Positions 1-64,000 of a DNA stretch of 64,000 bases are shown here, piece by piece. The stretch lies in assembly GCF_025639805.1 (NCBI RefSeq), contig NZ_CP106735.1, forward strand, positions 2,885,501 through 2,949,500. The letters are read 5' to 3'. Below the pieces are notes generated by a model that was given only the letters and a program-made list of their open reading frames with translations, ran no database searches and had not been told where the DNA came from. The translations under genes and the position numbers were made by a program. Position 1 is the stretch's first letter, and each line of letters opens with the position of its first letter. The DNA is from Reichenbachiella carrageenanivorans (lineage in GTDB: Bacteria > Bacteroidota > Bacteroidia > Cytophagales > Cyclobacteriaceae).

Positions 1-306
1 ATCTTTGCCAATGGGGGGTGTTATGTGGGCTACCTTGTGAGTTCAACTCAAAGTGCCACATCTGCAGCAGACAACTTTTATGTTTACGATGAGTCTCGTG
101 ACAATAAAATCAGTTATGGTTTTAGAGGAGGAGTAGGTGCTTTTTATGATTTCAATTTTGGCACTTTGCTTTTCGAAAGCAGTTTTACCTATAGTTTGAG
201 CGATATGTTCGATCCAACCACACTCAGCAGTGGCGTGCCCAATACGTCTAAAAGTATGGTTGTTGGCTTCTCAGTTGGCTATATGTTCTCCTTTGGAGAG
301 TTGTAG
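1..306 (+). CDS. Outer-membrane beta-barrel protein, C-terminal fragment
   Basis: The reading frame is open from the first base of the window, so only the C-terminal ~101 residues are visible and the true start lies upstream. The fragment alternates hydrophobic and polar residues in short strands (FYDFNFGTLLFESSFTYSL, then VGFSVGYMFSFGEL) and ends close to an aromatic residue, as outer-membrane barrels do. This is inferred from residue pattern only; no specific family is recognised. Confidence 0.6.
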   Translation: MFANGGCYVGYLVSSTQSATSAADNFYVYDESRDNKISYGFRGGVGAFYDFNFGTLLFESSFTYSLSDMFDPTTLSSGVPNTSKSMVVGFSVGYMFSFGEL

Positions 307-333
307 GATTCTTCCTGCTTGCAGGTTATATTT

Positions 334-1413
334 ATGGGTGATACCCAAAATAAAACAACCATGAATACCCGGTTTCTCAAGTATTCTATTGCCTTTATTA
401 TCCCTCTGGTAGCTTATATTTCAATACAAGCCTCTGGTTGGTGGACATTTGCTACGGTACTACTGGTCTATGTGTTATTACCACTTTTCGAATTTTTGTT
501 TGCTGCAAATCAGGATAATCTGATAGAAGCGGAAGAGGAACTTGTTGCCCAAGATCCTGTGTACGACTATTTACTCTATTTGGTCGTGCCTGTTCAATTT
601 GCGTTGCTATATTATTTTGTGTCGGTAATCGGAAGAGAAGGAAGCACAAATGTAGAACTGATTGGGAGAGTGTTGTCTATGGGGATTACTTGTGGTGCAT
701 TGGGTATCAATGTAGCTCATGAGTTGGGGCATCGCAAGAGTAAGTTTGAGCGTTTTTTGGCGAAAGCTCTACTACTTAGCTCCTTGTATATGCACTTTAA
801 TATCGAACACAATAGAGGACATCATAAAAATGTATCAACACACGACGACCCTTCTTCGGCACGTAGAGGCGAATGGGTGTTTGCCTTTTGGGTGCGTTCG
901 ATTGTGATGGGGTATAGGTCTGCGTGGAGACTTGAGGCGTCTCGGTTGCAAAATCAAGGACAGCCTGTATTTTCCTTTCAAAACGAAATGCTTAGATTTC
1001 AAACCGTCCAATTGGTGTTTGTTGCAACCATATATGCAGCATTTGGCTGGCTATCGGTTTTGTGTTTTGTCGTTGCGGCATTGATTGGTATTCTTCAGCT
1101 AGAGACTGTCAATTATATTGAGCATTATGGTTTGAGCAGGTCATTGAAAAAATCAGGACAGTATGAACGGGTGCAGCCATGGCACTCCTGGAACTCTAAT
1201 CACACCTTAGGTCGATTGTTTTTATTCGAATTGTCTAGGCATTCGGATCATCACTATATGGCTAGTCGCAAATATCAAATATTGCGACATCATGAAGCCA
1301 GCCCTCAGATGCCTACGGGCTATCCAGGCATGATGCTATTGTCTTTGGTGCCACCGCTTTGGTTTAAGATAATGCATGAGCAGATAGCCAATATTCAGCG
1401 AGTAGAAGGTTAG
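334..1413 (+). CDS. AlkB-type alkane 1-monooxygenase / membrane di-iron hydroxylase
   Basis: Integral-membrane non-heme di-iron enzyme of the fatty-acid desaturase/AlkB superfamily, expected to hydroxylate a hydrocarbon or acyl chain at the inner membrane using electrons from rubredoxin or ferredoxin. Histidine boxes are visible in order: HELGHRK at about residue 129, EHNRGHH at about 158, and RHSDHH near 300. The NYIEHYGL motif typical of AlkB lies between the second and third. Several hydrophobic segments flank the boxes. The length, about 359 aa, is slightly short of the usual ~400. ATGs at 334 and 361 are both plausible; the latter sits directly before the first membrane segment. No rubredoxin gene is adjacent, so the substrate is unknown. 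It ends four bases into the convergent hydrolase gene. Confidence 0.82.
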   Translation: MGDTQNKTTMNTRFLKYSIAFIIPLVAYISIQASGWWTFATVLLVYVLLPLFEFLFAANQDNLIEAEEELVAQDPVYDYLLYLVVPVQFALLYYFVSVIGREGSTNVELIGRVLSMGITCGALGINVAHELGHRKSKFERFLAKALLLSSLYMHFNIEHNRGHHKNVSTHDDPSSARRGEWVFAFWVRSIVMGYRSAWRLEASRLQNQGQPVFSFQNEMLRFQTVQLVFVATIYAAFGWLSVLCFVVAALIGILQLETVNYIEHYGLSRSLKKSGQYERVQPWHSWNSNHTLGRLFLFELSRHSDHHYMASRKYQILRHHEASPQMPTGYPGMMLLSLVPPLWFKIMHEQIANIQRVEG

Positions 1414-2384
1414 AGTTTAGCATACTTCTCTACAAACTCCAGTGCCCGTTCGTCCATCCATGATTTTTTATCGCCAAGGGAGAAAAAGCCTACATGGCCG
1501 CCTACTCTAGGAGTCTCTAAGTATAAGAAGTCATGATGTTTGCAGGTGGTATAGGGATAGCATTTTTCTCCAAGCATGGGGTCGTTTTTGGCATTTACGA
1601 TCAAGGCAGGTATGCGGATGCTGGTGTAGTGCAGGTCTGAGGTGACCGTGCGATAAAAGTGCCTGCTATTTCTGAAGCCATGCAGGGGAGCGGTGTATCT
1701 TTCGTCGAACTGTCCAAAGGATACAATTTTGTCTATGTCGGTAAGGTCGATAGCATCGGGGTATTGCTCGTGTTTGAGTTTTACCTTCTTGATCATTTTT
1801 TTTAAAAACCGTTGTTTGAAAAACCAGTTTTCTCTGAAGGTGAGTTGGTGAGCACTGTCCCATAGATTGCAAGGTACAGAGAAGGTAGCTGCTGCTACGA
1901 TGTGCTTTGGGACGTTGGGTCCATTTTCACCCAAGTATTTCAGGGTGGTGCTACCCCCCATAGAGAATCCTACAAGTACTATTTTTTTGTATTTTCTCGT
2001 ATCTATCGCATGTGTGATGACTTGTTCTAGATCTTCTGTGTCGCCGTGATGATAGAGTCTTAGGTTTCGGTTCATTTCGCCACTGCACGAGCGATAATTC
2101 CATGCCAGTACGTCATAACCGTATTGGTTGAAGTGTCTGGCGCAGCTTTTTATGTAGTGCCTATCTGAGTTGCCCTCTAGTCCATGTGAGATAATAACGA
2201 GTCGTTCGTAGCCCGACTTTATCCAATCAAGATCTAAGAAATCGCCATCAGTTGTATTGATTCTTTCCCTTGTGTAATTGACCCCCTTTATTTTTCTAAA
2301 CAAACTAGGAATAATGGTTTGCAGGTGACCATTTTTAACGAAGTCCCAAGACGATTGGTAAGATGAATAAACGATTAGTGGCAT
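1410..2384 (-). CDS. YheT-family alpha/beta hydrolase
   Basis: Alpha/beta-hydrolase fold protein of the YheT/EMB8 type. The nucleophile elbow is GFSMGGS (Ser about residue 142). An upstream segment with SHGLEGNSDRHY fits the oxyanion/lid-side motif of the family, and late Asp and His candidates occur in NAKNDPML and GGHVGFF. About 324 aa, normal for the family. The ATG at 2384 is preceded by AGGAGA, so I prefer it to the GTG at 2396. The physiological substrate of YheT proteins is not settled; esterase or lipase activity is inferred. It converges on the AlkB gene with a 4-bp overlap. Confidence 0.85.
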   Translation of the reverse strand: MPLIVYSSYQSSWDFVKNGHLQTIIPSLFRKIKGVNYTRERINTTDGDFLDLDWIKSGYERLVIISHGLEGNSDRHYIKSCARHFNQYGYDVLAWNYRSCSGEMNRNLRLYHHGDTEDLEQVITHAIDTRKYKKIVLVGFSMGGSTTLKYLGENGPNVPKHIVAAATFSVPCNLWDSAHQLTFRENWFFKQRFLKKMIKKVKLKHEQYPDAIDLTDIDKIVSFGQFDERYTAPLHGFRNSRHFYRTVTSDLHYTSIRIPALIVNAKNDPMLGEKCYPYTTCKHHDFLYLETPRVGGHVGFFSLGDKKSWMDERALEFVEKYAKL

Positions 2385-2560
2385 ATTTCTCCTCACAATT
2401 TATATAAAGTTGCCAAGCTATTTCTTATAAAATTTGGAGTCATAGCTATGAGGTTAGAAAAGGATTGTTTTTTTCTACGTGCTTCTACGTAAAAAAGTAA
2501 TTGTAATTGCGCTTTCTCAAACCATCATGCTATATTTTTGAGGGTTTAAAGGGAGAAAAT

Positions 2561-3523
2561 ATGACGGATTATATTCTAGGGATAGACATTGGAGGCACCA
2601 ATACAAAATATGGTCTTGTAGACAGAAAAGGAAATGTGGTCAATGAGGGTGCATTTGCCACACATGCACATGAGAAAATAGAGATTTTCTTGAAAGAACT
2701 AAAAAAACATGTGCTTCCAAAACTAGAAGGAAAATCCGTGAAAGGGGTGGGTATAGGTGCCCCTAATGCCAATTATTTTGATGGTACCATCAAGCAAGCA
2801 GCTAATATTGTATGGGGAGATGATGTCCCGTTGAAAAAACTCATAGAAGACCTATTAGGCTTGCCAGCAGTACTGACCAACGATGCCAATGCGGCAGCGA
2901 TGGGTGAAATGAAATTTGGAGGTGCTCAGGGTATGAAGAACTTTGTTGTTTTTACCTTAGGGACAGGCTTGGGCAGTGGACTAGTGGTCGATGGAAAAGT
3001 AGTCTACGGGCATAGTGGTTTCGCTGGCGAAATAGGACATGTTAGTGTCAATCCAGACGGGAGATATTGTGGTTGCGGTCGACGAGGTTGCTTAGAGACT
3101 TATGTGTCTGCTACTGGTATCAAAAAGACGGTGTTTAAAATGATGGCTGACTATACACGACCCAGTGTGCTAAGAGATGTGAGCTACAATGCCATGTCTG
3201 CCGAAATGATCACTAATGCAGCCAAAGATCATGATTATATAGCGATTAAAGCATTTGAATATACAGGTCAGATATTTGGACAAAAACTTGCAGATACTGT
3301 AGTGCACTCTAGCCCAGAGGCTATTTTCTTGTTTGGAGGGCTGGTTAATGCTGGCGACTATTTGATGGACCCTGCTACTTACTACATGGAGAAATTCATG
3401 TTTAAACCTTTCAAGAAATCAGTAAAACTTGTGCCTTCTTCTCTTATGGATCGCAATGCTGCCGTACTTGGTGCTGCGGCTTTGGGGTGGGAAGAGATTG
3501 ATAAGGATAAGGTAATTGCCTAG
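2561..3523 (+). CDS. ROK-family sugar kinase (glucokinase-like)
   Basis: Cytoplasmic ATP-dependent sugar kinase of the ROK family. The N-terminus GIDIGGTNTKYGLVD is the phosphate-binding loop. TNDANAAAMGE carries the catalytic Asp, GTGLGSG is the second phosphate motif, and CGCGRRGCLE near residue 170 is the Zn-binding ROK signature. 320 aa, standard length. The ATG at 2561 follows GGGAGAAAAT, a good ribosome site; upstream in-frame codons look like leader. The sugar specificity (glucose, N-acetylglucosamine or mannose) cannot be read from the sequence. The gene stands divergent to the hydrolase and ends just before the TonB receptor gene. Confidence 0.9.
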   Translation: MTDYILGIDIGGTNTKYGLVDRKGNVVNEGAFATHAHEKIEIFLKELKKHVLPKLEGKSVKGVGIGAPNANYFDGTIKQAANIVWGDDVPLKKLIEDLLGLPAVLTNDANAAAMGEMKFGGAQGMKNFVVFTLGTGLGSGLVVDGKVVYGHSGFAGEIGHVSVNPDGRYCGCGRRGCLETYVSATGIKKTVFKMMADYTRPSVLRDVSYNAMSAEMITNAAKDHDYIAIKAFEYTGQIFGQKLADTVVHSSPEAIFLFGGLVNAGDYLMDPATYYMEKFMFKPFKKSVKLVPSSLMDRNAAVLGAAALGWEEIDKDKVIA

Positions 3524-3561
3524 TGCAATTATGTTATTGGATCAGAAAATATTGTCTATCC

Positions 3562-5958
3562 ATGAATTTTAAACTGTCCCTGTTTGTCATACTTTTTTGC
3601 CTAGTTTATTCTGCCCATTCACAGCTGCTTTCGATCAAAGACGAACTTACTCAAGCACCCATTAAGCAAGCGAGTGTCCTCTTTCAAAATTCTAATAAAA
3701 TAGTAACAACTGATGAATTTGGTCAGGTCTACCTAGGAGGTACTGCTAGCGAGCGAATGATCATTAGCCATCCATCTTATTCTTCTGTTCTAGTTTTTGA
3801 TGTCAGTACAGACACGATAGTCTATCTAAGTGAGCCATTTTTAGAAATAGATGAAGTGGTGGTTTCGGCCAGTAAGTGGGAGCAAGATCGCTCAGAGGTA
3901 CCTAATGAAATTCTGAGTATTTCTGCCAAGCAAATTGCACGCAACAACCCTCAGACATCTGCTGATATGCTAGGTCAGTCGGGGCAGGTCTTTATCCAGA
4001 AAAGTCAGATGGGGGGAGGTAGCCCTATGATTCGCGGCTTTTCGGCTAATGCCGTACTCATTATGATGGATGGGATTCGGATTAACAATGCAATCTATAG
4101 AGGAGGCAATCTTCAGAATGTAATCATGTTAGACCCAAACCTGTTGTCGGAGTCAGAAGTGATTTTTGGTCCAGGGTCGTCCATGTATGGTAGCGATGCT
4201 TTGGGAGGAGTCATGGATTTTCATACCTTGAGACCGAGTTTTACAGATGACAAGTCATTTGAGTCACACGGGACTGGTATGATGCGATTTTCTTTGGCTA
4301 ACCTAGAGCGAACAGGCCATTTTCATCTCAATATTCAAAACAAAAAATGGAGCAATACCTTCGGAGTCACATTCAGCGAGTATGATGACCTGCGAGAGGG
4401 AAGCAACCGGACTTCAAAATTTCCAGATTATGGAAAACGATTCGAATATATAAAAAGAATAAATGGACAGGATAGGATTATTCCTAATGGAGATGTGAAT
4501 AAACAGCGGTTTTCGGGTTATCACCAGTATAATATAATGAACAAACTGAGCTATAGGCTTTCTAATGAATCTTCACTGACCTATATGTTGTATTACACAT
4601 CGTCTTCAAATATTCCTCGATATGATCGTCTGATCGAACGCGATGATCAAGGAGTACTGGAAAGTGCAGAGTGGTATTATGGCCCTCAACAATTTTTGTT
4701 GAATGCGCTCACATTTGCTAATTATAGTTCGAATGCCTTTTATGATGGAATCAAAATCATACTCTCTAGTCAGCACGTAGAAGAGAGCCGTCATGACCGG
4801 AAGTATCAGGCGAGTAGTCTGAGATCGCGGACGGAGCAGGTAGGCGTGTATGCGCTCAACGTGGACTTGGACAAAAAAATATCCTCACGTAGTGAGTTGT
4901 ATTATGGAGCGGAGCTATTACTTAATGGGGTATCTTCTGAGGGGCAAAAAACCGATATAAATACCCATTTAGTTTCTCCTACGAGCACCCGCTATCCCGA
5001 CGGAGGGAGTGTCTATGCGTCGGCAGCGACCTATGCAAACTTCAAGACACGGTTAAACGAAGAGGTGATGTTTACGGCAGGACTTAGATATACGTATGTG
5101 CATTTGAAGTCTGCGTTTGATGACCGATCGTTTTTTGATTTTCCTTACGATGAGATCGAATTGAATAATGATGCACTCAGCGGATCTCTGGGGGCGGTGA
5201 TTAGTCCTGTCAAAAACTTGCGATGGAATCTCCTTTTTTCTACAGGATTTAGATCACCCAATGTAGACGATGTGGGTAAAGTGTTTGACTCAGAGCCAGG
5301 AAGCGTAGTCGTGCCCAATGAAAATCTTTCACCCGAATATACTTTTAATTATGAGACAGGTATTTACTGGGCATTAGCCAATCGCGTGACGTTGGATGGG
5401 ACTTTGTACTATACCCAGTGGAGGGATGCATTGGTGCGTAGCCCATTCACTTTCAACGGACAATCTACTATTGTTTACGATGGGGTGCCGAGTGACGTGG
5501 AAGCCTTGGTCAATGTAGGAGAAGCGTATATTTGGGGTTATTCGTTAGGCTTGTCTGCAAAGCTCTCTAGACATTTCGTATTCATGAGTAGAATAAGTAA
5601 CAACGATGGAGAGGATCAAATCAACGATACACCACTTCGACATACCAATCCGTTGTTTGGCCATGTGTCGTTGAGTTATCGCTCAAAAAAGTTGACGCTA
5701 GAAGGTTATACAGATTTCCAAGGCAAACGAACTTGGAACGAGCTTGCACCTAGTGAGCAAGCAAAGGCTTATCTGTATACTACAGATGGGGCTTTAGCAT
5801 GGTACACACTCAATATCCGATCGGCTTTTCAAGTTAGTAATGAATTGCAGATAACAGCGGCGCTCGAGAACATATTGGACAAACATTACCGCCCTTACTC
5901 ATCGGGAATTAGTGCAGCAGGGATCAATGGGGTCATTAGCGCGAGATATACATTTTAA
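3562..5958 (+). CDS. TonB-dependent outer-membrane receptor
   Basis: Outer-membrane gated channel for a scarce ligand (siderophore, heme, metal or vitamin). The signal peptide is NFKLSLFVILFCLVYSAHS. A carboxypeptidase-regulatory-like domain (about 20-90), common in Bacteroidota receptors, follows. The plug domain contains GGGSPMIRGFSANAVLIMMD and FGPGSSMYGSDALGGVMDF, and the long barrel ends in SARYTF. About 798 aa. The ATG at 3562 begins the signal peptide; a GTG 13 codons upstream overlaps the previous stop. The plug resembles hemin/hemoglobin-type receptors, but the ligand is inferred weakly. There is no SusD partner, so it is not a polysaccharide-utilisation locus. Confidence 0.88.
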   Translation: MNFKLSLFVILFCLVYSAHSQLLSIKDELTQAPIKQASVLFQNSNKIVTTDEFGQVYLGGTASERMIISHPSYSSVLVFDVSTDTIVYLSEPFLEIDEVVVSASKWEQDRSEVPNEILSISAKQIARNNPQTSADMLGQSGQVFIQKSQMGGGSPMIRGFSANAVLIMMDGIRINNAIYRGGNLQNVIMLDPNLLSESEVIFGPGSSMYGSDALGGVMDFHTLRPSFTDDKSFESHGTGMMRFSLANLERTGHFHLNIQNKKWSNTFGVTFSEYDDLREGSNRTSKFPDYGKRFEYIKRINGQDRIIPNGDVNKQRFSGYHQYNIMNKLSYRLSNESSLTYMLYYTSSSNIPRYDRLIERDDQGVLESAEWYYGPQQFLLNALTFANYSSNAFYDGIKIILSSQHVEESRHDRKYQASSLRSRTEQVGVYALNVDLDKKISSRSELYYGAELLLNGVSSEGQKTDINTHLVSPTSTRYPDGGSVYASAATYANFKTRLNEEVMFTAGLRYTYVHLKSAFDDRSFFDFPYDEIELNNDALSGSLGAVISPVKNLRWNLLFSTGFRSPNVDDVGKVFDSEPGSVVVPNENLSPEYTFNYETGIYWALANRVTLDGTLYYTQWRDALVRSPFTFNGQSTIVYDGVPSDVEALVNVGEAYIWGYSLGLSAKLSRHFVFMSRISNNDGEDQINDTPLRHTNPLFGHVSLSYRSKKLTLEGYTDFQGKRTWNELAPSEQAKAYLYTTDGALAWYTLNIRSAFQVSNELQITAALENILDKHYRPYSSGISAAGINGVISARYTF

Positions 5959-5962
5959 ACCT

Positions 5963-6397
5963 ATGCATGTCATTAGTTCATTAACTCATACAGCTTATCC
6001 CGCTCTCATCGAGGTGTGGGAAGCTTCTGTCAGAGCGACTCATGATTTTTTGCCTGTGTCTAGGGTTTCAGAATTGAAGCCACTGATTTTGGAGCAATAT
6101 TTTGATGCGGTACAGTTGTTTGGTGTCAAGCAAGGCAATGAGGTTTTAGGTTTTCTGGGTGTTTGTGACACAGCTATCGAAATGTTATTTATTCACCCTG
6201 AAGCCAGAGGTAAAGGAGTAGGAAAGGCATTATTACTTTATGCCGTTGAGGTGTTACATTGCACGAAAGTGGATGTGAATGAGCAAAACCAGCAGGCCGT
6301 AGGTTTTTATGCATATATGGGATTTCAGATCGTAGGGCGATCTCCATTCGATGGTCAGGGAGCACCATACCCGTTGTTGCATATGAGTCTGGGGTAA
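5963..6397 (+). CDS. GNAT-family N-acetyltransferase
   Basis: Small cytoplasmic acetyltransferase, 144 aa. The acetyl-CoA-binding signature of GNAT motif A is clear in FIHPEARGKGVGKALL (Q/R-x-x-G-x-G/A), followed by a typical motif B with VDVNEQNQQAVGFYAYMGF. The N-terminus VWEASVRATHDFL resembles the YjaB-like group. The ATG at 5963 lies 4 bp after the receptor stop, so it is probably cotranscribed with it. The acceptor substrate is unknown. Confidence 0.88.
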   Translation: MHVISSLTHTAYPALIEVWEASVRATHDFLPVSRVSELKPLILEQYFDAVQLFGVKQGNEVLGFLGVCDTAIEMLFIHPEARGKGVGKALLLYAVEVLHCTKVDVNEQNQQAVGFYAYMGFQIVGRSPFDGQGAPYPLLHMSLG

Positions 6398-6501
6398 GAC
6401 ATTTCAGTTAGTTGATTTTTAGAATTTTATTTAGCTTTTAGTAAATTGAGTAATAAGCAGGGAGACTGCCGCTACGTTTGTGCTTTATTATACTATAGCC
6501 T

Positions 6502-6774
6502 ATGCCTACCATCAAGTTTACAGCAAATCTTAAACGTTTTTATCCTACGCTTACAGCTGTACATTCAGATGCCTTGGATTTGCATTCGATTTTGGAAGAA
6601 TTAGAAGGACAGTTCAAAGGACTGAGGGACTATGTGGTAGATGAGCAAGGACAGTTGCGAAAGCACGTTAATATTTTTATTGGAAACGAACTGATACACG
6701 ACAGGGTGAAACTTAGTGACCCTGTGCAACCTGACGACGAAATATACATCATGCAAGCCTTATCTGGCGGCTAA
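6502..6774 (+). CDS. MoaD/ThiS-family ubiquitin-like sulfur-carrier protein
   Basis: 90-aa beta-grasp protein ending in LSGG, the C-terminal di-glycine that is adenylated and thiocarboxylated in sulfur carriers. It is clearly different from the second MoaD in this window at 19,825, so it may serve another pathway. It sits 14 bp upstream of a BNR-repeat gene, an arrangement I associate with MoaD/ThiS plus 'glycosyl hydrolase/sialidase-like' gene pairs in other bacteria (from memory). Whether it feeds molybdopterin, thiamine or another thio-product is not shown. Confidence 0.8.
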   Translation: MPTIKFTANLKRFYPTLTAVHSDALDLHSILEELEGQFKGLRDYVVDEQGQLRKHVNIFIGNELIHDRVKLSDPVQPDDEIYIMQALSGG

Positions 6775-6788
6775 ACTCAATAATCGAC

Positions 6789-7862
6789 ATGGCAAATCTA
6801 CTACTTGGAACTCGCAAAGGATTGATCGTTTACCACAAGGAAAGCGATGAGTGGAAGCATCAGGCTACACATTTTTTAGGTATACCAGTCTCGTTGACCT
6901 TGGTTGATGAGCGGACCCATACATGGTGGGCTTGTTTGGATCATGGACACTGGGGGTGCAAGTTACACCGTAGTGAAGATAGAGGGGAGACCTGGGAGGA
7001 AGTGGAAGCACCCAAGTTTGCAGAAGGTATGGAGATGAAAGCGGGAGTGCCAGCTACGGTTAAATACCTTTGGGCTTTTGCGCATGGAGGACTTGACAAA
7101 CCAGGGGTATTGTACTTAGGTACAGATCCGGGTGCTTTGTTTCGGTCTTCCGACAACGGCAACAGCTGGTAGCTGGTCGAGTCGCTATGGAATCACCCTT
7201 CTCGAGAGCAATGGTTTGGAGGAGGTCGAGACAATCCAGGCATTCATTCGATCATCGTAGATCCACGAAATACGGATCATCTTTTTGTAGCAGTGAGCTG
7301 CGCAGGTGTATTCGAATCTTTCGATGCAGGAGCTACTTGGCAATCAGCCAATCAGGGAATGACCGCTGATTTTTTGCCCGACCCAAATTCGGAAATTGGC
7401 CAAGATCCACATATCGTAGTTGCCTGCCCGTCTCATCCAGATGTGCTTTGGCAGCAAAACCATTGCGGTATTTATGTGAGTACTGATGGTGCTAAGAATT
7501 GGAAAGAAGTCAGTCAAAAGGATGGGCCTGCCAATTTTGGATTTGCAGTAGCGGTAAAACACGATAATCCAGACCAAGCATGGGTAGTGCCAGGTATCAG
7601 TGATGAAATCAGGGTAGCCGTAGGCCTCTCACTTATGGTGTGTCGTACAGACGATGGTGGTAAAACATGGGTGGAGCAAAGAAATGGTTTGCCACAAGAG
7701 AACTGTTTTGATATTGTCTACCGGCATGGGTTAGCTATAGCAGGAGAAAGCCTAGTATTTGGAACCACCACAGGCAATGTCTTCTATACCAATGATCTTG
7801 GTGAACATTGGCATCAACTCTCTACCTATCTGCCCATGATTTATTCGGTAGAGCTGGCTTAG
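6789..7862 (+). pseudogene. BNR/YCF48-type beta-propeller protein interrupted by an in-frame TAG
   Basis: One continuous frame of 357 sense codons is split by a single TAG at 7170-7172; the frame is identical before and after it, with no other stop. The upstream part (127 aa) contains Asp-box-like repeats such as RSEDRGETWEE and RSSDNGNSW. The downstream part resumes with LVESLWNHPSREQWFGGG and has further boxes (FESFDAGATWQS, VSTDGAKNWKE, RTDDGGKTWVE, YTNDLGEHWHQ). Such proteins are BNR-repeat propellers of the sialidase/photosystem-stability-factor class. The stop falls directly after Trp, where a Gln codon (CAG) would be a simple ancestral state. Either a recent nonsense mutation or a sequencing error; a GTG at 7293 could allow an internal C-terminal product. 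Confidence 0.85.
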
Positions 7863-7865
7863 GTG

Positions 7866-9353
7866 TTAGTTGATTTGTTCCCCTTTTTCTAGTCTTGTTT
7901 TGATATCGGCGAGTACATCATCGAGCTTATTGGCAGAGTAGCGGAGGTGATTTAGCATTTCTTGTTTTTCTATGGGGTCACCGTCTTTTTGTAGTAGTTT
8001 AGTCAGGCCTAGTATATTGGCGAGAGGGCCGCGGACGATGTGTGCATTTAGAAAGGAATACTCTTTCAGCCGTACATTTTTCTTTTGAATCACATTGGTG
8101 CGCTCTTCTACCATTTCTTCCAAGTTGTTGTTTAGAATTTCAAGTTCAAGTGCCTTTTCCTTGATTTCTTTGTTTTTTTCTTTGAGAAGGCGGTTGAGTC
8201 GGGCTTGTTTTTTTACTTGATTATAAAATAGAAAAGCAATGATAGAGATCAATAATAGAATCAAAGCGATACCAGCGATGATGGTACGCTGATACTTGAC
8301 AATATCTTCACTTAAAGCCTTTTCTTTTCGGAGTTCTTCATGCAGTTTTTTGCTTTCTTCAAATTCAAATTTGGCTTGTACCGTCTGCAGTTGCCGTTCC
8401 TTAGCGAGGTCGAAAAATTTACTTTTTAGTCGATCGAGTACTTGCATAGAGGCAAAGGCAGATTTGTAGTCATTCTGAGCAGAATCAATCTGATACATCA
8501 GCTGCATGCCTTTCAATTCCAAATCTTGTCCACTTACTTTTTCTGCAAAGCTTACAGCTTTCTCTGCCTCTATTTTAGCCTGTTTGAAGGCACCTTTGGC
8601 CATGGCTATTTTGGTTTTTTCTAGGGCTACTTTAGACATGCCTACGTAGTCTTCTTGTATAACCCAAATTTGGTTGGCTTGATTTAGGTAGTTAATAGCT
8701 AAGGGGTATTTTTTTTGACTGGCATATAAGCTACCGATTCCAGTGAGTGCAGCGCCGATGGCTTTGGGGTGATTTTCTTCTTTAGCCATGTCTTCGGCTA
8801 TAATGAAATGTATCAATGCAGAGTCGAGTTGGCCGAGTTTGCAATAAACATTTCCTAGATTCACATGCGATATGATGGGGTGACGCCCCTTGAGGTATTT
8901 CTTTTTTAGCGCAAGAGACTTCTTATTATAGCTCAAGGATTCTTCAAACTGACCTTTTTTCTCATAGAGCTCTCCTATGTTGTTGTATGTCACGAAAATG
9001 CCATGTTGAAATTGTGTTTGTTCATATATTTCTAATGATTTGAGGTAAAACTCCAAGGCGGTGTCATATTCTCCAATAACAAGAAAGGAACTTCCCACTA
9101 AGTTTAGCCCGCGGGCATAGCCATTTTGGAAACCAATTTTCTTGGCTAACTCATAGCCTTGCATGGCATACTTTCTGCCTAGGTCAGGGTTGGTGTTAAT
9201 AGTCTCAAAGGCAATCTGATTGTATAGATTGACCTTGATGGTGTCTTCTTCTGTATAAGAAGATACGATATTTTCTAGACTGTCTATTTTATGTGATTGT
9301 GCTACAGTCCAGTGAGCCCATATGCTCAGTAATATTATGAAGGGTTGGCGCAT
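7866..9353 (-). CDS. TPR-repeat membrane protein with histidine-kinase dimerisation helix but no ATPase domain
   Basis: 495 aa. The signal peptide runs to about residue 18. Six or so tetratricopeptide repeats cover about residues 50-300 (for example FVTYNNIGELYEKKGQFEESL). A membrane helix with IIAGIALILLLISIIAFLFY (about 360-380) and a long coiled coil (380-430) follow. The C-terminal NAHIVRGPLANILGLTKLL resembles the phospho-acceptor H-box of Bacteroidota TPR sensor kinases, but the protein stops some 45 residues later, with no N, G1 or G2 boxes. It therefore lacks a kinase catalytic domain. It may be phosphorylated in trans or act as a dimerisation partner; that is inference. It converges on the broken BNR gene 3 bp away. 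Confidence 0.8.
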   Translation of the reverse strand: MRQPFIILLSIWAHWTVAQSHKIDSLENIVSSYTEEDTIKVNLYNQIAFETINTNPDLGRKYAMQGYELAKKIGFQNGYARGLNLVGSSFLVIGEYDTALEFYLKSLEIYEQTQFQHGIFVTYNNIGELYEKKGQFEESLSYNKKSLALKKKYLKGRHPIISHVNLGNVYCKLGQLDSALIHFIIAEDMAKEENHPKAIGAALTGIGSLYASQKKYPLAINYLNQANQIWVIQEDYVGMSKVALEKTKIAMAKGAFKQAKIEAEKAVSFAEKVSGQDLELKGMQLMYQIDSAQNDYKSAFASMQVLDRLKSKFFDLAKERQLQTVQAKFEFEESKKLHEELRKEKALSEDIVKYQRTIIAGIALILLLISIIAFLFYNQVKKQARLNRLLKEKNKEIKEKALELEILNNNLEEMVEERTNVIQKKNVRLKEYSFLNAHIVRGPLANILGLTKLLQKDGDPIEKQEMLNHLRYSANKLDDVLADIKTRLEKGEQIN

Positions 9354-9458
9354 GCATAAAAATATATACGGATCAATTGCTATTCAACCAAAAACGAAAT
9401 TATTCCGTCTTATCTTTGAGGTCAACGTTATACCCCGACACAAAACGAATATTTAGTA

Positions 9459-10469
9459 ATGACAAATTTGCCCATCAATACATTGGTAGACCCGTGGAAT
9501 CGCACGATCGATTATCTGCGAATAGCAGTGACCGACCGGTGCAATTTGCGTTGTTTTTACTGTATGCCTGCGGAGGGCATCAATTATTTGCCAAAGAAAG
9601 AATTGCTTACCTATGAAGAGATCATTCGTCTGGCGGAGATCTTCGCTTCTTTAGGGATCAAAAAAATTAGGCTAACAGGCGGGGAGCCGTTTCTCAGAAA
9701 GGATTTTATTTCCTTATTGACTAATCTTAAAAAAATCCCAGGTATCGAGGCCGTTCACATCACTACCAATGGTGTACTCACTCACCAGTATCTGGATCAG
9801 ATGCAAGAGATAGGAATTGATGGGGTCAATTTGAGTTTAGATAGTTTAGATAAAGAAAATTTTTATAAGATCACTCGTCGAGACGAATTTGATACAGTGA
9901 TGAAAACTTTAGGCGGATTGCTTGACCGAGGCATAGATACCAAAATCAATATGGTAGTGATGCATGGAAAAAATACGCAAGAAGTGGTAGCTATGGCTGG
10001 ATTGGCTCGTCACCGAAAAGTCAGTGTACGGTTTATAGAAGAAATGCCTTTTAATGGTTCGGCACAGTCGGCTACACAAAACAACTGGAGCCATGTCAGA
10101 ATTTTGGACGAGTTGAAGCAAGCTTTTCCTATGCTGACTAAATTAGATAGCCACCCCAGCAATCCAGCCACGTTGTATCAGGAACCAAGTCATTTAGGAA
10201 ATATAGGTATTATCCCTGCTTTTTCGCGCACGTTTTGTGACGCGTGCAATCGTATTAGGCTTACTGCTACAGGTACGATCAAAAACTGTTTATACGACGA
10301 AGGGGTATTGGATGTCAAAGCGTTACTAAGAAGTGATCAGACAGATGACGACATCCAGCAAATACTAATAGCCACAGTTCAGAAGAGAGAAAAAGACGGG
10401 TTTGCCGCAGAAAAGAATCGGACAGTAGACCAAAACATTTCAGAATCCATGTCTTCCATAGGAGGGTAA
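9459..10469 (+). CDS. moaA: GTP 3',8-cyclase MoaA
   Basis: Radical-SAM enzyme for the first step of molybdenum cofactor synthesis, converting GTP to 3',8-cyclo-GTP. The N-terminal cluster motif CNLRCFYCMP (about residues 24-33) binds the SAM cluster. The second cluster motif is CDACNRIRLTATGTIKNC (about 256-273). The C-terminus ends in SSIGG, the double glycine needed for activity in this family. 336 aa, normal length. A TAnnTTTG element lies at 9411-9418. It ends one base before the convergent gene at 10,470. Its partner MoaC is encoded at 21,646. Confidence 0.96.
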   Translation: MTNLPINTLVDPWNRTIDYLRIAVTDRCNLRCFYCMPAEGINYLPKKELLTYEEIIRLAEIFASLGIKKIRLTGGEPFLRKDFISLLTNLKKIPGIEAVHITTNGVLTHQYLDQMQEIGIDGVNLSLDSLDKENFYKITRRDEFDTVMKTLGGLLDRGIDTKINMVVMHGKNTQEVVAMAGLARHRKVSVRFIEEMPFNGSAQSATQNNWSHVRILDELKQAFPMLTKLDSHPSNPATLYQEPSHLGNIGIIPAFSRTFCDACNRIRLTATGTIKNCLYDEGVLDVKALLRSDQTDDDIQQILIATVQKREKDGFAAEKNRTVDQNISESMSSIGG

Positions 10470-11222
10470 TTAGCTTACCTTCATGATTTTCATCATGCCA
10501 TGCTCAGGCATAAAACTAAATTTAGAATCCTTGTATGCGTAAAATTTGATCCCCATCACGAGTATCGTAGAAGTATCAGTTGATATGTTGGTCGCTGTAG
10601 GGACAGACAATTGAGCCGTGAGAGGCTGTGTTGGAATACGGAGCACTGGTAGCATCGTGGTTTCGTAGATGCCTACTTTGCCATGCTGATCTTTGTTTAT
10701 GATTGTGACTTGCTCACCATTTCTTTCAAAGGAAGAAACGGATACTAGACGAGCACATATTTTAAAGTTGGTGGCATCTACAGGGATGTTCAATTCCTTT
10801 TCAGGAATGAATGCTGGCAAGTGCATAATCATATGTCCTTTGTGGGACCCTTCTCTCAAACAAAACTTTGAAGTGACACCAGCTTCAAAGGTATTGCTTG
10901 TATTGAACTCAAATCCTTCAAGTGCTTCGTTCGTGTTTTTGATCGAAAGGTGCTTTTCTGCTTCACCAAAGCCTTTGTTGATCAATGAAGCCAAACGCTT
11001 GGAAGTGTAGGCTTCTGTCATTTCTTTCATTTCCTCGTCTAGTGCATTGAAAACTGCCTTGCTGATTAGTGTGGCGATACCATAGTTGTTTTTTTGAATG
11101 GATTCTTTGACTTCTGGTATGGGGGTAGTTTTTGTGTAGCGAGTCTCTTGTGGCTGGACTAGTGTACCTAGCCCTTCGCTGGAAAGTTGAAAGGTGCTAC
11201 GCAATTCGAGGTTGTGTGACAT
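10470..11222 (-). CDS. Conserved hypothetical protein, 250 aa
   Basis: I do not recognise a family. From the ATG at 11,222 (MSHNLELRSTFQLSS) it is a soluble, mixed alpha/beta protein with no signal peptide or membrane helix. A helical middle (about 35-90, with FNALDEEMKEMTEAYTSKR) is followed by a beta-rich C-terminal half containing LPAFIPEKELNIPVDATNF and ending near MPEHGMMKIMKVS. An ATG 14 codons upstream is less likely because the intervening residues look like leader. It is flanked by moaA, but opposite orientation gives no functional hint. Confidence 0.6.
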   Translation of the reverse strand: MSHNLELRSTFQLSSEGLGTLVQPQETRYTKTTPIPEVKESIQKNNYGIATLISKAVFNALDEEMKEMTEAYTSKRLASLINKGFGEAEKHLSIKNTNEALEGFEFNTSNTFEAGVTSKFCLREGSHKGHMIMHLPAFIPEKELNIPVDATNFKICARLVSVSSFERNGEQVTIINKDQHGKVGIYETTMLPVLRIPTQPLTAQLSVPTATNISTDTSTILVMGIKFYAYKDSKFSFMPEHGMMKIMKVS

Positions 11223-11530
11223 AGTGGATTCTGGTTGATGTTGACTGCACTTCAGGTTGTGCAAGTATTTAGTTTTTTTCTCTACGACTAAGTTGTATAA
11301 ATTAATTTAATAATACAAGTAGAAAGACCTTAATATCAGTGTGTTATGGGTTTTGTATTTCGATTTAGGGGGAACGCTGATTGAACCGTAGGTAAAGAGG
11401 AAATAGATTAGGGTATTTACCTATAGCCTAGTTGTGGGGTATCGCATGCAAAGAACTGCGCTTTGATAGGTACTGTTGCTGATTGGTTTTTCTTGATGGA
11501 AAAAGGAATTTTTTGACGTTGCAGAATGAG
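11223..11530. other. Intergenic stretch of about 300 bp, no gene seen
   Basis: AT-rich spacer between two minus-strand genes. The only structure I see is an inverted repeat with perfect 8-bp arms, TAGGTAAA at 11,389-11,396 and TTTACCTA at 11,416-11,423. It could be a weak operator for the downstream gene or chance. No RNA gene or ORF stands out. Confidence 0.4.
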
Positions 11531-12253
11531 CTAGATCAAACGGTTGTAAATACCAATAAAATTGGATGAGCAGGTTTGTGTGAACTTTTGATATTCATCC
11601 GAATAAACAAAAGCATGTATTGCATGTTCGTCGAACCCGCTAAATACAAAAACATGGCTGAGTATAAAATCCATGGTTTTTAGTTGGCCTCTTCCTTTCT
11701 GAAAACCCAAAAGGGCTGACCGATGACCAATGAAATGAGGAAAGATTTCAAACGAAGCGGCCAGTGCTAGGAGTGATTGAAGGTCTAGCTCTTGTCGGCT
11801 TTCGCATACATGCACCAGGTATTTTAACCGACCAGTGTAGCGCAGAGAATGGGGGACGATGTCTTCTTCATTTTCTTTTTGCATAAAACCAAATTGGAAA
11901 TATTTGATTGATGCATTTCTTAGTTTACTTTTCAATTGGAAAAAAGGAGAGGCCAGTAGGTCTAAAAAGCCTTGAGCATTTCTGTGCTGTACGATGAGCA
12001 ACATGTCTCGTCGTAACCTGTCATTTTTTAGTAGCGTGCTGGTGAGTTTACCTTTAAATACTGGAGAAGCACCATGCTGCCTGAGTTGGCCAAAGGCCAA
12101 TTGATTGTATCGTTCGTAGAGCCATGGTTTTCTCAGGTCAAACCAGTTGATAGCCCACATGGGATTGGATAGGTCGGTAGTTGGGTTGGCGCTGATAATT
12201 GAGGCACTAACTTGAGCAGTATATTTGACCGTGATGATTTTGTCTGGTGTCAT
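11531..12253 (-). CDS. Hypothetical protein translationally coupled to a sirtuin
   Basis: 240 aa, soluble, family not recognised. The middle segment with FLDLLASPFFQLKSKLRNASIKYFQFGF recalls ferredoxin-like dimeric alpha-beta barrel proteins (DUF1330 or EthD type), but this is only a shape impression. Its ATG overlaps the stop of the upstream sirtuin gene by 4 bp (12,250-12,253), so the two are very likely cotranscribed and coupled. Confidence 0.6.
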   Translation of the reverse strand: MTPDKIITVKYTAQVSASIISANPTTDLSNPMWAINWFDLRKPWLYERYNQLAFGQLRQHGASPVFKGKLTSTLLKNDRLRRDMLLIVQHRNAQGFLDLLASPFFQLKSKLRNASIKYFQFGFMQKENEEDIVPHSLRYTGRLKYLVHVCESRQELDLQSLLALAASFEIFPHFIGHRSALLGFQKGRGQLKTMDFILSHVFVFSGFDEHAIHAFVYSDEYQKFTQTCSSNFIGIYNRLI

Positions 12254-12942
12254 AAGTACTTTTCTCTTAGAATTTGCGCCACTTTAGGTACGCCAGTACT
12301 CCCTTTTTCTTCAAACAGATGTAGACAAGGGTCTGATGCTAAATCAGGCATGCTAGGGTCTATAATATATTTGGGTGTGTCAGGCCTTGTTTGATGGATT
12401 AAGCCTGCTGCAGGGTACACTACGAGTGAAGTGCCCACCACCATGAAAATATCAGCTGATAAGGCTTCTTCTATAGCTACATCCATCATGGGTACCAGCT
12501 CTCCAAACCAGACAATGTAGGGGCGAAGCTGGCTTTCTTTTTCGCACTTGTCGCCTAAGTTTAGTTCCCATCCACTCATATCATAGACGAGCGATGGATC
12601 TATTGTGCTTTGTGATTTGAACAATTCTCCATGGAGATGAATGACGTTAGAAGATCCCGCTTTTTCATGGAGATTATCCACGTTTTGAGTCACTATTGTT
12701 ACTTCAAAATCTTCTTCTAGCTCTGCCAATGTGAAGTGTCCTTGGTTGGGTTGAGCAGTGAGGGCTTGCTTTCTTCTTTGATTATAAAATTCAAGTACTA
12801 GTTCACGGTTGGAGGCCCAGCCTTCTGGAGAAGCGACTTCCATCACATCGTGACCTTCCCAAAGTCCGTCAGCATCTCTGAAAGTGCGAATGCCTGATTC
12901 CGCACTGATCCCTGCGCCAGTGAGTACAACTATCTTTTTCAC
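12250..12942 (-). CDS. cobB: Sir2-family NAD-dependent protein deacylase (class III, CobB-like)
   Basis: Cytoplasmic NAD+-dependent lysine deacylase, 230 aa. The NAD site GAGISAESGIRTFRD is at residues 8-22. The catalytic region TQNVDNLHEKAG is followed by HLHGEL with the catalytic His. VVGTSLVVYPAAG is the distal NAD motif. FYNQRR preserves the Tyr-x-x-Arg pair that marks class III (SIRT5-like) enzymes preferring succinyl or malonyl lysine. The usual four zinc cysteines are absent: only one Cys is seen between HLHGEL and the conserved RPYIVWFGE, as I recall for several Bacteroidota members. Confidence 0.92.
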   Translation of the reverse strand: MKKIVVLTGAGISAESGIRTFRDADGLWEGHDVMEVASPEGWASNRELVLEFYNQRRKQALTAQPNQGHFTLAELEEDFEVTIVTQNVDNLHEKAGSSNVIHLHGELFKSQSTIDPSLVYDMSGWELNLGDKCEKESQLRPYIVWFGELVPMMDVAIEEALSADIFMVVGTSLVVYPAAGLIHQTRPDTPKYIIDPSMPDLASDPCLHLFEEKGSTGVPKVAQILREKYL

Positions 12943-12961
12943 TTTTTTCTGTTAAATATAC

Positions 12962-14386
12962 CTAAATCAATGGTTTTAGACATTTTTGAATCACTTGCCA
13001 AGTACTTTCCACATGATGCTTCTGTACATAAGTTTGCCCAATGACCATGCGTAGGGTGTATTGCCCCTTCACTTTAGTATGCGTTAGGTAAGCATCTCCC
13101 GTAGCGTTGATCGCCGTTATCAGGTCGGCATTTAGTCGATCGAGTTGATCTGCAGAATAGTTCGCTATTATAGCTCTGAAGCAGACCACATTCAGTGTGT
13201 GATCTATGACCAGTTCAAAGTGTTCGTGCGCATCTATTTGCGTTACAAGCCAGTTTGCATAGCTAATATGCTCCCTCAGTCGGGACTGAATGCCTTCTAC
13301 CCCAAAGTCTCTGATCACAAACCATAATTTCAAGGCTCGGAACCTGCGACCCAGCGGGACGCCCCAATCCCTGAAATCTTTGACCTTGCCTCGAGTGTTG
13401 GTTTTTAGATATTCAGGGAGGATTTCAAAAGTTTTGATGAGCGCGTCTACATTTTTCACAAAATAGATGGTGCAGTCGAAGTTGGTGAACATCCATTTGT
13501 GAGGATTGAAGACTAAGCTATCAGCTTTTTCAATACCCTTGATGAGTGTGTGGTATTCGGGAAGTAGCAGTGCGGTACCTGCATAAGCGGCATCTATATG
13601 CAGCCAAATTTTATGCTTAGCGCAAATGTCTCCAATGGCATCGATAGGGTCTATGGCGAGCGTGCCAGTAGTGCCTATTGCAGCAACTACTCCACATGGG
13701 GTGTAGCCGTTTTTAATGTCTTTATTGATGGCTTCTTCGAGTGCTTCGGGTATTATCGCCAATTGATCGTCTACAGCTACTTTCACTAAATTCTCAGTAC
13801 CCACACCCAGTATTTTCACTGCTTTATCGATCGAAGAGTGAGTTTCCGACGAACAGTAGAACCTGAGCTTTTGTTTGTCAAACCCTTTGTGATTGATCGC
13901 CCAGTTGGTTTTTCGCTCTCGTGCCGACAAAAGTGCCGCAAGGGTAGCCGTAGAGGCAGTGTCTTGGATGCAGCCCGTCCATTGGTCTGGGATGTGCATA
14001 AGTGGCTTCAGCCAATTGATAATCAACTCCTCGAGTTCAGCTGCCGCAGGAGATGTTTCCCAAATCATACATTGCGCACCCAATGTGGAGGTTAGCATTT
14101 CTCCTAGTACGGATGGGTAGCTTGAGTTGCTAGGAAAATAGGCATGAAAATTAGGGCTTTGCCAGTGCGTAATGCCTGGAAGAATGATGTTTTCGAAGTC
14201 TTTAAAAACCTCTCCAAACGGTTCTCCTTTGGTAGGGGGTGTGGCAGGGAGCTGGCTTAATATTTCTCCGGGTTTGGACTGAGATTTTACAGGGTAATCT
14301 TCTATGTTTTCATAGAAGTCTGCCATCCAGTCTACTAGTTTGTGAGCTTCTTCTCTGAAAGATTTTTTATCCAACATATTCATCAT
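12962..14386 (-). CDS. Group II PLP-dependent decarboxylase (aromatic amino-acid decarboxylase-like)
   Basis: About 474 aa pyridoxal-phosphate enzyme of the DOPA/tryptophan/glutamate decarboxylase group. The PLP lysine is in FNPHKWMFTNFDC, and HIDAAYAGTALLLPEY holds the Asp that contacts the pyridine ring. The N-terminus KLVDWMADFYENIEDYPV is typical of aromatic-L-amino-acid decarboxylases, and LPGITHWQSPNFHAYFP is strongly conserved in them. Alternative starts at 14,383 and 14,377 are equally possible; the ORF extends further upstream but those residues look non-coding. The exact substrate (Trp, Tyr, Phe or DOPA) cannot be read. Confidence 0.9.
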   Translation of the reverse strand: MMNMLDKKSFREEAHKLVDWMADFYENIEDYPVKSQSKPGEILSQLPATPPTKGEPFGEVFKDFENIILPGITHWQSPNFHAYFPSNSSYPSVLGEMLTSTLGAQCMIWETSPAAAELEELIINWLKPLMHIPDQWTGCIQDTASTATLAALLSARERKTNWAINHKGFDKQKLRFYCSSETHSSIDKAVKILGVGTENLVKVAVDDQLAIIPEALEEAINKDIKNGYTPCGVVAAIGTTGTLAIDPIDAIGDICAKHKIWLHIDAAYAGTALLLPEYHTLIKGIEKADSLVFNPHKWMFTNFDCTIYFVKNVDALIKTFEILPEYLKTNTRGKVKDFRDWGVPLGRRFRALKLWFVIRDFGVEGIQSRLREHISYANWLVTQIDAHEHFELVIDHTLNVVCFRAIIANYSADQLDRLNADLITAINATGDAYLTHTKVKGQYTLRMVIGQTYVQKHHVESTWQVIQKCLKPLI

Positions 14387-14603
14387 TTTTAGAAAGACAA
14401 AACTAAACGTAGCCACGCGGCAATCCATCCAAAAAATTATTAAGTTTCATAATGTTTGAAAATGAGGGGGCGGCCTTGGGTTATAAGAAGCTATAAGGAG
14501 AAGCCACTTTTAGAAAGATTTCAAAGGGTTAAAATCTGGTTAAGGGTTGTCAGACGCCATCAGATTTGCCTAAATTGGAGGTCTAAACAATCTCATTAAT
14601 CTG

Positions 14604-16241
14604 ATGAAAAAATCAACAATTGTATTTGCAATGGTGCTGACCATTTTGGGCTGTACACCAAAGGAAAATTTTCAAGAAGCCTATGACAGTATTTCTGAAG
14701 AAGGCTTAAAGACTCGAATCAAAGCGTTGGCTTCTGATGAATTTTTGGGTAGAATGCCCTTCACTGAAGGGGAAACCAAAACCATCAACTATCTCAAGGG
14801 CGAATTTCAAAAGCTGGGCTTGAAGCCAGGTAATGACGATAGTTACTTTCAAGAAGTACCTCTTGTAGAACTCACAGCTACTGTTGACCCTCAAATGAAA
14901 ATTGCAGGAGGTGATGCCGATATTGCGCTCAACTACTGGGATGATTTTGTGGCTCTTACTCGACGAGTAACGGATAGTGTAAGATTGGAAGATTCAGAAT
15001 TGGTTTTTGCAGGCTATGGCACCATCGCCCCTGAGTATGGTTGGAACGACTATAAAGAGCTCGATGTGAAAGGCAAGACCGTGGTGGTACTGATCAATGA
15101 CCCTGGGTTTGGTACAGAAGACAAATCCTTTTTCAAAGGCAATGAAATGACCTATTATGGTAGATGGACTTACAAATATGAGGAAGCCGCCAGACAAGGT
15201 GCTGCGGGGATTATTATCATACACGAGACAGCGCATGCCAGTTATCCATTTGAAGTAGTGCAGGGTGGCTGGTCAGGAGCCAATCTCTACCTTGAAAACC
15301 CAGACAATAATGAATCTCGGTGTGTAATAGAAGGCTGGATTTCTGAGAATAGTGCAAACAGAATTTTCGCCAATATGGGTATGAAAGATTATAATTTCTA
15401 CGAAGAAGCCCGACAACGAACATTCAAATCATTTGCCTTGAATCAACGGTTGTCTGTAGGGTTGAAAAATAAGATCAAGCGATCGAAGTCCAACAATGTG
15501 ATTGCGAAATACGAAGGCTCAGAGCAGCCAAACGAAACCATTATTTATAGTGCGCACTGGGATCATTTTGGGGTGGGTAAGCCAGTCAATGGGGACTCTA
15601 TTTACAATGGTGCCGTAGATAATGGCACTGGAGTAGCGGCAATTGTTCAAGTGGCTGAGGCGTTTGCCAAACTGAATGTGCCAACCAAGCGATCCGTCGT
15701 GTTTATGGCCGTGACGGCTGAAGAGCAAGGGCTGCTCGGCTCTGCACACTATGCAGTCAACCCTATCTACGACCCTGCCAAAACTGTAGCCAACCTCAAT
15801 GTAGATGCTATCCGACCAATCGGCCGAGTCAATGATTTTTCTATTGTGGGCTATGGCCAATCCGAACTTGACGATTATGCTCAGCGAGCAGTGGAGAAAC
15901 AAGGCAGATACATTACCCCAGATCCACACCCAGAGTCGGGTGGTTTTTTTAGGTCGGATCATTTCAATTTTGCGAGTATAGGTATTCCTGCATTATATGG
16001 CAAAGGAGCCACAGATAGCGAAGCCAATGGCAAGCAGTGGGGAGAAGAGCAATACAAAAAATATACGAGTGAAAATTATCACAAACCATCCGATGAATAC
16101 AGCGAAGACTTCAACGCAGAAGGGGTGAAACTCGATGCTCAAGTACTTTTTGATATTGGGTATACATTGGCTAATGAATCTGTTTTCCCAAAATGGAAAG
16201 AAGGTTCGGAATTTAAAGTGATTAGAGAAGGCAATAACTAG
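14604..16241 (+). CDS. M28-family metallopeptidase, lipoprotein
   Basis: Secreted or periplasmic zinc aminopeptidase. The lipoprotein signal ends in the lipobox ILGC at residues 14-17. A PA-type insert (about 100-270, with GKTVVVLINDPGF) precedes the di-zinc catalytic domain. Zinc and catalytic residues are visible: SAHWDHFG (~315), VDNGTG (~338), TAEEQG (~371), NVDAI (~399) and RSDHFNF (~450). 545 aa, usual for PA-M28 peptidases of Bacteroidota. The following M3 peptidase gene, 64 bp downstream on the same strand, suggests a peptide-degradation pair. Confidence 0.92.
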   Translation: MKKSTIVFAMVLTILGCTPKENFQEAYDSISEEGLKTRIKALASDEFLGRMPFTEGETKTINYLKGEFQKLGLKPGNDDSYFQEVPLVELTATVDPQMKIAGGDADIALNYWDDFVALTRRVTDSVRLEDSELVFAGYGTIAPEYGWNDYKELDVKGKTVVVLINDPGFGTEDKSFFKGNEMTYYGRWTYKYEEAARQGAAGIIIIHETAHASYPFEVVQGGWSGANLYLENPDNNESRCVIEGWISENSANRIFANMGMKDYNFYEEARQRTFKSFALNQRLSVGLKNKIKRSKSNNVIAKYEGSEQPNETIIYSAHWDHFGVGKPVNGDSIYNGAVDNGTGVAAIVQVAEAFAKLNVPTKRSVVFMAVTAEEQGLLGSAHYAVNPIYDPAKTVANLNVDAIRPIGRVNDFSIVGYGQSELDDYAQRAVEKQGRYITPDPHPESGGFFRSDHFNFASIGIPALYGKGATDSEANGKQWGEEQYKKYTSENYHKPSDEYSEDFNAEGVKLDAQVLFDIGYTLANESVFPKWKEGSEFKVIREGNN

Positions 16242-16305
16242 AATAATATGAGTTGATTGGGTTATTAAACAATCAACTCTTTTTTTACCCATAAACATTA
16301 TCCCT

Positions 16306-18420
16306 ATGAGAAACGCAATTCCCATTTTGGCGGCGGGCATGTTGGCTATAGCCAGTTGCCAGTCTCCAGATCAAAAAATCGCTATGAATACTGAAAATCC
16401 ATTATTGTCCGAGTGGCGTACGCCATTCGGAGTGCCACCGTTTGATCTAATCAAAAATGAACATTACTTACCCGCTTTTGAGCAGGGCATGACAGCACAC
16501 AAGGCGGAGATAGATGCGATCGTCAATAACGAAGAGGCGCCAACTTTTGCCAATACGATGGAAGCAATCGAGAGAGCAGGTGCTTTGCTCAACAATACTT
16601 CGAGGGTGTTTTATGCCGTAGCAGGTGCGCATACCAATGATGTGTTGGACTCGGTTCGTACAGTGGTTTCTCCCTTACTTTCGCAGCATTATGACTATAT
16701 CAACCTCAATAAGGGGCTGTTCGAAAGAGTGAAAGCTATTTATAATCAGCTCGATGAGTTGGGGCTCCATGCGGAGCAAGAGCGACTGGTCAGCGAATCA
16801 TACAAAGATTTTATCCGTTCAGGAGTAGCGCTCGAAGGTGAAGAAAAAATTCGACTGCAGACAATCAATAGCCGGCTCTCTGAACTTACGACTAAGTTTG
16901 GACAAAATGTGTTGGTTGAAACTAACAACTTTGAAGTGCATACTTCTAACCCTAAAGATCTAGGCACTTTGACAAGCAGTTTGGTGTCATTGGCGGCAGC
17001 CGAGGCGACAAAAAGAGGGCACGATGAAGGCTGGTCTTTCACACTACAGCGCCCAAGTATCAATCCGTTTTTGCAGTATTCGCCTAATCGGGGATTGAGA
17101 GAAAAACTTTTTCAAGGTTACGCTATGCGCGCCGATAATGACAACGCCAATGACAATAAAGCGATCATCGAAGAAATTGTACGCTTGAGGGTAGAACGAG
17201 CTAATTTGTTGGGGTATCAAACGCATGCAGCGGTACGTTTGTCATCAAGTATGGCACAGACACCAGAGGCAGTGTTGGGCTTTATGGATCAGGTGTGGCC
17301 AGCGGCTTTGAATTTAGCGAAAGCGGAAAGAGAAGCGCTCACTAAAGAGATGAAAAAAGACGGAGTAGACGATGTGTTGCGAGGATCGGACTGGCGGTAT
17401 TATGTAGAGAAAGTACGGAAGGCCAAGTACAATTTTGATGAAGATGTGATGCGCCCGTACTTTGAGTTTACGGCGGTTAGAGATGGTGCGTTTGCTTTGG
17501 CAAATAAGCTTTTTGGAGTTCAGATCAAGGAGCTAGCAGACATGCCCAAATGGCACGAAGATCAGCAAGTATTTGAGGTGCTCGAAGCGGATGGTACCCA
17601 CATAGGTGTGTTGTATATGGATTTTTTTGCCAGAGACAGTAAGCGAGGCGGGGCGTGGATGAATTCGATGAGATCGCAGTCCAAAATGGATGGGGTAGTT
17701 ACGCCTGTGGTTACAAATAATTTCAATTTTCCTGCACCAGCGGCAGGAGGGCCGTCTTTGCTGTCATTTACAGAATCACAAACTTTATTTCATGAGTTTG
17801 GTCATGCCTTGCATGGTTTGTTTTCTAACGTGACCTATCCTTCACAATCGGGTACGAATGTGCCTCGTGATTTTGTGGAGTTTCCGTCGCAAGTGATGGA
17901 AAACTGGATGAGCGAACCAGAGGTGTTGAAGTTGTATGCCAAGCATTATCAAACGGGAGAAGTGATCCCTGATGAACTGGTGCAAAAAATGAACGAGGCC
18001 AATGCATTCAACGAAGGTTTTAGGACGGTGGAATACATGTCTGCAGCTTATTTGGACATGGCGTGGCACTCACTCACTCAAGCAGACCATGTGGAAGCCA
18101 GAGCCTTCGAGAAGCAAGCCATGGATCAAATGGGTTTGATTGACCAGATCTTACCTAGGTATAGAAGTGGGTATTTTAATCACATATTTTCGGGAGGCTA
18201 TTCGGCGGGTTATTACAGTTATTTGTGGTCGGAGTTGTTGGATGCCGATTGTTTTCAGGCATTCAAAGAAACTGGCGATTTGTTTGATCAGGAGACTGCT
18301 CGCAAATATAGAATTTTACTTAGCAAAGGAGGCTCGCAGGAGGGTATGGATTTGTATCGTGAGTTTAGAGGAAAGACGCCAGAGATTGGGCCTTTGTTAG
18401 AAAAGAAAGGATTGAAGTAA
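16306..18420 (+). CDS. dcp: M3-family metallopeptidase (Dcp/oligopeptidase A-like), lipoprotein
   Basis: 704-aa zinc metallopeptidase. The active site LFHEFGHALHG (HExxH, about residue 494) is followed by the downstream zinc Glu in NFAS-type context PRDFVEFPSQVMENW. A lipoprotein-type leader has the lipobox IASC (Cys at 19), so the enzyme is probably cell-envelope attached. The N-terminal helical part (FDLIKNEHYLPAFEQGM) is diagnostic of peptidyl-dipeptidase Dcp and oligopeptidase A. It probably removes dipeptides from peptides released by other proteases. It follows the M28 gene and is terminated by a strong stem-loop. Confidence 0.92.
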   Translation: MRNAIPILAAGMLAIASCQSPDQKIAMNTENPLLSEWRTPFGVPPFDLIKNEHYLPAFEQGMTAHKAEIDAIVNNEEAPTFANTMEAIERAGALLNNTSRVFYAVAGAHTNDVLDSVRTVVSPLLSQHYDYINLNKGLFERVKAIYNQLDELGLHAEQERLVSESYKDFIRSGVALEGEEKIRLQTINSRLSELTTKFGQNVLVETNNFEVHTSNPKDLGTLTSSLVSLAAAEATKRGHDEGWSFTLQRPSINPFLQYSPNRGLREKLFQGYAMRADNDNANDNKAIIEEIVRLRVERANLLGYQTHAAVRLSSSMAQTPEAVLGFMDQVWPAALNLAKAEREALTKEMKKDGVDDVLRGSDWRYYVEKVRKAKYNFDEDVMRPYFEFTAVRDGAFALANKLFGVQIKELADMPKWHEDQQVFEVLEADGTHIGVLYMDFFARDSKRGGAWMNSMRSQSKMDGVVTPVVTNNFNFPAPAAGGPSLLSFTESQTLFHEFGHALHGLFSNVTYPSQSGTNVPRDFVEFPSQVMENWMSEPEVLKLYAKHYQTGEVIPDELVQKMNEANAFNEGFRTVEYMSAAYLDMAWHSLTQADHVEARAFEKQAMDQMGLIDQILPRYRSGYFNHIFSGGYSAGYYSYLWSELLDADCFQAFKETGDLFDQETARKYRILLSKGGSQEGMDLYREFRGKTPEIGPLLEKKGLK

Positions 18421-18431
18421 TTGTGTAAATG

Positions 18432-18474
18432 TTCATTCCGAAAGGGATTAGTTTAGCTTCCTTTTCGGAATGAA
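18432..18474. terminator. Stem-loop after the M3 peptidase gene
   Basis: Perfect 12-bp arms TTCATTCCGAAA and TTTCGGAATGAA separated by a 19-base loop; two further GG/CC pairs extend the stem into the loop. There is no long T run on either side, so it may act as a bidirectional transcript-end hairpin between the convergent genes rather than a classical rho-independent terminator. Confidence 0.55.
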
Positions 18475-18544
18475 TGAAATGGCACGACTGTGGTGTTTTA
18501 GCTATGTTATATACTTGCAAATTCAAAATAATGACTCTCTATGC

Positions 18545-18895
18545 TTAGGCAGCAGGGTTGGGGAAATTGTCCGATTCGTCTTCTCCTGAGCGCTTATGCA
18601 AGCATTGGAAATCCTTTTCTACTAATATTCTGACATTCGACTGGTCGGCGTTTTCAAACCCTACCAGTTCGGTTTGTATCCAGTCATCTGCCAAAGCTTT
18701 TGGTACACTGACAGTGATATTTTCGCCATCAAAATTCACGGATACTTCGGCATCATTATTAGAGGCTAATCGATACGTGAGTGATCGCTGTCCAAACTGA
18801 ATTGCATCACCTACTTGACCTGTTTCACCAAATTGAGTTACTTCACTTTGGCTGAGTCTTAGTCTGACGAAATTGCCGTTGATTCTGATTTTCAT
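18545..18895 (-). CDS. Small conserved Bacteroidota protein in an operon with fdhD
   Basis: 116-aa soluble protein, beginning MKIRINGNFVRLRLSQSEV and ending EDESDNFPNPAA. I recall similar proteins carrying a DUF7009-type label in Bacteroidota, but I cannot verify this. The start lies 3 bp after the fdhD stop, so it is almost certainly cotranscribed with it. That context suggests a role in molybdenum-cofactor use or formate dehydrogenase maturation; no motif proves it. The conserved VEKDFQCLHKR contains one Cys. Confidence 0.7.
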   Translation of the reverse strand: MKIRINGNFVRLRLSQSEVTQFGETGQVGDAIQFGQRSLTYRLASNNDAEVSVNFDGENITVSVPKALADDWIQTELVGFENADQSNVRILVEKDFQCLHKRSGEDESDNFPNPAA

Positions 18896-18898
18896 ATC

Positions 18899-19750
18899 CT
18901 ACTGCTTTACTTGTTGAGTTTCTAAAATTACATTTTCTTTTCCTGAGTAGATATTAAATGAATCTTTTTTCAAGAATCCAATGATTGTGATGTGCTGTTG
19001 CTGGGCTAGTTCGATGGCCAAACTCGATGGTGCGCCGAGTGCAACAATAGTTTTGATACCAATCATGGCTGATTTTTGAACCATTTCGAATCCCATTCGG
19101 CCACTGAGCCAGAGTATTTTATCTGAAAAATCCATTTGTCTCATGCCACACACACCAATAAGCTTGTCGAGAGCATTGTGTCTACCTATGTCTTCTCGTA
19201 AGATCAAAAGCTTGCCCTCTTGATCGAATAGCGTGGCAGCATGGAGTCCTCCGGTATACTTGAAAGTATTTTGATGTGCTTTTAGTTGATCGTTAAGATT
19301 GAGGATCATGTTTTGATGAATTTGTGGAGAAGTGCCCGAAGGAGTAGGTAGTTCACTCGAGATCGCTTCGAGCACGGCTTTGCCACACACCCCACAGCTC
19401 GATGTGGCGTAAAAATTTCGCTGGAATTTTTTGGGGTCAAATAAAATCTCGGTGTTTAATTCTACTTTTAGCGTGTTTTCGGGGTGTTTGGCTTGCATAC
19501 AGTATTTGGCAGCAAGTATGTCTGTATTTGATTTTACGATGCCTTCCGACAATAAAAAACCTCTAGCCAGCTCTTCGTCTGCGCCTGGCGTACGCATGGT
19601 GACGGCTAAGGAAAACTCCTTTCGTTGAGTGCCTAGGCCATAGCCTACTCGGATTTCTAAGGGCTCTTCGCGTACGATTAGGTCGTTGACTTCTGTTGTC
19701 TTAGTGTTTACCTTTAGTATTTTGGCTGTAGATATGCCTAATGTGCTCAT
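18899..19750 (-). CDS. fdhD: Formate dehydrogenase accessory sulfurtransferase FdhD
   Basis: Transfers sulfur from a cysteine desulfurase to the molybdenum cofactor before it is inserted into formate dehydrogenase. 283 aa. The Cys pair in SSCGVCGK (about residues 117-124) is the catalytic loop. REEPLEIRVGY and LREDIGRHNALDKL are family-typical. Its target enzyme is not in this window. The gene leads a minus-strand pair with the 116-aa protein and stands divergent to moaD. Confidence 0.94.
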   Translation of the reverse strand: MSTLGISTAKILKVNTKTTEVNDLIVREEPLEIRVGYGLGTQRKEFSLAVTMRTPGADEELARGFLLSEGIVKSNTDILAAKYCMQAKHPENTLKVELNTEILFDPKKFQRNFYATSSCGVCGKAVLEAISSELPTPSGTSPQIHQNMILNLNDQLKAHQNTFKYTGGLHAATLFDQEGKLLILREDIGRHNALDKLIGVCGMRQMDFSDKILWLSGRMGFEMVQKSAMIGIKTIVALGAPSSLAIELAQQQHITIIGFLKKDSFNIYSGKENVILETQQVKQ

Positions 19751-19783
19751 GCGTGTACAATTTGAAGGATAAAGTTAATGAGC

Positions 19784-19817
19784 TTGGGCATAACTATTCA
19801 ATCAATCCATATCTTTG
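19784..19817 (+). promoter_or_regulatory. Bacteroidota-type promoter for moaD-moaE
   Basis: TTG at 19,784-19,786 and TATCTTTG at 19,810-19,817, spaced 23 bases, match the TTG-N17-23-TAnnTTTG pattern known for this phylum. The moaD ATG follows 7 bases later, giving a very short leader. Predicted from sequence only. Confidence 0.5.
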
Positions 19818-19824
19818 AAATTCA

Positions 19825-20076
19825 ATGACTGAAATACAAATCAAAGTAGTGGCTTTTGGTATCGCTAGAGATATCATCGGAGGTAGGGGGGTAGATCTAA
19901 ATCTGGCTTCAGGCTCGACAGTCGCCCAGGCTATGAACCTGCTGAAAGATAGATATCCAGCTTTTGAGCAGTTGGCTTCGCTGCAGTTAGCCATCAACGA
20001 AGAATATGTGCCTTCGGATCGTGAGATTCTGGCTGGTGATGAATTAGTACTTATTCCACCCGTGAGTGGCGGTTGA
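19825..20076 (+). CDS. moaD: Molybdopterin synthase small subunit MoaD
   Basis: 83-aa ubiquitin-fold sulfur carrier ending in VSGG, the di-glycine that carries the thiocarboxylate. GDELVLIPPVSGG at the C-terminus is characteristic of MoaD. Its neighbour moaE begins 17 bp downstream, so the two subunits of molybdopterin synthase are coexpressed. Confidence 0.94.
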   Translation: MTEIQIKVVAFGIARDIIGGRGVDLNLASGSTVAQAMNLLKDRYPAFEQLASLQLAINEEYVPSDREILAGDELVLIPPVSGG

Positions 20077-20093
20077 AACCTTAAGGAAAAGCA

Positions 20094-20504
20094 ATGATTG
20101 AAATTACCAAAGATAAGATAGAGGTAGCGAAATTGATCGCTGCTGTATCAGATGAAGGAGCTGGTGCTACAGACGTGTTTGTAGGTACTACGAGAAACAA
20201 AACTTCTGATAAGCCCGTCGTTAAGTTGGATTTTGAAGCTTACGAACCGATGGCAATCAAGGAACTCCAAAAGATAGTAAATCGAGCCAAAAGCCAATGG
20301 CCAATTTTAAAGTATGCTATCTCGCATCGAGTGGGAGTAGTAGAGATCGGTGAGGAGGCGGTAGTAATAGCTGTGTCTACACCACATCGCAAGGCGGCTT
20401 TTGAATCCTGCAAATTTATAATCGACGAACTCAAAAAGACGGTGCCTATCTGGAAGAAAGAAATATTCGAAGATGGCGATGTCTGGGTTGCTGCACATCC
20501 ATAA
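20094..20504 (+). CDS. moaE: Molybdopterin synthase catalytic subunit MoaE
   Basis: 136 aa; converts cyclic pyranopterin monophosphate to molybdopterin with sulfur from MoaD. FVGTTRNKT is the N-terminal family motif, KLDFEAYEPMA binds pterin, HRVGVVEIGE and AVSTPHRKAAF are conserved, and PIWKKEIFEDG holds the active-site lysine. Full length. It converges on mobA with a 6-bp gap. Confidence 0.95.
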   Translation: MIEITKDKIEVAKLIAAVSDEGAGATDVFVGTTRNKTSDKPVVKLDFEAYEPMAIKELQKIVNRAKSQWPILKYAISHRVGVVEIGEEAVVIAVSTPHRKAAFESCKFIIDELKKTVPIWKKEIFEDGDVWVAAHP

Positions 20505-20510
20505 TCGGAG

Positions 20511-21653
20511 TTAACCCAAAATCTTTAGTGCCTCATTATACTCTTCTGGCGTATTTACATTTTTCAATACAGACGCGTCGTCTAGGTGTATCATTTCAAT
20601 GTCTTCGTTGATCAAAACTTTGCGTGGGCAAGAATATCCCAAACTCAAGTAATGCAACAGATGTCCATATGCCTTGGGCTCCCAAAGCGTAATCAATGGC
20701 TCGGGAAAATCCGTTTCAGGATTGTAAAAAGCTGTCGCTATTTTCGATGGGTTTCGTTTTGAGGTAAGGAGTGCCAGAGTCTCTTTGGTGAGAAAAGGCT
20801 GGTCGCAGGCTGTCACTAGCCATGCCGCATTGGGATCGGAGCGGAAGGCTGATAAAATGGCGCCATAAGGTCCAAGACCCGTAAACGTATCTGCAATTTG
20901 ATTGCTGGTGCCGTTTGTCAATTGATCAGCTCTAACTGAATAATAGGCTTCGTCGGTAGTTTTTGTTAATAAGTCAAACATAAAATCCTTTTGACTTTTA
21001 CCGAAATAGTTGATTTCACTTTTGTCTCGCATCATTCGGGTGCTTTGCCCTCCAGCGAGCACAAGACCTTTTATATTGGGTGCCGACAGTTTCATCTCTC
21101 TTTGGAGAAAAGCATGAATGCCATGGGTATCGTCTATACTGAGCTGAGGGATGTTGTCGAAATCAAATAGGTGCGTTTGGATATAATCAGGCGCTTCTAC
21201 TTCTTCTATTTGAAAGAGTATCAGCGCCACGTTGGTGAGCTTGTGAAGTTTTTTCTCCAGAGACTTTCTAGAGTCGATGACCAAAATTTGCTTCTGACCT
21301 TCGAAATGATTGCCATTGACGAGTATCAGGTCTTGGTCTGCAAATTTGCGTTTATAGTCAAATGGAGTGAGTTCACCCATTTGATCGAACCGGTGAAAAT
21401 CAATCTTATCAACGTACTCTAAGTGGTTGCCGTACTGTAGCGAACTACCGTCGAGGCTAGAGGCATCGTCTGCGCTTTTGTGGTCGGCATCTACGTAGGC
21501 GATTTTGTGCTGACTGGCTAGTCCTTCGCTGATTTGCTTGGCTAGTTTTTTTATTTCCCCGCATGGGGTGCCTAGTATGGCATATTCATTTCTGCCGAAT
21601 GTGCCCAGGTCAGGACGAGCAATTTTTGCGTGTTTTTGATGTTTTTTAGCCAT
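20511..21653 (-). CDS. mobA: MobA molybdenum cofactor guanylyltransferase with an N-terminal MobB-like domain
   Basis: 380 aa, about twice the size of MobA alone. The C-terminal half (from about 195) is a MobA nucleotidyltransferase with VLAGGQSTRMMRDKSE and VTACDQPFL; it attaches GMP from GTP to molybdopterin. The N-terminal half looks like MobB, but the expected P-loop is degenerate: GTPCGEIKKLAKQI lacks the Gly-Lys-Ser/Thr. Its start overlaps the moaC stop by 8 bp, so translation is coupled. Fusion MobB-MobA proteins exist, but the loss of the Walker lysine suggests the N-domain is structural. Confidence 0.88.
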   Translation of the reverse strand: MAKKHQKHAKIARPDLGTFGRNEYAILGTPCGEIKKLAKQISEGLASQHKIAYVDADHKSADDASSLDGSSLQYGNHLEYVDKIDFHRFDQMGELTPFDYKRKFADQDLILVNGNHFEGQKQILVIDSRKSLEKKLHKLTNVALILFQIEEVEAPDYIQTHLFDFDNIPQLSIDDTHGIHAFLQREMKLSAPNIKGLVLAGGQSTRMMRDKSEINYFGKSQKDFMFDLLTKTTDEAYYSVRADQLTNGTSNQIADTFTGLGPYGAILSAFRSDPNAAWLVTACDQPFLTKETLALLTSKRNPSKIATAFYNPETDFPEPLITLWEPKAYGHLLHYLSLGYSCPRKVLINEDIEMIHLDDASVLKNVNTPEEYNEALKILG

Positions 21654-22128
21654 TGTGTTTGAAGTCTTTTTTGCCGCCTGTTTTAGCTATAAGTCTGGTT
21701 TCGGTGATTACTATATCATGAGAGAGTGCTTTGCACATGTCATAGATTGTGAGTGCTGCTAGTGAAGCTCCTGTTAGGGCTTCCATTTCTACGCCAGTTT
21801 TGGCTGATATCCATGAGGTACATTCGATCTCTACTTCGAGTCCATTTACTTTGATGGCGAAGTCGCAACCGTCTAGTCCGATCGGGTGACACAGTGGAAT
21901 CAACTCTCCTGTTTTCTTGGCAGCCATAGTGCCAGCTATGATCGCAGTCTGAAATACAGGGCCTTTTTTTGAGTGAATTTCTCCCTCTTCTAGTCCTTTC
22001 ATAATCTCTGCAGTCAGCCGTACGATACTTCGTGCAGTGGCCGTACGTAGGGTGATTTTTTTGTTAGATACGTTGACCATTGCAGGGTTGTTGCTAGCAT
22101 CTATGTGAGAAAATTTTTCGTTTTTCAT
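21646..22128 (-). CDS. moaC: Cyclic pyranopterin monophosphate synthase MoaC
   Basis: 160 aa; turns the MoaA product into cyclic pyranopterin monophosphate. LIPLCHPIGLDGCD and VEMEALTGASLAALTIYDM contain the conserved catalytic residues (His and Lys in GGKK near the C-terminus). Full length. It is divergent to moeA and overlaps the start of mobA, forming a moaC-mobA operon. Confidence 0.95.
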   Translation of the reverse strand: MKNEKFSHIDASNNPAMVNVSNKKITLRTATARSIVRLTAEIMKGLEEGEIHSKKGPVFQTAIIAGTMAAKKTGELIPLCHPIGLDGCDFAIKVNGLEVEIECTSWISAKTGVEMEALTGASLAALTIYDMCKALSHDIVITETRLIAKTGGKKDFKHNG

Positions 22129-22197
22129 CTTTCTTAGTGAGATAGGAGGAGAGTTGTTTTTAATTTACAAACGAGTGATAAAATTAGAGAATCTGAT

Positions 22198-23418
22198 ATG
22201 ATATCTGTAGATGAAGCCAAGAATATTATTGATTCACAGTCTATTCAGTGGGGGGCTATTAGCCTGCCTATAGAGGAGTGTATGGGCGAGGTGCTTGCAG
22301 AGGACATCTGTGCGGATCGAGATTTTCCTCCGTTCGATCGGGTGGCGATGGATGGTATTGCGGTTAGTTTTGATGCTTATGCTACAGGGTGTCGCACCTT
22401 TCAGGTACAAGAGGCACAGTTGGCAGGAGTGCCTGCTGTTTCGCTGAAAAGCGATCGATATGCCATAGAGATAATGACAGGAGCAGTATTGAGTGGCAAT
22501 TGTGATTTGGTGATCCGTTATGAAGACTTGGAGTTTTATGAACAAGATAGGACTAAGTGGGTGAGAGTTTTGGATGAAGGAGCCAGCCGATGGAAAAATA
22601 TACATCGTCAAGGCAGTGATCAGCAAAAGGGAGAGTTATTGATTGCAAAAGGTGTGGTAGTTACTGCCGCTGAGGTTGCTATCATGGCTACTGTGGGGCG
22701 TAGTATGGTATTGGCCAACAAGAAGCCAAAAGTCGCCATAGTATCTACTGGTGATGAGTTGGTGGAAGTAGCCGAAGTGCCATTGTCTTATCAGATCCGA
22801 ATGTCCAATTCAATAGCTATACAGGCTTCATTGTGTCAAGTTCGTATACCAAATCAGCGTTTTCATTTGCCAGATAGTAAGGAGCAATTGCAGGCTAAGG
22901 TGGAAACAATTCTACAGGAATTTGATATAGTTCTTTTAAGTGGTGGCGTGTCTAAAGGAAAGGCGGATTATTTGCCAGAAGTGTTAGAAGTACTGGGTGT
23001 AAGGAAGATGTTTCATAGAGTAGCCCAAAAACCAGGCAAGCCGTTTTGGTTTGGGATGCATACAACAGGCAAGCCAGTGTTTGCTTTTCCGGGCAACCCT
23101 ATTTCTACTTATCTTTGTTTTAGGGTGTACTTTTTGCCATTCCTTATGCAGAGACTGGGAAGTCCAATGCATGAGAAATGGGCACTTTTACAGGAGGAGG
23201 TGACTTTCAATCCTGATTTAGGGTATTTTGTACAGGTTAGGAGTGAGGTCAGGCCTGACGGCACAGTGGCTGTTTGGCCTGAGACAGGTAATGGTTCAGG
23301 GGATTTGGCTAATTTGGCTAAGAGTGATGCCTTCTTATATCTGCCTGCTAAACAAAGTAGATACCTAGTGGGCGAATTCTATCCGTATTATTCGTTTGAT
23401 ATATCTAGTTTGGCGTAG
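22198..23418 (+). CDS. moeA: Molybdopterin molybdotransferase MoeA
   Basis: 406 aa; inserts molybdate into adenylylated molybdopterin. PPFDRVAMDGIAV is the N-terminal MoeA motif, KVAIVSTGDELVE and LLSGGVSKGKADYLPE are the catalytic domain signatures, and KPGKPFWFG and FPGNPIST follow. The C-terminal beta domain is intact. It completes a set with moaA, moaC, moaD, moaE and mobA; no mog/moaB is visible here. Confidence 0.94.
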   Translation: MISVDEAKNIIDSQSIQWGAISLPIEECMGEVLAEDICADRDFPPFDRVAMDGIAVSFDAYATGCRTFQVQEAQLAGVPAVSLKSDRYAIEIMTGAVLSGNCDLVIRYEDLEFYEQDRTKWVRVLDEGASRWKNIHRQGSDQQKGELLIAKGVVVTAAEVAIMATVGRSMVLANKKPKVAIVSTGDELVEVAEVPLSYQIRMSNSIAIQASLCQVRIPNQRFHLPDSKEQLQAKVETILQEFDIVLLSGGVSKGKADYLPEVLEVLGVRKMFHRVAQKPGKPFWFGMHTTGKPVFAFPGNPISTYLCFRVYFLPFLMQRLGSPMHEKWALLQEEVTFNPDLGYFVQVRSEVRPDGTVAVWPETGNGSGDLANLAKSDAFLYLPAKQSRYLVGEFYPYYSFDISSLA

Positions 23419-23543
23419 ATCAGATCTGCCGTTTTGAATGGGTTGAATGAGGCCATCTCTTCTTTACATCCTAATAGACTTAGGAATAAAACGTAAAACG
23501 AGAAGCTAAATGCAAATCTTTTGTAACGTACTAAGTTATTCAT
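23388..23543 (-). CDS. Possible very small lipoprotein overlapping the 3' end of moeA
   Basis: A 51-codon frame from the ATG at 23,543 reads MNNLVRYKRFAF, then a hydrophobic run and LSLLGC, a lipobox-like site, and ends KLDISNE. It overlaps moeA antisense by 31 bp. Only the signal-like pattern supports it; it could be chance, because the region is AT-rich. Confidence 0.25.
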   Translation of the reverse strand: MNNLVRYKRFAFSFSFYVLFLSLLGCKEEMASFNPFKTADLIYAKLDISNE

Positions 23544-23638
23544 CTCCAAATATTTATATTCTCCCAACCCTCTTTCGTTTGGGCTCAAACGAAATTGATT
23601 GGTTTAAACATAATATTTTTCCCTAATAAGATAAATGC

Positions 23639-23664
23639 TGCTGCGTATTGATCAATACGCAGCA
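23639..23664. terminator. 26-bp perfect palindrome between moeA and the glutamate-synthase-like gene
   Basis: The palindrome is centred between bases 23,651 and 23,652; the left arm is TGCTGCGTATTGA. No T run follows on either strand, so it is either a hairpin ending the convergent transcripts or a binding site for a dimeric protein. Confidence 0.4.
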
Positions 23665-23676
23665 AAAGTACAGTGC

Positions 23677-25197
23677 CTAGGCATATTCACCAACTTTTAT
23701 GTTGGGATATATCTCAGCGTATGTCTTGATTTGTTCTTGATTGATTCTTCTATACACGTGATGCCTTTTGATTTTACCGATAGCATTTACTCCAGTTGCT
23801 CCCATAAACTCGACAAAGCTATTGACCGTTTCATTATGAAATTTGGCTACACGCACTTTTTTGTCGGTAACATTAAGTCCTTTTATCAAATGATTTTGTT
23901 GGGTGGCAATTCCTGTTGGGCAGTGGTTGCTATGGCACTCAAGTGCTTGTATGCAACCCAAAGCTAGCATCATGCCACGGGCACTATAACATGCATCAGC
24001 ACCTAGAGCAAAAGCTCTGAAAACATGAAATCCAGTGAGAATTTTGCCTGACGCAAGGACTTTAATTTCCTTTTTTAAATCATACCCTCTCAAAGAGTCG
24101 CAAACAAAAGCAAGTCCGTCTCTAAGTGGCATTCCGATACTGTTGGAAAATTCTAGGGGTGCAGCACCTGTGCCTCCTTCACCACCATCTACAGTGATAA
24201 AGTCTGGTGTAATGCCTGTGTTTTGCATGGCAATGCACAAATCAGTGAATTCAATTTTATTACCAACACAAAGTTTAAACCCTACAGGTTTCCCATCAGA
24301 AAGATCTCTTAGTTTTTTGATGAAATGCATCAATTCTATTGGATTGCTAAATGCACTGTGCGCAGGAGGTGAATCTACTCTCGTATGTGGTTCTACGGCA
24401 CGAATAGCTGCTATTTCTTTGGTGTTTTTAATGGCAGGAAGGATACCGCCATGGCCTGGTTTTGCGCCTTGAGACATTTTGATTTCAATCATTTTGACCT
24501 GCTCTTGTGTGGCCTTTTCTTTAAACATGTCCTCGTTGAAAGTACCATCTTTATTGCGGCAGCCAAAGTACCCTGTGCCAATCTGCCAGATTAGATCTCC
24601 TCCGTGTTTAAGGTGAAACTGGCTGATGCTCCCTTCTCCAGTATTGTGTGCAAAGTTGCCAAGCTTGGCTCCACCGTTTAGAGCTTCAATTGCACGATTG
24701 CTCAAGGCTCCATAGCTCATGGCGGATACATTGAGGATGCTAGAGCTGTAGGGTTGTTTGCAGTCAGATCCACCGATCAATACCCTGGGGTGTTCGTCTA
24801 ACTCAGTATGGTTTATTGGGTGCATGGAGTGGTTGGCCCATTCATAGCCATCCTGGTAGACGTCTATCTTAGTGCCGAATGGATTGGTAGAAAGTGCTCC
24901 TTTTGCTCTTTGATATACAATAGAACGGTACATTCGATTGATGGGAGCACCGTCTGTTTCTGATTCGATGAAATATTGATAAATCTTGGGCCGAAGATCC
25001 TCCATGACATAGCGTAGTGCGCCGAGTACAGGGAAGTTATTTCTTAAGGTATGTTTTTTGTCTAAAAGGTCGGAAATACCGAGGGCAATAACAGGCCCAA
25101 CTAGCGCAAAACTCCACCACACCCAAGGGAAATATAACGAGAGAATAATGAGGGCTAGGGAGGTTACAATGGCAAGTCCAATGAATTGATTTCGCAT
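23677..25197 (-). CDS. FMN-binding glutamate synthase-like protein
   Basis: 506-aa protein with the central FMN/cluster domain of glutamate synthase but no glutaminase domain, so it cannot use glutamine as classical GltB does. An N-terminal two-helix membrane segment is followed by the TIM barrel. VDGGEGGTGAAP, GNFAHNTGEGSIS and SQGAKPGHGGILP are the flavin and substrate loops, and LGCIQALECHSNHCPTGIATQ carries the 3Fe-4S cysteines. The physiological reaction of this stand-alone family is unclear; glutamate synthase-like oxidoreductase is the safest call. Confidence 0.9.
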   Translation of the reverse strand: MRNQFIGLAIVTSLALIILSLYFPWVWWSFALVGPVIALGISDLLDKKHTLRNNFPVLGALRYVMEDLRPKIYQYFIESETDGAPINRMYRSIVYQRAKGALSTNPFGTKIDVYQDGYEWANHSMHPINHTELDEHPRVLIGGSDCKQPYSSSILNVSAMSYGALSNRAIEALNGGAKLGNFAHNTGEGSISQFHLKHGGDLIWQIGTGYFGCRNKDGTFNEDMFKEKATQEQVKMIEIKMSQGAKPGHGGILPAIKNTKEIAAIRAVEPHTRVDSPPAHSAFSNPIELMHFIKKLRDLSDGKPVGFKLCVGNKIEFTDLCIAMQNTGITPDFITVDGGEGGTGAAPLEFSNSIGMPLRDGLAFVCDSLRGYDLKKEIKVLASGKILTGFHVFRAFALGADACYSARGMMLALGCIQALECHSNHCPTGIATQQNHLIKGLNVTDKKVRVAKFHNETVNSFVEFMGATGVNAIGKIKRHHVYRRINQEQIKTYAEIYPNIKVGEYA

Positions 25198-25348
25198 AAG
25201 TAGAGGTTATAAATGATTAAAGTCAAATTAGTCAAATTATCCCTCTCATGCACAAGATGTGCGGAAATTATATATAATCGAGTTAATTTCAAAATAGATG
25301 CAACCCTACTTAAATTAGGTAGTCTATAAGTTAGAATTTCGATAATCA

Positions 25349-25903
25349 TTGGAAATAGGAAATAAGGACATTCATTATCATTTGGTAGAGGCAGCAAAGT
25401 GCCAAGACCAAGCAGCTCAATTTGAACTTTACAACTTGTATGTAAAAGCTATGTTGAATGTGAGTTATCGGATTGTGAATGATCGTGACGAAGCTGAAGA
25501 TGTGATTCAGGAGGCTTTTATCAATGTGTTTAAAAACATTGATAAATATAGAGGAGATTCTACTTTTGGAGCTTGGGTCAAGCGTATTGTTATCAATGCA
25601 TCGATCAATGTACTCAAGAAAAGGAAGTTGGATTTTGTGGAAATGGAGCAGGCAGATGGCGCTATAGATGAATCGGAAGAGGAGGTGGAAATAGCCTTGG
25701 ATTTGTCTGCTATCAAATTGACCATTCAGGAACTGCCAGAAGGTTTTAGAACTGTGTTGACGCTCTACCTGTTGGAAGGTTACGATCACAAGGAAATAGG
25801 AACAGTATTAGGTATTACAGAGTCGACTTCAAAATCGCAGTTTAATCGTGCAAAAAAAAGGTTGAGGGAGATTCTAAAAGAAAGATATCAGTATGAAAGA
25901 TAA
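25349..25903 (+). CDS. ECF-type RNA polymerase sigma factor
   Basis: 184-aa sigma-70 family factor. Region 2 contains DRDEAEDVIQEAFINVFKNIDKYRG with the -10 recognition segment, and region 4 has LPEGFRTVLTLYLLEGYDHKEIGTVLGITESTSKSQFNRAKKRL, shown here only as its motif core (helix-turn-helix TESTSKSQFNRAKK). The only in-frame start that keeps region 2 whole is TTG at 25,349; a stop lies two codons upstream. The downstream ATG overlaps its last 11 bp, so it is cotranscribed with the putative anti-sigma gene. Confidence 0.88.
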   Translation: MEIGNKDIHYHLVEAAKCQDQAAQFELYNLYVKAMLNVSYRIVNDRDEAEDVIQEAFINVFKNIDKYRGDSTFGAWVKRIVINASINVLKKRKLDFVEMEQADGAIDESEEEVEIALDLSAIKLTIQELPEGFRTVLTLYLLEGYDHKEIGTVLGITESTSKSQFNRAKKRLREILKERYQYER

Positions 25904-26441
25904 ATTAGAAACATTCATTCAATCGCATCGGGCCGAGTTCGATGATTTGGAACCAAGACCAACTACCTGGCACAAGATCCAACAGGAATTGGCACCAGTC
26001 CAAGCGAAGAAGGAGTATGCTTGGTTGTGGAAGGCGGCAGCAATTGTATTTCTGTGTATCTCTGTGGGCTTGGCTATAGAGCGAACTATGCAGACAGCGA
26101 CGAATACCATGCCCGTAGCTCAGCAGACCACGAAAAATCCATCTGCAGAATTGAGAGAAGTGGAAGGCTACTATACCCAACTCATTTCACAAAAGCGAGC
26201 AGAAATTAAAAGTGTGATTGCTCAAAAGGGACTTGCAGATGTTGATCTTTTGGAGGATATGGAGCAGTTGGACCAAATGTATGCCAAGCTTAAAAAGGAT
26301 TTGAAAAAAAACCAGAATGATGAGCGAGTGATCAATGCCATGATTCAAAATCTACAATTGAGAGTTGAAATTCTAAGTAAACAATTGAGGGTTTTAGAAC
26401 GAATAAGTAAACACGAGAAAGATGGAAAAATTAGCGTATAG
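25893..26441 (+). CDS. Probable anti-sigma or envelope-stress membrane protein
   Basis: 182 aa with a single membrane helix at about 50-68 (LWKAAAIVFLCISVGLAIE) between a cytosolic N-terminus and an extracytoplasmic C-terminal coiled coil (DVDLLEDMEQLDQMYAKL). It is encoded overlapping both the sigma gene (11 bp) and the next gene (20 bp). This topology and location fit an anti-sigma factor, but no zinc-binding anti-sigma motif is visible, so the role is inferred. Confidence 0.6.
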   Translation: MKDKLETFIQSHRAEFDDLEPRPTTWHKIQQELAPVQAKKEYAWLWKAAAIVFLCISVGLAIERTMQTATNTMPVAQQTTKNPSAELREVEGYYTQLISQKRAEIKSVIAQKGLADVDLLEDMEQLDQMYAKLKKDLKKNQNDERVINAMIQNLQLRVEILSKQLRVLERISKHEKDGKISV

Positions 26442-27474
26442 CCTTGTTATAGGGGTGGTCTCAATAGGACTGCTTGTACAGACGGCAGTAGGAGGTGGGT
26501 TGGACTACGAAAAAAGTCGTGAAATCTCGAAGAGCTATCAGGTAAACTCGGAGGTGAAGTTGGAAATCAGCAATACCTTTGGTCGGGTACATATCAATAC
26601 CTGGGACAAAAACGAAATCACGGTAGACATAGAAGTGATTGCTAGGATGAATAGTGAGAGCCGAGCACAAGACTTGCTGGATAAGATCACAATAGATATT
26701 GAACAAAGCCCATCACAGATCTCGTTTGATACCCGTCTGGGTAAACTGAAAAACAGAGATAGAGAGGAATTTGAGATCAACTATCAGGTGAATATGCCAA
26801 AAGCTAATCCGCTCAAATTGAAAAATAGCTTTGGTGCCAACTATATTGGCAATCGCACAGGAACTAACGAAATCGACATCTCATACGGAGAACTACGAAT
26901 CGAAGAACTGCTGGGTGAGACGGATATCAAAATCTCGTTTAGCGATGGGTTTATTCAGAATATTCAAAAAGGGGAATTGGAGATTAAGTATTCTGAAGTA
27001 GACATAGAAGAACTCGGCATGGTCAAGATGGAGCAAGGTTTTTCTGATGTGGAAATAGAAAAAATAGAAACCATAGATCTGACTAGCAAATATGGAGATA
27101 TGGAGATAGGTACGGTAAAAGGGATCAAGGGCTATGTCGGGTATTCGGATTTTTCCATTCGTAGGCTAGAAATAGAGATGGACATAGAATCGGCCTATAG
27201 TGGCGATTTTACAATTGATGAAGTGGCTAAGGGTTTTAGTGAGATCTTGATCGATGGTAAGTTTGGAGACTACCGTATATCCTTCGAAGACGGTGCTAGT
27301 TTCAAGTTTGATGTGGCCTTGAGTTTTAGTGATTTCAGTTACTCTGGTCTACCATTAGATTTTGATTATAAGATCAAAGAGGATTTTAAAGCACAATACA
27401 AAGGAAAAATGGGCAACGGACAGTCAGGCTATATCAAAATAGACACCAGTTACGGAGACGTTCGGTTCCGATAA
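26422..27474 (+). CDS. Secreted repetitive beta-strand protein (DUF4097-like)
   Basis: 350 aa with an N-terminal signal peptide (YSLVIGVVSIGLLVQTAVG). The remainder is a run of short beta-strand repeats with a recurring SYGE/SFSD/KYGD pattern (ISYGELRIEE, ISFSDGFIQN, SKYGDMEIG, KFGDYRISF, DTSYGDVRFR), consistent with a parallel beta-helix. Third gene of the sigma operon, so its expression may be under that factor. Function unknown. Confidence 0.7.
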   Translation: MEKLAYSLVIGVVSIGLLVQTAVGGGLDYEKSREISKSYQVNSEVKLEISNTFGRVHINTWDKNEITVDIEVIARMNSESRAQDLLDKITIDIEQSPSQISFDTRLGKLKNRDREEFEINYQVNMPKANPLKLKNSFGANYIGNRTGTNEIDISYGELRIEELLGETDIKISFSDGFIQNIQKGELEIKYSEVDIEELGMVKMEQGFSDVEIEKIETIDLTSKYGDMEIGTVKGIKGYVGYSDFSIRRLEIEMDIESAYSGDFTIDEVAKGFSEILIDGKFGDYRISFEDGASFKFDVALSFSDFSYSGLPLDFDYKIKEDFKAQYKGKMGNGQSGYIKIDTSYGDVRFR

Positions 27475-27508
27475 AAAAACAACAACTCACAAACTCAATT
27501 TGCGTAAG

Positions 27509-28762
27509 ATGAATCTTATGCACAGATTGAGTTTTTTTATTCTCGCCTTCCTTATTTATACGTTTCTTGACTACTACGTCTTTCAGGCGGTTAAAGTAGT
27601 AGTAGCTCATTTTTCCTCAATGGGAAAACTATTAATCTATGTGCTTTATTGGTCACTCACCGTTTTTTCCTTTGCAGCCTTATTTGCTTTTGGTTTGGTA
27701 GACCCTTCTAAATATCACAACCTTCGTGTTTTTTTGGCTACTGCAGTGTTTATGAATGTTTTGGCAAAACTGGCTGCAGGTCTTTTTGTATTTGCCGATG
27801 ATATCATTCGACTTGGGAGGTATGTATATCAAGGGGTGTTTCAAAATGGAGTGCCTAACCCAAGTGCCGAAAACGGGATGTCTCGTTCCGATTTTTTATC
27901 AAAATCTGCACTGATTGCTGGGACTGTGCCTATTGCGGCGATGAGTTATGGTATCATATCAGGAGCTTACGACTATCGAGTACGGAGGCGAACGGTCGCC
28001 CTGCCCAATTTGCCCAAGGCATTTGATGGTATTCGAATCGGACAACTATCGGATATCCACAGTGGTAGTTTTTACAATAAAACTGCTGTGCAAGGAGGTG
28101 TAGATATGCTCAATGCCGAAAAGCCGGATTTATTCTTTTTTACAGGCGATTTGGTCAATAATGAATCGAAAGAAGTGGCTGATTATCTTCATATTTTCTC
28201 CAAAGTACAGGCCCCTGTAGGTAAATTTTCTGTTTTGGGTAATCACGATTATGGAGACTACAAAGCATGGGCTTCCTCATCAGAGAAGCAGAAAAACCTA
28301 GCTCAACTCATCCAATCACACAAAGATATGGGCTGGGATATTTTGCTCAACGAGCATCGTTACCTTGAAGTAGACGGAGATCGATTGGCCATTTTGGGTG
28401 TAGAAAACTGGGGTGCCAGAGGTTTTGCTAAATATGGAAATCTGGCCAAGGCGACCCAATATGTAGAAGCCGACACTAAAATCTTATTGTCGCACGACCC
28501 GAGTCATTGGGATGCGCAAATCAGGCCTCAATATGGAGATATTGACCTTACTTTGGCGGGGCATACGCATGGGTTTCAGTTTGGAGTAGAGATCGGCAAC
28601 TTTCGGTGGAGTCCATCGCAATATTTATATAAGCAATGGGCAGATCTCTACACAGAAGGCAACCAGCATTTGTATGTCAATCGTGGCTTTGGTTTTCTGG
28701 GCTATCCAGGTCGAGTGGGTATATTGCCAGAGATTACTATTTTAGAGTTGAAAAGAGGATAG
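27509..28762 (+). CDS. Membrane-anchored metallophosphoesterase
   Basis: 417 aa. The N-terminal 130 residues carry several hydrophobic helices and an SRSDFLSKSALIAG segment reminiscent of a twin-arginine-like element. The calcineurin-type domain follows, with metal-binding motifs in order: GQLSDIHSGS, FTGDLVNN, LGNHDYGD, LSHDPSHWD and LAGHTHGFQFG. The active site faces the periplasm. The nearest group is YkuE/YaeI-like enzymes, some of which act on lipids such as UDP-diacylglucosamine; substrate is not determined here. An ATG at 27,509 begins after a TTG-start extension. Confidence 0.88.
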   Translation: MNLMHRLSFFILAFLIYTFLDYYVFQAVKVVVAHFSSMGKLLIYVLYWSLTVFSFAALFAFGLVDPSKYHNLRVFLATAVFMNVLAKLAAGLFVFADDIIRLGRYVYQGVFQNGVPNPSAENGMSRSDFLSKSALIAGTVPIAAMSYGIISGAYDYRVRRRTVALPNLPKAFDGIRIGQLSDIHSGSFYNKTAVQGGVDMLNAEKPDLFFFTGDLVNNESKEVADYLHIFSKVQAPVGKFSVLGNHDYGDYKAWASSSEKQKNLAQLIQSHKDMGWDILLNEHRYLEVDGDRLAILGVENWGARGFAKYGNLAKATQYVEADTKILLSHDPSHWDAQIRPQYGDIDLTLAGHTHGFQFGVEIGNFRWSPSQYLYKQWADLYTEGNQHLYVNRGFGFLGYPGRVGILPEITILELKRG

Positions 28763-28821
28763 TATTTTCCTTTGTATTTAATTCTTGATTTTTTGAGCAA
28801 TCATGCAATCTTATTTGTTGG

Positions 28822-28864
28822 ATCTGAAATATAATCGTAATATTGCGATATAATATTTTCAGAT
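28822..28864. promoter_or_regulatory. ArsR-type palindromic operator upstream of the arsenic genes
   Basis: The core ATCGTAATATTGCGAT (28,834-28,849) is a 16-bp inverted repeat with one mismatched pair. It sits in a larger imperfect dyad beginning ATCTGAAA and ending TTTCAGAT. Positioned 26 bp before the arsenate-reductase-like ATG, it resembles sites bound by ArsR/SmtB repressors. Prediction only; no arsR gene is seen next to it. Confidence 0.55.
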
Positions 28865-28889
28865 TATATAAAACGAGCAGGTATACACT

Positions 28890-29507
28890 ATGAAAATCTA
28901 CGAATCCTTACGTGAGACTATCGCTTCATTGAAGCCAGAAGACGTAACAGAAGAGCGTAAGCAAACTTTGCAGCCATTAGTTGCTTATATCCAAGAAAAA
29001 GTAACGGCCAAAGAAGAAATTAGAATCAATTTTATCTGCACGCACAACTCCCGCAGAAGTCATTTGTCTCAAGTCTGGGCACAGACCATGGCTGCACATT
29101 TCGAAATTGCCAACGTGTTTTGTTATTCTGGAGGCACAGAAGCTACGGCGCTTTTTCCAGTAGTGGCCGAGACTTTGAAAGAAACAGGTTTTCAAATACA
29201 GACTTTGTCTAACGAAAACAATCCCGTGTATAGCATCAAGTATTCAGATAATGAACATCCAATCATTGGGTTTTCGAAGAAATTGGACGATGCTTTCAAT
29301 CCGACTTCTGGATTTGCAGCGATCATGACTTGTTCGCAGGCAGATGGCGGGTGTCCATTTATCGCTGGCGCGGAAAAGCGGATTCCGATTACTTTCGACG
29401 ATCCTAAGGCATTTGATGGTACACCACAACAAGCCGAAAAATATATGGAGCGCAGTATGCAAATCGCTACTGAGTTATGTTATGTCTTTTCTCAAATCAA
29501 TTTATAA
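28890..29507 (+). CDS. Low-molecular-weight phosphatase / arsenate reductase-like protein
   Basis: 205 aa. The catalytic loop CTHNSRRS (C-x5-R-S) is at about residues 50-57. The LMW-phosphatase fold is longer than the classic ~140-aa ArsC. It probably reduces arsenate to arsenite using thiol relay; Cys in [12 protein letters not shown] could act as resolving residues. It is encoded 2 bp ahead of an ACR3 arsenite exporter, which supports arsenic function over a protein phosphatase role. Confidence 0.82.
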
Positions 29508-29509
29508 AC

Positions 29510-30559
29510 ATGGAATCAGGTAAAAAATTAAGTTTTTTAGATAACTATCTTACCCTTTGGATCTTTTTGGCGATGATATTGGGTGTAGGTATTGGGTATT
29601 TTGTACCCTCTTTTCCTATGAAGATCAATGCCATGAGCAGTGGGGCTACCAATATACCGATTGCCATAGGGCTGATTTTGATGATGTATCCTCCTTTGGC
29701 CAAAGTAAATTATGCGCTACTGCCCAAGGTGTTTCGTAATACTAAAATCTTATCGATATCGCTGATTCTCAACTGGGTGATAGGGCCCGTGCTGATGTTT
29801 GTATTGGCGATCACATTTCTTCGAGATTATCCAGAGTATATGGTGGGTTTGATTTTGATAGGTCTGGCTAGATGCATCGCGATGGTGCTCGTATGGAATG
29901 ACTTGGCCGAAGGGAGCAGCGAGTATGGTGCTGGTTTGGTTGCGCTCAATAGTATTTTTCAGGTCTTCGCCTACAGTTTTTATGCATGGATATTCATTAC
30001 TATACTACCGCCGTATTTCGGATTCGAAGGTGCGATTGTAGATATATCGATAGCGACGATAGCAGAGAGTGTGGCTATTTATCTGGGTATACCATTTTTG
30101 TTAGGTATTCTGAGTCGTACCTTTTTAGTGAAATGGAAAGGAGAGTCTTGGTATCAAGAAAAATTTATTTCCACTATTTCTCCTCTCACACTTATCGCTT
30201 TGCTGTTTACTATCGTCATCATGTTTTCGCTCAAAGGCGAGTTGATTGTAGAAATTCCTATGGATGTGCTAATTATAGCTGTTCCGCTACTGGTATATTT
30301 TACCTTGATGTTTATCATTGGATTCTTTTTTACCAAAGCCATGGGTGCTACCTATGACAAAACAGCTTCAGTGGCTTTTACGGCTGCGGGCAATAATTTT
30401 GAATTGGCTATTGCAGTATCGATTGCTGTCTTTGGGTTGAATTCAGGGCAAGCCTTTGCAGGGGTAGTAGGGCCTTTAGTGGAGGTGCCAGCACTTATAT
30501 TCTTAGTCAGAATGTCCTTTTGGTTGCGTAAAAAATATTTTGGAGCGGTCGAGGCTTAA
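29510..30559 (+). CDS. acr3: ACR3-family arsenite efflux transporter
   Basis: About 349 aa with roughly ten membrane helices, of the bile/arsenite/riboflavin transporter superfamily. Family-typical strings are [10 protein letters not shown] near the N-terminus, [19 protein letters not shown] (conserved Cys-containing helix) and [19 protein letters not shown] near the end. It exports arsenite made by the preceding reductase. The ATG at 29,510 follows the reductase stop by 2 bp; the ORF also runs upstream within the reductase gene but that part is not used. Confidence 0.92.
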
Positions 30560-30580
30560 GGCTTCGCCGCTTATGGCTAT

Positions 30581-32275
30581 CTATTTTTGATAGAGTACTT
30601 TTCCATTCACGATGGTGTATTCTATTTCAGTGGTCAAAATCTCTTGTGCAGGTACTTTCATGATGTCTTTAGAGAAGATCGTGAAGTCTGCCAACTTGCC
30701 AATTTCTACAGAGCCTTTGATGTTTTCTTCGAAAGCACCATAGGCATTGTTGATCGTGTAGGCTTGTAGGGCTTGCTCCCTTGTCATGCGCTGGTCAGGT
30801 TCGTAGCCATTATCGGGTTTTCCATCTAGTGTTTGTCGGGTCACAGAGGCATAAAAACTGGCCAATGGATTGACTGGTTCCACGGGGGCGTCAGTGCCGT
30901 TCATTACGTTAGCACCTCCTTCGATCAAGGACTGCCACATATAGGCACTTTCTACAATTCGGCGTTCACCTAATCGATCGATGGCCCATGAGCGATCGGA
31001 GCTCATGTGAATGGCTTGCATAGATGGTATCACGCCAAGTGCCCCAAATCTGATAATGTCATCTGGGGCAACATGCTGTGCGTGCTCGATTCTAAACCTA
31101 GGGTTAGTCTTTGTAGTGTCGGATTTCAATACGATTTCATACATGTCCAATACTTCATGGTTGGCCCGGTCACCAATGCAGTGGGTGCAAATTTGGAATC
31201 CATTTTTGGTGCCTTGTTCGGTTACTCGCATGATGTGATCTGCAGGAGTGATTCTTAAACCTTGTACGCCAGGGGCATCGGTGTAGTCTTCTAATAACAG
31301 AGCGCCTCTAGATCCCAAAGCACCGTCCGCATATAGTTTGATCGACCGGATAGTCAAAAAATGATCGCCAAGGCCAATTTGAGGACCTGTAGTATACCAT
31401 TCTTTTAGCAATTCTTTTTGACTGCCATCGAGCATCACATATAGTCTGATTTTAAGTAATCCATTTTTTAAGAAAGATTCGTATAGGTCTATTGTCTTTT
31501 GTCCCACACCTGCGTCATGAAAACTGGTAATGCCATTTTTAAGACAGGCTTCTATCGCCATATTGAGCATTTGTATACGACGCTCGTCTGATTCTTCGGG
31601 TACTACTTTTTTTATTAGGTCTTGTGCCGTTTCGTTTAGCATTCCAGTAGGGTTTCCTCCTAAATCTTTGTAGATATCTCCTCCATCAGGGTTTGCTGTT
31701 TTTTTATCTATCCCAGCTAGTTTCATGGCTTTTTCATTGGCTAGCAAGGCGTGTCCACTGGCATGACGAAGGAGTACGGGGTTGTTAGGGGAAATGTCAG
31801 AAAGCTTGTGATGGGTAGGGAAGCCATCTATCATGTTTTCGGGAAGAACAAACCATTTGTCTTGATGCCAGCCTCGGCCGATAATCCATTCTCCTTTTTT
31901 TGCTGTTTCTACTTTGGCTTTTACTAGTTCTACTATTTCGTCATAGCTTCTGGTATTCATTAGGTCGAGATTGAGCAGGTTGGCACCTATGCCCATCAAG
32001 TGTCCATGCCCTTCTATAAAGCCAGGGGTTACTGTTTTGCCTTCAAGGTCTATAATTTGAGTGGTGTCTGCTACCCATTGGTTGGCATTCACGTTGTTGC
32101 CTACATACACGATTTTTCCATCAGTCACTGCTACTGCTTCGGCTTTGGGTTCTGTCTGGTTTAATGTATATATGTTGCCATTAAAAAGGACTAAATCAGC
32201 CTTTGGGTGCTTGTCTGTGCACGAAAACTCAAGACATATAGCTACTAGGGCTATCAGATGAAAGGTAGAGCGCAT
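30581..32275 (-). CDS. YtcJ-like amidohydrolase, lipoprotein
   Basis: 564-aa metal-dependent amidohydrolase. The N-terminal leader has a lipobox-like EFSC at 16-19, so the enzyme is probably periplasmic and lipid-anchored. The domain shows VTPGFIEGHGHL (metal-binding His pair), FHDAG, and HCIGDRANHEVLD plus RIEHAQHV and NGTDAPVEPVNP further on, typical of the YtcJ/exoenzyme-regulatory amidohydrolase group. The substrate is unknown; N-acyl bonds are hydrolysed by relatives. Confidence 0.88.
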   Translation of the reverse strand: MRSTFHLIALVAICLEFSCTDKHPKADLVLFNGNIYTLNQTEPKAEAVAVTDGKIVYVGNNVNANQWVADTTQIIDLEGKTVTPGFIEGHGHLMGIGANLLNLDLMNTRSYDEIVELVKAKVETAKKGEWIIGRGWHQDKWFVLPENMIDGFPTHHKLSDISPNNPVLLRHASGHALLANEKAMKLAGIDKKTANPDGGDIYKDLGGNPTGMLNETAQDLIKKVVPEESDERRIQMLNMAIEACLKNGITSFHDAGVGQKTIDLYESFLKNGLLKIRLYVMLDGSQKELLKEWYTTGPQIGLGDHFLTIRSIKLYADGALGSRGALLLEDYTDAPGVQGLRITPADHIMRVTEQGTKNGFQICTHCIGDRANHEVLDMYEIVLKSDTTKTNPRFRIEHAQHVAPDDIIRFGALGVIPSMQAIHMSSDRSWAIDRLGERRIVESAYMWQSLIEGGANVMNGTDAPVEPVNPLASFYASVTRQTLDGKPDNGYEPDQRMTREQALQAYTINNAYGAFEENIKGSVEIGKLADFTIFSKDIMKVPAQEILTTEIEYTIVNGKVLYQK

Positions 32276-32379
32276 TTTGCTGCTTAAAATTTGAACTAAT
32301 CAAAAGGGTTAGAACATTAAGTTTACCATTTTTGTGGCTAATAATCAAAAAAATATTGAGCTACATTTAAAACTCAAAG

Positions 32380-32922
32380 ATGAAGGTATATACAAAAACA
32401 GGAGACAAAGGAACGACAGGACTGCTTGGAGGTACTAGAGTTTCAAAATCGGCTTTGAGAATAGAGTCTTACGGGACAGTAGATGAGCTCAATAGTCATA
32501 TGGGTATGGTTCGAGATCAGCCAGTTAATGCCTCACTTGTAGATGAATTGATAAACATCCAAAACACACTTTTTGTGATTGGGTCACATTTGGCATCAGA
32601 TCCTGAAAAGTCTAAGGTGGTGATTCCTGATATAGAAAATAGTCAGATTGAAAAATTAGAAAAAGCTATTGATCGCATGGATGCAGAATTGCCTGAAATG
32701 CGAAACTTCGTTCTGCCAGGTGGACATATATCGGTTTCTACTGGTCATATTGCCAGGTGTGTGTGTAGACGTGCAGAGCGAATTGTTACTGGACTAGCAG
32801 CGCAGGAACCAGTGGAGGATGGTGTGACTATATATTTAAACAGGCTGTCTGATTACTTGTTTGTGTTGTGTAGATGGATGACACATCGCCTTAATGCACC
32901 AGAAGTACCCTGGAAACCTTGA
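32380..32922 (+). CDS. PduO-type cob(I)alamin adenosyltransferase
   Basis: 180 aa; forms adenosylcobalamin from ATP and cob(I)alamin. KVYTKTGDKGTTGLLGG is the N-terminal ATP motif, SYGTVDELNSHMG and FVLPGGH-type segments follow, and RCVCRRAERIV carries the conserved Arg and Glu. Full length. No B12-dependent enzyme or transporter is next to it. Confidence 0.93.
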   Translation: MKVYTKTGDKGTTGLLGGTRVSKSALRIESYGTVDELNSHMGMVRDQPVNASLVDELINIQNTLFVIGSHLASDPEKSKVVIPDIENSQIEKLEKAIDRMDAELPEMRNFVLPGGHISVSTGHIARCVCRRAERIVTGLAAQEPVEDGVTIYLNRLSDYLFVLCRWMTHRLNAPEVPWKP

Positions 32923-33030
32923 AAAAAATTATAGCCTATTCAATAGTCAAATTCTTTATACGACAAGTATTAGAATGTCATTTTCATTAAATTTGCTATA
33001 ATCAATGCCAAAAAAATAAATAGCAAAAAG

Positions 33031-34089
33031 ATGACTGAAACGGCAGAATTTGAAATTAAGAAAATCGCAAAATCGCGAATAAGTGAGGTTGATTTTAATG
33101 ATATTCCATTTGGAAAAGTCTATGCAGATCACATGTTTGTGGCTGACTTCGAAGACGGTGAATGGAAAAACATGAGAATAGAGCCTTATGGTAATCTATC
33201 GATTAGCCCTGCCAATGCAACTTTACACTACGGTCAGTCAGTTTTTGAGGGTTTAAAAGCGTATAAAAATAAAGCAGGTGAAATTTTGGTTTTTAGACCA
33301 GAGGCCAATGCCAAAAGAATGATCATCAGCGCGGAGCGTATGTGTATTCCGCCGATATCAGAAGAATTTTTTATGACGGCTTTGCGTGCTTTGTTGAAGT
33401 TGGACAGTGCTTGGATTCCTGGATTGGCAGATACGTCACTTTATATCAGGCCTGTCATATTTGCGGATGATCCGTATGTGGGTATTCGGCCGTCGTTGAC
33501 CTATAAATTTCTCATTTTTACAGCACCAGTGGGTGCTTACTACTCTGAACCAGTCAATGTAAAAATTGAAACAAAATACACCAGAGCAGTTGCGGGTGGC
33601 GTAGGCTATGCCAAGACTGCGGGCAACTATGCTGCATCTTTGTACCCTGCGTTGCAGGCACAAAAGGAAGGATATCACCAGTTGATATGGACAGATGGAC
33701 AGACTCATGAGTTTATCGAAGAAGCAGGCACTATGAATTTGCTGTTTTTGATCAATGACACTTTGATCACAGCACCTACTGGAGATTCCATCCTGAATGG
33801 TATTACCAGAGATAGCGTGCTGACTTTGGCCCGAGATTGGGGAATGAAAGTAGAAGAGAAAAGGTTGAGCGTGAAAGAGCTCGAAGCTGCCTTGAAAGCA
33901 GGGGAGGTAAAAGAAGCCTTTGGAGCAGGCACAGCGGCTACTATCGCTAAGATTCACAAGATCGGTTATAATGGTACTGATTATGTGTTGCCAGAAGAAA
34001 AGCCATTGTCTGACAAACTTTTTGATACGTTGGACAAGATCAAATTAGGAGAAGTAGAAGACACACACGGGTGGGTGTGTAAAATGTAA
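33031..34089 (+). CDS. ilvE: Branched-chain amino-acid aminotransferase IlvE
   Basis: 352 aa, class IV PLP aminotransferase for Leu, Ile and Val. Motifs: YGQSVFEGLKAYKN near the N-terminus; the lysine in AKTAGNYAASL is the PLP-binding residue; EEAGTMNLLFL and NGITRDSVLTLARDWG are the class IV signature. Full length. A TAnnTTTG element lies at 32,988-32,995. A strong terminator follows. Confidence 0.95.
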   Translation: MTETAEFEIKKIAKSRISEVDFNDIPFGKVYADHMFVADFEDGEWKNMRIEPYGNLSISPANATLHYGQSVFEGLKAYKNKAGEILVFRPEANAKRMIISAERMCIPPISEEFFMTALRALLKLDSAWIPGLADTSLYIRPVIFADDPYVGIRPSLTYKFLIFTAPVGAYYSEPVNVKIETKYTRAVAGGVGYAKTAGNYAASLYPALQAQKEGYHQLIWTDGQTHEFIEEAGTMNLLFLINDTLITAPTGDSILNGITRDSVLTLARDWGMKVEEKRLSVKELEAALKAGEVKEAFGAGTAATIAKIHKIGYNGTDYVLPEEKPLSDKLFDTLDKIKLGEVEDTHGWVCKM

Positions 34090-34111
34090 TGCCAGCATTA
34101 CGATATGAAAC

Positions 34112-34140
34112 AAAAAAGTCCCAACCTATGGGACTTTTTT
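34112..34140. terminator. Rho-independent terminator, bidirectional
   Basis: AAAAAAGTCCC and GGGACTTTTTT form a perfect hairpin with a short loop; the flanking A and T runs serve both ilvE on the plus strand and the convergent rhomboid gene on the minus strand. Confidence 0.85.
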
Positions 34141-34177
34141 ATGCTTTACATTGAAGTATTTTGTTTGTTCTTGAAAT

Positions 34178-36067
34178 CTAAAAATTGACTCGGGCAAAAG
34201 CCATCCTTTCGACAATTTCAAATCCTCTATAGCGAGCTGGGTGCCATTTAGGGCCGTTTAGAAGGAGTTGTTTTGCATGATCGTTTAAGGTGGGGTGCAA
34301 GCTTCTAGTGACTACTATTTCGTGAATACTACCATCTGTTCTTACACTAAATTTCAGCTCTACATAGTCTTGAAATTCATCTGATTTCATTTGATTATTG
34401 GACTCAAAGTACTCAATCAATTTCTCAAACCCTCCTTCTGGATATGGCCATTCGGTTTGTTCATCATATCGATATACGTTGCCAAGTGTATCATAAGAAA
34501 TGCCGTAATCAAGATCACCTTTATTGTGATATTCTATGAAATAAGGTTGGCCGTCTTCATAATATGCTTCATGTATGCCATGATTCAGACCTCCCTCAAT
34601 TGTTCTTTTGTATGCAGTAGTCCCATTGCTATGAAAACCAATATCGATGCCTTTGCCATCTTTAACTAATTGATTTCCTAGAGAGTCAAAAATATTTACG
34701 ATATAGGAATAATTGCCAATATATTTGATTTCGGATGCCAGCTTATTTCCAGAATAATAGTATTCCCACTTACCAACATTTTCATCGTTTTTAAAGCAGC
34801 CAGCTGATGAAATTGTCCCATCTTTGTTGTAATAAATGAATATACCCTGTTTGAGACTTCGATGGTAGGTGCCAGTCATCTGAGGAGTATCATCGACATA
34901 GTAGTCTACAATTTGTCCATGCCAATTGTTTAAGCTATCCTTTGTGCCTATTCTGTAATATTTGGCTTTATAGACAAGTGGGGTTGGATCCCAATTTTCA
35001 TCATAGTACTCTCTTTCCTGTTTTAGACCTACATTATTGATGTTTATTACTTTACTGTTATCATCATTATAATTGAACCCTAGGGCATATTGAGGTCTTG
35101 CAGCGCCCATCAGTTTTTTATTGATGTACAGTATGCTATCCTTGTACAGATAAGAGTCATTCTCTAATAATTTCAAGAAATAATATATTTGTTGAGATCT
35201 ATAATTAAAGAAATTATTAATAATCGCAGTATCCGACTGTAAGGCTAGTGGTAGATTTTCTATTCTTGAAAATTTGATTTTAATGGAATCAGGTAAGTTT
35301 TTTACTACGTTTATTTTTTCGGCTTGCTCTTGATGACTGAGATAGTCTGAGTTTAAGGCAGATCGGATATGACCGTCTTTGAGTTGCATATATTCGTAGG
35401 CTTCATAATATGTGCGCTGCGTCTGAGGAGCTATGAAGTAAAAAAATGCTGGCAATACCCAAAGGAGCCATTTTGAAATAGAAAATTGCTGAATATAGGT
35501 GAGTGAATAAACGCCCAATCCACCAAAAAAGCCACCGAGGTGAGCATACTGATCAATATTGAGTCGTTGGCCGATGCTGAGATTGATAATTAGAAAGACA
35601 ATGAAGTTTATAATCATTGATTTTTTTTCAGCTTGTTTTCGTTTCCATTCATCCCAAAATTGATAGGCATAAAGACCGAATATAGCTCCACTCGCCCCTA
35701 CGCTAACAATGAATAAATTCAAGTAGCAACTTGTAAGAGAAGCAATGACTCCGGAGAAAAAGTATAAATTTATAAATTCCCAAAAGCCAATTCTTTCTTC
35801 GATAATCCTCCCGATATAAAACAGGCTATAAATATTAATTAATAGGTGGAAAAAATTGCTATGAAGAAAAAGGGAAGTAATTAATCGATGGGGCTGGTGA
35901 GCCAAAGAATATGGAGCAAAATTAGCGCCTTCAGAAAGGAGACTGATATGAGTTATTTCATCTGATTGAAAATCAAATGAGATAATATTGATTAGGATTA
36001 GTAGGTAAGTTCCTTTGTGTGCTTTTAAGTTTTGTAGGCTTAGTTTAGGTATAGCTGGTTTTGCCAT
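34178..36067 (-). CDS. Rhomboid protease fused to toxin-antitoxin-like YwqK/MORN repeats and a TonB C-terminal domain
   Basis: 629 aa in three parts. Residues about 1-220 are a rhomboid intramembrane serine protease with HSNFFHLLINIYSLFYIGR, catalytic VGASGAIFG and His in QYAHLGGFFGG. Residues about 340-545 hold MORN/YwqK-type repeats (YHRSLKQGIFIYYNKDG, GCFKNDENVGKWEYYYSG, YEDGQPYFIEYHNKGD). The C-terminal ~80 residues match a TonB C-terminal domain (LKFSVRTDGSIHEIVVTRS). The middle and end would lie outside the inner membrane. Gene order with ftsE is tight (10 bp). Biological role is unknown; this architecture may tether periplasmic partners to a protease. Confidence 0.8.
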   Translation of the reverse strand: MAKPAIPKLSLQNLKAHKGTYLLILINIISFDFQSDEITHISLLSEGANFAPYSLAHQPHRLITSLFLHSNFFHLLINIYSLFYIGRIIEERIGFWEFINLYFFSGVIASLTSCYLNLFIVSVGASGAIFGLYAYQFWDEWKRKQAEKKSMIINFIVFLIINLSIGQRLNIDQYAHLGGFFGGLGVYSLTYIQQFSISKWLLWVLPAFFYFIAPQTQRTYYEAYEYMQLKDGHIRSALNSDYLSHQEQAEKINVVKNLPDSIKIKFSRIENLPLALQSDTAIINNFFNYRSQQIYYFLKLLENDSYLYKDSILYINKKLMGAARPQYALGFNYNDDNSKVININNVGLKQEREYYDENWDPTPLVYKAKYYRIGTKDSLNNWHGQIVDYYVDDTPQMTGTYHRSLKQGIFIYYNKDGTISSAGCFKNDENVGKWEYYYSGNKLASEIKYIGNYSYIVNIFDSLGNQLVKDGKGIDIGFHSNGTTAYKRTIEGGLNHGIHEAYYEDGQPYFIEYHNKGDLDYGISYDTLGNVYRYDEQTEWPYPEGGFEKLIEYFESNNQMKSDEFQDYVELKFSVRTDGSIHEIVVTRSLHPTLNDHAKQLLLNGPKWHPARYRGFEIVERMAFARVNF

Positions 36068-36077
36068 TTACTTATTA

Positions 36078-36788
36078 TTAATAATGCCCACTCAATTCAA
36101 ATTCCTCTTTATTAGAATCTAACAATTTACCGTCTTCGCACTTGAGCGTTCGGTGTGGGTAGTTGTTGATGAAATTGTGATTGTGAGTGGCCATGAGAAT
36201 AGCTGTGCCGTTTCGGTTGATTTCTAAAAACAGATTGAAAATACCGTCGGCTACCTCTGGGTCGAGGTTTCCAGTAGGCTCATCTGCAATCAAGATCACT
36301 GGTTCGTTGATTAGGGCACGAGCGATTACCACACGCTGTTGCTCTCCTCCAGAGAGTTGATGAGGCTGTTTGTCTGCTGCTGCGCCTAAACCTACTCGCA
36401 TTAATACTTCTGCTAGTCTGGTTTTGATTTTCACTTTGTCTTTCCAGCCAGTGGCCTTCATTACAAAAATGAGATTTTCGGCAACGGTTCGGTCTGCGAA
36501 TAGCTGAAAATCCTGAAAGATGATGCCTATTTTTCTACGGAGGTAGGGCACATTTTTTGATTTCAAGGAGCTGATATCGAACCCTGCGACTTCGGCTGTG
36601 CCAGTGCGTAAATCAAGGTCTGCATATAAGGTTTTGAGGAGTGATGATTTGCCACTACCTGTTCGGCCTACCAGATAAACAAATTCGCCCTTGCCGATCT
36701 CAAAGCTGATCGAATGAAGTACGGCCTGATTTTCCTGATAGATGGTTGCCTCTTTTACTTCTACCACAGGGTTCGCACTAAATTCCAT
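36078..36788 (-). CDS. ftsE: FtsE-like ABC transporter ATPase
   Basis: 236 aa. Walker A GRTGSGKSSLLK, signature LSGGEQQRVVIAR and Walker B LIADEPTGNLD are intact, with H-loop in MATHNH. Closest in feel to FtsE, which with FtsX recruits peptidoglycan hydrolases in cell division; FtsX is not adjacent, so the assignment is family-based. It is preceded by a 67-aa gene 5 bp away and followed by the rhomboid gene. Confidence 0.85.
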   Translation of the reverse strand: MEFSANPVVEVKEATIYQENQAVLHSISFEIGKGEFVYLVGRTGSGKSSLLKTLYADLDLRTGTAEVAGFDISSLKSKNVPYLRRKIGIIFQDFQLFADRTVAENLIFVMKATGWKDKVKIKTRLAEVLMRVGLGAAADKQPHQLSGGEQQRVVIARALINEPVILIADEPTGNLDPEVADGIFNLFLEINRNGTAILMATHNHNFINNYPHRTLKCEDGKLLDSNKEEFELSGHY

Positions 36789-36793
36789 TGTAC

Positions 36794-36997
36794 TTATATG
36801 TTTAAGGGTTGTATTTTTCCGAAAGGAAGTGAGTCAATCACTTGTTTGAGAGCTTCTTCCTTGCCCTCTAGACCATATTTGTCTAGTTTTTTTAAGGGCC
36901 GATCTGCTCGAAAATAGGCAATTAAAACGAAATCATCATCCCGTAGTTGGATATAGTCTGGTATTTTGGCTTTCCCTTTTACCTTAATGATATGCAT
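36794..36997 (-). CDS. Small conserved hypothetical protein, 67 aa
   Basis: Short soluble protein (start MHIIKVKGKAKIPDYIQLRD, end SLPFGKIQPLNI) lying between fsa and ftsE on the same strand with a 5-bp gap to ftsE. Basic, beta-strand rich at the N-terminus. Its tight place in the operon and good codon structure argue that it is real; function unknown. Confidence 0.6.
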   Translation of the reverse strand: MHIIKVKGKAKIPDYIQLRDDDFVLIAYFRADRPLKKLDKYGLEGKEEALKQVIDSLPFGKIQPLNI

Positions 36998-37032
36998 TAG
37001 ATAGTTGGCTGCGAGATGATGAATAGATGCGA

Positions 37033-37689
37033 TTAGTTTCCTTTGCTGTGATCCGCTAGAAACTGTGCTAGTCCGCTGTCAGTCAGTGGGTGTTTGAGTA
37101 GTCCTGTGATTACTTTGAGAGGGCAAGTGGCCACATCGGCACCTATTTCTGCGCAGTGAATCAAATGCATGTTGTGTCTCACAGAAGCAGCAAGTACTTC
37201 AGTTTGAAGTTCTGGGTAGTTGCCATAAATATGCACGATTTGTTCGATCAATTGCAAGCCATCTACAGAGATGTCATCCAATCGCCCGATGAATGGGGAT
37301 ACATATGAAGCTCCAGCTTTGGCTGCCAATAAGGCTTGTCCAGCATTGAAGATCAAAGTGCAATTGGTTCTGATACCTTCACTGCTCAATGCTTTGATCG
37401 TTTTGATGCCGTCTTTGATCATTGGTACTTTTACCACGATTTTGTCATCGATTTTTGCAAGCACGTGCGCTTCTTTCATCATCGTTTCGTAGTCAGTGGC
37501 AATTACTTCTGCACTTACGTTGTTGTCTACGATATCACAGATTTTTTTGTAATGCGCCAAGATGTTGTCCTGACCAGTGATGCCTTCTTTGGCCATCAAA
37601 GATGGGTTGGTTGTCACGCCATCCAATACGCCTAAGTCGTACGCTTCTTGAATTTCGTCAAGATTGGCCGTGTCGATGAAAAATTTCAT
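37033..37689 (-). CDS. fsa: Transaldolase / fructose-6-phosphate aldolase
   Basis: 218 aa, the short transaldolase type (fructose-6-phosphate aldolase or TalC-like). [28 protein letters not shown] is the N-terminal signature, cut here to its core [15 protein letters not shown] carries the Schiff-base lysine and [19 protein letters not shown] and [10 protein letters not shown] follow. The family acts on fructose-6-phosphate or in pentose-phosphate exchange; which reaction applies is not decided by sequence. First gene of the minus-strand cluster ending in the rhomboid gene. Confidence 0.92.
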
Positions 37690-37798
37690 ATTTTCTGTTT
37701 GTTTAGTGTGAATGAAATTGCTGTTGCAACAAAATTATATAGAAAAGGATCAATGAAATAGTGAACGAAGGAATTAATAGAATGGCTTTAATAGAAAA

Positions 37799-37823
37799 AG
37801 GCACTTAGAAATTCTAAGTGCCT
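37799..37823 (-). terminator. Displaced terminator of the tRNA-fMet transcript
   Basis: A hairpin with arms AGGCACTTAGAA and TTCTAAGTGCCT, followed on the minus strand by TTTTTCT. It lies just outside the left element end. Before insertion it would have directly followed the minus-strand tRNA-fMet gene, whose 3' end is now 9.6 kb away. Confidence 0.75.
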
Positions 37824-37828
37824 TATAG

Positions 37829-37847
37829 TAGTAGCGGGAGCTAGACT
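37829..37847. repeat. attL: 19-bp direct repeat of the tRNA-fMet 3' end
   Basis: TAGTAGCGGGAGCTAGACT, identical to 47,447-47,465 inside the tRNA gene. Differing bases on both sides define the limits. It marks the left edge of the integrated element. Confidence 0.9.
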
Positions 37848-37905
37848 TTTTAATCATTTGAAAATCATTTGGTTACAATAAATTAATAACATAAATAGAG
37901 TAAAA

Positions 37906-38172
37906 ATGGAAGTATCAAAAACTAAAAAACAGCTTCAAATTCAGTCACTTGAAAAGCTAGACGAAATTCTTGATAATTATCAAGATCACTCTTTTTCACA
38001 ACGGTTTCTTGTTTTAAACAGGGTACTGTTAAATTCAATTGAGGATCAGACAATTTCAGACCGTGAAGCATTAAATCTTGCTTGGCTGTTAGAAGAACTG
38101 CATGCTTGTATGTCTTCGAGACTTAAGGAGAGAGCCCTTTGCTTTGATATGAAAATACCAAGAGAAGCATAG
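37906..38172 (+). CDS. Element-borne hypothetical protein, 88 aa
   Basis: Small soluble, helix-rich protein (LEKLDEILDNYQDHSF, SDREALNLAWLLEELHACM). It is the only plus-strand gene of the element and lies next to attL. No domain recognised. Confidence 0.5.
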   Translation: MEVSKTKKQLQIQSLEKLDEILDNYQDHSFSQRFLVLNRVLLNSIEDQTISDREALNLAWLLEELHACMSSRLKERALCFDMKIPREA

Positions 38173-38263
38173 TGATCTGATTGGCCATTGCCTCCCACAC
38201 AAAACAATATTCAAATAAATTTTACCAGTTAACCGATTACTAAATATAAGGTTTCTATCAAAA

Positions 38264-38608
38264 TTAAAGGCCTAAGTCTTCCATGATATCATCTATCTGA
38301 TCCATGACCAAACGAGCTGTTCCTATCTTTCTTTCAATGTCTCTAAAAAAGACTTCTTTGGGATTTTCACAATTAAAAAATGTATCCTTTTGTAGTCTCA
38401 TTTCCTTTCCTTCCTTAGAGTTGGCCTCTATCCTTAATCCTTTTACTTTCCCTGTTCTGTCTTTGCCATATCCAGCGAGAATAAGTCTTTCTTGATCACC
38501 ATCAACGCGATAAACAATGCTGTGGCGACATTTGGAATCAAAAGAGCCATCTGGATTTTCCCATGCTACCCAACAGAGAACTACATCACCAACTTGATAT
38601 CGTGCCAA
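38264..38608 (-). CDS. PemK/MazF-like protein
   Basis: 114 aa. YQVGDVVLCWVAW at the N-terminus and KCRHSIVYRV recall the SH3-like barrel of PemK/MazF toxins (GDVV...R-P-A-L-V). MRLQKDTFF and DIERKIGTARL near the end recall the C-terminal part of the same fold (cf. 'GL-kdS' and 'kkiG'). Its start directly abuts the stop of the upstream membrane-protein gene. No conventional antitoxin is adjacent, so toxin function is uncertain. Confidence 0.5.
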   Translation of the reverse strand: MARYQVGDVVLCWVAWENPDGSFDSKCRHSIVYRVDGDQERLILAGYGKDRTGKVKGLRIEANSKEGKEMRLQKDTFFNCENPKEVFFRDIERKIGTARLVMDQIDDIMEDLGL

Positions 38609-39160
38609 TTAGCAGTATAGTTTCTCGTAGATATCTAATTCTGGATCCCGCAGTTCTGGCATGTCCTCGAATGTTTTTGCAAGTCTCTCAAGGTCAAGCT
38701 GACTTGGTTTTTTCCCTAAGTCTGGGTAAATGTGTTTTTTGAGTTTTGATTCCATCTCATATACCAGGTGGTAAGTTGAGAATGCCTTATTTGCTAAGGG
38801 TCGAGATAAAAGAGTGGCTTTTGAAGGGTTGTAATTATTTTCTATTCTTCTTAAGAATAGAACCTTGTCTTCTAATAATAAATGGTAATCAATTAAAAAG
38901 TCTTCACTACAATTCACAATATCTCTGTCCAAATCCATAAATGCTTTTTTTACAATCCGGTGAGAGAAATATAACGCAATGTGTGCTATGAGCATCAAAG
39001 GCAATGTTATAGGTAACAGCATTATTTGTCCTACTATACCAAGCAAATAGTCTGCTACTTTATTAATAAACTCTATTGCTTGGGGTAGAAAATTTGTTAT
39101 TGGATTAAGACCGAAATTCGAATCCAATCCATTTGAATATGTGCTGTGAAGAGCGTTCAT
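38609..39160 (-). CDS. Element-borne membrane protein, 183 aa
   Basis: A hydrophobic segment with GIVGQIMLLPITLPLMLIAHIALYF (residues about 41-65) is probably one long or two short membrane helices. A helical, charged C-terminal region follows (about 100-183). The stop codon touches the ATG of the PemK/MazF-like gene, so both form one operon. No family recognised. Confidence 0.55.
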   Translation of the reverse strand: MNALHSTYSNGLDSNFGLNPITNFLPQAIEFINKVADYLLGIVGQIMLLPITLPLMLIAHIALYFSHRIVKKAFMDLDRDIVNCSEDFLIDYHLLLEDKVLFLRRIENNYNPSKATLLSRPLANKAFSTYHLVYEMESKLKKHIYPDLGKKPSQLDLERLAKTFEDMPELRDPELDIYEKLYC

Positions 39161-39261
39161 TTCAATTGTGTCTATTTCTGCTGCTGATTCAATACTAACG
39201 TAAAGTTAGGTAAAAAGTATGTTTTTTATCAAAATATTGAAAAACGCTTTGTGTTTTCTGA

Positions 39262-39294
39262 ATTCATGCATGGCCATCTACCTCACGCATGAAT
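39262..39294. promoter_or_regulatory. Inverted repeat upstream of the cargo operon
   Basis: Perfect 8-bp arms ATTCATGC and GCATGAAT separated by 17 bases, about 100 bp before the start at 39,160. Possible binding site for a repressor that controls the operon. Confidence 0.35.
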
Positions 39295-39412
39295 ACCTTA
39301 AATATACCTCAATTTTTCAATTAAATGTGGTTTTAAATTAGTCTTGTAGCGTGTGCCATAGTGTGTGCTTTATTTTGCCACGACCCACCACGCTCCAAAT
39401 TAGCAACAAAAA

Positions 39413-39436
39413 ATGGGGGCTGATTTCAGTCCCCAT
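39413..39436 (-). terminator. Terminator of the long leftward element operon
   Basis: On the minus strand ATGGGGACTGA pairs with TCAGCCCCCAT (one mismatch) and is followed by TTTTTTGTT. It lies just past the stop of the 257-aa gene. Confidence 0.7.
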
Positions 39437-39465
39437 CATTACAATATAAAATTACCAATCACTAA

Positions 39466-40239
39466 TTATTTTACTTCTATAGATTCTGATTTTCCTCCAC
39501 CCCGAATGGGATTCAGAGGAAATTTTTTTGTTTCTGAGTTATCTGGCATCACTCCCCATATCAGCGTGCCTGCTGCCAATAAACCAAGTACGCCAATAAA
39601 GATTTTGTTATTACTACCTGCGGTAAGTATGTTTCCTCCTGACCCCGACACGCTTACTGGCTTGTAGTTGTTGATTTGGGCGGCTTGTTGTTGAGCAATG
39701 ATTTGTTTTTGTTGAGCTTCAGCGATCTTTTTTGCTGCGGCTGCTTGGGATTTTTGCTGCTCTATCTGTTTTATTTTGATATCGGCTTCCACTTTTTGTG
39801 CTGCTTTGATATACTCATCCAGTTGTGCCTGATATTCCTTGCTTATAACTACGGCTGCATCGTAGTATTTTCCTCTAAAAACAGCCCATGGCCCGTCCAT
39901 TTTTTTCCATAATTCATTTTTGGAAAGTGCTTTTTCTAGTGTTTTAATTTTCAAATCCCTTAATTTGAATGGAGTTTGAGGAACTGTGATTTCAGCAATT
40001 TTTTCTAAAACACGTAACTCTTGTTCTACCTCTGTCGCTGCATTTTTTAGTTGTCTGGAATAATCTTCAACCTGTTCAATCTGCGCTGTTGTAGGATTAG
40101 GTTTGTTGCCTAATATTTTTCCTCCAATGGAAAGAATATTTACGCCAAGAGATATAGGGTCTAGACTACCTAACCCAGAAGAACCAGATAGCCCCCTTGT
40201 TTCTACGGAACTAATGTCCATCAATTCATTGTAGGTCAT
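39466..40239 (-). CDS. Element-borne coiled-coil protein with C-terminal membrane helix
   Basis: 257 aa, not recognised. Gly/Ser-rich N-terminus (GLSGSSGLGS), long coiled-coil helices (about 125-190, with QQKSQAAAAKKIAEAQQKQI), then a C-terminal hydrophobic helix (KIFIGVLGLLAAGTLIWGV) and a short tail. It starts 2 bp after the 323-aa gene ends. The layout resembles small membrane-anchored structural or lysis proteins of minor phages, but the resemblance is only topological. Confidence 0.55.
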   Translation of the reverse strand: MTYNELMDISSVETRGLSGSSGLGSLDPISLGVNILSIGGKILGNKPNPTTAQIEQVEDYSRQLKNAATEVEQELRVLEKIAEITVPQTPFKLRDLKIKTLEKALSKNELWKKMDGPWAVFRGKYYDAAVVISKEYQAQLDEYIKAAQKVEADIKIKQIEQQKSQAAAAKKIAEAQQKQIIAQQQAAQINNYKPVSVSGSGGNILTAGSNNKIFIGVLGLLAAGTLIWGVMPDNSETKKFPLNPIRGGGKSESIEVK

Positions 40240-40241
40240 AG

Positions 40242-41138
40242 CTAGTCGATTTGCTTTTCTGATCCAATTTTAGGCAGATTACACTTTTTTTCTTTCCAGA
40301 AACTTTCGTCAACTCGAATTTTTAGCTCAGTCAAATAATTCCTGATCTGATCGATTTTTTCAATGTCTTCTCCTAATTCATCCAGGTCTTCTTCTACAAG
40401 TGACTCGAGGGTCTCTTGAGCGGTCTCTAGCATGCCTTCCATTGTTTGAAGATCATCTATATCAACTTGTCTGCCATCAAACCCATTAAGCCCATTAAGA
40501 GTGCTTTGGATGGTGTCGGCTGCTAGCTCTTTTTCGAATTTACAATTGTCAAATTCTACATTCCTCAGGTCGTTGATTTCTAATGCCTGATCGAGTAGAT
40601 GGATTTTCGGACGTGCCCAATCAAAAACGAATGAATAACCTGGTCCAGATTCTTTAAGCTGTTCGAATTCATCTTGAAGAATACCTAGAATTTGAAAAAC
40701 GGAATTTGTTTCGGTAACATCATCATTAAATTCAAAATGCTCTTCAATACGCCCTTTTAAATCCTCTATTTTGGATGCAACTTTTTCAACCTCTTCGAAA
40801 TTCCATTTAGAACCCTCAACGTGCTCACGGATTCCTTCGCATAGATTTTGAAAATCTTTTATAAGGATCCTGTTGTCCTTCTCTTTTTGTACTGCTTCTT
40901 TTCGATCCAGACGCTCCAGTTCTTTTCTCTTGAGCTGATTGCTTTCGTGAATGGCACCAAGGGTAGAAGTGAAGGACTCTTCGTCTTCTTCAGTTATACC
41001 GGCTAGAGATAGACTTGCTTCGTGTTGTTCGATCCATCGTTTGACTGTGGCCTGTTTGACTTCGACGCTTTCTGCGATGTCTTCTAGTGAGTACCCTTCG
41101 TTATGCAGTTGTATGGCTTCTATAAATTCTGTTTTCAT
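40242..41138 (-). CDS. Element-borne HTH plus coiled-coil protein
   Basis: About 298 aa from the ATG at 41,138. The first 40 residues contain a helix-turn-helix (EGYSLEDIAESVEVKQATVKRW). The rest is acidic and coiled-coil-rich. An upstream ATG would add 25 residues that look like leader. Sits directly before the 257-aa gene. Not recognised; could be a transcription regulator that also assembles through its coiled coil. Confidence 0.55.
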   Translation of the reverse strand: MKTEFIEAIQLHNEGYSLEDIAESVEVKQATVKRWIEQHEASLSLAGITEEDEESFTSTLGAIHESNQLKRKELERLDRKEAVQKEKDNRILIKDFQNLCEGIREHVEGSKWNFEEVEKVASKIEDLKGRIEEHFEFNDDVTETNSVFQILGILQDEFEQLKESGPGYSFVFDWARPKIHLLDQALEINDLRNVEFDNCKFEKELAADTIQSTLNGLNGFDGRQVDIDDLQTMEGMLETAQETLESLVEEDLDELGEDIEKIDQIRNYLTELKIRVDESFWKEKKCNLPKIGSEKQID

Positions 41139-41250
41139 GATATTGTTGTTTGAATTTGCAATACTTAACGAATCTTTATAGCTGGGGCTACAAGACTTGG
41201 CCGCTTGCCGCACTTTTCCGTAGTTTACCTGCTGATAAAGTTTAAATAAA

Positions 41251-41478
41251 TCATTCTTGCCGTATTCGAGGCCAGCCTAGTACGTCAAAAACCATTTCTA
41301 CTTGCCTTAGAGTAAGTAGCTTAACGTTTCCTAAGTTTTTTTTCAGTTTTGGGTATCGACCTATCATATCACGCAATGATCTAGGGGAAACATCATATAG
41401 TTCTGCCAGATCCGCTTTGAAGTATGGTTTTAATTGGACACGGGTGCTATCGGTTCGTTCGTTGTTCTTCGATGGCAT
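41251..41478 (-). CDS. Small HTH protein of the element, 75 aa
   Basis: Basic protein with a MerR/excisionase-like helix-turn-helix: FKADLAELYDVSPRSLRDMI and QVEMVFDVLG. Lies 6 bp after the 88-aa gene. Probably DNA-binding. Confidence 0.6.
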   Translation of the reverse strand: MPSKNNERTDSTRVQLKPYFKADLAELYDVSPRSLRDMIGRYPKLKKNLGNVKLLTLRQVEMVFDVLGWPRIRQE

Positions 41479-41484
41479 GAGTTC

Positions 41485-41751
41485 TTAGTATTTATTTTGG
41501 TTTGAATCCTCTAAAAATTTAATTGGTTGATCGATGGCTTGTTTTCCATCGGGGTTTGACAATTTTTTCTTCGTCCAGTTGAAAGCATAGTCTTTCCATT
41601 CGTCTGGGGTTTTTTCCAAATCAGACCTGAAGGATTTAGGGAAGTCGGAGAGTTTGCGTTTGATAGCTCCCTCGGAGGCATTAGTAGCCGAAATTAGATC
41701 TTTGATTAATTGTTCATTTTCAAGAATATCAATCTTAATCTCTGTGTACAT
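41485..41751 (-). CDS. Small gene after the replication gene, copy 1 (possible frameshift extension)
   Basis: 88 aa, starts MYTEIKIDILENEQ and ends EDSNQNKY. The frame is open upstream without a stop as far as the A11 run in the replication gene, so it can also be read as the C-terminal part of a fused protein after a -1 shift. The conserved KTPDEWKDYAFNW motif suggests a real folded domain. Function unknown. Confidence 0.55.
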   Translation of the reverse strand: MYTEIKIDILENEQLIKDLISATNASEGAIKRKLSDFPKSFRSDLEKTPDEWKDYAFNWTKKKLSNPDGKQAIDQPIKFLEDSNQNKY

Positions 41752-41786
41752 ATACTTTCCTTTCCTATCCTTTACTTTACTATCCT

Positions 41787-42260
41787 TTACTTTACTGGCT
41801 TGGGCAGTGGTATGAGCAGCGTTCTTAGCGTTGGTTGAAGGGGTGGTTGAAGCACTGCTTGAATTAGGTTTAATTTTGTTTTTTTTTTTCTACTCTCAGC
41901 GGATTTTAAACCTCCTTCTTTACCATGGCGAGATTGCATTTCTCTATAATCTTGTATCCCCTCCATATCTGCTTTAAGATCATGATGATAAAACTGATTC
42001 TCATCCAAGACAAAAATCTCGTATTTAGTTATAATTGATTTGCAAACTCTAATATCGATAGCATTGCGTTTGCACCATGCATTAATTTGCGCCAGAGTCA
42101 AAGAGAAACTTTTTTGCTTTGCTAATAATTCAAGCACTGCCATGAAAATACCATAACCTTCCCATCCGTGCTTTTCCATCATTTGTATGATGTTCATGCT
42201 TTCTAACATGTTCAGATGATGTTTGAAGTAGTAGGTGTGTAGTTTGGTAGCGTCAGACAT
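41787..42260 (-). CDS. Replication-initiator-like protein (DUF4373/Lin1244-type N-terminal domain), copy 1
   Basis: 157 aa from ATG 42,260, preceded by GGAGGG. The N-terminus with LHTYYFKHHLNML, MEKHGWEGYGIFMAVLELLAKQ and RVCKSIITKYEIF resembles the Lin1244/Lin1753 (DUF4373) phage replication domain. After SRHGKEGGLKSAESRKKK an A11 run occurs and the frame ends 35 codons later in LLIPLPKPVK. A -1 shift at that run would continue through a Ser/Thr/Lys linker into the 88-aa gene, which is the type of tail this family usually has. Confidence 0.7.
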   Translation of the reverse strand: MSDATKLHTYYFKHHLNMLESMNIIQMMEKHGWEGYGIFMAVLELLAKQKSFSLTLAQINAWCKRNAIDIRVCKSIITKYEIFVLDENQFYHHDLKADMEGIQDYREMQSRHGKEGGLKSAESRKKKTKLNLIQAVLQPPLQPTLRTLLIPLPKPVK

Positions 42261-42315
42261 ATTGCCCCCCCTCCAATGGTTCAGATATAAAAGATGCGTG
42301 GAAGTGGGTGTGCTT

Positions 42316-42337
42316 GCGTGCATAGAAAAGTGCACGC
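42316..42337. repeat. Hairpin 1 in the spacer before the dnaB-like gene
   Basis: Perfect arms GCGTGCA (42,316-42,322) and TGCACGC (42,331-42,337). Nearly identical copy at 44,856-44,877. Together with a second hairpin it may form part of a replication origin or a regulator site. Confidence 0.45.
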
Positions 42338-42390
42338 ATACCGTAAAAGTGTCTAAAATTGCTTAAATTAGCCATAATTGTTTTGTGATG

Positions 42391-42413
42391 GCGTGGTACT
42401 GGTAATACCACGC
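42391..42413. repeat. Hairpin 2 in the same spacer
   Basis: Perfect 8-bp arms GCGTGGTA and TACCACGC separated by 7 bases. Identical copy at 44,931-44,953. GC-rich arms in an AT-rich region make chance less likely. Confidence 0.45.
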
Positions 42414-42455
42414 ATAAGAAATCATAAAAGTGGAAAGTCGCCTATTTGGGCGGCT

Positions 42456-44027
42456 TTATTTGTTGGTAGGGGTCTTTAGGAATCGTTCGATTGACTCTCT
42501 CGTGATGTAGGCTCTTCGATCTCGTTTCACTCGATCCAGGCGGGCATCATTTATGAGTTGATGTATTTTGGTTTTCCCGAAATTGGTATCTGTGATAGGA
42601 AAATTAGGCTGATCTGGTAGCTCTTGCACGGCCATAGGTTCCTTTTGGACATGATGCCAGTCGCCTGATTGATCTTGCCATTTGGTGTATTGTCCTAAGA
42701 ACTGTAGCCAGGCACTGCCTAGTCGTCCGTTTCTGTTTTTGGCAATGATTACCTCTCCTATTCCAGCGGTGGGGTATCCTTCCTCTGTTTCCATGATCTC
42801 GTAATATTCTGGGCGGTAGAGAAACATAACCTTATCCGCATCTTGCTCGATTGATCCAGACTCTCTGAGGTCTGATAGCTGTGGGCGTTTGTTTCCCCCG
42901 CGTGTTTCTACTGCGCGGCTGAGTTGAGATAGTGCTATTACGGGTATGTCTAGCTCTTTAGCAATGTTTTTAAGCCCTCTTGATATACTGGCTATTTCTT
43001 GCTCTCTATTGCCTCCTTGGTTTCCTTCTCCGAGTTGCATATAGTCTACGATCAGTAGTTTGATGTCGTGTTTTTTCTTGAGCATCCTGGCTTTGGTACG
43101 CATTTGGAATATTGATAGAGCTGCACTGTCGTCTACATAGATGGGCTTGTCTATCATGTTGCCAGATTTATGAAGTATTCGTTCTAGTTCGTATTCTTTT
43201 ATGTTTCCGTTTCTCAAGCTCTCTAGCATGACTTCACTGTGCATGGCTATCATGCGTATGCCTATCTCTGTCCAGCTCATTTCTAATGAAAACATACCTA
43301 CTGCCTGCCCAAACTCTGCGCAATTTTTCATAATACTGGCTACCATCGCGGACTTACCCATGGCGGGTCGTGCAGCTATGATGATGAGTTCTGAACTTCT
43401 AAAACCGCCTGTGATTCGGTCTAGTTCGGATAGTCCACACGGTACACCTATCACTTCATTGTTTAGATAGGCTTCTCGCGAGGCTTCTATTTGATCTACT
43501 AGAGATTTTACTACTTTTTTAGACCCCATGTCTACGTATGAGGAACTAGACAGCGTGGCCGATAGCTTGTATAGCTGCTGGTCTGTCCGCTCAATTAAAT
43601 CAAATACGTCTTCTGTTTCATTGTAGGCCAGATTCACTATCTCCGATCCTAATTTTATTAAAGCGCGTTTGAGTGCCTGCTCTTTTATGATTTTAGAATG
43701 TGCATCTATATTGGCAGCGCTATTTACTCGAGTAGTAAGTGATACTACTGCGTGTGCGCCGCCTACAGTTTCTATATTTCCGTCTTCTCTGAGCTGTGCT
43801 ACTACGGTCATTATATCCACTGGTTCACTTTTCCCAAAGAGTGTAAGTATGGCCTTGAATATTAGTCCGTGTGCGGGGCTGTAGAAGTCTTCTGCTTCGA
43901 GAAAACCTACCACGTGGTTGATGCTATCTTTTTCTAACATCATCGCTCCTAGTACTACTTGTTCCATATCTAGGTTTTGCGGTGGTACCTTTCCCAAAAG
44001 TTCGGTGTTATTGTTTTGCTTGGTCAT
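42456..44027 (-). CDS. DnaB-type replicative helicase fused to a C-terminal helix-turn-helix
   Basis: 523 aa. Residues 1-480 match DnaB: N-domain (VLGAMMLEKDSINHVVGFLEA), linker, Walker A ARPAMGKSAMV, and the LSRAVETRGGNKRPQLSDLRESGSIEQDAD region typical of DnaB, cut here to motif cores. The sequence is close to the chromosomal DnaB at 58,029. From about residue 478 the protein changes to TNFGKTKIHQLINDARL and ends RRAYITRESIERFLKT, the same HTH tail as the small gene at 44,996. A recombination fusion is likely. The 3' part lies in the direct repeat. Confidence 0.88.
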   Translation of the reverse strand: MTKQNNNTELLGKVPPQNLDMEQVVLGAMMLEKDSINHVVGFLEAEDFYSPAHGLIFKAILTLFGKSEPVDIMTVVAQLREDGNIETVGGAHAVVSLTTRVNSAANIDAHSKIIKEQALKRALIKLGSEIVNLAYNETEDVFDLIERTDQQLYKLSATLSSSSYVDMGSKKVVKSLVDQIEASREAYLNNEVIGVPCGLSELDRITGGFRSSELIIIAARPAMGKSAMVASIMKNCAEFGQAVGMFSLEMSWTEIGIRMIAMHSEVMLESLRNGNIKEYELERILHKSGNMIDKPIYVDDSAALSIFQMRTKARMLKKKHDIKLLIVDYMQLGEGNQGGNREQEIASISRGLKNIAKELDIPVIALSQLSRAVETRGGNKRPQLSDLRESGSIEQDADKVMFLYRPEYYEIMETEEGYPTAGIGEVIIAKNRNGRLGSAWLQFLGQYTKWQDQSGDWHHVQKEPMAVQELPDQPNFPITDTNFGKTKIHQLINDARLDRVKRDRRAYITRESIERFLKTPTNK

Positions 44028-44030
44028 TTT

Positions 44031-44291
44031 TTATTTTGGTTTGAATCCTCTGAAAAATTTAATTGGTTGATCGATGGCTTGTTTTCCATCGGGGTTTGAC
44101 AATTTTTTCTTCGTCCAGTTGAAAGCATAGTCTTTCCATTCGTCTGGGGTTTTTTCCAAATCAGACCTGAAGGATTTAGGGAAGTCGGAGAGTTTGCGTT
44201 TGATAGCTCCCTCGGAGGCATTAGTAGCCGAAATTAGATCTTTGATTAATTGTTCATTTTCAAGAATATCAATCTTAATCTCTGTGTACAT
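44031..44291 (-). CDS. Small gene after the replication gene, copy 2 (altered 3' end)
   Basis: 86 aa. Identical to copy 1 up to residue about 78; the extra G then changes the tail to FFRGFKPK and the frame stops at 44,031, three bases before the dnaB ATG. As in copy 1, it is readable as an extension of the preceding replication gene after a -1 shift. Confidence 0.5.
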   Translation of the reverse strand: MYTEIKIDILENEQLIKDLISATNASEGAIKRKLSDFPKSFRSDLEKTPDEWKDYAFNWTKKKLSNPDGKQAIDQPIKFFRGFKPK

Positions 44292-44326
44292 ATACTTTCC
44301 TTTCCTATCCTTTACTTTACTATCCT

Positions 44327-44800
44327 TTACTTTACTGGCTTGGGCAGTGGTATGAGCAGCGTTCTTAGCGTTGGTTGAAGGGGTGGTTGAAGCACTGCTT
44401 GAATTAGGTTTAATTTTGTTTTTTTTTTTCTACTCTCAGCGGATTTTAAACCTCCTTCTTTACCATGGCGAGATTGCATTTCTCTATAATCTTGTATCCC
44501 CTCCATATCTGCTTTAAGATCATGATGATAAAACTGATTCTCATCCAAGACAAAAATCTCGTATTTAGTTATAATTGATTTGCAAACTCTAATATCGATA
44601 GCATTGCGTTTGCACCATGCATTAATTTGCGCCAGAGTCAAAGAGAAACTTTTTTGCTTTGCTAATAATTCAAGCACTGCCATGAAAATACCATAACCTT
44701 CCCATCCGTGCTTTTCCATCATTTGTATGATGTTCATGCTTTCTAACATGTTCAGATGATGTTTGAAGTAGTAGGTGTGTAGTTTGGTAGCGTCAGACAT
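44327..44800 (-). CDS. Replication-initiator-like protein (DUF4373-type), copy 2
   Basis: Protein identical in sequence to copy 1, with the same A11 run at 44,419-44,429 (plus-strand T11) and the same ribosome site. Keeping two intact copies of the same gene about 2.5 kb apart suggests recent duplication. Confidence 0.7.
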   Translation of the reverse strand: MSDATKLHTYYFKHHLNMLESMNIIQMMEKHGWEGYGIFMAVLELLAKQKSFSLTLAQINAWCKRNAIDIRVCKSIITKYEIFVLDENQFYHHDLKADMEGIQDYREMQSRHGKEGGLKSAESRKKKTKLNLIQAVLQPPLQPTLRTLLIPLPKPVK

Positions 44801-44995
44801 ATTGCCCCCCCTCCAATGGTTCAGATATAAAAGATGCGTGGAAGTGGGTGTGCTTGCGTGCATAGAAAAGTGCACGCATACCGTAAAAGTGTCTAAAATT
44901 GCTTAAATTAGCCATAATTGTTTTGTGATGGCGTGGTACTGGTAATACCACGCATAAGAAATCATAAAAGTGGAAAGTCGCCTATTTGGGCGGCT

Positions 44996-45277
44996 TTATT
45001 TGTTGGTAGGGGTCTTTAGGAATCGTTCGATTGACTCTCTCGTGATGTAGGCTCTTCGATCTCGTTTCACTCGATCTAGGCGGGTTTCGTTGATGAGTTT
45101 GTGGATTTTAGTCCTTCCAAAATTTAGAATACTACATGTCTCTTTGATACTTAAGTATTCTTTTTGAAGAACATTATTCTCTCGAAGAATCAAATGCTTT
45201 ATTTCTGCTATATCAGATTTCATGAGTTGAATCTCTTGATAAGCCTCTTTGGGAATTGCTATTAATGTATGTTCCAT
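44996..45277 (-). CDS. Excisionase-like small HTH protein
   Basis: 93 aa from ATG 45,277. YLSIKETCSILNFGRTKIHKLIN is a MerR-type winged HTH as in Xis/excisionase proteins (LSIKETCS plus TRESIERFL). Located between integrase-side genes and the replication gene, consistent with directional control of excision. The last ~26 codons lie in the direct repeat and are shared with the dnaB tail. Confidence 0.75.
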   Translation of the reverse strand: MEHTLIAIPKEAYQEIQLMKSDIAEIKHLILRENNVLQKEYLSIKETCSILNFGRTKIHKLINETRLDRVKRDRRAYITRESIERFLKTPTNK

Positions 45278-45328
45278 TTTCTCTGCTTTAATTTTACAAA
45301 GCAAGAGTAACGTTCAGTGTTGTTTGGA

Positions 45329-45384
45329 TGCAAGAAAAAGTTGTGTTTGCAAGTCTCTTGCAATGTTTATAAATGTTTTGCAAG
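45329..45384. promoter_or_regulatory. TTGCAAG operator cluster before the excisionase-like gene
   Basis: TTGCAAG-TCT-CTTGCAA (45,347-45,363) is a perfect dyad with 7-bp arms. Half-sites TGCAAG at 45,329 and TTTGCAAG at 45,377 flank it. The cluster sits 50-100 bp upstream of the excisionase-like ATG, where an element repressor or excisionase would bind. Confidence 0.5.
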
Positions 45385-45387
45385 GAA

Positions 45388-46098
45388 TTATTTTTTATAG
45401 CGCCAAGAATTGAAGACTTCCTTTAAATAATCTTGAAGATCTGGGTCAAGATTTCCTTTTTTTGGAATTTTGTTCCTTAACCCTGCTTCATTGATGAACC
45501 TATTATAGGTATCATAGCTGGTGTTTAAAACCTGGTTAGCAAAATCTTTTCTTTTTAGCGGGACAGGCTTTTTTTCGTTCTCTATGTGTTTCAGAGCTTC
45601 ATTTATTTTCCAAATATCTATCTGTTTTGCATCGAGAATTTCTAAATAATGCAAAAGCCATTTTTGTGCCTTTTCATTAAATCTATAAAAGTCACCTAAA
45701 TCTTTAAAAAGGTTTGGGTTAAGCAGTTGATCTTCTGGAGTGTATTCATCAACATTGAAGTAGGTTTTTATAATTTCTATTAAGTAATTGTTTTGATAGG
45801 ATGATGTAAGTAATTCTAAATTGGGGATTATGTCCTCAACACGAAAAAATCTTTTTCCTGTTTCTTCAATAGATATTTGATCATAAAAAAGTGGACGTCC
45901 TTGTGAGAAAATATAATTTATCTTTCTTAATGCCTGAAGCCATTCAATGGCTTCATTATGGACGAAGGTTCGGGTTATGACTTTCATTACATCTAGTTGA
46001 AAGTCTTCATATATATTATCAAAATATTCGCTTTTATAGAAACCAATTTTTTTATTTCTTTCAATATCTTCTTTTATACCTATTATCTTTTTGTTCAT
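45388..46098 (-). CDS. Element-borne hypothetical protein coupled to the integrase
   Basis: About 236 aa, charged and helical, no family recognised (ends LQDYLKEVFNSWRYKK). Its ATG at 46,098 overlaps the integrase stop in the ATGA arrangement, so translation is coupled. DYDLLNPNL-like central segments and a C-terminal HTH-like TYNRFINEAGLRNK are seen. Perhaps an integration accessory or regulator. Confidence 0.6.
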   Translation of the reverse strand: MNKKIIGIKEDIERNKKIGFYKSEYFDNIYEDFQLDVMKVITRTFVHNEAIEWLQALRKINYIFSQGRPLFYDQISIEETGKRFFRVEDIIPNLELLTSSYQNNYLIEIIKTYFNVDEYTPEDQLLNPNLFKDLGDFYRFNEKAQKWLLHYLEILDAKQIDIWKINEALKHIENEKKPVPLKRKDFANQVLNTSYDTYNRFINEAGLRNKIPKKGNLDPDLQDYLKEVFNSWRYKK

Positions 46099-47315
46099 AA
46101 TTTTAAATCTATCCATCCACGCATGGCATTCGCTTTGCTCTGACGACCGTAGATCTCAGTTGTCGATGTTTTTTGATGACCGAGAGCTCTACCTACCTTT
46201 TTTATGGGTACCCCAAGTGATACCATCATTTCTGTAAAACTGTGTCGTGCGACTTTTGCACTTATTTCTTTATCTATTTCCAACTGACTCGCAATTGACT
46301 TTAGTTTTAAGTTGAATTTTTGATCAGAGATGAGCTCCTTGAACAATAGTATTTTACTTGGTTTCTTATCCTTATTCCAGGAGGAAAAACGATCTAGAAT
46401 CTTTTGAGTGTCTGGAAAGATTGGAATAACGAATTCTTCATCATTCTTAGACCTGTGTCCTGCTATATACCTAACTGATTCTTCATTGTCTTCAAGTTTT
46501 ATTTCTTCAATATTGGCGTGAGTAAGGTTTCGAATGTCCGAATAGTATAGCCCGGTCAGACAGCCAAAGAGAAATATGTTTTTGAAAAATTCATCTCTGG
46601 GATCAGGCAATGTAGTGTCTCGTAAAGCGCGAAGCTCAGCCTGGGTGAGTGATACCCTACGACTCTTTTCTTGTTTAATTTTAAGATCATCAAACATCAA
46701 TTTCACATCCAATTTCACCAGACCTTCTTTTAAAGCTGCTCTATAGCATATTTTGAACTTATCAAAATGTTTGACACGTGTAACACCACGTAGTTTGCAA
46801 TCCACGGCAAGAAAGCGCTCAAATTCGTAAATAAATGTAGGTGTGAGGTCGTCAAATCGAATGTCTGGTCTAAACTCATTGAGCCTTACTTCAAAACTCC
46901 TGTATGTCTGTACAGTGAGTGGTGAAAGTTTTTCTTCGTCACTTTTGCGCTTATTGATATGACGAATGTATCTATCAATAAATTCGTTGAAAGTTTCATT
47001 GGTTTTGGATAGCTGAAGATGTTCCTTGATTTCTTTTACAGTTAATGGATGTCCCATTAAGATTCTATCCTGAACCCAGTCTCTTGTATGGAAAAGAATA
47101 TCTCGGATGATACGGTTGATTTCGGGCTTTAACACATACAAGTCTTGATGTGTGTCTCCAATCCAATCCCGTTTGTGAATAGGAGGGACTATGTCGAGCA
47201 GTGCATAATCTGTTTTTCCTTTGTGATATATTCGTAGATATACAGGGGATAGCCCTGATTTGGACTTGTAATTAAGTCTGTTGTGTACAACTGATATGGA
47301 AGGATATTTTTTCAA
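46095..47315 (-). CDS. int: Tyrosine recombinase (integrase) of the element
   Basis: 406 aa. The N-terminus with arm-binding region (VHNRLNYKSKSGLSPVYLRI) and SAM-like core domain are typical of Bacteroidota phage integrases. C-terminal catalytic motifs: VARHSFTEMMVSLG with Arg-His, LGHQKTSTTEIYGR with the His and the nucleophile Tyr. The position of the first Arg is GLYYSDIR, without the usual arginine, as reported for IntDOT-type recombinases. The start is TTG at 47,315. It lies 132 bp from the tRNA 3' end, the expected place for an integrase. Confidence 0.88.
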   Translation of the reverse strand: MKKYPSISVVHNRLNYKSKSGLSPVYLRIYHKGKTDYALLDIVPPIHKRDWIGDTHQDLYVLKPEINRIIRDILFHTRDWVQDRILMGHPLTVKEIKEHLQLSKTNETFNEFIDRYIRHINKRKSDEEKLSPLTVQTYRSFEVRLNEFRPDIRFDDLTPTFIYEFERFLAVDCKLRGVTRVKHFDKFKICYRAALKEGLVKLDVKLMFDDLKIKQEKSRRVSLTQAELRALRDTTLPDPRDEFFKNIFLFGCLTGLYYSDIRNLTHANIEEIKLEDNEESVRYIAGHRSKNDEEFVIPIFPDTQKILDRFSSWNKDKKPSKILLFKELISDQKFNLKLKSIASQLEIDKEISAKVARHSFTEMMVSLGVPIKKVGRALGHQKTSTTEIYGRQSKANAMRGWIDLKL

Positions 47316-47385
47316 TGCACTTTTTTATTAATAATAAAATTAATAACAAAAATGCGAATTTCCACGTATATTAGTGAACAATAAA

Positions 47386-47422
47386 AAACCCTAAAGCTCT
47401 AATGTATAGTGCTTTAGGGTTT
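47386..47422 (-). terminator. Terminator supplied by the element downstream of tRNA-fMet
   Basis: On the minus strand AAACCCTAAAGC and GCTTTAGGGTTT form a 12-bp stem, followed by TTTTTTATTG. It stands 28 bases past the tRNA 3' end and would replace the native terminator that is now at the other end of the element. Confidence 0.8.
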
Positions 47423-47449
47423 GGTGAGATTCGTTAAAATCCTCTCTAG

Positions 47450-47522
<73 letters not shown>

Positions 47523-47646
47523 ATGTTTGTATTTGTGTTGAATCAAGGCTAGAAAGTCATAAATTCACTAGTTTTTCCCTCAATTGCGATGCAAAAGTAG
47601 AAGTCTATTGATTAAAAAACAAGTACCTTTGGGTTTATTTTCTAAT

Positions 47647-48534
47647 ATGAGCGAAACTAATTTTAAGTCAGGCTATGTGAGCATCGTGGGTAAGCCTAAT
47701 GTAGGAAAATCTACTTTGATGAATGCATTAGTAGGTGATAATTTATCCATCATCACATCCAAAGCACAAACCACCCGACATCGGATAATGGGTATACTTA
47801 CTGGAGACAATTTTCAAGTAGTTTATTCAGATACGCCTGGTTTATTGAAGCCGCAATATACCCTGCAAGAATCTATGATGAAGTTCGTAAGTGCTTCCTT
47901 AGAAGATGCGGATTTGGTGCTTTATGTGGTGGAGCTGATGGAAAAGCAAGAGGACGAGGAGATGCTAGATCGTATCATTGCCAGCGGTTCTCCAGTGATC
48001 ATGGTGATCAACAAGTCTGACCTCAACAAAGGTTCTCGCCTTACTGATAAAATCGACTATTGGCAATTGCTATATCCAGAGGTGGAAATAATGAGCGTGT
48101 CTGCTCTGAATAAAGAAAACATAGACCTACTGTTTGCTCGGATATTAGAATTGATGCCAGAGCATCCTGCTTATTTCCCAGGGGATACCCTGACGGATAA
48201 GCCAGAGAAATTTTTTGCTTCTGAGATCATTAGAGAGCAGATATTTAAAAATTATAAACAAGAAGTGCCCTACAGTACAGAGGTTGAGATTGAGTCTTTC
48301 AAAGAAGACGAGGAGATCATTCGCCTGCGTGCGGAAATATATGTAGAGCGAAAATCGCAAAAGGGAATCATCATAGGTAAAGGGGGAGAGGCCATTAAAA
48401 AGGTGGGGACAGAAGCTCGATTGCAAATGGAGAAATTTTTCGGCAAGAAGGTCTTTTTGGAGACTTTTGTGAAAGTGGCTACCGACTGGCGCAAGAAAGA
48501 TAGCTTACTCAAAAAATTTGGCTATAAAGGCTAA
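47647..48534 (+). CDS. era: GTPase Era
   Basis: 295 aa. G1 GKPNVGKST, G2-G3 SDTPGLL, G4 NKSD and G5 SALN motifs are intact, and the C-terminal KH domain shows GIIIGKGGEAIKKVG. It binds 16S rRNA and assists small-subunit assembly. ATG 47,647; a leader ORF upstream is not needed. A TAnnTTTG element lies at 47,624-47,631. Confidence 0.95.
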   Translation: MSETNFKSGYVSIVGKPNVGKSTLMNALVGDNLSIITSKAQTTRHRIMGILTGDNFQVVYSDTPGLLKPQYTLQESMMKFVSASLEDADLVLYVVELMEKQEDEEMLDRIIASGSPVIMVINKSDLNKGSRLTDKIDYWQLLYPEVEIMSVSALNKENIDLLFARILELMPEHPAYFPGDTLTDKPEKFFASEIIREQIFKNYKQEVPYSTEVEIESFKEDEEIIRLRAEIYVERKSQKGIIIGKGGEAIKKVGTEARLQMEKFFGKKVFLETFVKVATDWRKKDSLLKKFGYKG

Positions 48535-48582
48535 ATCACTTTACATCTTTTCTTAGATCTAATAGCTTTGCGCGCAGTTGTT

Positions 48583-49350
48583 ATGCACCAAATGAATTCA
48601 GATAAAGTAAAAACTAAGCCTTTCCGATTGATTGTAAATAGACTTTATGTCCTTTATGTGGGCTTGGTTTTTATACTCACTTTCTTGCTGGGTACACCTA
48701 TAGTTTTACTTGCTTTTTTGTTAAAGACAGATCGATTGGCATTGTTGGTCAATCACTACTGGGCGCATATTTTCTTTTTGCTTATTGGCGTCCCGATTCA
48801 GGTTGTCCGTAAAGGCAAGCTAGATCATCAGGCTAATTATATCTTTTGTCCCAATCATTTTTCTTTTCTGGATATTGCTACCATGCCTTTTGTACCTGTG
48901 CCATTCAAGTTTGTGGGAAAGGTGTCTATTGTGAAAGTGCCCTTGCTGGGGCTTGTGTTTAAGCGATTTCATATCACTGTAGATAGGACTAGGTTGAGAG
49001 ATCGGTATGCCACCTATCAGAAAAGCATCGATGCACTTCGGTCGGGGTTTTCCTTAACCGTTTTTCCAGAAGGGGGGATAAGGGCCAGCCAGCCTCCTCA
49101 GATGGAAAATTTTAAAGAAGGACCATTTCGTATGGCTATTGAGACAGGAACGGCTTTGGTGCCAGTCACATTAGCCGATAATTGGCATATCTTCCCCGAC
49201 GACGGGCAGTTTCTGCTGAAAAGGAAAAAATGTAGAATGGTCATTCATGAACCCATCGACCCTAGAGGCTATACACTAGATCAGTTGCAAGATTTTCAAA
49301 ATGACGTACATCACATCATTCAATCAGAATTAGACCGATTGAATTCCTGA
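48583..49350 (+). CDS. plsC: 1-acyl-sn-glycerol-3-phosphate acyltransferase (PlsC)
   Basis: About 255 aa, inner-membrane lysophosphatidic-acid acyltransferase of phospholipid synthesis. The HX4D active site is in CPNHFSFLDIAT and FPEGGIRAS is the third motif; GTALVPVTL is the fourth. Hydrophobic N-terminus with LVFILTFLLGTPIVLLAF. Starts at 48,583 and 48,592 are both plausible. Confidence 0.9.
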   Translation: MHQMNSDKVKTKPFRLIVNRLYVLYVGLVFILTFLLGTPIVLLAFLLKTDRLALLVNHYWAHIFFLLIGVPIQVVRKGKLDHQANYIFCPNHFSFLDIATMPFVPVPFKFVGKVSIVKVPLLGLVFKRFHITVDRTRLRDRYATYQKSIDALRSGFSLTVFPEGGIRASQPPQMENFKEGPFRMAIETGTALVPVTLADNWHIFPDDGQFLLKRKKCRMVIHEPIDPRGYTLDQLQDFQNDVHHIIQSELDRLNS

Positions 49351-49431
49351 TTCCAATAGGATTGATGGCTGTGATTGTTATATTTATTTTTTGGTTGAAT
49401 TCAGCCCAATACTCCATTTTATAATAGAAGA

Positions 49432-50442
49432 ATGATCATAGATCTAAGAAGTGATACCGTAACTAAACCATCTGATGAAATGCTACAAGTCATGATGGCT
49501 GCCGAAGTGGGAGATGATGTGTTTGGCGAAGATCCTACCATTTTGATGTTAGAAAATAAAATTGCCAAATATTTCGGTAAAGAAGCAGCTATGTTTTGTC
49601 CTTCTGGTACCATGGCTAATCAAATAGCTTTGAGGATCAATACGCAGCCACAGGATGAGATCCTATGTGATCGAACTTCTCATATTTATAATTATGAAGG
49701 AGGAGGAGCAGCATACAATTCTATGGTGTCTATCAAATTACTGCATGGAGATTTGGGCCGCTTTACAGCTAATGATGTGAAAAAGAATATCAATCCTGAT
49801 GACATTCATTATGCGCGTACTTCTTTGATCGCTATTGAAAATACTGTAAACAAAGGTGGGGGTAGTGTTTTTCCGCTAGATGTCATCAAAGAGATTGCCA
49901 AAGTGGCCGTAGCTAATAAGTTGAAAATGCATTTGGATGGTGCACGGATTTTTAATGCGCTGGTGAGCTCAGGCGAAAGCGCCCTAGATCATGGTAAATG
50001 TTTTCATACACTTTCGGTTTGTTTCTCCAAAGGATTGGGTGCGCCAGTAGGATCTGCTTTAATTGGTTCTAAAGAGGCTATCGGTCGTGCACGTCGGGTC
50101 AGGAAAGTAATGGGGGGAGGTATGAGACAGGCAGGCTATTTGGCCGCAGCTTGTATATATGCTTTGGAAAACAATGTGGATCGCCTTAAAGACGACCATC
50201 GGAGAGCCACGCAATTGGCCAATTTGTTTGAGGATAAAATGTATGTGGAAAATATCGTGTCTGCAGGGACTAATATCGTTATAGTGACTCTGGCTAAAGA
50301 TAAGCCTATGAAGCAACTGCTTGAGGCATGGAAAAAGCGAGGCTTACTGGCTGTGCCGTTTGGTCCTAATGAAGTGCGCCTAGTGACACATCTCAACTAT
50401 ACCGATGATATGCTTCAAAAAACGATGGAAATATTGGCTTAA
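49432..50442 (+). CDS. ltaE: Low-specificity L-threonine aldolase
   Basis: 336 aa PLP enzyme splitting threonine or allo-threonine to glycine and acetaldehyde. DLRSDTVTKPSDEM at the N-terminus, HLDGARIFNA, and CFSKGLGAPVGS with the PLP lysine are characteristic. Overlaps the SRPBCC gene by 4 bp (convergent). Confidence 0.93.
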   Translation: MIIDLRSDTVTKPSDEMLQVMMAAEVGDDVFGEDPTILMLENKIAKYFGKEAAMFCPSGTMANQIALRINTQPQDEILCDRTSHIYNYEGGGAAYNSMVSIKLLHGDLGRFTANDVKKNINPDDIHYARTSLIAIENTVNKGGGSVFPLDVIKEIAKVAVANKLKMHLDGARIFNALVSSGESALDHGKCFHTLSVCFSKGLGAPVGSALIGSKEAIGRARRVRKVMGGGMRQAGYLAAACIYALENNVDRLKDDHRRATQLANLFEDKMYVENIVSAGTNIVIVTLAKDKPMKQLLEAWKKRGLLAVPFGPNEVRLVTHLNYTDDMLQKTMEILA

Positions 50443-50879
50443 CTTTCTGTTGCTTCAGCAAAAGTCTTGAATTGATTCATAAACTTAAGCGTCTGTTTAG
50501 GAAAAGCACTTTTCATAAAAAAGCCGATCAATTTCATAAATCCAGAAAATTGAAACTCATTTTCAGAGACCCATTGGGTTTGATGATCACTGGTGGCCAC
50601 AAACCTATTAGAAATGAGGTTATACACTCCTTTGGTTTCGTAGGTAGCTACAAGCTCTTCTGGTAGCGTGTTTTTAGCAATGGTCTCTATCATCTCTACT
50701 TCTCGTTTGCCCATTTTATAGTGTAATTTGGCTTTGGATCCAGGCTGACTGGGTGCTCCACTCAATGGCTCAAAACTAACCAAGTCTGGCTGCCATTTGG
50801 GCATGAGTTCTGGGTTGTCGAACAGTTCGATGACTTTCGCTCTTGGTAGGTCTATGAGTATGTCAACAGTGTATTTCAT
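50439..50879 (-). CDS. SRPBCC-family protein
   Basis: 146 aa START/Bet v1-fold protein with hydrophobic-cavity pattern: VDILIDLPRAKVIELFDNPEL, then beta strands PGSKAKLHYKMGKREVEM and QTQWVSENEFQFSGFMKLIGFF. Ligand unknown. Confidence 0.75.
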   Translation of the reverse strand: MKYTVDILIDLPRAKVIELFDNPELMPKWQPDLVSFEPLSGAPSQPGSKAKLHYKMGKREVEMIETIAKNTLPEELVATYETKGVYNLISNRFVATSDHQTQWVSENEFQFSGFMKLIGFFMKSAFPKQTLKFMNQFKTFAEATES

Positions 50880-50925
50880 GAGTAGTGTATTTGTTTAACC
50901 AATATAACTATTCATGCGTCAAAAT

Positions 50926-50962
50926 AAAAGCGGCACACTGATCAGATCCATGTGCCGCTTTT
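50926..50962 (-). terminator. Rho-independent terminator of leuS
   Basis: AAAAGCGGCACA and TGTGCCGCTTTT pair perfectly over 12 bp with a 13-base loop; on the minus strand a T-rich stretch (TTTTATTTT) follows. Lies 17 bp past the leuS stop. Confidence 0.9.
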
Positions 50963-50979
50963 GTTATTTTATAGCCAGA

Positions 50980-53763
50980 TTATACAACCACATTGATGAT
51001 TCGTTTCGGTACGATAATCATCTTTTTGGGTGGTTTGCCTTCTGTCCACTTGAGCACGGCTTCGTGTGCCAATACTTCTGCTTCTATTTCTTCTTTTGAC
51101 TTGTCTATCGGGAAGGAGATTTTAGCTCTCACTTTGCCATTGATTGATATCGGATATTCATGTGAGCTCTCTGTTAAGAAGCTTTCGTCAAATGCAGGGA
51201 ATTGTGCCAAACTCACGCCGCCAGTATGTCCTAGCTGCTCCCATAATTCCTCGGCTAGGTGAGGAGCAAAGGGAGATAGCGCAATCACCAATTTCTCCAG
51301 CACTTCTCGCTTGTTGCATTTCAATGAAGTCAGTTCATTCACAGCAATCATGAGCGTACTTACCGAAGTGTTGAGCGACAGGTTGTTGATATCTTCTTCT
51401 ACTTTCTTGATCGTCCTATGGATGATTTTTTGTTCCTCTTGTGTAGGCTTGTCGTCAGATACGGCGAAGTTTTCTTCACTGTCGTGAAATAGCCTCCAAA
51501 ACTTCCTTAGAAATTTGAATACGCCATCGATGCCGTGTGTATTCCAAGGCTTGAATTGCTCTAAAGGCCCCAAGAACATTTCGTACATGCGGAGTGTGTC
51601 AGCGCCGTATTTCTCTATGATGTCATCAGGATTCACTACGTTGTATTTCGATTTCGACATCTTTTCTACTTCGTAGCCACACAGGTACTTGCCATTTTCT
51701 AGGACAAACTCTGCATCCTTCAAGTCAGGTCTCCACGCTTTGAATGCTTCGGTGTCGAGCACATCATTATTTACTAAACTGACATCTACGTGCATTGGCG
51801 TGGTGTCGTGCTGGTCTTTTAAGTTTAAGGATGCAAATTTGTTGGTGCCTTTCACACGATAAACAAAATTTGATCGTCCCTGAATCATGCCTTGATTCAC
51901 CAGTTTTTTAAATGGTTCCTCTTCCTTTGCAAATCCTTTGTCGCATAGAAATTTGTTCCAAAATCTAGAGTAGAGTAGGTGGCCTGTGGCGTGCTCAGTG
52001 CCGCCAATATATAAATCCACATCTTTCCAGTAGTTCTGAGCTTCGTCCGATACAAATTGTCCGTCGTTTTGTGCATCCATGTATCTGTACCAATACCAGC
52101 TCGACCCTGCCCAACCAGGCATCGTACTCATTTCTAGTGGATAAGCTTCGCTAGATCCTTTCGGTGTATAGGTAAATCCTTCGGCTCTAGCCAATGGAGG
52201 ATCGCCATCTTCGGTAGGTAAGTATTTGTCGATCTCTGGCAATACGATTGGAAGGTCTTCTTGTGCCACAGGATATGGAATACCATCCTTGAAATAGATC
52301 GGAACAGGTTCTCCCCAATATCTCTGTCGAGCAAAGATGGCGTCTCTGATTCTGTAATTGATTTTGCCACTACCAATGCTATTTTCTTCCAGGTAAGCAA
52401 TTGCCTTGTCAGTTGCCTCTTGAAAAGTAAGGCCTTCCAATATGCCTTTGTTGATGATCTTGCCTTCCTTGGTAGGGTCAGCTATTTCGCTTACATCCAT
52501 TCCGTCATATACAGGAAGTATGGGCAGGTCAAAATGTTTGGCAAAGTCAAAATCTCTCTGGTCACCACCAGGTACCGCCATTACTGCGCCAGTACCATAT
52601 CCAGCGAGTACATAGTCTGCGATCCAGATTGGCATACGTTCATTGTTGAACGGGTTGATGGCGTACGCACCTGTAAATGCACCAGAGACAGTCTTCACGT
52701 TGGTCATGCGATCACGCTCAGATTTGTTTTTGGCCACTTCTACATAGTCTTGTACATGTTTGCGCTGCTCGTCTGTTGTGATTTTTTGGATCAAATCCAA
52801 CTCTGGGGCAAGTACCAGAAAAGTCACTCCGCATACGGTATCAATTCGAGTAGTGAATACTGTGATTTTATCCTCATGCCCTTCTATGGCAAAGTCCATT
52901 TCAGCTCCTTTGGATTTGCCTATCCAGTTGCGCTGCATTTCTTTGAGTGGCTCAGGCCAATTGACTGTACTGAGTCCTTCGAGTAGACGCTCGGCGTAGG
53001 CAGTGATGCGCATGCTCCACTGCTTCATGTTTTTTCTTACTACAGGAAACCCGCCTCTTTCAGAAAAGCCATCTTTCACTTCGTCGTTGGATAGCACGGT
53101 TCCCATTTCTGGGCACCAGTTTACAGTGGTTTCGGATAGATAAGTGAGTCGGTACCGTAGTAATATCTCTTGTTGTTGAGCTTCTGAGTATCCAGTCCAA
53201 TCTTCAGCAGAAAAATGAGTTATGTCCTCATCGCAAGCCGCATTTACGCCCGTGTTTCCGTTTTGTGCGAATAGTGTAGTAAGCTCATCTATGGCTCTGG
53301 CTTTGTTTGTATTGTAGTCATACCAGCTATCAAAGAGCTGGAGAAAAATCCACTGTGTCCATTTATAGTAGTTAGGATCGCAGGTTTGTACTTCTTTGCT
53401 CCAGTCGAAGGAGAAGCCTATATTTTTTAATTGTTCCTTGTATCGAGCGATGTTTTCTTCGGTCGTTACGGCTGGGTGCTGCCCCGTTTGGATGGCGTAT
53501 TGTTCGGCAGGCAAGCCAAAAGCATCAAAGCCCATAGGATGTAGGACGTTGAATCCTTTGGACCTTTTGAACCTACAGACAATATCGGAAGCAATATAGC
53601 CCAGAGGGTGGCCTACGTGTAGCCCTGCTCCAGATGGATAAGGAAACATATCCAAAGCGTAAAATTTTGGTTGGTCTGGTTTTACTTCAGCCTTAAAAGA
53701 CTGCTGCTCTTGCCAGTATTGTTGCCATTTTTTCTCAATGGTTTGGAACTCGTATGATGCCAT
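50980..53763 (-). CDS. leuS: Leucine-tRNA ligase
   Basis: 927 aa class I aminoacyl-tRNA synthetase. The HIGH-type motif is PYPSGAGLHVGH near residue 45 and KMSKSKYN near 710. Connective editing domain and C-terminal anticodon domain are present at typical length. Essential for protein synthesis. A TAATTTTG element (minus strand, 53,795-53,802) may be its -7 box. Confidence 0.97.
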   Translation of the reverse strand: MASYEFQTIEKKWQQYWQEQQSFKAEVKPDQPKFYALDMFPYPSGAGLHVGHPLGYIASDIVCRFKRSKGFNVLHPMGFDAFGLPAEQYAIQTGQHPAVTTEENIARYKEQLKNIGFSFDWSKEVQTCDPNYYKWTQWIFLQLFDSWYDYNTNKARAIDELTTLFAQNGNTGVNAACDEDITHFSAEDWTGYSEAQQQEILLRYRLTYLSETTVNWCPEMGTVLSNDEVKDGFSERGGFPVVRKNMKQWSMRITAYAERLLEGLSTVNWPEPLKEMQRNWIGKSKGAEMDFAIEGHEDKITVFTTRIDTVCGVTFLVLAPELDLIQKITTDEQRKHVQDYVEVAKNKSERDRMTNVKTVSGAFTGAYAINPFNNERMPIWIADYVLAGYGTGAVMAVPGGDQRDFDFAKHFDLPILPVYDGMDVSEIADPTKEGKIINKGILEGLTFQEATDKAIAYLEENSIGSGKINYRIRDAIFARQRYWGEPVPIYFKDGIPYPVAQEDLPIVLPEIDKYLPTEDGDPPLARAEGFTYTPKGSSEAYPLEMSTMPGWAGSSWYWYRYMDAQNDGQFVSDEAQNYWKDVDLYIGGTEHATGHLLYSRFWNKFLCDKGFAKEEEPFKKLVNQGMIQGRSNFVYRVKGTNKFASLNLKDQHDTTPMHVDVSLVNNDVLDTEAFKAWRPDLKDAEFVLENGKYLCGYEVEKMSKSKYNVVNPDDIIEKYGADTLRMYEMFLGPLEQFKPWNTHGIDGVFKFLRKFWRLFHDSEENFAVSDDKPTQEEQKIIHRTIKKVEEDINNLSLNTSVSTLMIAVNELTSLKCNKREVLEKLVIALSPFAPHLAEELWEQLGHTGGVSLAQFPAFDESFLTESSHEYPISINGKVRAKISFPIDKSKEEIEAEVLAHEAVLKWTEGKPPKKMIIVPKRIINVVV

Positions 53764-53931
53764 TTGTCTGTTGGTACTGTTTGGTATAAGTGCGCAAAAT
53801 TAATAGGTTTATTGAATTTATTGGTTAGATTATGCTTGTAGTCTAGCGTAGGTGTTTGGGTGGTTTTTAATGCCACCTTCTGGTGCTAATTCTAGCTTAT
53901 ATGATCTTCCAGTGGATTCAATAAAATGAAA

Positions 53932-53962
53932 AAGGCAGTTGCCTAATTAAAGGAACTGCCTT
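53932..53962 (-). terminator. Terminator after tRNA-Met
   Basis: AAGGCAGTT and AACTGCCTT form a hairpin; on the minus strand CTGCCTTTTTC follows the stem. Located 10 bases beyond the tRNA 3' end. Confidence 0.8.
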
Positions 53963-53972
53963 CTGAATCTAG

Positions 53973-54046
53973 TAGCGAAGACGGGAGTTGAACCCGTGAC
54001 CTCAGGGTTATGAATCCTGCGCTCTAACCAACTGAGCTACCTCGCC
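53973..54046 (-). tRNA. tRNA-Met (CAT), elongator
   Basis: 74 nt cloverleaf: acceptor GGCGAGG pairs with CTTCGCT (two G:T wobbles), anticodon loop ATTCATAACC gives CAT, T-loop TTCAACT. The anticodon stem lacks the three consecutive G:C pairs of the initiator, so it is either elongator Met or the lysidine-modified tRNA-Ile(CAT); the sequence alone does not fully decide. Confidence 0.88.
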
Positions 54047-54167
54047 GTGTGATTTTTCGAGGTGCAAATCTAGCCATTGTTTGTTTATTAGCAAGTCTTT
54101 GTAAAAACTTTTGATACATTCGTATAAAATTAATACATTGAGAACATTAGAAATTGATATTTAGAAT

Positions 54168-54551
54168 ATGAGCAAGTTCAAATTTGTAGGGGAATATGAG
54201 ATTAGAGCATCGAAAAAAATGCTATATCCATACTTGTCAACAGCAAGTGGGCTCGCCCAGTGGTTTGCTGACGATGTAAATATTGATGAAGACAAAACCT
54301 TTACCATTATTTGGGACGGGGAGGAGAATAAAGCTAAGATGGTTTCGCATCGAACCAATTCTCAAGTAAAATTTGAATTTGTATCGGATGATGAAGAGCC
54401 TAGTTATGTGGAGTTCAAAGTAGATATGAATGAGATGACCCAATCCGTGTTTATCAGAGTGACCGATTACTCAGATATGGATGATGAAAATGAACTCCAA
54501 GACTTATGGGAGAGTCTAATGACTAATCTTCGGGAAATAGTAGGTGGATAG
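54168..54551 (+). CDS. START-like/AHSA1 domain protein
   Basis: 127 aa. FVGEYEIRASKKMLYPYLSTASGLAQWFAD and FTIIWDGEENKAKMVSHR are typical of Bacteroidota START-like proteins related to Hsp90 activator AHSA1 fold (shown as motif cores). Function unknown. Confidence 0.75.
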   Translation: MSKFKFVGEYEIRASKKMLYPYLSTASGLAQWFADDVNIDEDKTFTIIWDGEENKAKMVSHRTNSQVKFEFVSDDEEPSYVEFKVDMNEMTQSVFIRVTDYSDMDDENELQDLWESLMTNLREIVGG

Positions 54552-54552
54552 T

Positions 54553-54714
54553 CTAAGCGTGTTCGAGACGAACCACAATCCCATCACAAACCGCGCATTT
54601 CCCAGCGAATAAGCCTGGTTTGCCATGTTCTTCTTGGCATTTTACACACCAATATCTTCCGCATGATCGGCAATGTAGAGTAGCTCTTTTCTCACATTTA
54701 TTACAGTTATGCAT
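54553..54714 (-). CDS. 53-aa cysteine-rich zinc-finger protein
   Basis: A small frame from ATG 54,714 encoding MHNCNKCEKRATLHCRSCG and continuing with YWCVKCQEEHGK, then GKCAVCDGIV. Eight cysteines in four pairs (C4/C7, C15/C18, C23/C26, C40/C43), consistent with two zinc-ribbon-like knuckles. Regular Cys spacing argues against chance. Minus strand, convergent with the START-like gene, one base after its stop. No family assigned. Confidence 0.7.
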   Translation of the reverse strand: MHNCNKCEKRATLHCRSCGRYWCVKCQEEHGKPGLFAGKCAVCDGIVVRLEHA

Positions 54715-54907
54715 GATTCCTCTTGTTTGTTCTAAATATAATAAATAATTGGAAACACATCTTTTTTGTTCGTGTAGATTAAATGTGTTTTGATGAAATA
54801 ATTTAAAACAAAAGGAACTTTCATAAGGGAATGGTAGTATTAGGGTATGAGTGCTTTATAAAAATTAGTAGCTTTGTGAAGCTCGGTTTTACAAAAAATA
54901 TCAAGTA

Positions 54908-55429
54908 ATGAAGAAGACTTTTCTATTGAGTATCGGTTTAGTAGTAGTTGGTGTGTTAGCAGTATTAGAAGCTGCAGCTCAAGACAGCAAGGGTTTTGTA
55001 GCTTCTCCCAATGAAGGATGGATGGTGAATGTAGAGGAGGCTTATAAGTTGTCGGAAAAGACAAACAAGCCTATTCTTGCTAATTTTACAGGGAGTGACT
55101 GGTGTGGTTGGTGCAAAAAATTGAAAAGTGAAGTCTTTAGTAAACCTGAGTTTAAATCATGGGCTAAAGAGAATGTAATTCTGTTAGAATTGGATTACCC
55201 AAGAAGAGCCGCATTACCTGAAGCCCAAGTGAAGCAAAATGCTGAATTGCAACAAGCCTTTCGTGTGACAGGTTTTCCTACGATTTGGATGTTTGATTTG
55301 GATAGACCCGATGGCGAGCGTTTTCAAATCGAAGCATATGGAAAAACTGGGTATGCTGCTGGTGGACCTAATGCATATATCAAAAATTTGGATAAAATGA
55401 TTGCACTCAAGCAGAAGAGTGTCAAATAA
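54908..55429 (+). CDS. Secreted thioredoxin-like protein
   Basis: 173 aa. Signal peptide ends near AAAQ (about residue 25). The active site DWCGWCKKLK is a CGWC motif at about 68-71, with cis-Pro in GFPTIWMFD. Fold of the DUF255/thioredoxin-like type found in Bacteroidota periplasm; likely disulfide reductase or chaperone. A TAnnTTTG element is at 54,869-54,876. Confidence 0.85.
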   Translation: MKKTFLLSIGLVVVGVLAVLEAAAQDSKGFVASPNEGWMVNVEEAYKLSEKTNKPILANFTGSDWCGWCKKLKSEVFSKPEFKSWAKENVILLELDYPRRAALPEAQVKQNAELQQAFRVTGFPTIWMFDLDRPDGERFQIEAYGKTGYAAGGPNAYIKNLDKMIALKQKSVK

Positions 55430-55440
55430 ACGCTAGTAGT

Positions 55441-56247
55441 TTATCTAGCGTTGAATCCTCTCAGTTTTATTTGAGTCAATTTCCTTTTGGTATCGAGAGG
55501 AAAATCGCCCTTCATCATCCAGTCGTAGTAGCCAGGTTCTGCTTTGAGAATATCTTCTACGGGCTTGTGGCGGTGCTTTCCAAAGTTGAATACCTCTACG
55601 CCCTTGTCGTTGGTCACGAATCTGCCTGCTAGATCTACCATGTTTGCTGCAGATACTTCGTGGAGGCTTTTCATGTCATTGGAGATTTTGCCAATTACTT
55701 TGCCCATAGGGTTTACTACTTCTTGTCCGTCGTATTTTTCTATTTGAGCTTTGATGACTGCTGCTGTAGCTAAGGTGTCTGCTTCGGCACTATGTGCGCC
55801 ATCAAGAGATTTGTCACAATAGAACTTGTAAGCGGCTGTTAGTGTCCGTTTTTCCATCATGTGGAAAATCTTTTGTGCATCTACAAATTTTCTATTAGAG
55901 GTATCAAATTCTACATCTACCCTTAAAAATTCTTCCACCAAAAGCGGAATGTCGAATTTTAAACAATTGAATCCACCCAAGTCACAACCTTGAAGAAATT
56001 CAGATAGACTTTTAGAAATGGATTTGAAAGTAGGGGCGTCCTTTACGTCTTTGTCGTATATGCCATGAATCATGCTGGTTTCGACAGGAATAGGAATCGT
56101 AGGGTTGATTTTCATCGTCTTGATGATTTCTTCGCCATCAGGCATGATTTTCACCACAGAGATCTCAACAATGCGGTCGGTAGATATGTTGGTTCCTGTT
56201 GTTTCCAAATCGAAAACTGCCAGTGGATTTTTTAGATTTAATTGCAT
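55441..56247 (-). CDS. DnaQ-type 3'-5' exonuclease
   Basis: 268 aa. DEDDh motifs: FDLETTG (Exo I), FNCLKFDIPLL (Exo II), HSAEADTLATA (Exo III). The C-terminal ~70 residues (VFNFGKHRHKPVEDIL, YYDWMMKGDFP) form an extra domain seen in Bacteroidota family members. Similar to the epsilon subunit of DNA polymerase III or a stand-alone proofreading-type exonuclease. Confidence 0.9.
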   Translation of the reverse strand: MQLNLKNPLAVFDLETTGTNISTDRIVEISVVKIMPDGEEIIKTMKINPTIPIPVETSMIHGIYDKDVKDAPTFKSISKSLSEFLQGCDLGGFNCLKFDIPLLVEEFLRVDVEFDTSNRKFVDAQKIFHMMEKRTLTAAYKFYCDKSLDGAHSAEADTLATAAVIKAQIEKYDGQEVVNPMGKVIGKISNDMKSLHEVSAANMVDLAGRFVTNDKGVEVFNFGKHRHKPVEDILKAEPGYYDWMMKGDFPLDTKRKLTQIKLRGFNAR

Positions 56248-56284
56248 TGCTGTTAGTTATATGATGGTGAATCAGTATGTCTGA

Positions 56285-57646
56285 TTATTTAGTAATAGTG
56301 TTGGCGATAGAGCCTAAGTCTAACCCGCCAAATGTGCCAGAACTCATGAAAATCAAATTCTGGTTTTTCCAGTCTTTACGGAGTAAATGTGCCTGTAGTT
56401 GGGTGCTATCGGTAAATACCTGAATGTCTTTTCTATTAAAGGCTTTTCTGATATCTTCTTCGTTGATGGCAGTATAGTTTTTTTCTTCGATTAGCTTTTG
56501 GTCAAAGAATACAATGGCTTCGTTTGGTGCCTTAAATGTGTCTTTGTAATTGCCTAGGAAAGCTTTGTTTAGACTGCTGAAAGTATGTAATTCATAACAG
56601 GCGATGAGGTTTCTATTAGGGTGCAGCTCTTTGAGTGCGTTTGCAGTAGCCTCTAGTTTAGATGGCGCATGGGCAAAATCAGTATAAACAGCAGTATTTG
56701 AATTTTCAGACAGTAGGTTGTTCCTTTTGTATGCTCCTTCGAAGGAGGCTATTGCTTCGTAGAATTGTGCGCGACTGATGCCTATTCTCTTGAGTAGTGT
56801 TCTGGCTCCCTCAAGGTTTTGCATGTTGTGTTTGCCAAAGAGTTTGACAGGAGTTTCTTCATTCAAATAAAACCGCCCATTTTTCACTTTGTAATTGGGC
56901 GTTTCATATGGGTCAGCTTTTACATCAGTGCGCTCTTTGGTAGCTATTTTTTTTGCATACGCATCTTCTGTGCAGTAGATCAATGATCCTGCTTTAGGTG
57001 TCTGATTAGCAAGTTTTTCGAATTGAGCAAGGTAGCTATCTTCGGTAGGGTACACATTGATGTGATCCCATGCAGTACCACTGATCAAGGCAATGTGATG
57101 GTCGTATTTTAAAAATTTGGGTTCTAGGTCTAGTGGGGAAGTGAAGTATTCATCACCTTCTATTACGATGATTGGCGCATCAGAAAGTTTGATTGTCTCT
57201 TCAATGCCTTTGATTTTGGCTCCTACTACATAGTCGAAATCTCGATTCCAGTAATTTAATACATGGATGATGGAACCTGTGATGGTAGTTTTGCCATGAC
57301 TGCCTGCGATTACGATTCTTTGTTTGTCGTCAGACTGTGATCGGATAAATGCAGGGTAAGACCAAATTTTAATGCCGAGTGCCTGTGCTTTGAGTAGTTC
57401 GGGGTTGTCTGCTTTGGCGTGCATGCCCACGATCACAGCGTCTAGCGAATTGTCGATCAGATTGGCGTTCCATCCCATTTGTGTGGGTAGCAAGCCGTTC
57501 TCATTTAATAAAGAAGCCGCAGGGTCATATATCTTGTCGTCGGAGCCGCTTACCGTCATGCCCTTCTTTTTTAGGGCTATAGCCAAACTGCTCATAACTG
57601 CGCCTCCAATGGCAATAATGTGAATTTTTTGATGAATTTGACTCAT
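56285..57646 (-). CDS. mpl: UDP-N-acetylmuramate:L-Ala-gamma-D-Glu-meso-DAP ligase Mpl
   Basis: 453 aa Mur ligase family enzyme that recycles murein tripeptide. The ATP loop AGSHGKTTITGS and the KxxY-type middle region, VVIEGDEYFTSPLD, and EGAYKRNN are typical for Mpl. The first residues are HIIAIGGAVMSSLAIALKK. The ORF also extends 16 codons upstream, but ATG 57,646 has the canonical N-terminus. Divergent to dnaB. Confidence 0.92.
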   Translation of the reverse strand: MSQIHQKIHIIAIGGAVMSSLAIALKKKGMTVSGSDDKIYDPAASLLNENGLLPTQMGWNANLIDNSLDAVIVGMHAKADNPELLKAQALGIKIWSYPAFIRSQSDDKQRIVIAGSHGKTTITGSIIHVLNYWNRDFDYVVGAKIKGIEETIKLSDAPIIVIEGDEYFTSPLDLEPKFLKYDHHIALISGTAWDHINVYPTEDSYLAQFEKLANQTPKAGSLIYCTEDAYAKKIATKERTDVKADPYETPNYKVKNGRFYLNEETPVKLFGKHNMQNLEGARTLLKRIGISRAQFYEAIASFEGAYKRNNLLSENSNTAVYTDFAHAPSKLEATANALKELHPNRNLIACYELHTFSSLNKAFLGNYKDTFKAPNEAIVFFDQKLIEEKNYTAINEEDIRKAFNRKDIQVFTDSTQLQAHLLRKDWKNQNLIFMSSGTFGGLDLGSIANTITK

Positions 57647-58028
57647 GCAGGTTTTGAATTTTTTCAAAAATAAGACAATTAGTAAGGTGTACAAATTAAA
57701 CCTCTCCTTAAAATTTCATCAACAATATTATGATTGTATTACGTTTATTAATGGACTAGCTGGTTCAAATGATATGTTTTAGTGGCTTAGGCATTAGTCT
57801 GCCATTTTATGGTTTGCTTCCATAGTAGATAGGTTTTCAATGACTTAAGTAGATGATGTTTCTTGTCTAAGTGGGGTTAGCAATGGAATGATATACGTTG
57901 TGAAATTCATTGTGGAAATGTTGTTATTAAACCACCCTAGGTTTTGAGAGAATACATCATCTGTTTGCATAAGTTTGCTTTTCGAATACACACTAGAAAT
58001 TAATCCTAGATTTCTTTTATAAACAATT
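57647..58028. other. Intergenic region between mpl and dnaB
   Basis: About 380 bp, AT-rich, without a convincing gene. It contains the divergent promoters of mpl and dnaB. A TTG-N23-TAAGTTTG element is present at 57,944-57,977, pointing toward dnaB. Confidence 0.5.
57944..57977 (+). promoter_or_regulatory. Predicted promoter of chromosomal dnaB
   Basis: TTG at 57,944-57,946 and TAAGTTTG at 57,970-57,977, 23 bases apart, fit the Bacteroidota consensus. The ATG is 52 bases downstream of the -7 element. Confidence 0.45.
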
Positions 58029-59609
58029 ATGGCCAATATAGATTCTCCAGATCAAGGAAATGTCAGAAGTAAAGCAGGTGCTAGAAAGAGCAACTCGTCC
58101 AAAGCGGGTTTAGTACCACTGGGGAAATTGCAGCCTCAGGCTGTAGATATAGAGGAGACGGTGCTAGGTGCATTGATGTTAGAAAAAGATGCTTTGACCA
58201 CAGTCATTGATATTCTCAAGCCACAAAGTTTCTACGATGATCGACATGCCAAAATATATGAAGCTATTGTTCAGCTTTTTAATAAGTCAGAACCAGTAGA
58301 TATCATGACTGTTACGGCTCAATTGCGTAAGAATGGCACGTTGGAGATGGCAGGAGGAGCTTATCATATTGCTAACCTGACGACAAGAGTCAACTCAGCA
58401 GCTAATATAGAATATCACGCCAGAATCATCACTGAGCAGGCGATCAAAAGAGATTTGATTAGAATCTCGGCTAAGATTCAAGAAGATGCATTTGAGGATA
58501 CAGAGGATGTATTTGAGCTATTGGATAGGACAGAACAGGCCTTGTTTGAGATTTCGGAATCCAATATAAAAAAGAATTATGCTGGAATGCAGCAGTTGAT
58601 GCATGAGGCTATTATGGAAATAGAAGCCAGAAAAGAGCATAAAGATGGTTTGACTGGTGTACCTAGTGGTTTTACAGAGCTCGACCGGGTGACTGCAGGG
58701 TGGCAACCTTCGGATTTGGTGATTATAGCAGCCCGTCCTGCCATGGGTAAGACGGCCTTTGTCGTCTCGGCTATGAGAAATGCAGCAGTGGATTTTGGCG
58801 AGGGAGTAGCTATTTTCTCTTTGGAGATGTCTGCTATTCAGTTGGTCAATAGACTTATTTCTGCAGAAGCAGAATTGGAGAGTGATAAAATCAAGAAAGG
58901 TAACCTGGCAGATCACGAGTGGGAGCAGCTGGTTCACAAAACAGCCAGACTCACAGAAGCCCCCATATTTATAGATGATACGCCAGGTTTGAGTATTCTT
59001 GAATTGCGAGCGAAGTGTAGACGACTAAAGGCTCAGCATGACATCAAGATGATTATTATTGATTACTTGCAACTGATGTCTGGTGATTCTTCGAAAGCGG
59101 GTGGTGGTCCTGGAAATAGGGAGCAGGAAATTGCTTCTATATCAAGAGCACTTAAAGGAATAGCAAAAGAATTGAATGTGCCAGTGATCGCACTGTCACA
59201 GCTTAGTAGAGCCGTAGAAACCAGAGGTGGAGATAAGCGTCCTCAGTTGTCGGATTTGAGGGAGTCAGGATCTATCGAGCAGGATGCTGATATGGTAATG
59301 TTCCTTTATCGCCCAGAGTATTATGATATCACAGAGGATGAGGATGGTTTGCCTACAGCAGGTACTGGAGAAGTGATCATAGCTAAGCACAGGAATGGCT
59401 CGCTAGAAAATGTAAAATTGAAGTTTATTGGTCGATTCACCAAGTTTGCAGATCTGGATGGGTCTATCATGGGCGGGGATTATAGCGGAGGAGGATTCCC
59501 TTCTGCAGGTATTCCAGCGGAGTTTGATAGCGTACCTAATACCGTAACATTCCCTTCCAAAGCCAATGATGGAGATGGTGCTGCGTCTTCGGGAGATGCT
59601 CCTTTTTAA
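58029..59609 (+). CDS. dnaB: Replicative DNA helicase DnaB (chromosomal)
   Basis: 526 aa. N-terminal domain begins VLGALMLEKDALTT, Walker A ARPAMGKTAFV, DnaB signature SIEQDADMVMFLYRPEYY and LSQLSRAVETRGG. It unwinds the replication fork. The C-terminal tail (Gly/Ser-rich, ends SSGDAPF) differs from the element copy at 42,456, which has an HTH instead. Confidence 0.96.
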   Translation: MANIDSPDQGNVRSKAGARKSNSSKAGLVPLGKLQPQAVDIEETVLGALMLEKDALTTVIDILKPQSFYDDRHAKIYEAIVQLFNKSEPVDIMTVTAQLRKNGTLEMAGGAYHIANLTTRVNSAANIEYHARIITEQAIKRDLIRISAKIQEDAFEDTEDVFELLDRTEQALFEISESNIKKNYAGMQQLMHEAIMEIEARKEHKDGLTGVPSGFTELDRVTAGWQPSDLVIIAARPAMGKTAFVVSAMRNAAVDFGEGVAIFSLEMSAIQLVNRLISAEAELESDKIKKGNLADHEWEQLVHKTARLTEAPIFIDDTPGLSILELRAKCRRLKAQHDIKMIIIDYLQLMSGDSSKAGGGPGNREQEIASISRALKGIAKELNVPVIALSQLSRAVETRGGDKRPQLSDLRESGSIEQDADMVMFLYRPEYYDITEDEDGLPTAGTGEVIIAKHRNGSLENVKLKFIGRFTKFADLDGSIMGGDYSGGGFPSAGIPAEFDSVPNTVTFPSKANDGDGAASSGDAPF

Positions 59610-59640
59610 GTGTGAAAAATAGAATTGATTTAGTCCTTTT

Positions 59641-60819
59641 TTAGTTTTCTAGAATTAGAAATTCAACCCTTCTGTTTAATGCTTGGTTTTGCGGGCTGTT
59701 GTTGGGTACGATGGGTTGATTGCTGCCATATCCTTTGTACTCCAGTCTGAATTCATTCAGGCCTTTGGCAACCAGATAGTCTACCACTGCTTTTGCGCGA
59801 GCCTCGGAAAGCAATAGATTATATTCTCGCGACCCCACATTATCAGTATGTCCTTCTATTTCAATTTTCACCCTTCGGTGTTTTTCTAAATAAGTCAAAA
59901 GCTTGTTGAGCTCCAGATAAGACGACCTGAGAAGAGTTGCTTGGTCAAATTCGAAATAGATGTTTTGTAAGGTGAATTTCTTTCCGACTTCTGCAGGACC
60001 AAAATAGTCATCTTCTGGCTCGGTGATGGAAATTTGAGGGTCAGGATAAATAGACTCCATTGGATCTACGGGTCTTACCAATATATCGTCTATGAAATAA
60101 TAAGCAATTTGAGGTTGCAAGTGTTTTGGGGTGCGTTTGTCACGTACCTGTGAGAATTTTCGTTTGGTTTTTTTAATCTTTAGTGATGAGTCTGGGGCAA
60201 ATGTACCAATAGTAAGTGCAAGCTCGTCGCCCTCTGCTGTGAATGTACCAGAAACCTTAGTCCATCCCTCATGATCGTCTATCATGCGGTCTTTAGGGTT
60301 AGTGATTTGGGGTTTGTAATGATTGAAGTTCATAGCTTGCCAGTCAAAATTGGGCATATCTCTAGTAAAATACATGCCGATACTGTTGATGGCAAACTCA
60401 CAGTTGTCGGCTAGGTTTACCCACATTTCCGCATAATATTTATGACCAGCTACTAGTGGCTTGGTGAGTTGAATCATGGCATATTCTCGGTGATTTTCGG
60501 GTACGTGCCAGCCTCTGCCACTTTTTGAGGTGAGGTAAGAAATTAAGCCAATATAAGCCTCGCCACCATGCGCAGGTTGTTCACCGAATACATTTTCAGG
60601 TGTACCCATAAAATCATTGATGCAGCAAGAATGAAAAAAGTCAGGAGATGGATCTGCTGTACCAAATGGAAACCAAGATTTAGTGAATTTGAGTTGATTC
60701 ATGGTGAATGGGCATTCCCAGATTTCTTCGAAACCAGAGTTGATCACCATATTCTGACCCTGTGCTGATACGATCAGTAGGAGCCATAATGCTCCCAATA
60801 AAGTTCCATTTTTGACCAT
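59641..60819 (-). CDS. OmpA-family outer-membrane/cell-wall anchoring protein
   Basis: 392 aa. Signal peptide ends after SAQG (about 22). An N-terminal ~250-residue domain (NSGFEEIWECPFTM) of unknown function is followed by an OmpA-like peptidoglycan-binding domain: NIYFEFDQATLLRSSYLEL, EGHTDNVGSREYN, LSEARAKAVVDYL and NRRVEF. Probably anchors the outer membrane to murein. Confidence 0.9.
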   Translation of the reverse strand: MVKNGTLLGALWLLLIVSAQGQNMVINSGFEEIWECPFTMNQLKFTKSWFPFGTADPSPDFFHSCCINDFMGTPENVFGEQPAHGGEAYIGLISYLTSKSGRGWHVPENHREYAMIQLTKPLVAGHKYYAEMWVNLADNCEFAINSIGMYFTRDMPNFDWQAMNFNHYKPQITNPKDRMIDDHEGWTKVSGTFTAEGDELALTIGTFAPDSSLKIKKTKRKFSQVRDKRTPKHLQPQIAYYFIDDILVRPVDPMESIYPDPQISITEPEDDYFGPAEVGKKFTLQNIYFEFDQATLLRSSYLELNKLLTYLEKHRRVKIEIEGHTDNVGSREYNLLLSEARAKAVVDYLVAKGLNEFRLEYKGYGSNQPIVPNNSPQNQALNRRVEFLILEN

Positions 60820-61040
60820 AAATGCAATATACCCATCGGGTACTATTTATAAAGCATCTCAATATTTGTTTTATTTATTCTTGTGAAAATTGTATTGAAA
60901 ATGCAAGGTCAGATATAGCTCCAGTTTGTTGTTTAAACTTTGAATTGAAGCGACTGATTTGAAGTGATTTATGCTTGTAATAGATTTTCTAATGACGATT
61001 TTGGGTTTATGTTTGCAGCATGATAAGTACCACATCTTTG

Positions 61041-61757
61041 ATGAAAAAGAAAAGTATAGGAATACTTCTGATGTATGCACTTGCTGTTGTCTTTTTTGTG
61101 GCTTGTGAAGAAGAGGTTGAGCCACTAATCAGCGACCCTTCGGTTAGTATTTTCTTTTTGAATAAAGACAGTCTAGATCAGGTTAATGTGATTATTGATT
61201 CTCTGTCCGAAGAGCAAGTGAAGTATGATACTGTAATTACTAACTTGGAAACTAGTGCCGACCAGTTGGTGGATAGATTGATTGTTATTACGGATTCCAT
61301 TGCGAATGGAGGAGATTTGGATCAAGAGAGAGAACAGATTATTCATGATTTGGATACTTTGAACCTGTATTTGACAGGAATAGAACGAGAAGATTCAGTG
61401 GTGAATGCAACGAAGAGTGGTTGGAACTCTACAGCAGCTACTATTTCATCAGGGTTTCTGAAAGTGACTTCTATTGAGAATACTAAAAAGAGGCGCAGTA
61501 TTGTATATGAAGAAAGTTCCTCTAATTGGAAATTGCCATTGGATATGCGAGCGAATGATGTTGATCTGGATATTAAAATTGCTGACCGTACATATCGGTT
61601 GGCAGTGGGTTATAGTAGGTCTACCGTTACGGATGAAAAGAATAAAGTAATTATTAGAACTTCGGATTTTGAAATTATATCGACGACTTTTAATTCTGCA
61701 AGCGTGACTTGTGGAGATTGTATCGATAGCCAAACGACCATATATGTCGAATTCTAA
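61041..61757 (+). CDS. Hypothetical lipoprotein
   Basis: 238 aa. Lipoprotein leader with the lipobox FVAC at about residue 21 (VVFFVACEEEVEP). The middle is a coiled-coil-like region (LSEEQVKYDTVITNLETSADQL); the C-terminal part is beta-rich. Its 3' end overlaps the next gene by 14 bp, so the two are coupled. Not recognised. Confidence 0.7.
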   Translation: MKKKSIGILLMYALAVVFFVACEEEVEPLISDPSVSIFFLNKDSLDQVNVIIDSLSEEQVKYDTVITNLETSADQLVDRLIVITDSIANGGDLDQEREQIIHDLDTLNLYLTGIEREDSVVNATKSGWNSTAATISSGFLKVTSIENTKKRRSIVYEESSSNWKLPLDMRANDVDLDIKIADRTYRLAVGYSRSTVTDEKNKVIIRTSDFEIISTTFNSASVTCGDCIDSQTTIYVEF

Positions 61758-62439
61758 ATGCATATCATTTGTCATATTGTTGCTGACAGCTTCGCTTGCG
61801 CAGGCACAGGAGGCTGCGTTGGCTAAAGAGACACTCGTAACTGAAGAAATGACCGAGAAGAAGATGCCTCTGTTTTCGTCTGTGGCCGTCTCGCTAGATT
61901 ATGGAAAATTGTTTGGACAATTTTTAAAGACAGAATCTAAGTTTGAGTTTGGAGGACAGTTGGAGTTTAGAAATAAGTTGATCCTAGTAGGAGAATATGG
62001 ATTTGCTACGCTCAACCCGAATGGAGCGTATCAAAATACTGACTATCAGTCAGAGGGCAATTATTTCCGAGTAGGGCTTGGGTATAAAATTGACATGAGT
62101 GCTAAAAATAACATCTATTTCTCCGCTCGTTATGCAAGAGCAGCCTATAGTGATAAAGGTACGATCGACATCGCGAGTGCTTCGGGTATTTATGACGATC
62201 TCATGGAGTCTTTTTATAGAAGAGATCTTTCTGCTCAATGGTTTGAAGTGGCTATGAGTTCGGAGGCTAGGTTATGGAAAGGGCTGTATGCAGGGTTTCA
62301 TTTGCGCCTACGCATTATGGATAAATACGATGAACAGGAGCCGTTGGATGTTTATTCTATTCCTGGTTATGGGCGTACGTTCGATCGATCTATTCCTGCT
62401 CTCAATCTGTATTTGAAGTATGCCTTGGAGCGTTTTTGA
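61744..62439 (+). CDS. Outer-membrane beta-barrel protein
   Basis: 231 aa. Signal peptide ends AQAQ (about 17). Alternating hydrophobic strands (FEFGGQLEFRNKLILVGEYGF, FRVGLGYKIDM, IYFSARYARAAYS) and a C-terminal aromatic residue (LKYALERF) indicate a porin-like small barrel. Starts within the end of the lipoprotein gene, suggesting a lipoprotein-barrel pair. Confidence 0.75.
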   Translation: MSNSKCISFVILLLTASLAQAQEAALAKETLVTEEMTEKKMPLFSSVAVSLDYGKLFGQFLKTESKFEFGGQLEFRNKLILVGEYGFATLNPNGAYQNTDYQSEGNYFRVGLGYKIDMSAKNNIYFSARYARAAYSDKGTIDIASASGIYDDLMESFYRRDLSAQWFEVAMSSEARLWKGLYAGFHLRLRIMDKYDEQEPLDVYSIPGYGRTFDRSIPALNLYLKYALERF

Positions 62440-62484
62440 TAGCTCCTTGATTACTTGAATTAAAAAAGCTTAAACTTAATTGAC

Positions 62485-62503
62485 CAGACCACTTGCAGGT
62501 CTG
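62485..62503 (+). terminator. Weak stem-loop after the barrel gene
   Basis: CAGACC and GGTCTG pair with a 7-base loop and are followed by TTTTGC. Short stem; may terminate the lipoprotein-barrel transcript ahead of guaA. Confidence 0.4.
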
Positions 62504-62525
62504 TTTTGCTGTGTTAATTTTGCGC

Positions 62526-64000
62526 ATGGCAGAAAAGATTATCATCCTCGATTTCGGTTCTCAATACACCCAATTGATCGCACGTCGCGTCAGAGAGCTG
62601 AATGTTTATTGTGAAATACACCCCTTTAGTAAAATCCCTGAATTTGACGATTCTGTAAAAGGCTTGATCCTTTCAGGAAGTCCTTGCTCTGTGCGGCAAG
62701 AAGATCATCCAGATATCAATTTAGGAGCGTTAATTGGTGAAGTGCCCATTTTGGGCGTTTGCTATGGTGCTCAGCTGATCGCTCATAAATCTGGAGGCGA
62801 GATTATGCCGTCCAAGATTCGTGAATACGGACGTGCAAACCTGTCTAAGGTAGATTCAACTAATGAATTGCTCAAAGAGGTAGATATCAATTCTCAAGTA
62901 TGGATGTCTCATAGTGATACGATCAAAAGTATTCCTGACAATTTTGAAGTCATTGCCAGTACACCGCATGTAGAAGTGGCTGCATTTCATAGCAAATCTC
63001 ACCCTGTTTGGTGTATTCAGTTTCACCCAGAAGTGACGCATTCTACGGAGGGCAAAATCATTTTAAGAAATTTTGTCGTCCACATCTGCAAGTGTAGCCA
63101 AGATTGGACGCCAGACATCTTTGTGGATGCTACAGTGGCTGAGTTGAAAGACCAGTTGGGCAATGACCAAGTGGTACTTGGATTGTCTGGAGGCGTGGAC
63201 TCTTCTGTGGCTGCCATGCTGATCCATCATGCGATAGGTAAGAACTTGCATTGCATTTTTGTAGACAATGGTTTGTTGAGAAAAAATGAGTTTGAAGATG
63301 TTCTGAAATCGTACGAAGGTATGGGACTCAATGTGAAGGGAGTCAATGCAGCGAAGGAGTTTTACAAGGCATTAGAAGGGCTTACAGATCCGGAAGAAAA
63401 GCGCAAAGCGATCGGTCGTGTTTTTATTGAAGTATTCGACGCCGAAGCTAAGAAAATTAAGAATGTAAAATGGTTGGGGCAGGGTACGATCTATCCAGAT
63501 GTAATTGAGTCTGTTTCGGTGAATGGACCTTCTGTTACCATCAAGTCTCATCACAACGTAGGAGGTCTTCCTGCTAAGATGAATTTGAAGGTTGTGGAGC
63601 CTCTCAATACCCTCTTCAAAGACGAGGTAAGAAGGGTAGGTAGAGCACTCGAAATTGATGAAAAAATATTAGGTCGTCATCCATTTCCAGGGCCAGGATT
63701 AGGTATCAGAATTTTGGGAGATATCACAGCAGAAAAGGTGGAGATTCTACAGGAGGTTGATCATATTTTTATCAATGGACTGAAGGACAAAGGACTTTAT
63801 AATGACGTATGGCAAGCAGGGGCTATGCTGCTGCCTATTCAGTCTGTAGGAGTGATGGGCGACGAGCGGACTTACGAACGAGTAGTGGCGCTAAGGGCGG
63901 TCTCTAGTGTGGATGGAATGACTGCCGATTGGTGTCATTTGCCATACGATTTTTTGGCAGATATTTCGAACCAAATTATCAACAAAGTAAAGGGAGTCAA
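62526..64000 (+). CDS. guaA: GMP synthase (glutamine-hydrolysing), 3' end beyond the window
   Basis: About 491 codons visible, of an expected ~510-515; the stop is outside the window. The N-terminal class I glutaminase has [15 protein letters not shown] and QFHPEVTHS; the ATP-pyrophosphatase has [15 protein letters not shown]; the C-terminal dimerisation domain ([17 protein letters not shown]) follows. ATG 62,526; a TAATTTTG box lies immediately upstream (62,515-62,522), which would make the message nearly leaderless. Confidence 0.96.

Follow-up and report, generated by a model that had tools for sequence, protein, structure and literature searches.

What kind of mobile DNA sits beside tRNA-fMet in Reichenbachiella carrageenanivorans, whether it belongs to a family, and by what means it might move are the questions raised by a 64,000-nt stretch of contig NZ_CP106735.1, here called the window, whose positions are used throughout. 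The satellite families described so far are mostly those of Enterobacterales, vibrios, and Bacillota. No description of such elements in Cytophagales was found among the open-licence papers listed, most subscription papers lying outside the scope of that search.

Insertion at the tRNA-fMet Gene

The element spans 9,618 bp, which is also the spacing of two perfect 19-bp repeats that copy the 3′ end of tRNA-fMet and match no further on either side; with both repeats included it occupies positions 37829..47465. The tRNA-Met(CAT) gene at the occupied end is intact, and is presumably of the initiator type, since position 1:72 is unpaired and the anticodon stem has three G-C pairs. The features are as follows, with strand and, where recorded, the basis of assignment.

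37829..37847, no strand: att repeat marking the far end, a 19-bp copy of the tRNA-fMet 3′ end; a hairpin lies to its left (repeat search)
37906..38172, plus: 88-aa protein, the sole plus-strand gene counted in the element (weak PADLOC match, E 0.006)
38264..38608, minus: 114-aa protein in cargo position (no family above noise)
38609..39160, minus: 183-aa protein in cargo position, containing a hydrophobic segment (ORF, hydrophobicity)
39466..40239, minus: 257-aa protein, hydrophobic in a C-terminal segment starting at residue 213; its gene directly follows that of the HTH-coil protein
40242..41138, minus: 298-aa HTH-coil protein, the family marker (homology, predicted structure)
41251..41478, minus: 75-aa DUF4248-like protein (19.5 bits, under the cut-off of 27)
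41485..41751, minus: 88-aa protein, copy 2 (ORF, repeat)
41513..42536, no strand: 1,024-bp direct repeat, copy 2 (self-comparison)
41787..42263, minus: Lin1244/Lin1753-type replication-initiator-like protein, copy 2 (domain match)
42264..42455, no strand: non-coding segment with two short hairpins, a possible origin region, repeated in copy 1
42456..44027, minus: DnaB-type helicase, 523 aa (domain match)
44031..44291, minus: 88-aa protein, copy 1, here 86 aa (ORF, repeat)
44053..45076, no strand: 1,024-bp direct repeat, copy 1 (self-comparison)
44327..44803, minus: Lin1244/Lin1753-type protein, copy 1, DNA identical to copy 2
44996..45304, minus: HTH_17 excisionase/AlpA-type regulator (domain match)
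45388..46116, minus: 242-aa protein of no family, its gene sharing 22 bp with that of the integrase
46095..47315, minus: tyrosine recombinase (NCBIfam, motifs)
47386..47422, no strand: element-borne hairpin after the occupied tRNA
47447..47465, no strand: att repeat on the target side, at the tRNA-fMet 3′ end, the tRNA gene being intact
47449..47522, minus: tRNA-fMet, the target (tRNA search)

When the chromosomal flanks are joined, they match tRNA-fMet plus Era in all seven same-genus genomes, the matches beginning at query base 261-271, with the repeat at query 270-288. ARAGORN finds the tRNA at each of these seven loci, and a hairpin is seen by eye close behind its end in every one. No integrase relative occurs within 1.5 kb beyond the tRNA end in any of the seven, nor does any of the 44 ORFs of these loci match the window integrase, HTH_17 protein, or 298-aa protein (the lowest E is 0.07). 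Searched across all seven genomes as a whole, the 298-aa and 242-aa proteins likewise find nothing. Because the congeners show joined flanks and the tRNA without relatives of these genes at the site, the arrangement reflects insertion, not chance, and sequence comparison confirms a 9.6-kb element integrated at the tRNA-fMet 3′ end. Transaldolase had been considered for recognising the unoccupied site; it does not lie beside tRNA-fMet in the seven sisters, and the joined flanks took its place.

An immobile remnant, decayed and kept for its cargo, would fit the lack of a close copy in the genomes searched: the next best relative of the 298-aa protein among 295 family genomes is only 39% identical, the 242-aa protein is matched in its own genome alone among the family genomes searched, and the 257-aa protein has one doubtful match in 390. 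Against such decay, all 14 counted genes are open, 87% of the element is coding, the att repeats are perfect, and the recombinase motifs are present, so that this explanation has little probability.

Integration and Replication Genes

A sequence-only reading of this DNA had proposed tRNA-derived repeats, a tyrosine recombinase at the right end, excisionase-like, DUF4373-like, and DnaB genes, and no recognised capsid or transfer genes; each of these proposals is borne out. The recombinase matches NF040815 at 64.7 bits, under the equivalog cut-off of 220, and contains YSDIR, ARHSF, LGH, and IY, which we take to be tyrosine recombinase motifs. The excisionase-like gene encodes an HTH_17 protein (PF12728, 36.1 bits; cut-off 27), the DUF4373-like gene a Lin1244/Lin1753 N-terminal domain (28.9 bits; cut-off 25), and the helicase is full length, with DnaB_C at 313 bits. 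No capsid, portal, or relaxase family is matched by the element proteins scanned against Pfam, PHROGs, and NCBIfam, a scan in which the integrase was compared with NCBIfam only, the 242-aa protein without Pfam, the HTH_17 protein without PHROGs, and the two 88-aa proteins without NCBIfam. Matches to terminase subunits are weak, lie over the HTH, and do not rise above general HTH similarity.

The direct repeat, overlooked in the sequence-only reading, is perfect over its 1,024 bp and continues for 22 bp after a 1-bp indel. As a result, dnaB is flanked on both sides by a copy of the initiator-like gene and of an 88-aa gene, and DnaB carries an excisionase-like tail, its last 44 residues resembling the HTH_17 protein (86%). 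Among the matches listed, this DnaB is 51-57% identical to chromosomal-type DnaBs, and it is matched in 272 of 290 family genomes at E<=1e-100. The top-ranked phage record reaches 43.8% and all 1,385 phage records fall below 60%; given the higher identity to the listed chromosomal-type proteins, a phage DnaB was rejected as a simple source. Recombination with a related element probably brought the gene in and left the 1-kb repeats, and these could provide the route by which dnaB is lost again.

A Family of Related Loci

Ten related loci were reached from the 298-aa protein, five by single-sequence search, four by profile, and one via a neighbouring protein. Eighteen of the 24 genomes matched by one profile (A2) were dropped as a group, as likely transposase or regulator HTHs, their matches being confined to the HTH, in short frames or with stops. 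Coming from the opposite side, a profile of a downstream protein (A8) matched G698, and the protein next to that match fits the HTH-coil profile at 88.8 bits.

Repeats of the tRNA end, 14-46 bp long, bound elements of 17-28 kb in six of the seven tested relatives with an adjacent tRNA, as the sequence-only reading required of related insertions; at the seventh, L059, the contig ends. The window integrase matches a recombinase in six of the ten loci (L023, L024, L057, L058, L060, and L079; among 456 ORFs, the top match at each locus has E between 3e-44 and 7e-7). The sequence-only reading had suggested looking for relatives at tRNA-fMet; the neighbouring tRNA is fMet, Arg, or Asp, with Ala beside one member, so that tRNA-fMet is not a family trait. 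In L021, L025, and L059, where the window integrase finds no match at E 0.01, a recombinase-like gene is placed elsewhere, and gene order is not uniform.

Replication genes vary between members, with DUF3987 matches in L023 and L024 (115 and 157 bits) and, by eye, no replication gene noticed in L057, which has the HTH-coil gene. Several loci carry anti-phage genes, including a complete QatABCD together with AbiH in L024 and a Septu-like PDC-M62 pair in L057. Because recombinases, replication genes, and tRNA-end repeats are also present at related loci in other genomes, the proposed family of replicating integrative elements is supported as far as sequence goes. Scans of IMG/VR, which detect close relatives only, returned none for seven protein queries (four from the window, three from relatives), nor was the excised junction found there by exact pattern; 50,697 phage records hold no relative of the 257-aa or 298-aa proteins, the L024 membrane protein, or the L058 transglycosylase protein.

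The HTH-Coil Protein and Its Membrane Neighbour

The sequence-only reading regarded the HTH, coiled-coil, and membrane genes as cargo, a view that the related loci contradict. The HTH-coil gene is their common marker, and in six of ten loci examined it adjoins a gene for a C-terminally hydrophobic protein; the pair is thus not random cargo. Similarity of the 257-aa protein to the membrane proteins of other members is weak (E 0.26-0.32 among 846 ORFs), and the pairing therefore relies on position and layout.

The predicted structure of the 298-aa protein is nearly all-alpha (pLDDT 76.7). Its profile finds P1 ParB as the best solved structure (E 3.3e-6), the match mostly covering the HTH, and lists RppC, a redirecting phage packaging protein (E 0.0026), and, further down, RacA (E 0.078). 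Matches to Terminase_5 (21.6 bits; cut-off 20.3), to small-terminase PHROGs (E 0.0068 and 0.013) and a large-subunit PHROG (0.0053), and of the L020 homologue to small terminase (E 0.00026) stand beside equally good or better ones to many unrelated HTH families. They bear on a likeness to PICIs, in which a small terminase subunit redirects the packaging of the helper.

The ParB and RacA similarities, the adjoining HTH and hydrophobic-tail genes, and the element's own DnaB and initiator-like protein could describe an integrative plasmid whose HTH-coil protein binds the circle in ParB/RacA fashion and whose C-tail-anchored protein tethers the circle at the membrane, with passive or rare transfer. 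This is unlikely, if not far-fetched: the ParB match is mostly HTH, no ParA-type ATPase is matched among the window proteins scanned, L057 has the HTH-coil gene without a noticed replication gene, and in L058 the gene after HTH-coil encodes a transglycosylase domain (28.6 bits; cut-off 21.3), odd for partition.

Comparison with Known Systems

The claim that the element matches no known class holds in part. Its HTH-coil and membrane half has no convincing match, while its integration and replication half resembles the PICMI satellites of vibrios. In PMC10803314, the PICMI core comprises int, an HTH_17-type AlpA, a DUF3987/DUF5906 primase, and a gene overlapping int; complete PICMIs, averaging 6.7 kb, are reported only in Vibrio. 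The element likewise has a tyrosine integrase (NCBIfam, motifs), a gene overlapping it, an AlpA/HTH_17 regulator (PF05930 or PF12728), and a replication gene, is without recognised capsid-remodelling genes, and has relatives (L023 and L024) with the DUF3987 type of primase. By its sequence and that description, however, it is not a PICMI: it lies at tRNA-fMet instead of fis, has DnaB and an initiator-like protein without DUF3987/DUF5906 (ten proteins, Pfam), carries the extra HTH-coil/membrane pair, has no known helper, counts elements of 17-28 kb among its relatives, and comes from a host outside the Vibrionaceae.

With P4-like satellites, as portrayed in PMC8628076, it shares an integrase, an HTH regulator, and its own replication, a further point of likeness being the defence hotspot of P4-like elements; it differs in that ten element proteins match none of psu, delta, or the alpha primase-helicase (PF07455, PF04606, PF03288; accessions from that source). 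Charybdis elements differ by their description (PMC12324425), in which they are archaeal, measure about 4.6 kb, and lack hallmark genes.

No relaxase was recognised in the proteins scanned, in keeping with an integrative mobilizable element that has only an oriT and borrows the relaxase of a resident conjugative element, a class (iOriT) defined in PMC11389934; these too are integrated, have their own recombinase, and would need a helper. This reading seems improbable, as it leaves the conserved HTH-coil, membrane, and transglycosylase genes unexplained.

The ssDNA membrane phages FLiP and phiCjT23 resemble the element in their Bacteroidota hosts, genome size, and small C-tail membrane proteins (MF361639; PMC9719478), and FLiP has a structural putative lytic enzyme (MF361639), one relative of the element, L058, having a lytic enzyme too. 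The FLiP structural protein gp9 and the L020 membrane protein are, moreover, mutual best non-self matches (E 4e-4 and 2e-4 among 846 ORFs). This would fit a self-encoded membrane particle or DNA-delivery device made by the HTH-coil, C-tail membrane, and transglycosylase genes, whether as a capsid-less virus of minimal kind or as something derived from such tail-less membrane phages. That alignment covers two short segments only, however; the gp9 query misses the 257-aa protein at E 5, which in turn scores E 0.28 to gp9 in a 16-protein set. Against gp8 and gp15, none of six window proteins scores more than 2 bits, and neither the double jelly-roll capsid protein nor the rolling-circle Rep of Finnlakeviridae is recognised by sequence, for which a FLiP-type prophage was rejected. 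A resemblance of FLiP gp11 to a domain in L058, L059, and L079 also failed. The phiCjT23-like prophages are reported to integrate at dif (PMC9719478), unlike this element with its tyrosine recombinase at a tRNA. A membrane device of this kind is accordingly quite improbable. Fainter still is the chance that the HTH-coil and C-tail-anchored proteins, joined in some members by the transglycosylase, deliver DNA through vesicles or minimal membrane particles with neither capsid nor helper; if true, capsid-less membrane viruses would have a counterpart in bacteria, one equipped with defence genes.

How the Element May Move

The favoured reading, held tentatively and with slightly more doubt than belief, is of a satellite-like integrative hitch-hiker that replicates itself and depends on a helper for transfer. 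It is supported by the parallel between the PICMI core, as given in PMC10803314, and the relatives with DUF3987. Excision as a circle would be the work of the integrase, with assistance from the HTH_17 protein and perhaps also from the 242-aa product. The circle would replicate once the initiator-like protein had opened an origin, near 42264-42455 or in the twin of that segment, and loaded the element's DnaB. Least certain are the subsequent steps, in which the HTH-coil protein may bind DNA of the element itself and, together with the membrane protein of the next gene, bring it to a place of export or packaging, most likely into helper phage particles.

Counted for this hitch-hiker were the repeats with seven unoccupied sites, the tRNA-end repeats and integrase kin of other loci, the defence cargo, and RppC; counted against it were the lack of relatives in IMG/VR and the phage records, the better match to ParB than to RppC, the lack of the PICMI-defining primase in the window, and the nonuniform gene order.

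As judged from their genes, then, an element with an open recombinase, an HTH_17 regulator, and a replication set is kin to islands of which some differ in their replication genes and several carry defence cargo. Islands that vary in this way yet keep one DNA-binding protein and its membrane neighbour offer a starting point for understanding the movement of defence islands in Cytophagales.

An integrated element at tRNA-fMet

The window occupies positions 2,885,501-2,949,500 of a single-contig genome of 4.81 Mb and contains an element of 9,618 bp, flanked on either side by the same 19 bp of the tRNA-fMet 3' end. Its GC content is 0.379 (flanks, 0.411 and 0.412), its coding share is 87%, and 13 of the 14 genes counted lie on the minus strand. 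The features used here are as follows.

37829..47465, element
40242..41138 (-), 298-aa marker protein (HTH-coil)
44996..45304 (-), HTH_17 protein, an excisionase/AlpA-type regulator
45388..46116 (-), 242-aa protein
46095..47315 (-), tyrosine recombinase (integrase)

The tRNA-fMet at the occupied site is intact. A hairpin inside the element follows it (47386-47422), and beyond the far repeat, outside the element, there is another. The joined flanks match tRNA-fMet and Era in 7 of 7 congeneric genomes. All seven of these loci have, by eye, a hairpin within 1.5 kb past the tRNA end, and this 1.5 kb holds no match to the integrase, the HTH_17 protein or the 298-aa protein.

A transaldolase gene (37033-37689) adjoins the left end of the element and lies away from tRNA-fMet in seven sister genomes, which implies that DNA close to the insertion site was rearranged in one of the lineages. 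Locus L098 (genome G005) carries on its reverse strand, at about 1386 and 1513, a tandem pair of tRNA-fMet 3' end plus hairpin, one of them degenerate; this doubled end may be a scar left there by a previous insertion.

Related loci

Searched as a single sequence, the 298-aa protein matched 6 of 295 genomes of the family, its own included, and its nearest relative is in G563, of the same family. A six-row profile of the marker reached 24 of 390 genomes of the order at E<=1e-4, of which six were accepted on span and frame (the window's own, G269, G058, G052, G076 and G291). G698 was reached through a neighbouring protein that matched 2 of 160 genomes, the other being G052 itself. Together with G495, G577 and G493, and with the window's own genome set aside, these make ten related loci. 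Six of the ten have a gene matching the window's integrase (G269, G577, G058, G052, G291 and G698); G495, G493 and G076 have a recombinase-like gene by eye, without a match to that integrase at E 0.01, and none was seen on the contig of G563.

Repeats of a tRNA end were sought in the loci whose stretches contain a tRNA, which leaves aside G563, G493 and G058. G076, adjoining tRNA-Ala, has none within its contig; the remaining six do, those of 14 and 15 bp being the weakest cases.

Repeats of tRNA ends at related elements (locus, genome; repeat; element; tRNA)
L021, G495; 46 bp; 27.7 kb; Arg
L060, G291; 22 bp; 19.2 kb; Asp
L058, G052; 18 bp; 17.5 kb; Asp
L023, G269; 18 bp; 18.1 kb; Arg
L024, G577; 15 bp; 24.9 kb; Arg
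L079, G698; 14 bp; 21.9 kb; Asp

Within the assumed ends of the G577 element lie DnaE-like and DinB-like genes assigned by eye (L064:10424-14665), which are either cargo or a hint that the 15-bp end is wrong. Two tRNA-Asp elements contain a second tyrosine recombinase-like gene (L058:4959-6245 and L060:12838-14115); both match the window's integrase, and the L058 copy has PF13102 and PF00589.

Gene order and replication genes

The order integrase, HTH_17, replication, HTH-coil is common, partly by eye, to the window, L023, L024, L058 and L060, and L079 has the same integrase-to-HTH-coil order with an unclear HTH_17 gene (also partly by eye). L057 (G058) has integrase, HTH_17 and HTH-coil, with no replication gene noticed. 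The recombinase-like gene lies on the opposite side of HTH-coil in L021 and L059 (G076) and immediately before it in L025 (G493); L020 (G563) was left out of this comparison. The window's HTH_17 protein matches those of L023 and L024, HTH_17 elsewhere being assigned by eye. A DUF4248-like gene beside HTH-coil scores below cut-off in the window, the sole locus profile-tested.

Replication genes by locus
Window; Lin1244-type and DnaB
L023; DnaB N-domain and DUF3987
L024; DUF3987 and DUF6371
L058; VapE-type and RepB primase
L079; VapE-type and toprim primase

One protein family (E 4e-11 to 9e-3 within a set of 19 proteins) lies between the integrase and HTH_17 genes of L023, L058 and L060; L021 has a member at another position. 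The window's 242-aa protein, placed between the same two genes and overlapping the integrase gene, has no detectable kinship to this family.

The HTH-coil marker and its neighbours

The 298-aa model (three sequences; pLDDT 76.7, pTM 0.56) is all-alpha except for two short strands, an HTH leading into a 56-residue helix and then more helices; in L079 the helical part is present twice. The solved-structure matches are led by the HTH; the 45 listed include P1 ParB (E 3e-6), RppC (0.0026) and RacA (0.078), and many are transposases, resolvases and regulators. Model and matches fit a DNA-binding adaptor and do not choose between partition and packaging.

A C-terminally hydrophobic protein directly follows HTH-coil in 6 of 10 loci examined (window, L020, L021, L023, L024 and L079, the stretch in L079 scoring only 1.55), L025 standing outside the count as its contig ends there. 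It is the second gene after HTH-coil in L059 and is replaced by a transglycosylase-domain protein in L058; L060 has only a doubtful 60-aa frame, and L057 none. A further domain is common to L058, L059 and L079. Membrane proteins at L023:10319-10711 and L024:9723-10112 weakly match phrog_6529, of unknown function (E 0.0015 and 0.0009).

Cargo and movement

Inside the repeats, L024 carries a complete QatABCD and AbiH, and L060 a KAP-type NTPase (21.0 bits; cut-off 20). Type I restriction genes were seen by eye in L021, inside the repeats, and in L079, and a Septu-like PDC-M62A/B pair, putative cargo, follows HTH-coil in L057. The HATPase protein of L023 has no PADLOC match, and the window's own 183-aa membrane-type, 114-aa and 88-aa proteins have no convincing family.

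Put most safely, the element is a site-specific island that brings replication genes of its own, half like PICMI, satellites of vibrios that are among the closest known systems, and half undescribed. Packaging by a phage would be the preferred route of movement, given the resemblance to PICMI, the defence genes carried by relatives and the fact that no relaxase was recognised. Four proteins searched against 50,697 phages had no relative, and seven proteins and one junction pattern were negative against IMG/VR, in scans that detect close relatives only; this argues mildly against frequent packaging.

Duplication around dnaB

A perfect direct repeat, absent from the sequence-only reading, surrounds dnaB: 41513-42536 and 44053-45076 agree at every one of 1,024 positions, and past a 1-bp indel for 22 bases more. 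Each copy contains the initiator-like (Lin1244/Lin1753-type) gene, all but a small part of an 88-aa gene, a spacer with a hairpin and the final part of an HTH_17 reading frame. The last 44 codons of dnaB, which sits between the copies, share 86% identity with the HTH_17 protein, and immediately outside the repeat the similarity of the two frames persists while the sequences differ. This layout is most simply explained if two related elements, one of them carrying dnaB, recombined and either little time has passed since or the copies were homogenised; misassembly is a possible alternative. A second, chromosomal-type dnaB (58116-59462) is 55% identical to that of the element. If they are not an assembly artefact, the direct repeats would permit the loss of dnaB through recombination.
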